Shown in pieces: positions 1 through 25,053 of a DNA stretch of 25,053 nt. The DNA lies in the IMG/VR virus record IMGVR_UViG_3300046836_000420, positions 1 through 25,053 of that record, one strand, 5' to 3'. The notes under the pieces are model-generated. The model was not told the origin of the DNA and made no database searches. It saw nothing but the letters and a program-made list of their open reading frames with translations. A program made the position numbers and the translations under genes. The number at the start of each line of letters is the position of its first letter. The first letter of the stretch is position 1. The DNA is from a virus.

Positions 1-764
1 CCATGGCCAAAACCTATGGCGTCGACATTGCCGAGAGCTACGAGCTGATCACCGCTACATCGCCCGGCCTCGTGGAGCAGGCGCAGGCCGCCTACGAAAG
101 TAGGGGGAAACAGAGCGGCATGGGCGAGCGCGCCTGGGTGACGGCCGAGATCATCAAGCGGCGCTGGCGAGCCGCGCATGACGGGACCACCTCATGGTGG
201 AAGGACCTCGAGCGCGGCACCATGGAAGCCATCTCGAACACCGACGTGCTGCACCGCGACGCCGAAAACCCCCGCGGCCAGAAGGGCGCCTTAAAGGAGC
301 ACCCGGTGATCTACGTCGAGCCGGTGAAGATGCGCAAGTCGGGATCGTTCCTGTGGGTGCGTCTGCCGAGCGGCCGCTCGCTCTGCTACCCCTTTCCGCA
401 TTTCGCGATGAAGGCGATGCCATGGGTCGACGACGAGGGGGACGTCGTGGTCCGCCGGGTGCTCGCCTATAAGGGGGTAGATTCGTTCACGAAGCAGTGG
501 ACCGAGCAGTATGCTTATGGCGGGCTGTGGGCCGAGAACATCACCCAGGCGGTCGCGAGGGACATCATGGCAGAGGCCATGATACGGCTGGAGGCGGCAG
601 GGTATCCGGTGGTCTTATCGGTGCATGACGAGGTCGTTTGCGAGGTGCCGCTTGGCTTCGGAACCTTACAAAATTTTGAAAAAATTATGACGGAAATTCC
701 GAAATGGGCCTTCGGGTTGCCTATCGCCGCGAGCGCCTGGGCCGGGGAGCGCTACCGGAAATGA
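1..764 (+). CDS. Family A DNA polymerase, C-terminal part (5' end outside window)
   Basis: Replicative phage DNA polymerase of the Pol I/T7 gp5 family (family A), which copies the phage genome in the host cytoplasm. About 253 codons are visible. The frame is open to the left edge and lacks the motif A region expected earlier in the protein, so the ATG at base 3 is very unlikely to be the true start. The best diagnostic is motif C, VHDEVVCEV, near residues 205-213, carrying the His-Asp-Glu of the polymerase active site. It is preceded by a helix of the form ENITQAVARDIMAEAM that is typical of the palm/fingers region of these enzymes. The gene ends in an ATGA overlap with the next gene, so the two are translationally coupled. 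It is on the plus strand, convergent with the integrase and the late genes, which fits a replication operon reading in from the left. No exonuclease domain can be judged because that part is missing. Confidence 0.93.
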   Translation, partial: MAKTYGVDIAESYELITATSPGLVEQAQAAYESRGKQSGMGERAWVTAEIIKRRWRAAHDGTTSWWKDLERGTMEAISNTDVLHRDAENPRGQKGALKEHPVIYVEPVKMRKSGSFLWVRLPSGRSLCYPFPHFAMKAMPWVDDEGDVVVRRVLAYKGVDSFTKQWTEQYAYGGLWAENITQAVARDIMAEAMIRLEAAGYPVVLSVHDEVVCEVPLGFGTLQNFEKIMTEIPKWAFGLPIAASAWAGERYRK

Positions 765-1036
765 TTGACCTCGTCACGCTGAAAGAGGCCCTAGACTTTT
801 ATGATCTTAACGCTGACACGAGAGAAGATCCGTATCTTATTGCCGTCCTAAATGCCGCACGCCTCGTGCTCGCGGCACAGAGCGACACAATCGAGCTGAA
901 GCGTATCGATGCGTCGCTCGAGGCGCTACTCGTAGAGTGCGAGACGGTGCTGGATCTTGTTTCGCAGTCGCCTCTTTACATGGTCCGAGCGCAGGTATGC
1001 GCTCTTCTCGCCAAGCTCGAAGCTCGCACGGGATAA
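761..1036 (+). CDS. Small helical hypothetical protein coupled to DNA polymerase
   Basis: A 91-residue protein that I do not recognise. The ATG at 761 overlaps the polymerase stop codon (ATGA). This start is preferred over an upstream in-frame start at 704 because it avoids a 60-base overlap and because a GGGGAG purine run lies upstream. The sequence is acidic, Leu/Ala-rich and probably all-helical (for example LKRIDASLEALLVECETVLD). It has no membrane segment and no recognised catalytic motif. As the last gene of the replication operon it may be an accessory replication or early protein, but this rests on position only. Codon use around 780-840 is slightly more AT-rich than in the structural genes. 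Confidence 0.7.
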   Translation: MIDLVTLKEALDFYDLNADTREDPYLIAVLNAARLVLAAQSDTIELKRIDASLEALLVECETVLDLVSQSPLYMVRAQVCALLAKLEARTG

Positions 1037-1230
1037 CGCTCCTGTTAGCACACCAGAATCCCCTTTCAAGGCCTATCTAGTCTAGTCATTTCAACGGCTT
1101 ACCATCTATATCGTAACGCTTCAGGAAAACATCGAATGGCATTTCTTGATAATTCGGTTCGTTGAAAACGTTACATTTTTTGGGGTTGATAATCAAGAAT
1201 GCCGACACCCATCAAGGTTGACGCGCCAGC
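1037..1230. other. Convergent intergenic region; candidate attP/terminator region
   Basis: This 194-base non-coding gap separates the plus-strand polymerase operon from the minus-strand integrase. It is clearly more AT-rich than its surroundings and has a T6 run at 1176-1181. It contains an interrupted inverted repeat (separate entry) and two copies of TTGATAAT (1146-1153 and 1186-1193), the second within the perfect palindrome TTGATAATCAA (1186-1196). Phage attP sites commonly lie beside int and carry short repeated arm-type sites, so this is the best attP candidate in the window. No tRNA 3' end was recognised, so the core cannot be named. No strong GC-rich stem followed by a T-run was found for either operon. 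Confidence 0.5.
1138..1203. repeat. Interrupted inverted repeat downstream of int
   Basis: The left arm GGCATTTCTTGAT (1138-1150) and the right arm ATCAAGAATGCC (1192-1203) are reverse complements apart from one extra T in the left arm. They are separated by 41 AT-rich bases that include the T-run. The pairing is too good to dismiss for so short a non-coding gap. Possible roles are integrase or excisionase arm sites, a DNA cruciform, or a bidirectional terminator between convergent operons. The sequence does not decide among them. Confidence 0.55.
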
Positions 1231-2262
1231 TTACGCGGCCTGCTGGCCAAGCTGTGAAAGGTACTCGACGGAGCAGTGGCCATAGGCCCGCTCGACCGTG
1301 CTCACGGTGTCGCCCAACAGTTTGGCGACCGCGTAGATGGAAGCCCCGTCGAGCAGCAGGTGGGTGGCCCGGCTGTGCCGCAGCACGTGCGGGTGACGGC
1401 GTCCGTTGGTGATGCCGGCACGCCGTAATAGGTTCACGAAAGGCTCATAGGCCTTCCATCTGCGGCCGAAGAGCCAGCCATCCTCGGCGGCCGCGATGCG
1501 GCGATCCAGCGCCTCGCGCATCTCGGGGAAGATGGGCACGATAGGGCGGCGCTTCTTGGTCTTCCGCTCCCCGTCCTTGGCCAAGTGCACGCGGCCGAGA
1601 TCGAGCCGGACCTGCTCGACACGCAGCGTCTCAATGGCGTTGCGACGGGACGCGGTGTAGTAGGCCAGCACGATAAAGTCGTGCAGCCGGCCTTCCGCTG
1701 CATCGAGCACCGTGGCCAGTTCCGCCTTAGTGATCCATGGGGCCTCTCCGGCCCGCTCCAGCGCCGCCGGCAGCTCGATCGTCGGCAGGCCAGGGCTCTC
1801 CGGCGTGCCGATCCGCTTCCATCGCTTGGCGTGATTGGCCGCGGCCTGGAGGATGCCGAGCTCACGCCGGATGGTGATGACCGCGATGCCGTCGGCGGCC
1901 CTGACCGCGCCATAGACCCGGCAGCGCGGGATGTCGACGTCGGCCAAAGGCTCGTCGCCGAAATGGGCCAGCAGTGTCTTGACGCGGGATCGCATCGTCT
2001 TCCGGTCGACGCAGTTCGGCCCTTGCTCGCTCTCATACGTCATCAACGCCTGGCGCACCGTCATGCGATCGCCTAGGCGCATCCCGGCCATGTAGCCTGA
2101 ACCCGTGCTCAGGAACGCCGCGAAGGCTTTCTGCCCATCTTCAATCGTGTCAGTGCGTAGCGATACGCGCTTTGTCCGTCGAGCCTGCGGGTCATACCAG
2201 GCGGCGTAGCCGATGCCGTTACGGGTTTCAAACCAGGGTACCTTGCGCTGCGGACGAGCCAT
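1231..2262 (-). CDS. int: Tyrosine recombinase (phage integrase)
   Basis: A 343-residue integrase that inserts the phage genome at attB and removes it again. The N-terminus (MARPQRKVPWF, then a YDPQARRTKR stretch) looks like an arm-binding domain. Residues about 65-155 form the core-binding SAM-like domain and 175-335 the catalytic domain. Visible catalytic residues are Arg206 (TASRRNAI), a Lys in KTKKRR (about 235-237), His292 and Arg295 (HVLRHSRAT) and the nucleophile Tyr327 (VERAYGH). The position usually held by His/Trp in LGH is Asp318 (LGDTVST), a variant I believe is tolerated in some phage integrases. The ATG at 2262 follows a good ribosome site (GAGGAAATCAC) lying inside the excisionase gene, and the first 51 codons overlap that gene. 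It is the last gene of the repressor-excisionase-integrase operon and abuts the candidate attP. Confidence 0.96.
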   Translation of the reverse strand: MARPQRKVPWFETRNGIGYAAWYDPQARRTKRVSLRTDTIEDGQKAFAAFLSTGSGYMAGMRLGDRMTVRQALMTYESEQGPNCVDRKTMRSRVKTLLAHFGDEPLADVDIPRCRVYGAVRAADGIAVITIRRELGILQAAANHAKRWKRIGTPESPGLPTIELPAALERAGEAPWITKAELATVLDAAEGRLHDFIVLAYYTASRRNAIETLRVEQVRLDLGRVHLAKDGERKTKKRRPIVPIFPEMREALDRRIAAAEDGWLFGRRWKAYEPFVNLLRRAGITNGRRHPHVLRHSRATHLLLDGASIYAVAKLLGDTVSTVERAYGHCSVEYLSQLGQQAA

Positions 2263-2405
2263 GTGATTTCCTCGATCTGCTCAAGCTTGAATAGAGATTG
2301 GCGTCTCTCAGTACGGCCGGCGGGGATCAGTAGGCCGGTTTCGACGTAGCGTTGGATAGTTCTTGGCGAGAGGTGACAAAGCTTGGCAAACTCTCCCGAG
2401 CGCAT
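2109..2405 (-). CDS. MerR-like winged-helix protein, probable excisionase
   Basis: A 98-residue protein with a MerR/excisionase-type HTH at its N-terminus: GEFAKLCHLSPRTIQRYVETGLL, followed by a wing and an FKLEQIEEI helix. I chose the ATG at 2405 because it overlaps the repressor stop codon (TGATG). A longer version starting at 2504 would run 100 bases into the repressor gene and add a segment unlike any HTH N-terminus. The basic C-terminal half, after about residue 50, is encoded by DNA that also encodes the start of integrase in another frame (2109-2262). Its place immediately before int suggests an excisionase or directionality factor that bends attachment-site DNA. A transcriptional regulator of the lysogeny module is the alternative. 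The HTH fold is well supported; the excision role is inferred from context. Confidence 0.8.
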   Translation of the reverse strand: MRSGEFAKLCHLSPRTIQRYVETGLLIPAGRTERRQSLFKLEQIEEITWLVRSARYPGLKPVTASATPPGMTRRLDGQSAYRYALTRLKMGRKPSRRS

Positions 2406-2824
2406 CAGCCGGTCTTTCGTTTTAGTTCTCCATACTGGTCGTTTAAAAGCTGCATGATTTTCAAACCTGTACTGAAATCGACCGCTTGGTTTAAAAACAG
2501 CCACGCCCTACCATCACCTAAGTCTTTAAAATCTAAACTAGGTTTTCGATGGCTTGCGATCTCTTCCACAGGCTGAGGCGGCAGCAAAGCATCGCGCTCT
2601 ACGCCTAAAACTTTACATAGTTTTTGGAGTTGGGCCGGTCGGGGGAGGGTGCGGCCGCGGATATAGCCGGAGATGCTGTCTTCGCCGAGGCCGGATGCTC
2701 TAGCGAGCTCGGCCTGCGTCATGCCCTTGTCGAGTTGAGCCCTTTGAAGACGCTTGGCAAATTCTAGCAGCCGTGCTTGACGGTTATCGATTTCGGGTCT
2801 GCGGGATGTAACGTGAACTGTCAT
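2405..2824 (-). CDS. Cro/CI-family HTH repressor without peptidase domain
   Basis: A 139-residue DNA-binding protein. Residues about 19-80 form a lambda-repressor-like HTH (HTH_3/XRE), with TQAELARASGLGEDSISGYI as the helix-turn-helix. The C-terminal part (LDFKDLGDGRAWLFLNQ, then a helix KIMQLLND) is about 45 residues long. It has no S24/LexA serine-lysine self-cleavage domain, so RecA-stimulated autocleavage is unlikely. It is the first gene of the lysogeny operon, has a good promoter upstream (2868-2896) and is coupled to the excisionase gene by TGATG. The ribosome site is weak, and the leader of roughly 35 bases is short. It probably maintains lysogeny by repressing the early promoter, which lies outside the window. 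Its second half is more AT-rich than the surrounding structural genes. Confidence 0.88.
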   Translation of the reverse strand: MTVHVTSRRPEIDNRQARLLEFAKRLQRAQLDKGMTQAELARASGLGEDSISGYIRGRTLPRPAQLQKLCKVLGVERDALLPPQPVEEIASHRKPSLDFKDLGDGRAWLFLNQAVDFSTGLKIMQLLNDQYGELKRKTG

Positions 2825-2867
2825 TGGCGTTCTAGTGTTTCGAGTGTGCCCCCACCGTTACTCTCGC

Positions 2868-2896
2868 TTTATAAAGGCAAAGAGGTCAAATATCAA
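2868..2896 (-). promoter_or_regulatory. Sigma70-type promoter of the repressor-xis-int operon, with palindrome over the -10
   Basis: Reading the minus strand, TTGATA (2896-2891) and TATAAA (2873-2868) are separated by exactly 17 bases. Each matches the sigma70 consensus at five of six positions. Transcription would begin near 2861, about 37 bases before the repressor ATG. The -10 sits within the perfect 10-base palindrome CTTTATAAAG (2867-2876), which could be an operator half-site or autoregulation site. No comparable rightward promoter facing the plus strand was seen. Confidence 0.6.
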
Positions 2897-2909
2897 CTTT
2901 GGGTCGTGG

Positions 2910-3098
2910 TTATCCCCTTTCATGTTGTCGCAGTGCCCTGGTGATAGCCACTGAATCGGCGGGCGTGATCTCGGTCGGCGCATCGAGGCCTTGCTTAACC
3001 CGGTCGGGAGCCGACGGCTTAGGGTCAGGTTCCTTGCGCCATGGTTGCCAGGTGAGGCGCTGCTGCGCTTCGTGCATGACCGGGTTCCGGGTGCTCAT
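2910..3098 (-). CDS. Small hypothetical protein
   Basis: A 62-residue protein with no recognised family. The ATG at 3098 is preceded by AAGGA with an 8-base spacer and begins five bases after the stop of the membrane-protein gene, as expected in this operon. A longer frame opening at 3206 lies entirely inside the neighbouring gene before this point and was not used. The protein is charged, with many Pro, Arg and Gln residues (WRKEPDPKPSAPDRVKQGLD), and has no membrane segment or lipobox. It is the last gene of the late operon before the repressor promoter. No terminator follows it. Confidence 0.55.
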   Translation of the reverse strand: MSTRNPVMHEAQQRLTWQPWRKEPDPKPSAPDRVKQGLDAPTEITPADSVAITRALRQHERG

Positions 3099-3102
3099 CC
3101 CT

Positions 3103-3450
3103 TTAGTCCTTGGTTGACGGCTCCGCCCGGAAGTCCTCTGGGGGAGGGACCACAGGTGTGCCCTTCGCTTTCGGCGTTGGCTGCAGCTCGGCCTGATCGC
3201 CGCCATTGTATCTCTCGCTTCGCCTTTCGGGCACGATGCACTTCGACAAGAGTTCGCGCGTCTCGCGCTTGTCGATATAGAGCAAGCTGACCTCCTCCTT
3301 GCGTTGGTCAGCCACTCGATTGAGGATGAAGTAGAAGAAGCCCAGCAGACAAAGGTTCATGAAGACCAAGGCGAGCGACAACGGCTCGTGCTTCATCGAG
3401 TCCACGAACCCTAGTGCGACTTTCGCACCGGTATCTACTGGGCCTGCCAT
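3103..3450 (-). CDS. Single-TM membrane protein, putative holin or spanin-like
   Basis: A 115-residue protein with one strong membrane segment at about residues 23-46 (PLSLALVFMNLCLLGFFYFI). A charged, partly helical domain follows (ADQRKEEVSLLYIDKRETRELLSKC), and the tail is Pro-rich. The preceding MKHEP and the conserved-looking SLALVxMN pattern resemble small phage membrane proteins found beside endolysins. The frame is open far upstream, but that part shadows the proline-rich gene; the ATG at 3450 is the first start beyond it. Being close to the GH19 endolysin, which has no signal or anchor, it is a reasonable candidate for the membrane component of lysis: a class III-type holin or an inner-membrane spanin. 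No nested outer-membrane lipoprotein partner was found. Function is inferred from topology and position. Confidence 0.7.
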   Translation of the reverse strand: MAGPVDTGAKVALGFVDSMKHEPLSLALVFMNLCLLGFFYFILNRVADQRKEEVSLLYIDKRETRELLSKCIVPERRSERYNGGDQAELQPTPKAKGTPVVPPPEDFRAEPSTKD

Positions 3451-3463
3451 GTGATTTAAGCCG

Positions 3464-3919
3464 TTAGGCCGGTGTCTTTGGCGCGGCTTCGCCTTCGCCC
3501 GGCACGCGGACCCAGACCCAGCGATTGGCCTGCGGCGACCACGCCCATACCCAATGCCCGGCATCCGTTGCCGGCGGGGGCTGGGTGGGCGGCGGCTCGG
3601 TCGGCGGCTCGACGGGAGGTCCGACCGGGATCTGCGCCCATGGCGGGCTGTAGCCTGGGTCCACCGGCCCACCCGGCACTTGTGCCCAAGGCGGTGAGTA
3701 CCCGGGGTCCACGGGTCCGCCCGGCGGCCGCGGCCTCGCCCACGGCGGCGAGTAGCCGGGGTCGACCGGTCCGCCGCCCTGTCCGCCCGGGGGCACTTGC
3801 GCCCACGGCGGCGAGTAGCCAGGGTCCACTGGCCCGGGAACAATCGGCGGGAGCGGGCTGTCGGCTGGGACTCCAAGGATATTGACTGTCTGGCCAGGCT
3901 TAACCGTAATCGTAGCCAT
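3464..3919 (-). CDS. Proline-rich protein with four GPVDPGYSPPWA repeats
   Basis: A 151-residue protein. It starts MATITVKPGQTVNI after a strong ribosome site (AAGGAG, 8-base spacer). Four exact copies of GPVDPGYSPPWA begin at residues 29, 50, 68 and 84, spaced 21, 18 and 16 residues apart by Gly/Pro linkers. A PPTEPPPTQPPP stretch and a Trp-rich end (HWVWAWSP, RWVWVRVP) follow. There is no signal peptide or membrane segment. Pro-rich repeat proteins ending in aromatic Val/Trp motifs occur near lysis genes in some phages of soil Alphaproteobacteria, but I know of no defined function. It may be an extended linker or adhesive virion component. The gene sits between the endolysin and the putative holin, on the same transcript. 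Confidence 0.78.
   Translation of the reverse strand: MATITVKPGQTVNILGVPADSPLPPIVPGPVDPGYSPPWAQVPPGGQGGGPVDPGYSPPWARPRPPGGPVDPGYSPPWAQVPGGPVDPGYSPPWAQIPVGPPVEPPTEPPPTQPPPATDAGHWVWAWSPQANRWVWVRVPGEGEAAPKTPA
3635..3835 (-). repeat. Four in-frame repeats encoding GPVDPGYSPPWA
   Basis: Four units of about 36 bases encode an identical 12-residue peptide within the proline-rich gene, separated by variable Gly/Pro-coding spacers. The DNA copies differ at synonymous positions, so the peptide appears more constant than the DNA. The spacing and copy number look prone to slippage or recombination. Confidence 0.85.
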
Positions 3920-3934
3920 TTCTAGTTCTCCTTG

Positions 3935-4534
3935 TTACGCCGCATCGGGTTTCAGTGCGGCTTTGAATTTTGTGTAGTAGCCCTTGATTGTTTCCGCCTT
4001 GTCCAATGCGTTGACTATCTTCCTCGCATTGTAGGCGTCCTCGATCTTCTTCGCGTGGTCGAAAAACTTGGGCAATCCGACGCCCGTAAACCACCCCCCA
4101 ATCATCCCGTCGAAGAGCACAAGCGCCGACGTCTCGTCCTCGAGCATGCGGTGCGGGTATTGATGCATAGGGGCGTCGACTTTGTAGTGGGCCAGGAGCG
4201 CATCCTGGCCTTTCTGGTAGTTCGCCTCCCAGGTGAGCTGGACGTGCCCGCGCCCGTAATAGCACTGCTTGTAAGGCCCAGTCGGCTCGCCGTATGACTT
4301 GCCTTTCCCCTGCCCGTATTCCTCGATCGGCACCATCATGTAAGCCGTCTCGTGGAAGGCGGTCGCGAATGCGTAAGCTAGCCAGTTGTGGCTGTTCGCC
4401 GCCGCCTTCTTCTCGAAATATTTCTCCCATTGATCGAGCAGGTAGTTCATCCCGTCCACCTGGCGCTGGGTCAACTTGCCATTGAACAGGCTCTCCCTCA
4501 CTGAAGAAAAGAAGAAATCTCGGTTGTAAGGCAT
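3935..4534 (-). CDS. GH19-type (chitinase-like) endolysin
   Basis: A 199-residue muralytic enzyme of the glycoside hydrolase 19/lysozyme-like superfamily, expected to cut the glycan backbone of peptidoglycan at the end of infection. Visible signatures are AFATAFHETAYMM with the probable catalytic Glu62, a second acidic pair in VPIEEYGQG (Glu71-72), and YYGRGHVQLTW (residues 92-102), which matches the GRGxxQLT substrate-binding motif of GH19. A later NARKIVNALDK helix also fits. The length is right for a single-domain phage endolysin. There is no signal peptide or SAR segment, so a holin should be needed for release. The start overlaps the stop of the 1113-residue gene (TGATG), with AGGA upstream. 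It is the first gene of the lysis segment, directly after the ejection proteins. Confidence 0.9.
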   Translation of the reverse strand: MPYNRDFFFSSVRESLFNGKLTQRQVDGMNYLLDQWEKYFEKKAAANSHNWLAYAFATAFHETAYMMVPIEEYGQGKGKSYGEPTGPYKQCYYGRGHVQLTWEANYQKGQDALLAHYKVDAPMHQYPHRMLEDETSALVLFDGMIGGWFTGVGLPKFFDHAKKIEDAYNARKIVNALDKAETIKGYYTKFKAALKPDAA

Positions 4535-7500
4535 CAGGGCTGTTCCTGCTGGTTCTCTTCTTGCCGGCGCTTGATGTCGCTAAGCGCGTTCCCAGGCGCC
4601 TGCAGCAGGTAGCTCTTGAGCTTCTGCTGCTGCATCGGCGTCGCACGGCCGTTGCGCACGCCGTCGGCGATGGTGCGCGCCACGTCGGGGTTGAACAGCG
4701 CCTCGCGCCAGGCCCGTGCGGCTTCCTTCTCGTTGAAGTTGTTCAAGACGCGCAGGCCTATGTCGGCTGACAGGTAGCCCTTCGGGACACGCCCGCTCAT
4801 GAAGGCGAAAGCCTTGTTGAGCACGGAAGGAATGCCGGAGCCTGTCAAACCCTCGACGGCCGATGAGACTGTCGCCGGCGCTTCGGCGGCACCTTTGGGA
4901 GGTGGTAGCCGGCCTTCGACCTCGGCGGCTCGCGCGATCGTCTCGAGGTCGCTCATGTGCTCCGGCGTCAGCACGTGGCTGAGCGAAACGGCGTTGTCCG
5001 CCATGAACTGCCGGAGCTTGGCCGGGTCTGGGAGGGTGCTGGCCGTGCCGCCGCCGGCGCCGGTGGCCCGCTCCCAGACGGCGCGCCGTAATGCGGCTTC
5101 TGCGTCGGGGCCAGCGGCTTTCGCATTGGCGGCGATCTGGCGCATGACGCGAGAATCTTTCAATCCGGCATCGATGACCTCATGCGGCTGCTTGCCGAGC
5201 ATACTGGTGAGGTTCTCGTCGGCAGTGGCCCGACGCGCCGCCTCGGCCTCGCCCAGCCGCTGGTAGAGCGCGGCCGGATCTCGCGCCGATACGGCTTCTC
5301 TTAGCCAAGGGGCCTCGTCGAGCACGCGCGAATGCGACCTGACCCATTTGGCTACGTCGTCGGGGCCTATCACGCCGCTGGGGCCGACGCCGCGGCGGAT
5401 GTCGTCAAGTGCCGCATTGATGACGGTGTCGCGCGCGCCTGCGTCTTGCCCGTGAATCAGGTTGAACTGGCGCATCTCGGAAGCGTTGTTGGGGCCAAGC
5501 AGGCGAGGGATGATGTCCTCCGGCTTGATGACCTCCTGGCCGCTTGCGCGGGTTGCGCCGAGCTCCGCGCCGAGATCCTGCCGGAAACGCGGCACATATT
5601 GCTCGCGGTAATAGCGATTATAGTCGGCGAGACGGCTCTGGATGGTGCTCGGCTGTTCGGGCGGCAATGGCGCGCCAGGCGCCGCACCGCGGGCGATCGG
5701 CATTGCGGCCGGTGCACTTGGCCCGCCCGGAGCCGCGGGAGTGCCCTGGGCGTTCGCCAGCGCCTTTCTGTAGACGTCTGTCAGCCCCTGCCGGTATTGC
5801 TGGCTTTCCGCTTCGGTTCTCGCGTGCCTGACGACCTGTTTTTCTGCATCGGCAATCAGGTTCTGCAAATCCTCTGGGCTGACCGATTTCAGTCTGGCCA
5901 AGTAATCGGTTGCGAATTTCGATCCGGCTTGCCGCATAGGATCGACGGCGGCTGCAGGCGCTTGCGGGCCGGAGATGCGCTCTTGCGGCGCTGGCAGACC
6001 GAGCACTGGCGCTTGCGGCGCTTGCGGACCAGGTGCCGGCGCTTGCGAGATGCGTGCGACCTCGGCGTCGATGCCATCGCGCGTCGCGGCAAGCGCAGCG
6101 CGCGCATCGGCCGCCTCGACCGATTGAACCGGGCCCAGCTGCCGGAGCTTCTGGCCGACCTGCTGACGCGCAGTCAGCAGGCTGTCGATGTCGTAGGTCG
6201 GCGCCACGCGCCCGGCCGGCTGCCCTTGCGCGTCGAGGATAGCTTGTGGCCGGGCGTTGCCCAGGATCTCCCGAACCTTCGGCGGGATGACCGGATTGGT
6301 CAGGTCGGTTCCGAGGTTGTTCAGCCGGCCGACGATGGCGTTGTAAAGGCTCGTTGTCGGCTCGCGGAAGGTGCCGCTTGGATCGATGGCGGCACGCAGC
6401 CGCTGGACCTCGGCATTCGCGGCACGTTCGGCGACGTCCGTCGCGCCGCGAATCTGCGTTCCTGTCTCGATCGTCGAACGCTCCGGCAACGCCGCCGTCG
6501 CATCGCGGATCTGGTTCTCGAGGCCGGCCGGACCTTGTGCCGCGGCACGGTCGGCGGCTTGCGCCTGCCGGGTCAAGAGGTCGATGACCTGCTGGTCGGC
6601 GGGAGCCGCGCCTTGCACGGGCGGCACACGGCCGCCAGCGAACGCATCGATGGCGGCTGCGTTCGCGGCGCTTTGCCCGCGCAGGTTCGTCAGATCCTCT
6701 CCGGTTGCCTTCTCGCCTAACGTTCGCTCCATATTGAGCAATGGTTGCGAATTCATCGACTTGGCGACGCTCGGGTTGAAGCCGGGAATCGCCTGTCTCA
6801 ATGCCTGCGCCTCGTCGAGGTTTGCCTGCGCGCCCGGTGTGGCCATCGCCTGGCCCAGGTTACCGGCAACACGGCTCTGCAGTTTCGCCGATTGGCGCTC
6901 GGCCGCCGCGGCCAGCGCCTCTTTGATCCAGCTGCCGGAATTCGGGTTCGGTATGGAGGGGTCCGCGTAGATGCCTTCGCGGTTGGCATACTGGGTAGCG
7001 GCCAGGCCACGATCGGCGACGCCGGGCGCCATGCCCGCCGCGGCATCGACGATCCCCGGCGCGACCTTGGCGACAGTGCGAGCGATGATCCCGGTCGGGC
7101 TGATCCACTTCGGATAGGCCGCTGGGAGGACGCCGCCGAGCGCGCCGCCGATCGTCTCGCCCGCCACGCCGAGATTGTCCTTTCCGATCTCGGCGCCGAG
7201 GCCGGAGCCGATATTGGCAGCGACGTCGCCGGCGGCGAAACCGACGGGCTTTGCCGCGGCCGTCTCGGCGACGGTCGTGGCCGCCTGTTTCAGGACAGGC
7301 ATCTCGTAGAAAGGCATCGTACGCGATGCCGTCAGCGCTGCGCCGAACGGGCCTGCCGCGGCGGCTAATGGCAGATTCAGCATGGCCTGATTGCCACCGC
7401 GCATGGCGCCCCGCTCGAAGACATTCTCCGGCTGCACCGGATCGCGGTTGACAAGCTCCTGGTAGGCCGCGGCTGGCTGGTCGAACGGTTCTGGTAGCCC

Positions 7501-7875
7501 CAGCAGCTTGGCCAGTTGCGCTCCGATGACGTGGCCGGCCGCGGACGGCGCCAGCAACATGCTCGCAGCAGCCCTGTTGGCGCCCTCGAGCGCCGCCACG
7601 CCGGTGCGGCCGAATTCGAAAGGGCGCTCGACCGGTTTGTCGGTGAGCGGATCGATACGCTGGTATCCGCCGGCGGCATCGGCTTTGTCGGCTTGCGCCG
7701 CGGCGTCGATCAGGCCGAAGCCAGGCTGTGCGGCAGGCGTCGGCGGCACTGGGACGGCACCTTGCGGCAGCGGCACCTGGGGTTTGGCGTTGGGCGCGAC
7801 CAGGTCGTCGAACAGGCCGGTTGTCCGCGGGGGAGCTGCGGCGGGCGCGACCAGATCGTCAAACAAGCCTGGCAT
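4534..7875 (-). CDS. Large internal virion/ejection protein (T7 gp16-like by position)
   Basis: A 1113-residue protein, the largest in the window, at the place where T7-like phages encode the gp16 ejection protein that travels into the host envelope ahead of the DNA. The N-terminus has a tandem motif, GLFDDLVAP, at residues 3-11 and 20-28. Residues about 90-275 are Ala/Gly-rich with amphipathic or membrane-prone stretches (NLPLAAAAGPFGAAL; GETIGGALGGVLPAA). Then come long Ala/Gln/Arg helices and Pro/Gln-rich linkers (GPQAPQAPVLGLPAP, about 615-650). A helical C-terminal part carries KVVRHARTEAESQQYRQG-type coiled-coil sequence. I see no lytic transglycosylase signature, unlike T7 gp16. The start at 7875 directly follows the previous stop (TAGATG). 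Assignment rests on size, composition and gene order. Confidence 0.78.
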   Translation of the reverse strand: MPGLFDDLVAPAAAPPRTTGLFDDLVAPNAKPQVPLPQGAVPVPPTPAAQPGFGLIDAAAQADKADAAGGYQRIDPLTDKPVERPFEFGRTGVAALEGANRAAASMLLAPSAAGHVIGAQLAKLLGLPEPFDQPAAAYQELVNRDPVQPENVFERGAMRGGNQAMLNLPLAAAAGPFGAALTASRTMPFYEMPVLKQAATTVAETAAAKPVGFAAGDVAANIGSGLGAEIGKDNLGVAGETIGGALGGVLPAAYPKWISPTGIIARTVAKVAPGIVDAAAGMAPGVADRGLAATQYANREGIYADPSIPNPNSGSWIKEALAAAAERQSAKLQSRVAGNLGQAMATPGAQANLDEAQALRQAIPGFNPSVAKSMNSQPLLNMERTLGEKATGEDLTNLRGQSAANAAAIDAFAGGRVPPVQGAAPADQQVIDLLTRQAQAADRAAAQGPAGLENQIRDATAALPERSTIETGTQIRGATDVAERAANAEVQRLRAAIDPSGTFREPTTSLYNAIVGRLNNLGTDLTNPVIPPKVREILGNARPQAILDAQGQPAGRVAPTYDIDSLLTARQQVGQKLRQLGPVQSVEAADARAALAATRDGIDAEVARISQAPAPGPQAPQAPVLGLPAPQERISGPQAPAAAVDPMRQAGSKFATDYLARLKSVSPEDLQNLIADAEKQVVRHARTEAESQQYRQGLTDVYRKALANAQGTPAAPGGPSAPAAMPIARGAAPGAPLPPEQPSTIQSRLADYNRYYREQYVPRFRQDLGAELGATRASGQEVIKPEDIIPRLLGPNNASEMRQFNLIHGQDAGARDTVINAALDDIRRGVGPSGVIGPDDVAKWVRSHSRVLDEAPWLREAVSARDPAALYQRLGEAEAARRATADENLTSMLGKQPHEVIDAGLKDSRVMRQIAANAKAAGPDAEAALRRAVWERATGAGGGTASTLPDPAKLRQFMADNAVSLSHVLTPEHMSDLETIARAAEVEGRLPPPKGAAEAPATVSSAVEGLTGSGIPSVLNKAFAFMSGRVPKGYLSADIGLRVLNNFNEKEAARAWREALFNPDVARTIADGVRNGRATPMQQQKLKSYLLQAPGNALSDIKRRQEENQQEQP
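7792..7869 (-). repeat. Duplicated 27-base unit encoding GLFDDLVAP
   Basis: Two 27-base copies (7843-7869 and 7792-7818) encode the same nonapeptide at the start of the large ejection protein. They differ at three positions, all synonymous, so the peptide has been kept while the DNA diverged. The copies are separated by 24 bases encoding a Pro/Ala linker. Confidence 0.85.
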
Positions 7876-9648
7876 CTAGAAAGTCCCGCCGGTGGTGCCC
7901 GGCTGCGCGGTGTTGAGGTCGAGGCCCCAGTTGCGCAAGCGGCCCATGATGGCTTCGCGTGCGGCGGGATTGGCCTTGATGGCGGACTGGGCCTCGGCGA
8001 TCGCCTGATCAGCCGTGACGCCGGCCGGCAATTTGGCTGGAGCCGTGGGCGCTGCAGTCGGTGCGGCTGGTGCGGCTGGTGCCGGCCGCCCCGCTGCTGC
8101 TCGCCCAGCAGCGCCTTGCGTGATCGCCGCCAGCGCCGCCTCGTTCTCTGCCAGGCGCTGCTGGTAGTCCTGCAGGATCTGCGGTGATGCAGTCGACTGG
8201 ATGACGTTCCGGATGATCCCGTTCTGCTGCAGCAGATAGGCGTGGATCTGCCCGACATTGCGCGCCACCGTCTCGGGGTTCTCGAAAGCGCTGCCGGAAG
8301 GCAGCATGCCTTGCACGATGGCCTGTTCCCTCGAGCCCTTGGCCGCCGAGTTGAGAAGCGCCGGCTTGATGGTCTGGTCGAAGATGGCCAGCGTCTGCCG
8401 CGCGCGCTCCGTCTGCGGGTCGAGCTCCGGCAGCGCGCCGCCCGTGACGGCGCCAACCAACGCGTTGGCATGAGATCGCACCGCGGCCGGCAGGCCGGAT
8501 GCGGTCAGCGCGGCCCTGGCGATGTCGCCTTGCAACGGGTTGGCGCCTGCATATTGCGACGGGGCCGCCGCCTGCTGCTTGGCTATGGCGGTACGGGCTT
8601 CGCCGGTGGCGGTCGTCGGGTCGCCGCGGACCCATTGTCCCGAGGTCGCATCGACAACCTTGCCGCTCGGCAAGGTTATGGTACGGCCGCCGTCGAAGGA
8701 TTGCCCGACGACATTCGTGCTGACCTCCGTATAGGGGATGGCATCCGTGGCGATGCCCATGATCTTCTGCAGCGGGTAGGGCATCTGGCTCAGGTCGCGC
8801 GATTGCCGCGGCGCGGTCGGAGCCGCGGTGGGGGCCGCTATCGGCGCATTCACGTCGAGCGTATCGCCTGAGGTGGCCGGCGCCGTGGTCGTGAGGGCAG
8901 GCGCAGCCGGCGCCGACGGTCCCGACGGCGCACCGCCACCTATCCACTGCCTGAGAAGCAGCGCCTTGACCTGGTCCTCGCTCTGCGCCGGGGAATAGCC
9001 GGCAGGCGCTGTGCCGCCACCGATCGCGGCCTTGGTCGTCCACACTGGATTGCCGTTGGCGTCGACGCCTTGAACCGGCTCGAGGCCGGCTTCCTGAATT
9101 CGCCCCTGTGCCGTGATCTGCGCGGCACGCTCCTGCGCGGCCGCTTGGCGCTTGGTGATCAGATCGTTGATCAAGAGGCGATTGGCTTCCGCCTGATTGG
9201 TGCCGGCCACGGTGCTCGCGAATGGCTCTCCGGCGGCCAGCGAAGCCCGCGTTGCGATATCGCCGCCGACCGGGTTGCCCTGGTCGTCATAGACCTGGGA
9301 CCGGCGATATCCAGCGAGGTTCGCGGCCGACACGTCGCCGAGGATGGCGTTGGCAAGCGCCGGGTTGGAAGCGATGTCGCCACCGCCCCTGACGAAATCG
9401 GCCAGCGACTGCTTGCCCTGGATGCCTTGCCGAAGCTGGCTTCCCTGCAGAAGCGCTCGCGCCGTCTCGGCGTTCTTGTAGTCGCGCGACGCCGTGTCCA
9501 TGAACGGCCCCGCCAGCCCCTGGAACAATCCGCCGAGTGAGCCGACCGCCGGCGGCGCATCGGCCGGCACTTGCAGCAATTGCGCCTGCGCGGCTTGCGG
9601 CGCCGCGATCTGCGGCATCGCAATTCTTTGTCCGATGATGTTGGCCAT
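7876..9648 (-). CDS. Internal virion/ejection protein (T7 gp15-like by position)
   Basis: A 590-residue Ala/Gln/Gly-rich protein with a long helical N-terminal half (MANIIGQRIAMPQIAAPQ, then SRDYKNAETARALLQGSQLRQG). A central Pro/Ala linker (about 240-283) contains APTAAPTAP. Then comes a short beta-like stretch (DGGRTITLPSGKVVDATSG), further helices, and a second linker with the same APTAAPTAP (about 540-555). There is no membrane segment or catalytic motif. Its position between two MCD-type proteins and the 1113-residue protein matches the ejection-protein block of T7-like phages. It overlaps the upstream gene by one base (TGATG). It is probably packaged inside the capsid and ejected during infection. 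Confidence 0.75.
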   Translation of the reverse strand: MANIIGQRIAMPQIAAPQAAQAQLLQVPADAPPAVGSLGGLFQGLAGPFMDTASRDYKNAETARALLQGSQLRQGIQGKQSLADFVRGGGDIASNPALANAILGDVSAANLAGYRRSQVYDDQGNPVGGDIATRASLAAGEPFASTVAGTNQAEANRLLINDLITKRQAAAQERAAQITAQGRIQEAGLEPVQGVDANGNPVWTTKAAIGGGTAPAGYSPAQSEDQVKALLLRQWIGGGAPSGPSAPAAPALTTTAPATSGDTLDVNAPIAAPTAAPTAPRQSRDLSQMPYPLQKIMGIATDAIPYTEVSTNVVGQSFDGGRTITLPSGKVVDATSGQWVRGDPTTATGEARTAIAKQQAAAPSQYAGANPLQGDIARAALTASGLPAAVRSHANALVGAVTGGALPELDPQTERARQTLAIFDQTIKPALLNSAAKGSREQAIVQGMLPSGSAFENPETVARNVGQIHAYLLQQNGIIRNVIQSTASPQILQDYQQRLAENEAALAAITQGAAGRAAAGRPAPAAPAAPTAAPTAPAKLPAGVTADQAIAEAQSAIKANPAAREAIMGRLRNWGLDLNTAQPGTTGGTF

Positions 9649-10595
9649 CAGATTGGCCCCGCGGCGCGGCCGTAAGCGGCTGTTCCAACGGCGGCTGGCG
9701 TTGTCGGCACGAGCCCTGACAGATAGCCCGTCGTCGTGTTGAACAGATTACCCAGACTGTTGGCGATCGCCGGCGCCTTGCCGGAGCCGGCGATGGCGCC
9801 GCCGAGTTGGCCCAGCCCGGTCAGCGCCGCGCCCGCGCCGGAGGTGACTGGTGGGGCTTGGTAGACAGGCGCCGGAGGTGCAGGCGCCTGGGTCGGGAAC
9901 GGCGTCGCTATGGGCGGCTGCTGCGTGAAACCGGCGAGCTGCTGCTGCCCCGGCAGCATCTGGCTCGTCAGGGTGGCGGCGGCATTGGTGTTGGCGATGT
10001 CGCTGCCGGCCCGCGTCACCGCGGCGTCGTTGCCGGTCCAGGTGTCGGTATAGGCGCCGAGGTTGCCAAGGGCAGCCGCCCTGGCGCGCGATGCGGCATC
10101 GCCAGTCGCGGCAGCATTGCGGAAGGCCTCGGCGACGGCGGGCGATGCATTAGCGCCGGTTTCCGCCGCGGTGATCGGCTGCGCGGGCAGCATGTTGGCA
10201 TTGATGGCGGATGTTCGCCCGATGGCGGCCTTGTCATAGGCGGCGGCCTGGCTAGGCCCGCTGAAACGTGAGATCAGGTCCGAGATCGTCTTGTCGTTAG
10301 TGCCCTGATTGACGTCATATGAGCCGATGGCCTTATCGCGCTGCACGTTCTCGGCGTTAGCCGCAGCACTGTCCTGTGCGATCTGCTTCAGGTTGGCGAG
10401 GTTGACTTGCTTCTGGTAGTCGCCCCAGCGCTCCTGGTCGGCGAGGTTGTACTGGAAGTTCTCGGCGTTCTGCTGCGATGCCGCGATCGCCGCGTTGCGG
10501 TTGTTCTTCTGGGTCGCGGCGTTGGTCATCGCCCCGCCGGCGACGCTCGCGGCAGTGCTCGCGCCCAGCAACCCTAAGGTGATTGGGTCACACAT
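9648..10595 (-). CDS. Internal virion protein, MCDP type (T7 gp14-like by position)
   Basis: A 315-residue protein beginning MCDPITLGLLGASTAASVAG, an N-terminus I associate with gp14-like internal core proteins of podoviruses. A Gly/Ala hydrophobic segment (residues 7-23) is followed by a helical, Gln/Asn-rich region (NRNAAIAASQQNAENFQYN). The C-terminal half is a low-complexity Ala/Pro/Thr region ending in Gly/Ala-rich sequence. The ATG directly follows the preceding stop (TAAATG) without an obvious ribosome site, so it probably depends on coupled translation. It lies next to a second protein starting MCD (281 residues). The two may be diverged partners of the same ejection channel. Confidence 0.75.
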   Translation of the reverse strand: MCDPITLGLLGASTAASVAGGAMTNAATQKNNRNAAIAASQQNAENFQYNLADQERWGDYQKQVNLANLKQIAQDSAAANAENVQRDKAIGSYDVNQGTNDKTISDLISRFSGPSQAAAYDKAAIGRTSAINANMLPAQPITAAETGANASPAVAEAFRNAAATGDAASRARAAALGNLGAYTDTWTGNDAAVTRAGSDIANTNAAATLTSQMLPGQQQLAGFTQQPPIATPFPTQAPAPPAPVYQAPPVTSGAGAALTGLGQLGGAIAGSGKAPAIANSLGNLFNTTTGYLSGLVPTTPAAVGTAAYGRAAGPI

Positions 10596-11441
10596 TTACG
10601 ACGTGACGTAGCTGGAGCCGGTCGCTGACGGCACCGGCGCCTTGACACCGGTCGGCGCCGACAACCCGACACCGGAATTCATGTTGGCGAGCGCTGCCGT
10701 CTGGAAGGGCTGCACGAGCGACGCGAACAGGGATGAAACCGGCGTCTGCGTGGAACCGGCGACCGGCGTGACGGACGGCGACGGGATGCCGGCCTGCGAC
10801 ACGCCGGATCTCGCGAGCGCGGTCGCATTGGCTTCGGCCGTGGCCCCCAGGGCTGCCGGGTCCTCCGCGGTCAATGCGTCCTGAGAAAGATTGCCCCTCG
10901 TCGTCGCCACCCGCCCGCGCAAGGTGTTGGCGATATCCGCACCTTGAGAGGAGATGTCGCCCAGCGCCTTGTTGGTCGTCTGGTCAAGGTCGGAGAGATT
11001 CTGCGCCGATACGGATGAGCCGCCGAGCCCACGGCCAGCCAGCGATGCGACCAATTTATCGCGCGCATTGGCCGCTGCCATCTTGACCGCAGGGTCGTTG
11101 GCGTCCTGATACGATTTCACCAGGCTGTTGTAGTAATCGTCGTTGAACTGGCCGAATTGCTGGTCTATCGCAGCGTTGTTCGCGGCTACGTCGGCTGTTC
11201 GCTTGGTGGCGATGGTATCGGCCTTGTCCTGCGCCTTCTGGACGACGGCCATCGACTGATCGAATTGCCGTTGCTGGGCGTCGTTCTGCGCCTGCTGCGC
11301 GGCGGCCTGCTGCTGGTAGAGCCGATCCTGCTGGGCCTGCAGCGCTGCGGCCTCGTCCTTGGCCTGCTGCGCCTGCTGGATGGCGATCAGGCGTTGAGTG
11401 TGGGCGTTGCCCCCGCCGAGCAGGCTGGAAAGGTCACACAT
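10596..11441 (-). CDS. Internal virion protein, MCDL type, coiled coil
   Basis: A 281-residue protein that starts MCDLSSLLGGGNAHTQ. The next 100 residues are almost uninterrupted Ala/Gln/Asp helix (AQQAKDEAAALQAQQDRLYQ; FDQSMAVVQKAQDKADT), a strong coiled-coil candidate. A Gly-rich turn (LAGRGLGGSSVSAQNLSDLD) and a Pro/Ser/Thr-rich end follow. I chose the ATG at 11441, which overlaps the upstream gene by eight bases. A longer frame starting at 11561 would overlap by over 120 bases and lose the MCD start shared with its neighbour. Placed between the gp13-like gene and the second MCD protein, it belongs to the ejection/core set. The exact T7 equivalent is unclear. Confidence 0.72.
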   Translation of the reverse strand: MCDLSSLLGGGNAHTQRLIAIQQAQQAKDEAAALQAQQDRLYQQQAAAQQAQNDAQQRQFDQSMAVVQKAQDKADTIATKRTADVAANNAAIDQQFGQFNDDYYNSLVKSYQDANDPAVKMAAANARDKLVASLAGRGLGGSSVSAQNLSDLDQTTNKALGDISSQGADIANTLRGRVATTRGNLSQDALTAEDPAALGATAEANATALARSGVSQAGIPSPSVTPVAGSTQTPVSSLFASLVQPFQTAALANMNSGVGLSAPTGVKAPVPSATGSSYVTS

Positions 11442-11919
11442 GGGGGCGGCCCTTGTTGGCCGGTGGCGCGACCCGGTCGTTACGCACCAAAGGCAGGTTA
11501 TCATGGATTGGCTCAAATCGGAAAGTAGAGCGGCCGTTTTCACATCCGACAAGATGCCCACCGAGCAGGCGATACCAGCGGACGACCTCCGGGTGCGTCG
11601 ATCGCGTGCGGCTGATGAAGATGTCGCCTGGATGATTAGCCATCAGCTTTCGCACGAAACGCTGCATGAGCCTCACCCCTGCCGCGCCCATGTCGAAATA
11701 GCGCTGGGTGCCGCCGAAGCTCGTGCGCCATGCGCCGGGTTGCCAGGCACCGAACCCGAAGACGAAGAGTGGGCCCAATTCATCGCGGACGCAAAAGACG
11801 TGAGAAACCTCGAATTCGGGCTCTTCCTCTTCGCGCATCATCTCCGCACGCGAGACGGCCGAAAGGTTCGCGAAGACCTCGCGGATCTCGGCTGTGCTCG
11901 CGTTGTTGACGGTGATCAT
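11434..11919 (-). CDS. T7 gp13-like / GNAT-fold protein
   Basis: A 161-residue protein at the position of T7 gene 13, right after the nozzle gene. Its order of elements looks like a degenerate GNAT acetyltransferase. An N-terminal helix (TAEIREVFANLS) comes first, then beta strands (HVFCVRDELGPLFVFGFGAW), then a helix after a variant acetyl-CoA loop (MGAAGVRLMQRFVRKLM). The ending RTRSTHPEVVRWYRLLGGHLVG is the common N-acetyltransferase motif of helix plus 'LGG' turn. Proteins of this kind in podoviruses are often annotated as acetyltransferase or internal virion protein A. No canonical R/QxxGxG/A loop is clear, so catalysis is uncertain. It overlaps the nozzle stop (ATGA), with GTGGA upstream. 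Confidence 0.62.
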   Translation of the reverse strand: MITVNNASTAEIREVFANLSAVSRAEMMREEEEPEFEVSHVFCVRDELGPLFVFGFGAWQPGAWRTSFGGTQRYFDMGAAGVRLMQRFVRKLMANHPGDIFISRTRSTHPEVVRWYRLLGGHLVGCENGRSTFRFEPIHDNLPLVRNDRVAPPANKGRPHV

Positions 11920-13979
11920 TCTTCATCCACCGTGTAGCCCAACGTCATGTTGGAGATGGACGCCTGCCCAGCCGCCGTGCAGATGGCGCGCACCGCCACG
12001 TAAGGGAATTCGCCAATCGCCGGGATGATGGTCAGGTCGTAAGAGTTTTTGCTGATCTTGCCGATGTGGATGGTCCGGGTGTCGTCGTCGGGATCGACCA
12101 GGAGATAGATGTCCCAGACGTTCTGGCAGGCCATGCTGAAATCGATCCAGGCCTTGACCTTGTCGGGCGATTGCGCGGAGACGAAGGACGTCTCGATCAG
12201 CGACGTCAGCTCGCCGGCATTGGCGTAGGTCGTCCCGTTGAGCCCGCCATAGAGGTAAATCGTGTCGTTGGCGCCGCCGCCGATCGTCGAGCGCGCGTAA
12301 AGCTGGCGTTTACTCGCCGTGAAGTCCGTCGCGGTGAAGCCCGGCTGCTGGATGCTCCAGGCCGTGACCTTGGAATTGGGAAAGTAGGACAGCGTAAAGA
12401 TGTCGGGTCCGATCGCCATCATGAAACGACCGTCCAACGGCTCTATGGCGCTGCAGGATCGGGACGCCACGACCTCGCCGACGCTCGAATACCAATCGTG
12501 AATCAGCAGATCGATGGGCGAGCCGACATCGCCGACAAATGGTGTGTTAATAACATCGCGCGACTGAACACTTCTCACACCCGTATCGTCGAAATAGAAT
12601 ACATCCGTGTTGCCGTATGACAGGACGGAATTCGGTGCGAGCGTTCCGGTGTTCTGCAATGGATTGCGGAAGTTCGTTTGCGTCGCGTCCGACTGCAGGT
12701 CGTAGATGCGAATGGAGCGGCGGGAGAACAACGCCACATAGATTTGATACGGCGCGAGGCACAGCATCGGGTCGCTGCCTTCGGAATCATTGGCGACGGA
12801 GATGAAGCCCGGACCGCTCGCAGGAAGGCCGCCAGTCATGACGGTCGGGTCCGACAATGCGCAGTAGCGCAAGAGGTTGCCGGCAGGGAAGTAGATCCGC
12901 TGTTTGTAGGTGAAGGCGGACGTGCCGTATCCGGACGCCCGGCCTGTCGCGAAATAGCTCGTCGTGACCGAGGCCGCGATCGTGATCGTGTAGGTGGAAT
13001 TGGTCACATAGGTGCCGCCGAGCGTGGCGCGGACGACCTGGGCAACTGGGGCGACGGCGGTGACGCCGCCGGCAAAAGCCGTGTTCGTCGTGCCAAAGGC
13101 GCCGTTGACCGTCGGCACGATGGCAAGGCCGTTGGGCGACGCGCCGGTGCCGGTGGCGGCGAACACCGTCACTACGTTCCCCGTGACGGACGCCTGGTAG
13201 CCGGATGCGCTGGTGTTGTTGGTGATCTCCACCGCCACGGCGTTCGCGGTCGTAGGATTGTCGATGAGGTAGGGCACCGGCGCCGTGATGAGATGCACGC
13301 CGGAGATGGTGAGGTCGGTCAAGGTGCCAGTCACGCCGGAGGTGATGGTCAGCGTGCCGCTCGAGCGTACCTCGGTGACGGCTGGAACATTGGCCTGGAG
13401 CGTCGTGAGGGTGATCGTGGCAGGCCCGGCAACAAAAGACGTCGCCGTGAACGGGACACCAGGGACGTCGGCTGTGATCAGGATGTCCGAGCCCGACGCC
13501 GTCGCGTGCACGGCCGCATCACCGTCGACCTTGCTCGCAAGGTAAGCCGCGAGCGTCGTCTGCGAGGAATTCGCATCGGACAGCGCGTCCCAGGCCGTCA
13601 TGTTTACGCCGTTGTACCAGTGGTGGATGTTGCCGTCATTGTATTCGGCAATGACGTAGTACTGGGCCGCGAACACGGTGACCTTGAGCAGACGTGTCAT
13701 GGTCGTGCCAGGGTCCAGCCGCTGGTACTGCACGCCGACCGGCATGGAGCCGGCGAGGTTGGCCGACCCGAACACGGTCAGTTGTCCGTTGATGTTGGAG
13801 AGCCCGAAGGTACCGGCTGGGAGCGTGTAGGTCGGCACCCACTTCTTGGATCTTTCCAGATCGCCGCCGCGGCTGATGACGGCGTTGGTCAGCGTCCAGA
13901 GGGTGCCGGGGGGCGCCGCGGCACGCGGCCGGCGGTGATCGAGCCCATACTTGAAATCGGCGACGACGACGGATGGCAC
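11916..13979 (-). CDS. Tail tubular protein B (nozzle, T7 gp12-like)
   Basis: A 687-residue tail component forming the nozzle below the adaptor, through which DNA leaves. Typical elements are the N-terminal FKYGLDHRRPRAAAPPGTLWTLTNAVISRGG-type segment (residues about 9-39), the RASGYGTSAFTYKQRIYFPAG block, and IYVALFSRRSIRIYDLQSD followed by SVLSYGNTDVFYFDDTGVRS, seen in nozzle beta-propellers. It also has a C-terminal QNVWDIYLLVDPDDD strand region. Residues about 140-335 form a Thr/Val/Ala-rich beta insertion containing two similar units. The start codon is GTG (13979), directly after the adaptor stop, with AAGGTG five bases upstream. It ends in an ATGA overlap with the gp13-like gene. Length is somewhat shorter than T7 gp12, which is about 794 residues. 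Confidence 0.85.
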   Translation of the reverse strand: MPSVVVADFKYGLDHRRPRAAAPPGTLWTLTNAVISRGGDLERSKKWVPTYTLPAGTFGLSNINGQLTVFGSANLAGSMPVGVQYQRLDPGTTMTRLLKVTVFAAQYYVIAEYNDGNIHHWYNGVNMTAWDALSDANSSQTTLAAYLASKVDGDAAVHATASGSDILITADVPGVPFTATSFVAGPATITLTTLQANVPAVTEVRSSGTLTITSGVTGTLTDLTISGVHLITAPVPYLIDNPTTANAVAVEITNNTSASGYQASVTGNVVTVFAATGTGASPNGLAIVPTVNGAFGTTNTAFAGGVTAVAPVAQVVRATLGGTYVTNSTYTITIAASVTTSYFATGRASGYGTSAFTYKQRIYFPAGNLLRYCALSDPTVMTGGLPASGPGFISVANDSEGSDPMLCLAPYQIYVALFSRRSIRIYDLQSDATQTNFRNPLQNTGTLAPNSVLSYGNTDVFYFDDTGVRSVQSRDVINTPFVGDVGSPIDLLIHDWYSSVGEVVASRSCSAIEPLDGRFMMAIGPDIFTLSYFPNSKVTAWSIQQPGFTATDFTASKRQLYARSTIGGGANDTIYLYGGLNGTTYANAGELTSLIETSFVSAQSPDKVKAWIDFSMACQNVWDIYLLVDPDDDTRTIHIGKISKNSYDLTIIPAIGEFPYVAVRAICTAAGQASISNMTLGYTVDEE
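13050..13559 (-). other. Duplicated beta module inserted in the nozzle protein
   Basis: Residues about 141-186 and 244-309 of tail tubular protein B have the same order of elements: an Ala-rich helix, a short 'ATASGSDILITADVPG' or 'ASVTGNVVTVFAATGTG' hairpin, then a hydrophobic strand and a Gly turn. Between and after them are Thr/Val-rich strands. It looks like two diverged copies of a small beta domain on the tail exterior. Similarity was judged by eye only. Confidence 0.45.
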
Positions 13980-14675
13980 CTAAGCACCTTGCACGCGCAG
14001 CACCACGCGATTTGGGACTTCGGACGGGAGCTCGCCATTGATGGCGACTGTGCGTCGGTCTGACGCCGCATTGGCGATCTCGTCGGTGTAGAGCTCGGAC
14101 AATTCGAGCTTCATCTCCTGCAGGACTAATTGGTTGGTGATGAAGCGGCACGCGGCTTGCAGCACGACTAATTTATCATCGAGAAGGCAGATGTCGGTGT
14201 CGGCGACGAGCGGCGTTATGGCGACAGTGCCCTGCACATAGATCCGCTGGCCGTTGTCGTTGGAGATCGGCCACAACTCCATCATCTCGATGCCGTTGAC
14301 CCACTTGATGTCGTAACGCGAGACGGGGTTGCCGCCGCGTGCCCCGGCGTAACTGTCCCAGATCGCGTATTCGCGAAAACCTATTCCACGTGGAACAGGG
14401 GTATTCGAGGAACCCCAGAAATTGCGGACCTCGAGGATGCGGGTGGAATCACATCCTGCCGGAAGGCCGAAGAACTGCTGGCCGGCATTGGCGACGAAGG
14501 GCGTGAAGGTCGATTCGAGGTGTTTCCAGGCCGTAGCCTTCCACAGCTTCTCATAGGCGCGGTTGATGGCCCAGTTGAGGCGCGGGATGTCGTCGGGCCC
14601 GACCGCAGGATCCGTGCTGCGACCGAGCTCGTCGCGCAGCCCCTGGCGAAGCTCGAGGAAGGGTCGGTTTCTCAA
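13980..14675 (-). CDS. Tail tubular protein A (adaptor/gatekeeper, T7 gp11-like)
   Basis: A 231-residue protein that links the portal ring to the tail nozzle. The pattern fits the gp11 family: an N-terminal helix FLELRQGLRDELG, IPRLNWAINRAYEKLWKATAWKHLE, then PAGCDSTRILEVRNFWGSS. The C-terminal helices CRFITNQLVLQEMKLELSELYTDEIANA also fit. The start is TTG at 14675. There is no in-frame ATG or GTG nearby, an in-frame TGA lies just upstream, and no good ribosome site is visible, so translation may be weak or depend on upstream ribosomes. Residues 93-100 (PVPRGIGF) are written in eight successive codons ending in A or T, including ATA, over a parS-like palindrome. Elsewhere the gene prefers G/C-ending codons. 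Confidence 0.85.
   Translation of the reverse strand: MRNRPFLELRQGLRDELGRSTDPAVGPDDIPRLNWAINRAYEKLWKATAWKHLESTFTPFVANAGQQFFGLPAGCDSTRILEVRNFWGSSNTPVPRGIGFREYAIWDSYAGARGGNPVSRYDIKWVNGIEMMELWPISNDNGQRIYVQGTVAITPLVADTDICLLDDKLVVLQAACRFITNQLVLQEMKLELSELYTDEIANAASDRRTVAINGELPSEVPNRVVLRVQGA
14382..14397. promoter_or_regulatory. parS-like ParB-binding palindrome inside the adaptor gene
   Basis: The plus strand reads TATTCCACGTGGAACA. The opposite strand, TGTTCCACGTGGAATA, matches the symmetric parS variant TGTTCCACGTGGAACA at 15 of 16 positions and the classic TGTTTCACGTGAAACA at 13 of 16. It contains a perfect 12-base palindrome, TTCCACGTGGAA. It lies within codons 93-98 of the adaptor gene, in a run of eight codons ending in A or T that is unlike the surrounding GC-ending codon use. 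Only two other CACGTG cores were seen (1384-1389, 4972-4977), and neither has parS flanks. A role in binding host ParB is inferred. Confidence 0.55.
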
Positions 14676-14701
14676 GGATCACAACCATCACAAATAGAGG
14701 G

Positions 14702-14734
14702 AGGTGCAGGCGGGATCGGGATCTCCCTGCACCT
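14702..14734 (-). terminator. Strong stem-loop after the 2-TM protein gene (attenuator/processing hairpin)
   Basis: AGGTGCAGG (14702-14710) and CCTGCACCT (14726-14734) are perfect 9-base complements around a 15-base loop, in the 57-base gap before the adaptor gene. In the minus-strand transcript, the 5' arm overlaps the TAG stop of the upstream gene. After the stem comes CCCTCTATTTGTG rather than a real U-run, so full intrinsic termination is doubtful. It may instead attenuate, protect or process the late mRNA between the small-gene cluster and the tail genes. Confidence 0.5.
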
Positions 14735-14963
14735 AGCCGATTGCCGGAAAGCTGTCGCAGCCGAGCCTAAGCGGCCGGATGCCGCCGACCAGCTGCAGCA
14801 AAAGCAGGATCAATATGAGGACGCCGACCACCATGATGACGACCTTCGCCACCTGGCCGAAGGGAGCCGGCAGCGGCAGCATGTCGACCACATAGATCAG
14901 GAGCCACATCACCAATCCAAGAATGACGATGTAGACGACGAGGAGAATGAGCGTCTCGATCAT
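14733..14963 (-). CDS. Two-TM small membrane protein (Thivi_2564-like, possible holin)
   Basis: A 76-residue, very hydrophobic protein with two membrane segments: about residues 3-27 (ETLILLVVYIVILGLVMWLL) and 38-62 (VAKVVIMVVGVLILILLLLQ). A short loop with MLPLPAPFG joins them. This hairpin pattern and the Leu/Val-rich ends recall the Thivi_2564 family, which is widespread in phages and sometimes annotated as holin. The ATG overlaps the preceding stop (ATGA). It could be the holin although it lies about 10 kb from the endolysin, or a virion or host-envelope protein. It ends in a stem-loop. Confidence 0.75.
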   Translation of the reverse strand: MIETLILLVVYIVILGLVMWLLIYVVDMLPLPAPFGQVAKVVIMVVGVLILILLLLQLVGGIRPLRLGCDSFPAIG

Positions 14964-15244
14964 CGCCGTTTGCCCTGTGGCGGGGGTGCTTGCGGAGGTG
15001 GTTCCGGCTTAGGCTCTTCCGGCGGCGGTGCCGGTGGCTCCGGCGGGGGTGCTGGCGGCTCTTCCTGCGGCGCGGCCTCTTCGGGTTTCACCGGCTCCTC
15101 TTTCGGCACTTCCGGCGGCGGCGGCACGACGTCGATCGGCTTCTCGTTGGGCCTGTCCGGCAGGGGGCCGCCATCCACATGGGGCTGATTCACAGGGGGC
15201 GGCGGCACAATCACATTGGGCTTTGCTTCGGGCTCTTTGGCCAT
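14960..15244 (-). CDS. Pro/Glu-rich low-complexity protein
   Basis: A 94-residue protein made mostly of Pro, Glu, Lys and Ala. It starts MAKEPEAKPNVIVPPPPVNQ, has a middle stretch DVVPPPPEVPKEEPVKPEE, and ends in repeated PPAPPPEP-type sequence with a basic GKRR terminus. No fold, signal peptide or membrane segment is visible; it should be extended and disordered. A good ribosome site (GAGG, 8-base spacer) precedes the ATG at 15244, and it is coupled to the 2-TM gene by ATGA, so it is likely to be expressed. A TonB-like rigid spacer or head/tail linker are possibilities, but no function can be assigned. Confidence 0.68.
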   Translation of the reverse strand: MAKEPEAKPNVIVPPPPVNQPHVDGGPLPDRPNEKPIDVVPPPPEVPKEEPVKPEEAAPQEEPPAPPPEPPAPPPEEPKPEPPPQAPPPQGKRR

Positions 15245-15245
15245 G

Positions 15246-15392
15246 TCACTTCCCTCGCTTGGCTACGGGCTTCGGCCGTCCCGCCGTCCTAAGTGCAATT
15301 GCGACGGCTTGCTTCTGCGGTTTGCCGGCTTTTATCTCGGTCTTGATGTTCGACGAGACCGTCTTGTTGCTGGTGCCCTTCTTCAATGACAT
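15246..15392 (-). CDS. Possible independent 48-residue basic protein (internal start)
   Basis: This is the in-frame 3' part of the preceding gene. The ATG at 15392 has a near-ideal ribosome site (AAGGAG, then eight bases). The peptide beginning MSLKKGTSNK is complete in itself and looks like the short DUF6496-like proteins (KKGxSxKTxSxNIKxE, GKPQKQAVAIAL). Two products, a 163-residue fusion and this short form, may therefore be made from one reading frame. It could also be just a fusion protein with a fortuitous internal site (KEGEAEM codons). Confidence 0.5.
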   Translation of the reverse strand: MSLKKGTSNKTVSSNIKTEIKAGKPQKQAVAIALRTAGRPKPVAKRGK

Positions 15393-15737
15393 TTCGGCCT
15401 CTCCTTCCTTGACCCAATCTCGAAAGCGTTGTGTCGGCTTGGCGACTTCCGGCTTTAACTCCGGTTTAGGCTCCTCGGCCTTCGGCTGCTTGCGGGCTGC
15501 GGCCGGCTCTACTATCAGCCTGCAATAGCTCCCGGTGTCCGGCGGCTTCTCGGTTTCCGGCACGACAGGCACCTCGGTGCGCGAATACATGTGCCCGTAC
15601 ATGTCGAGCACACCGAGGTTCACAGCGCCGCTCTCGTGCACATAGGCGACGATGCCCGCGAGTGGGTTCACGCCGTCGCTGCCGGCGGGCTCGTCCGCAG
15701 CCGGATGATACTGGACGCGCTCACCTATGGCGGTCAC
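15246..15737 (-). CDS. Two-module small phage protein (GTG start; internal start likely)
   Basis: A 163-residue protein with two parts. Residues 1-77 (TAIGERVQYHPAADEPAGSD, then an AGIVAYVHESGAVNLGVLD strand region, then a TEVPVVP turn) resemble small beta-rich proteins common in late operons of podoviruses. Residues 116-163 (MSLKKGTSNKTVSSNIKTEI, KAGKPQKQAVAIAL) match a small basic phage/bacterial protein (DUF6496-like) that usually stands alone. A Lys/Pro/Glu linker (78-115) joins them. The start is GTG at 15737, in a GTGA overlap with the previous stop and with GAGG seven bases upstream. No ATG gives the first module. An internal ATG at 15392, preceded by AAGGAG and an 8-base spacer, could yield the 48-residue basic protein separately. 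Functions are unknown. Confidence 0.72.
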   Translation of the reverse strand: MTAIGERVQYHPAADEPAGSDGVNPLAGIVAYVHESGAVNLGVLDMYGHMYSRTEVPVVPETEKPPDTGSYCRLIVEPAAARKQPKAEEPKPELKPEVAKPTQRFRDWVKEGEAEMSLKKGTSNKTVSSNIKTEIKAGKPQKQAVAIALRTAGRPKPVAKRGK

Positions 15738-16141
15738 GACACGACCTCGCGGCCATGCGCGGTGCGCTTGATCGGCGCCGGCCCTTGCGGCGCGGCCGGC
15801 AGCACGATGTCGTCCATGATCTTGGCGACCGGAGCACCGAAGACCGCCGTGATGATCTTGGAGCCATAGATATTGCTTAAGCGCTCCCGCTCCTCGTCCT
15901 CGCTGCGCTCGACCTCGGCGGCGGCAAGCTGAAACGGCTTGCCCTTCTGCTCGGGGAGCGCAAACTCGTCGATGTTGACGTGATCGGTGAACTCGTTCTT
16001 GGCGGGCGTGATGTCGGTCACGGCATCCTCGCCATGAATGGTCTTCAGGATCTTGATCTCGGACGCCGTGATGCCCTTCTTGACGATCTCGTGGTTGATG
16101 CCGGTGCCCACGAGGTGAACGAAGGCGTTGTACAATTTCAT
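15734..16141 (-). CDS. Hypothetical late-operon protein
   Basis: A 135-residue protein that I cannot place. Starting MKLYNAFVHLVGTGINHEIV, it contains EIKILKTIHGEDAVTDITPA, a pattern reminiscent of small phage proteins with an 'IHGxDxV' core. A charged helix (AAAEVERSEDEERERLSNIYG) and a short C-terminal tail with Pro follow. It has no signal, membrane segment or catalytic motif. The ATG at 16141 overlaps the stop of the preceding gene (ATGA) and has GGAG eight bases upstream. It is translationally coupled to the two-module protein by GTGA. The position downstream of capsid genes suggests a virion or assembly role. Confidence 0.72.
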   Translation of the reverse strand: MKLYNAFVHLVGTGINHEIVKKGITASEIKILKTIHGEDAVTDITPAKNEFTDHVNIDEFALPEQKGKPFQLAAAEVERSEDEERERLSNIYGSKIITAVFGAPVAKIMDDIVLPAAPQGPAPIKRTAHGREVVS

Positions 16142-16368
16142 GGTGTGATCTCCGGGGCCACAGGCGCCTTGACGATGGGTTCCGGCAGGGTCGTGTCGAC
16201 ATCGGATGAAGGCCGCTGGATGGAGCCAACGACCTCGTAGAAAGAGAACAGGCGTTCCGCCTTGTACATGCCGGACGGATCGTCGGTGATCATTCGGTAG
16301 ATATCGCCACGGCGCATGAACACATACATGTTGTCGTTATAGACAAGCGCCGTGGCGATCTCTTCCAT
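16138..16368 (-). CDS. Small hypothetical protein
   Basis: A 76-residue protein. Residues 1-50 look like a compact alpha/beta fold (MEEIATALVYNDNMYVFMRR, GDIYRMITDD, SGMYKAERLFSFYEVV), and the remainder is Pro-rich and probably disordered. The ATG directly follows the stop of the 299-residue gene (TAAATG) without a clear ribosome site, so coupled translation is likely. It ends in ATGA with the next gene. No family recognised. Confidence 0.7.
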   Translation of the reverse strand: MEEIATALVYNDNMYVFMRRGDIYRMITDDPSGMYKAERLFSFYEVVGSIQRPSSDVDTTLPEPIVKAPVAPEITP

Positions 16369-17268
16369 TTACGTCGTGCTCTGGGCCAGACCTGGGTAGC
16401 GAGCCGTCGGAACAGACAGCACCACGCTGAAGTTGATGGTTCCGTTGGGCGTGGCGTTCGGTGTCCAGGTGCCGCGAACATCACCCGTGACGTTCGTGGG
16501 CAGTGAATTATCACCAGCGACGAAGACGCCCGCCGTCGGGATGGCGCCATCCTGGAGCTCGCGGAGTGCCAGCGCCGGCATAGGCAAGTAGACGGGAAGC
16601 CCATAGACCTTGCCGAAGCCGACGGAGACGTTGCCGGCGGTCGCAGCGCTCATCGCGATGCGGGTGATGGACTTGAACGCCTTCTTGCCCAGCACCGGCG
16701 TGGTGCCGTTGAGGGAAAGGCGCTCCGTCATCACCTGACCGTATTCGTCGAGGCCGAAGACGGTCGCCGTCTGCGTGGTGTCGCCGGCGGAAGCCGAGAC
16801 GATCTGACAGTTGACCGGCATGGCGTTGATCAAATTCGCCGCGGCGGCGAGCGTCAAATTGCCGGCAGCTCCGACCGCCTGCGCGGCAGCGAACTGATTG
16901 GTGACGGCAGTGGGCAACGCGCCGAAGTCGACGAACGCAAGCGTGAAATTCTGCGTCCGCAACGTGTTTGCCGTCGGCCTTTGGGGTTGGTCGTCGAGAA
17001 ATCCAATGTAGTTGGATTGCAGCCGACAAGTCGTGTTCGCCGGAATGGAAGTTGCGCCGTTCCAGGTCACGGTGGCGTTAGAAGCGCCGTAGGAGATCGA
17101 GAAATCGTTCGGGCAGAAGGCTCGCGTCTGCAGCCCTTCCACGTACATCTCCTGGCCATAAGTGCCACGATAATTGCCCGCGTTCTTGCCCGCGGGATAA
17201 GCGAAGGTGAGCGTTCCGCCGTTTGGCACAGCAGCGGAGACGGTTGTTGAGAGTACATCCCAAGCCAT
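16369..17268 (-). CDS. Putative virion-associated protein downstream of major capsid
   Basis: A 299-residue protein rich in Thr, Ala, Asn and Val, with many predicted beta strands (GGTLTFAYPAGKNAGNYRGT; NVSVGFGKVYGLPVYLPMP; GTINFSVVLSVPTARYPGL). There are no Cys-rich or membrane segments. It has the strongest ribosome site in the window (GGAGGA, seven bases before ATG) and immediately follows the major capsid gene. Abundant head-decoration or cement-type proteins are often found there. The sequence VFGLDEYGQVMTERLSLNGT looks like a structured beta domain rather than an enzyme. I do not recognise a named family; the structural role is inferred from position, composition and expected expression. 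Confidence 0.72.
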   Translation of the reverse strand: MAWDVLSTTVSAAVPNGGTLTFAYPAGKNAGNYRGTYGQEMYVEGLQTRAFCPNDFSISYGASNATVTWNGATSIPANTTCRLQSNYIGFLDDQPQRPTANTLRTQNFTLAFVDFGALPTAVTNQFAAAQAVGAAGNLTLAAAANLINAMPVNCQIVSASAGDTTQTATVFGLDEYGQVMTERLSLNGTTPVLGKKAFKSITRIAMSAATAGNVSVGFGKVYGLPVYLPMPALALRELQDGAIPTAGVFVAGDNSLPTNVTGDVRGTWTPNATPNGTINFSVVLSVPTARYPGLAQSTT

Positions 17269-17294
17269 TTTAAGTCCTCCTTTCTGCTATGGGT

Positions 17295-18329
17295 TTACGG
17301 GAAAGCGTAGACGCCGTGGCAATTACGCTGATCTGCGATCATGCCACCAACCCACGTCTTCGCTTTGTAGAAGACATACTTGTCCTCCGGCCGCGGCGGC
17401 GTGTGCTCCTTCTCATCCTCGCCCTCGATGACGAAGGGGGTGAGGCGCGCGATGTCCAGGACGTAGAGATACTTCGCCTGGTTGAGGTCGTCTAAGGTCG
17501 GATCGTAGAAGATGTCGATATTGCCGACCTGGATGTCCCCGACGGAGAGATCCTTCTTCTGGGCGTAGCCGGTCATCGTGAAAGTGCCGTTGGCCCGGTA
17601 TTCGGCTTTCAGGCGATCGATCATGGACGAGCCGGCGACGCCGATATTCGGGTTGCCGCCGAAACGCCTTAGCTGCGGGATCTCAAAGTCGAGAGTACGG
17701 AGCACGGCTTGCGTCGCCGCGGAAGCGCCGAGCGAGATCGCCGTCGATGCACGGTTCTGCCACTTGACGTTCAAGGCCGCATCGATGCCGCCGACGACAC
17801 CGACGGTCGGAGTGGGCGACACCCAGCCCTGGACACCGGGAAAGGCGAGGGCGGACTGCGTGCCGTCCTGCCAGAAGAGAGCGTTAAGGCCGCGCTCGAA
17901 CCCTTCTTGCATATCCTTGATCTTATATTCAAGAATATTGACTAGCATAGTGAGCTCACGATCGGTGTGCTCTACAGTCTTGTCACCGACATCGTCGACG
18001 ACGGAGATGCCGTCGTGCAGTAATTCATGCATCGTGATGTTGATGCCGACGTGGAACAGGCGCCACGGGGCGGTCACGCGCTTGATGTTGTTGGGGGAGC
18101 CGTAGGTGACGGTGTCGTCGTACTGGAAGCCCTGCAGGACAGATTCGACCTGCATGTTGACGGGCAAGCTCACCAGGCCTTTGCCGCCTGGGATGGTCTT
18201 TTGCTTGGCGCGCATCTTGCTCAACAGCGGACGGGCTTGGATGTGCTGGTCGCGCCAGCCGCCCTTCCGCATATAGAAATCAAGAGTTGAGTTAGCGACG
18301 CCCTCTATTTGTGCGAGGGTAAAAGGCAC
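17295..18329 (-). CDS. Major capsid protein
   Basis: A 344-residue protein of the size and character of an HK97-fold podovirus capsid protein, the shell subunit. The N-terminal helix MPFTLAQIEGVANSTLDFYM is followed by a basic loop. Then come a spine-helix-like region (LTMLVNILEYKIKDMQEGFERGLNALFWQ) and A-domain-like sequence (FEIPQLRRFGGNPNIGVAGSSMIDRLKAEYRANG). The C-terminal strands are YLYVLDIARLTPFVIEGED and YVFYKAKTWVGGMIADQRNC. Identity is also supported by the order portal-scaffold-this gene. The start codon is GTG at 18329, with AAGGA eight bases upstream. No ATG is available in the correct frame before the conserved helix. Confidence 0.88.
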   Translation of the reverse strand: MPFTLAQIEGVANSTLDFYMRKGGWRDQHIQARPLLSKMRAKQKTIPGGKGLVSLPVNMQVESVLQGFQYDDTVTYGSPNNIKRVTAPWRLFHVGINITMHELLHDGISVVDDVGDKTVEHTDRELTMLVNILEYKIKDMQEGFERGLNALFWQDGTQSALAFPGVQGWVSPTPTVGVVGGIDAALNVKWQNRASTAISLGASAATQAVLRTLDFEIPQLRRFGGNPNIGVAGSSMIDRLKAEYRANGTFTMTGYAQKKDLSVGDIQVGNIDIFYDPTLDDLNQAKYLYVLDIARLTPFVIEGEDEKEHTPPRPEDKYVFYKAKTWVGGMIADQRNCHGVYAFP

Positions 18330-18347
18330 AGGGGAGATCCTTGTCGT

Positions 18348-19340
18348 CTAGCGAGCCAGCGCCAGCCTTGCGGCTTCCAGAGCCGTCTTGGGCTCAGCCA
18401 CGCCGTCTCGTTGCGAAGCAACTCCGCGCAGGCCGGTCATCGCTCGCGGCGCCGGCCGTAGCTTTGCAAGCTCGTCGGAAACCTGCTTGTAGACGGTGTC
18501 GAGCATGGCCCGCACGTCTTGCGGCGACCTCGGCGTGCCGTTCTTCAGCAGGGCATTTTCGACGAGCGCAAAGATCCTCGGTTGCTTCAAGGCCCAATCC
18601 GGGTCCGTGCGCGCCCTTTCGCCTTCCCATGCCGTGGCAGTCTGGGTACCCATCGCGACGAGCTGGCCTTGCATGTGCTCCTGCCGGAGCTGCTCGGCCC
18701 GCTGACGCTGCTCGGCAGTCGTCTCAGTCGCTCTCTTCGCAGAGGCCTGGGCGGCTGCTAGCTGTTGCGCATCCTCTCGTGTCAGAAAGCCTCTCTGGAC
18801 ACGGTCCTCGAGCTGCGGCGGAAGCAGCAGGCCCTTGAACTCGGCCAGCTCCTTCGCACGAGCCACCACGTAATCCCACGCGGCGTCAGGATTTACTTTC
18901 AAGTTCTTCACGAACTCGATGGCCTGAACGACTTGCTCCGGCGTGTAACCGCCCTCGCGGAAGAAGTTCTGGACCTCGCCGAAAGCCTTGGCTTGCTGAG
19001 CGAAGGTAGTGGCCCGCTCGTTGGCCGTCTTGCTTTCGCCGATCAGAAAGCGGATGCGCTCCTGGGTCTTTCGATTGAGACGCTTAAGCTCGTCCGGTGA
19101 TAAGTCGGCATTGCCTACGGCGTCCACTGCCTTGGCCGGGTCGACCTGGGCGGCCGGGTCCTGGCGCTGCGGATCGGGCGATGCTCCGCTTTCGGTCTTC
19201 TGTGCTTCGAGCGCAGACTTTACGCTGTCTAAGACAGAAGGCCCGCCCTCGGGTGACGAGTCCGCAGTAACGTCAGTCAACGGCTCCGTCGGTGTGACAT
19301 CGGCCGGTATTTCTTGGGCGAGGTCGATACCCTCTGGCAA
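18348..19340 (-). CDS. Capsid scaffolding protein
   Basis: A 330-residue assembly chaperone that fills the procapsid and is lost on maturation. The N-terminal 110 residues are acidic and disordered (DVTPTEPLTDVTADSSPEGG). Then comes a long helical region (LNRKTQERIRFLIGESKTAN; TTAEQRQRAEQLRQEHMQGQ) and a basic C-terminal segment (TVYKQVSDELAKLRPAPRAM), the usual capsid-binding end. It lies between portal and capsid as in T7 (gp8-gp9-gp10). The start is TTG at 19340: no ATG or GTG occurs between the in-frame TGA upstream and the conserved-looking N-terminus, and AGAGG lies seven bases upstream. Confidence 0.83.
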   Translation of the reverse strand: MPEGIDLAQEIPADVTPTEPLTDVTADSSPEGGPSVLDSVKSALEAQKTESGASPDPQRQDPAAQVDPAKAVDAVGNADLSPDELKRLNRKTQERIRFLIGESKTANERATTFAQQAKAFGEVQNFFREGGYTPEQVVQAIEFVKNLKVNPDAAWDYVVARAKELAEFKGLLLPPQLEDRVQRGFLTREDAQQLAAAQASAKRATETTAEQRQRAEQLRQEHMQGQLVAMGTQTATAWEGERARTDPDWALKQPRIFALVENALLKNGTPRSPQDVRAMLDTVYKQVSDELAKLRPAPRAMTGLRGVASQRDGVAEPKTALEAARLALAR

Positions 19341-19388
19341 ATTTACGCCTCTTGAATTCGCGGAATGTCGGCTTTTTCAAGTTTCAAG

Positions 19389-21587
19389 TCAAGCAGCTGC
19401 ACTTCCAGGCACTGGCCCGGCCGTCGGGGTGGGCACGTTATGGCCTGGTCCGGTCAGCGGCGGTCGCTGACCAGGGAATTGCGGCTGCGGCCGCGTGGTG
19501 ACCGGGCCTTGCGGCTGGGCTGCGTTCTGCGGGCCTTGCGGGCCTTGGGCATTCGGATTGTCCATCGGGTTGGCGCCGGGCTGCGAGGCCTGGCCGGCGG
19601 CTGCGTTGAGCGCGGCGATGGAGGGGGCGCCGGCGAGGAAGACGTCGTCGACGTCCATGTCGAGCAACGGCGCGATCTTAGTCCAGATGGCCTTCGGGTT
19701 GCCGCCGGGGGTCTGGAGCACGATCGGCATGGCGCGCTCCCACTTGGCGAGGTCGGCGGAGGCGTTGCGGCGCCCGGATGAGCCGGCCATGACGTCGAGG
19801 TAGAGGTCTTTGGAGATGTCCTCGCGGGACGACGGCATGTCCGGCCAGATGGCGCCTGGCCCGACGATCTCCAGCACCATGTCCTTCGACATGTTCAGGA
19901 GCATGAGCTCCCCTGTCGCGTGCGCGAGGTCCGAGAGGACGTCGTCGAGATCGTCCACACTATCTGCGATGGCGGCGGTTCGGCTTTCTTCCGCGATCGA
20001 GGACTGAGTGGCCGTCGTATCCGAGCTAGAGCCGCCAATATTAGCTTCCTGAGAGCCGACGGTGCGCAAGATATCATTGAAGGAGCCCTCCACCTCGTAT
20101 TGCTGCGGATCAATAGGAAATGTCTTGCCGAGCGCGATAAGGTTGTTGACGTCCTGACCGGGTTTCAGGCCGCGCAGTTCGAGCAAAGCGCCGGTCGCGA
20201 AACTCGCGAGCTTGACCTTGTCCTCCTCTTGCACGGCTCCCGCCGGTGCGAAGTAGCGCGGCTTATTGGCCTGGCGGTGCTCCTTCAGCCCCTGGCGGCT
20301 GGCATTGTACGACATTTGCGTATCCCTTAAGAGCATGACATCGCTCTCGGGATGGATCTGGACCTCCGATTCGGGCTCGTTGAACACGAGCGGGAAGATC
20401 GGCCAAAAGCGGCTGATGACGACCTCGGGGATGCCAGGTTCGCGCAGGAAATCCGGATACCCCTCACAGATCTCGTGCACGCGGGCCCGGTCCTTGCCGC
20501 CGGTTGAATTGCGCCGGTCCGAATCATCGATGATGTCTGAACGGCTGGCGCCCTCCTGGTCGTTCTTCGGCCCGGTGTAGGCGGTGAAGGACGAGCCGAC
20601 GTCGACCTTGTAGATTTCAAGGATCTCGTCGGGCATCAAGTCGAAGCTATGCGCCACCCAGCGAGCGCCGGCGAAGGTCTTAAGGTTGCGGCACTTGGGA
20701 TCGATGAGGATCTCGTGAGCTGCCGGGAAATCGAACACCGGACCTTCACGGACGACAATGTAGGCCTGGTTCTGCAATTGCTGCTGAAGCAGACGGAGCT
20801 CCTCCATCTTGGCGTCGTCCGGCTGGATGTCGCCGTCCGCCACTTCCGCCTGCATCGCTTGCAACGCGGAAATCTGGGAGGTCACGTCATCGATCTGAGC
20901 CGCGATCTCCGGGCGCTGCTCGAGCACGCGCTGAAAACACAATTTGACGTAACCGACGCCGGTGACTTTGCTGCGCCGCAGCGCAGACTTGAACTGGGTC
21001 TTGAATTTGACTTCCTGGGCTTTCAGAAAATAGTCCCAGAGGATCTCGAGCGTCTTGCCAGCGCCGTCGACCATCCGGTTGTACTGCTGGACCTGCTGGA
21101 TCTCCTGCACGATCGCCAACGCATTCGGGTCAATCGCCGGCTGGCCGGTCATCGGATCGACGATCGGCTGCCCGGTCGTCGGATCGGTCGGCGGGTTCTG
21201 CACCGAGTGGATCGCGGCCATGAAGCTTTCCGGCTGGCCGTCCCAGATTTTGTACATCATGCGCCGCTTGCGCGTCGCCGTGGCCTTGGGGTTCTTGGCA
21301 TAGAGCTGCGCCACGATCTGGTTGATATAGCGGACCACCACGGGGACGACGTAGCGGTTGGCCTTCACCCACTCCTCGGTGGCTCCCATGGTGGCGAGGT
21401 ACTGCGCCTTGCGCATCTTCTTGAAGCGCGGGCGCCAGTATTTCTGGGCGCGGCGAATGCGATCCTGCCACTGCTTGACGAGCGCGGCCCGCGAAGGCGG
21501 CACATCGGGCGGTGTGGTCGAGCTCGAGTTCTCCGGGGCTGCCGGGATGCTCGGGTCGCCTTCGTTCAGGATCTCGGTGTCCATCAT
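19389..21587 (-). CDS. Portal (head-tail connector) protein
   Basis: A 732-residue portal that forms the dodecameric DNA entry vertex. Supporting features include the basic N-terminal helix SRAALVKQWQDRIRRAQKYW and ANRYVVPVVVRYINQIVAQLY, followed by a long helix (VQQYNRMVDGAGKTLEILWD). A strand region (ALRRSKVTGVGYVKLCF) and a C-terminal helical segment (SSDTTATQSSIAEESRTAAI), typical of podovirus portals, also fit. The last 70 residues are Gln/Pro/Gly-rich low complexity. It starts with two adjacent ATGs at 21587, the first overlapping the upstream stop (ATGA). Length is longer than T7 gp8 (about 536 residues) but in the range of P22-size and N4-size portals. The stop is followed by a 48-base gap before the scaffold. 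Confidence 0.88.
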   Translation of the reverse strand: MMDTEILNEGDPSIPAAPENSSSTTPPDVPPSRAALVKQWQDRIRRAQKYWRPRFKKMRKAQYLATMGATEEWVKANRYVVPVVVRYINQIVAQLYAKNPKATATRKRRMMYKIWDGQPESFMAAIHSVQNPPTDPTTGQPIVDPMTGQPAIDPNALAIVQEIQQVQQYNRMVDGAGKTLEILWDYFLKAQEVKFKTQFKSALRRSKVTGVGYVKLCFQRVLEQRPEIAAQIDDVTSQISALQAMQAEVADGDIQPDDAKMEELRLLQQQLQNQAYIVVREGPVFDFPAAHEILIDPKCRNLKTFAGARWVAHSFDLMPDEILEIYKVDVGSSFTAYTGPKNDQEGASRSDIIDDSDRRNSTGGKDRARVHEICEGYPDFLREPGIPEVVISRFWPIFPLVFNEPESEVQIHPESDVMLLRDTQMSYNASRQGLKEHRQANKPRYFAPAGAVQEEDKVKLASFATGALLELRGLKPGQDVNNLIALGKTFPIDPQQYEVEGSFNDILRTVGSQEANIGGSSSDTTATQSSIAEESRTAAIADSVDDLDDVLSDLAHATGELMLLNMSKDMVLEIVGPGAIWPDMPSSREDISKDLYLDVMAGSSGRRNASADLAKWERAMPIVLQTPGGNPKAIWTKIAPLLDMDVDDVFLAGAPSIAALNAAAGQASQPGANPMDNPNAQGPQGPQNAAQPQGPVTTRPQPQFPGQRPPLTGPGHNVPTPTAGPVPGSAAA

Positions 21588-21985
21588 TTGGGTTCGAAGC
21601 GAACTCCCCCGGTTGGTTGAGGGGCATCTTGCTCATTGCGCGGAGGGCGTATCGTCGCCCCCGCCATCAGCCGCGCCAGGCTGCTCCAGGGGGTGGCGCC
21701 AACCTCGCTGGTCGGATCGTACTGGACGCGCTGCTGGCTCATGTCCGGTGTCATGCCGCGATAAGCGTCCGCGTCAGTACCCTTCCCATAGCTATCCGGC
21801 GTCTGCGTATACTGGCCGCTCGATCCATATCCCGAACCATGATGCTCATCGCGGAAATACGCATCGTCATGCGTGACCGGGCCTCTATCGCTACGCGAGA
21901 ACGGCGGCACAGGCACCGCGGACGGGTCCGGTGTCGTCGAGCCCTGAAGCTGCATAAGCGCCGCTATCTGTTGAACTGTACACAT
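21584..21985 (-). CDS. Hypothetical protein between terminase and portal (MCTV start)
   Basis: A 133-residue protein beginning MCTVQQIAALMQLQGS, followed by a mostly disordered Ser/Gly/Tyr/Asp-rich region (EHHGSGYGSSGQYTQTPDSY) and a short C-terminal part with WSSLARLMAGATI. There is no HTH, so it does not look like a classical small terminase subunit even though it sits beside TerL. Like the two MCD ejection proteins, it has Cys as its second residue. A GGTGAG ribosome site precedes the ATG, and it is coupled to the portal by ATGA. Function unknown; a minor virion or head-completion role is possible. Confidence 0.7.
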   Translation of the reverse strand: MCTVQQIAALMQLQGSTTPDPSAVPVPPFSRSDRGPVTHDDAYFRDEHHGSGYGSSGQYTQTPDSYGKGTDADAYRGMTPDMSQQRVQYDPTSEVGATPWSSLARLMAGATIRPPRNEQDAPQPTGGVRFEPK

Positions 21986-21986
21986 C

Positions 21987-23615
21987 TCACCACCCTGCCA
22001 ACGCCTTCTCGCGCTGGTCCTTCTCGGCGCGCTTCTTCGTCTTGGCCAAGATCCACTGGATAGACCCCACCTTCACCACGTTGTCGGTGAAGTCCTTCTT
22101 GATCGAGGGTCGATATATCTTCTGTAGCCCTAAGCCCACATGCGCCAGGAAGTCGACAAAATCGTCATGCGCCCCGTTGGGGAACTGCAAGAGCTCCTTC
22201 TTGGCATCCGGCCACCACCAGGCGTAGCGCGGGAAGTGGACACGGCGATGGGCGATATAGCCCCGGATCGACTGGGCTCTGGTCGACTTGTCCGCTGCCA
22301 CGGTCACGTCGTCAATGGTCGTGAAGATGTCCTCCTCGCGCATGCGCTTGTACAAGAACGGGCCGAAGGATTTGGCGATCAGATCGCTCTCCATCCACCA
22401 CAAAGCCGGGTTGTGGGCCTGCATCTGGGTCAAGAGCTCCTCGACGGTCTTGTCGGTCGCCATGCGCTCCCAGACGAGGTCCGGCAGCACCCAGATATCA
22501 TCGTCCTTGTCGACGCCGACACAGCCCAGACAGGTCGGATCGGCGCTTTTCTTGGTCGAGACGGCGTGATCCGACGCTCCGTAGAGCGTCAGCTCCGTTT
22601 CGGCCGGCAATTCGGCCTCGTCGTACTCGACGAAGCCCGCCGCCTTGAAATATTCGCCGTCCTCGGCGGTCGGGGCGCCCATGTAGAGCGAGGTGAAGCC
22701 GCTCGAGTCCATTTGCTTGGCCTCGGCGAGGATGTCGAGGTCTTTCCGGCCCGGCCAGAGCGCCGACATTGGTTTTGAGCCAAACATCGAGACGACAAGA
22801 GGATCGGTTTGAGGCTGAAGCGTCAATCCGAGCGCCTTGGCGAGGGCTGGGTCCTCCACGACAGCCGGCACGTTGACATATTTCCAGCGTTCGGCAATTC
22901 CTTTGTATTTCTTGTTGCGATCGGGGTGCTCCGGGTCGCAAAGGCGGCCTATGAGGTCATCCCCGTGCCAGCGCGTATGCACGATGCAGACGCCGGAGCC
23001 GGAATGGCAGCGGGTGAGCACCACCCGGTTGAACCAACGCCATACCTCCTCTCGCGTGAGGTCGGATTGGGCCTCGATGTCATCTTTGATGGGGTCGTCG
23101 ACGATGAAGAAGTCCGCCGGACGCCCTGTGCCGGAGCCGCCGCGCCCGACGAAGGAGAAACGTCCTCCTTCCCGGGTGATAAGTGAATTGGTGGCTTCCT
23201 TGCGGAGCTCATGACCCTCGAAAACCTGCCGGTAGGCGTCGGATTGGATGATGTCCCGGACAAGATCGCCCTCCTCGTCGGCCTTCGGCTGATTGAAGGT
23301 GCCGAGAATGGCGTTGGCGGTCGGCCTTTTGCCAGCCAGCCAGGCTAGGAAGCGCCGGCAGATGATCTCCGTCTTGCCGAGCTGCGGGCCTATCGACACG
23401 GCGACCCGCTTCTCCTCGCCCCGGAAGACCTTGCCCATCACGTCGCAAAGGAGACGGGCAACCGGCGTCTCCTCGTAACGGCTTCTTGTCACGTCGTCGG
23501 GATCATCCGGGTCCGGCATGGTCAATTTGATGAAAGGGAGCAAGTTGTCCTTCGCCTCGCGAATAGCGATGAGCCGTCGTGCGGCTTTCAACTGCTCGAT
23601 GCGCGGATCGATCAT
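21987..23615 (-). CDS. terL: Terminase large subunit (packaging ATPase/nuclease)
   Basis: A 542-residue DNA packaging motor. The ATPase domain shows the Walker A-like GPQLGKT (76-82), Walker B FIVDDP (170-175, with Asp173/Asp174) and the TRWHGDDL block (214-221). The C-terminal RNase H-like nuclease shows Asp349 (YGASDHA), Glu409 (WWMESD) and the HDDFVDFLAH motif (483-492), giving the three metal-binding acids. All key residues are present, so it should be active. The ATG at 23615 overlaps the stop of the tail fibre gene (ATGA). No small terminase subunit was recognised in the window; it may lie upstream beyond the right edge. Confidence 0.95.
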   Translation of the reverse strand: MIDPRIEQLKAARRLIAIREAKDNLLPFIKLTMPDPDDPDDVTRSRYEETPVARLLCDVMGKVFRGEEKRVAVSIGPQLGKTEIICRRFLAWLAGKRPTANAILGTFNQPKADEEGDLVRDIIQSDAYRQVFEGHELRKEATNSLITREGGRFSFVGRGGSGTGRPADFFIVDDPIKDDIEAQSDLTREEVWRWFNRVVLTRCHSGSGVCIVHTRWHGDDLIGRLCDPEHPDRNKKYKGIAERWKYVNVPAVVEDPALAKALGLTLQPQTDPLVVSMFGSKPMSALWPGRKDLDILAEAKQMDSSGFTSLYMGAPTAEDGEYFKAAGFVEYDEAELPAETELTLYGASDHAVSTKKSADPTCLGCVGVDKDDDIWVLPDLVWERMATDKTVEELLTQMQAHNPALWWMESDLIAKSFGPFLYKRMREEDIFTTIDDVTVAADKSTRAQSIRGYIAHRRVHFPRYAWWWPDAKKELLQFPNGAHDDFVDFLAHVGLGLQKIYRPSIKKDFTDNVVKVGSIQWILAKTKKRAEKDQREKALAGW

Positions 23616-25053
23616 GAGAACCGACCGCGGGTGTCGACCCAGCCAATGGTGCCGATGCCCACCACTGCGGTCGCCCCCGCGGCACTCGATCTTACGCCAA
23701 TCTGGGCGGAAGTGTTGGTGCGGATCAAGAATTGGCCAGCATAAAACAAGCTAAGGCTATTCACCGCAATAGAGAAATTCGGATTAGAGACAGCGATGTC
23801 GTTTTGATCCAAAGAAGTGAAAAGCACCGCACAGGTCACCGATGAATTCAAGGCGGTGCCGTTGAACCGCGCATCAACCTTTACGCCGGTGGGCACGGTC
23901 AGGGCCACCGCGCTTCGTGGGCCGGCCGAGCCATTCACGGCCGAGGACAAATCCGTGAACGGTGCCACCCATACAAAATCGTCGCCATTCTGAAAATACC
24001 CAGTCATCTGTTGCGATGCGTTGGTGAGAATCGAGCCAATGCGCCGCTTCTGTGTGTAGCCGGCCGGCATAGTCGGCGATGTCACCGACAGCGAATGCAC
24101 CACGTCGACGGCGCCGGTATCCGGCCGCCTGATGACAAAGACGTGGTACCATGTACTGGCGGTCGTCAGTCCGGTATCAAGCCCCCCTCCGGCATTGCCA
24201 ACGCTCCAGGTGGAGCTAACTGTCTTCTGCATACTGGCTGGAAGCACCATCAGCACCGAATTGTCGTCGGAAGCCGCCGTGCCGGCCGCTACGGTGTAGG
24301 TGAAGGCGCCGCCCGAAGGAGCGATCGCGCACCCGGCCAGCAGACCCCGCGGTATCGTCGATGCGGCCGGCTGCTGGTTGGTGAACCACTTCGAGACACC
24401 GTCCGACAGAAACCCAGCGCCCTGGAACGCACGCCCAAAAATGAAAGCTGTCTGCCCGTTGATTGTATCGGTGCCGTTCCGCTGGACGGTCAGCGTATTG
24501 GTCGAGGAGATGCCGCCGAAGGTGTCCCCGATCAGGATCGTCTGCCCGGCCGTGGTGGTGTTGGCCAGCGGCAGGGTCCAGGTCCGCGGGGCCGTCAAGG
24601 CAGCGTTGGTCGATAGGAACCGATCCGTGATGGCGATCGTGGCGTTCGAATCGCCGTGATAAGTGATCGCATCTATGCCGAGGTTCGACCTCGATTGCGC
24701 GACCGAGGCGACGTCACTAAGGTTGTTGGCTATGACCAGGGCGCCGGAAGAGGCGATAGGCGCCGTGAAATCGGCCGCCAGGTACCAGTAGCCGAGCGCC
24801 AAATCCGTCGCGAAGACGTTGCTCGTGTGCGCGACCTTAGAGATGTAGAAAAGTGACTGGAAGAAGACGCCCTGGTTGACGAGATAAGCCGTCGCAGTCG
24901 TCCACTGCACCGGTGGCTTGAAGCCCAGCGCCACCTCGGACGAGATTTGGTCCGGTCCGACGCTGCCATTGGCGAGCTGCCCGTCGGAACGCTGGATCAG
25001 TCCCAGGCTGGCGATGAGGCTGTCCGTGGTGATCTTCAGCCGGTTGTACTCTC
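23612..25053 (-). CDS. Tail fibre/receptor-binding protein, C-terminal 479 residues (5' end outside window)
   Basis: The frame is open to the right edge, so the gene starts outside the window. A GTG at 24934 is not the true start, because the codons before it encode clear tail-fibre sequence (NRLKITTDSLIASLGLIQRS, then a GSVGPDQISSE stretch). Then come VQWTTATAYLVNQGVFFQS and the classic fibre element NNLSDVASVAQSRSNLGI. Thr/Ser/Gly/Ala-rich beta repeats and long strand-rich regions with no enzyme motif follow. It probably trimerises and binds the host surface. It ends in an ATGA overlap with terL. No collagen repeats, chaperone-type autoprotease tail or DGR-type variable repeat were seen in the visible part. 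Confidence 0.82.
   Translation of the reverse strand, partial: EYNRLKITTDSLIASLGLIQRSDGQLANGSVGPDQISSEVALGFKPPVQWTTATAYLVNQGVFFQSLFYISKVAHTSNVFATDLALGYWYLAADFTAPIASSGALVIANNLSDVASVAQSRSNLGIDAITYHGDSNATIAITDRFLSTNAALTAPRTWTLPLANTTTAGQTILIGDTFGGISSTNTLTVQRNGTDTINGQTAFIFGRAFQGAGFLSDGVSKWFTNQQPAASTIPRGLLAGCAIAPSGGAFTYTVAAGTAASDDNSVLMVLPASMQKTVSSTWSVGNAGGGLDTGLTTASTWYHVFVIRRPDTGAVDVVHSLSVTSPTMPAGYTQKRRIGSILTNASQQMTGYFQNGDDFVWVAPFTDLSSAVNGSAGPRSAVALTVPTGVKVDARFNGTALNSSVTCAVLFTSLDQNDIAVSNPNFSIAVNSLSLFYAGQFLIRTNTSAQIGVRSSAAGATAVVGIGTIGWVDTRGRFS

Follow-up and report, generated by a model that had tools for sequence, protein, structure and literature searches.

In the best-known switches, the excision factor of a temperate phage is under lytic control. 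The P2-like Salmonella phage SW3 has an XRE repressor followed by int, adjacent and on the same strand, with its directionality factor Cox on the opposite strand. The accessible part of one report on a P2-like phage likewise assigns integrase and repressor to a lysogenic module and Cox to a lytic module (PMC10321612). In mycobacteriophage BPs, the repressor and integrase share a direction of transcription, and attP lies inside the repressor gene, an arrangement that makes immunity dependent on integration; the available portion of that report mentions no excisionase gene within the repressor-integrase pair (PMC4557955). The Streptomyces element pSAM2 carries repSA, xis, and int in one operon activated by Pra, according to the accessible text (PMC3218068). 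In Rhizobium phage 16-3 and in phi3LM21, RHph_Y25, and POI1126, an open reading frame (ORF) before int overlaps it in the +1 frame, and no gene annotated as a repressor lies directly in front.

The window analyzed here, a virus record of 25,053 bases and probably a fragment, carries a repressor gene, an excisionase-like gene, and an integrase gene (rep, xis, and int; below, the trio). The features discussed are as follows.

2405-2824, minus strand: rep, Cro/CI-type HTH repressor, 139 aa (Pfam HTH_3, 2.1e-12)
2109-2405, minus strand: xis-like gene, MerR/HTH_17 protein, 98 aa (Pfam MerR, 2.7e-9)
1231-2262, minus strand: int, tyrosine recombinase, 343 aa (Phage_integrase, PF00589, 2.4e-15, above the cut-off; PHROG_1 integrase, 2.4e-40)
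2403-2407, minus strand: TGATG, rep stop overlapping xis start, read directly from the sequence
2109-2262, minus strand: xis/int overlap of 154 nt, xis in the +1 frame of int, the int start lying 154 nt before the xis stop
2868-2896, minus strand: candidate sigma70-like promoter before rep, TTGATA-17-TATAAA, 10/12 consensus matches, the same in G002
2761-2790, minus strand: TCGATA-18-TAGAAT (TTGATA in G002) with a TG extension, a second promoter-like sequence within rep that might drive xis-int alone
2268-2273, minus strand: int Shine-Dalgarno sequence GAGGAA, inside xis, duplex energy -5.9 kcal/mol
1040-1230, minus strand: noncoding stretch after int, candidate attP arms, with inverted repeats at 1143-1153/1189-1199 and others
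3-764, plus strand: family A DNA polymerase, its 3' end faced by the int of the trio
3935-4534, minus strand: putative endolysin (PHROG_181 match)
21987-23615, minus strand: terminase (phage match)

The minus strand carries most of the long ORFs with phage matches in the window, and the gene upstream of rep is co-directional with it. The ORF listing and the Pfam matches agree on three minus-strand genes where the first-pass annotation had placed them. The TGATG join that it described between the repressor and a MerR-like, excisionase-like gene is read at 2407-2403, and the integrase does start within the excisionase-like gene, at 2262, with 154 nt common to both. Elsewhere in the window, the ORF at 3464-3919 encodes a proline-rich unit like GPVDPGYSPPWAQ, repeated several times.

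Set beside these systems, the window resembles SW3 in strand and gene order, but it has a xis-like gene between repressor and integrase, on their strand rather than opposite as Cox is in SW3. It resembles BPs in the shared direction of repressor and integrase, and it resembles pSAM2 in holding xis, int, and a third gene together, although the third gene of pSAM2 in the available text is a replicase gene and not a repressor gene. It resembles 16-3 and its companions in the frame of the overlap, unlike them in having a repressor gene directly in front, where none is annotated in those phages. The statement that the repressor and xis/int are separately controlled in most temperate phages was overstated for repressor and integrase, judging from SW3 and from the accessible accounts of a P2-like phage (PMC10321612) and BPs; the presence of xis within the unit is what is unusual. 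Repressor and int are already known as neighbors in P2-like phages and BPs, and xis and int as overlapping genes in 16-3; xis inside a repressor-int unit is a distinct layout. Among the papers listed from the open-access literature, with most subscription journals outside, no title or first part of an abstract describes the three genes as one unit, and this argues only weakly that such a description is lacking.

Conservation of the trio

The trio is in place in a near-identical contig of 30.6 kb (G001) and in a 48.3-kb contig about 85% identical to the window (G002; 76-89% by segment). Two named phages, Rhizobium phage RHph_N65 (L018) and Microcystis phage Mae-Yong1326-1 (L019), have a terminase and an integrase homologous to those of the window and, like it, carry a repressor gene, an HTH_17 ORF (7.7e-9 and 1.3e-13, respectively), and int on one strand, the ORF preceding int and overlapping it in the +1 frame. 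Their repressor genes are annotated as divergent from the neighboring genes, whereas the upstream gene in the window is co-directional, and in Mae-Yong1326-1 an extra small gene lies between repressor and xis. A classification of upstream-gene orientation by ORF length (21 divergent, 14 co-directional) was dropped; it miscalled both of these annotated phages.

Several side observations concern these relatives. The putative endolysin of the window seems to be swapped in G002 (20611-21321) for a different 236-aa ORF, as judged by eye from the translations. The repressor gene of G002 (22350-22769) has a third-position G+C of 0.45, and most ORFs picked in that contig have values of 0.6-0.85. Mae-Yong1326-1 (OP028995.1) bears the name of a Microcystis phage but has a G+C of 71.8%, and the matches tabulated in the accessible part of its description include Magnetospirillum and Shinella (PMC9503304). 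Its trio resembles that of the Rhizobium phage, which raises the question of whether a heterotroph is its true host.

When viral contigs were searched with the repressor alignment, 47 loci emerged; the near-identical contig of the window (L027) was left out, and L018 and L019 were added, for 48. The integrase gene lay downstream on the same strand in 40 of the 48, and an excisionase-like ORF stood between the two genes in 39 of these; in the remaining locus, L069, a laxer search brought one out. Among the eight loci without int, the sequence runs out at the rep stop or no more than about 270 nt from it in three (L060, L061, L066) and continues in five. The excisionase model started from two seed ORFs, went through three refinement rounds on the candidate ORFs themselves, and was then applied in the later surveys. 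When the search began from int, a repressor was found upstream at 37 of 43 loci and an excisionase-like ORF at 36, figures that lean towards trio carriers because the integrase query was built from members with the trio; seven of the 43 were on contigs already in the repressor-first set, including the twin of the window and G002. After clustering at 90% integrase identity, the full trio was present in 32 of the 37 clusters from the int-first search. Pooling the repressor-first rows gave 54 of 59, but those rows entered only if full and a single full member makes a cluster full, so that 32/37 is the fairer figure. Trio counts are not counts of independent events, the members being related by descent. 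The comparisons below use 35 loci: the 39, minus L030, L036, L048, L051, and L053 (duplicates or near-duplicates of L029, L037, L046, L050, and L052), plus the window.

Three surveys for the repressor, covering 385, 274, and 394 genomes, matched 4, 1, and 2 of them, respectively, and each count includes the starting genome; few candidates were scored per genome (at most 11 among the matches listed for the first and third surveys), so that misses are possible. The seven matches comprise two full trios (G385, G005), three genomes with rep and int but no match to the xis model (G276, G004, G668), and two with rep but no int in the stretch read (G003, G164); three loci from a scan of genome contigs (L117 in G004, L118 in G005, L119 in G003) are counted among them.

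The repressor belongs to the PHROG class of transcriptional regulators and repressors, and its HTH_3 match identifies the DNA-binding domain of a Cro/CI-type repressor (PF01381); its Pfam matches include no peptidase domain. Over 18 aligned sequences, the window included, the C-terminal part is partly conserved, and a profile from this alignment matches the HTH domains of the 434 and P22 C2 repressors. Five relatives have no int after rep in more than 4 kb of sequence beyond it (L039, L064, L067, L072, L073), and none followed rep in the stretch read in G003 (L119, L126) and G164 (L133). These int-less relatives suggest that the repressor also works outside the trio. The arrangement itself looks functional rather than accidental, because the interlocked trio recurs in dozens of distant phages.

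The middle gene and its overlap with int

In all 35 de-duplicated loci, xis lies in the +1 frame of int, and the overlap measures 121-199 nt. This overlap probably predates the trio and reaches beyond it, since 16-3, RHph_Y25, phi3LM21, and POI1126 have the same frame without an annotated repressor directly in front. Its length says little about function. Synonymous shuffles of the int codons give equally long overlaps (mean p, 0.457 over 35 loci; KS P, 0.20), and open overlap length was for that reason rejected as proof of a functional xis tail. The shuffles are what would be expected if the tail were a by-product, that is, if an HTH gene had once been placed before int and its frame ran on until int residues forced a stop. 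Two further observations agree with that account: the tail of the predicted Xis structure is modeled mostly at a confidence of 45-65, and neither the first positions of int (0.119 in the overlap, 0.110 in the rest, over 10 pairs) nor its second positions, which are the first positions of xis (0.084 versus 0.053), are slowed within the overlap.

The third positions of int, which are the second positions of xis, behave differently from what a by-product would predict: changes there can be silent in int yet alter xis, and divergence is lowered. Over 10 close pairs, hand-picked as nonoverlapping from a longer pair list, third-position divergence was 0.196 in the overlap and 0.330 in the rest of int (Fisher P = 2.8e-9), with the effect opposite in 2 of the 10 pairs (L035/L070, L040/L041) and slight in L058/L059. 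At four-fold sites from codon 16 to the end of the overlap, divergence was 0.214; it was 0.467 over the 45 codons that follow (P = 3.4e-5) and 0.357 in the remainder (P = 9e-4 for the overlap against both outer regions together). This lowered divergence is likely due to constraint on the xis tail, and an embedded DNA element would look similar. We regard the by-product account as somewhat doubtful, although it keeps a real share of probability.

The product of the middle gene is a small HTH protein that overlaps int, in the position and size class of winged-helix/HTH proteins beside integrases. Its predicted structure comprises a confident HTH region (residues 1-55), a linker, and a less certain C-terminal helix (residues 75-91) that falls within the int overlap. 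By score, the window protein does better as a MerR regulator than as an excisionase. It matches PHROG_2474, a MerR-like regulator, at 4.7e-5, versus 0.0032 for PHROG_66 (“excisionase and transcriptional regulator”); TIGR01764 (“excise”) gives no match to it at an E value of 0.01; and fold matches of its model to MerR-type proteins reach a Z score of 8.6, although a Foldseek search of the model against the PDB returned no match at an E value of 0.001 or better.

This proximity to MerR regulators in both sequence and fold is what one would expect if the protein were not an excisionase at all but a second regulator (a switch protein resembling Cro or CII, for instance) or a helper of integration, and traveled with rep and int for that reason. 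The relatives speak against this. Proteins in the same slot are HTH_17 proteins that match excisionase models: TIGR01764 matched all six tested, two of them above the cut-off, and PHROG_66 was the best match in five of five. The gene lies directly before int and overlaps it, the place and the relative frame of the annotated xis of phage 16-3 (whose Xis had no Pfam or PHROG match within the thresholds applied), and the Pukovnik Xis is among the fold matches of the window protein (4j2n; Z, 6.0; rmsd, 2.0 over 50 residues). We consider a nonexcisionase role unlikely. That the middle gene encodes an excisionase is our best guess, because the same-slot proteins of relatives match excisionase models and the gene precedes int.

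Transcription, translation, and the integrated state

The first-pass annotation proposed a single coupled operon, and the layout that it described holds: the genes occupy one strand, they interlock, the rep-xis junction has no room for an RNA end between the genes, and the same organization is found in distant relatives and in a chromosomal prophage. A scan of the minus strand over 1231-2824 turned up no terminator-like site. The accompanying proposal that one promoter serves all three genes is a prediction. A candidate promoter is predicted before rep and is the same in G002, but a second promoter-like site is predicted within rep. Either site could be spurious, because chance alone would give about 1.1 promoter-like matches over the 1 kb scanned; position and noncoding conservation favor the site before rep, where the leader (2913-2840) differs from that of G002 at 2 of 74 positions (counted by hand from the alignment). 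Late read-through into the trio is also possible, since the genes upstream of rep are co-directional in the window phage.

The two downstream genes differ sharply in their predicted ribosome sites. Across the 35 loci, the median energy of the anti-Shine-Dalgarno duplex was -6.4 kcal/mol for int, -2.4 kcal/mol for xis, and -2.0 kcal/mol for random windows, and -5.6 kcal/mol was reached by 97% of int starts (34/35), 14% of xis starts, and 9.6% of random windows. The int site was the stronger of the two in 30 of 35 loci (Wilcoxon P = 1.1e-6, with loci treated as independent); in two of the 35 (L031, L059) the int start had been picked over a nearer one by its Shine-Dalgarno sequence, a choice that favors int. 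In 21 of the 35 loci, the rep stop and the xis start overlap; in 13 more, xis starts no more than 6 nt after that stop, and in Mae-Yong1326-1 the distance is 154 nt. Translational coupling of xis to rep is the simple reading, because a xis gene with a near-background ribosome site sits where the ribosomes of the repressor gene end. Hairpins hiding the int or the xis start were considered and rejected, there being no excess structure at either (z, 1.56 and 0.45). Control at the level of translation, one of the routes to directionality named in the first-pass annotation, could thus operate here, int having a strong ribosome site and xis not.

The same genes might instead be adjacent and yet form two units, with one promoter for rep and another, within rep or xis, for xis-int or for int alone, the overlap serving separate expression. 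Lambda, whose pI promoter lies inside xis, is a model for an internal promoter serving int. The promoter-like site at 2790-2761 has an extended -10 element and is better in G002, the long conserved overlap could hide an internal promoter, and the lowered third-position divergence would also fit a DNA element. The number of promoter-like matches expected by chance weighs on the other side, as do the placement of xis starts on or just after the rep stop, which suggests coupling, and the small share of xis starts with a strong ribosome site. We judge two separate units improbable.

One relative is found integrated. In a genome in the class of Zhengella mangrovi (G385, contig C1, L135), the trio is intact in the chromosome, with the repressor at 6037-6441, an HTH ORF from 6441, and int at 6599-7720. 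The prophage, 47.6 kb at 2387815-2435409, is bounded by identical 49-nt copies of the 3' end of a tRNA-Ala(GGC) gene; the repeat copy beyond int lies 690 nt past the int stop, and rep is whole. Integration in G385 neither splits the trio nor separates it from its upstream region, because the att repeats bracket the whole 47.6 kb with one copy past int. By analogy with this repeat, the noncoding stretch after int in the window is plausibly attP; no tRNA gene that might serve as an attachment site was found in the window. Lambda carries an element behind int, sib, and a hairpin or terminator after int was considered as a sib-like element and rejected, its folding being no better than that of shuffled sequences (z, 0.35).

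As for a chance arrangement, the sequence comparisons reject it, because the trio is kept in most of the relatives examined.

A proposed lysogeny module with its own excision factor

The trio is real and conserved, and it is probably one operon. Our reading of the whole, which we hold with moderate confidence, is of a conserved rep-xis-int lysogeny module that most likely forms one transcription unit, with Xis coupled to rep and Int made independently. A single mRNA would start before rep. Ribosomes ending rep would re-initiate at xis, so that Xis would be made only with the repressor and at or below its level, while Int would be made independently of rep and xis translation and more strongly than Xis. 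The resulting low ratio of Xis to Int would favor integration and retention of the prophage. Excision would depend on a burst of operon expression, which might come when the repressor fails and the rep promoter is released, negative autoregulation of rep being assumed. The model takes the MerR-type protein as the excisionase, and its tail, encoded over int, may contact Int or Xis.

More tentatively, we suggest that this could be a widespread switch in which Xis is slaved to translation of the repressor, the Xis:Int ratio is fixed and low, excision is gated by the output of the repressor promoter rather than by a lytic promoter, and the +1-frame tail is kept for contact with Int; taken in all its parts, this proposal is more doubtful than not.

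Such xis genes can escape annotation, as did the ORF in both RHph_N65 and Mae-Yong1326-1. In a large set of phages, and in at least one prophage resident in a chromosome, the excision factor seems to be housed in the repressor's own unit. This raises the question of how such prophages stay in, to which ribosome traffic would be a simple and testable answer.
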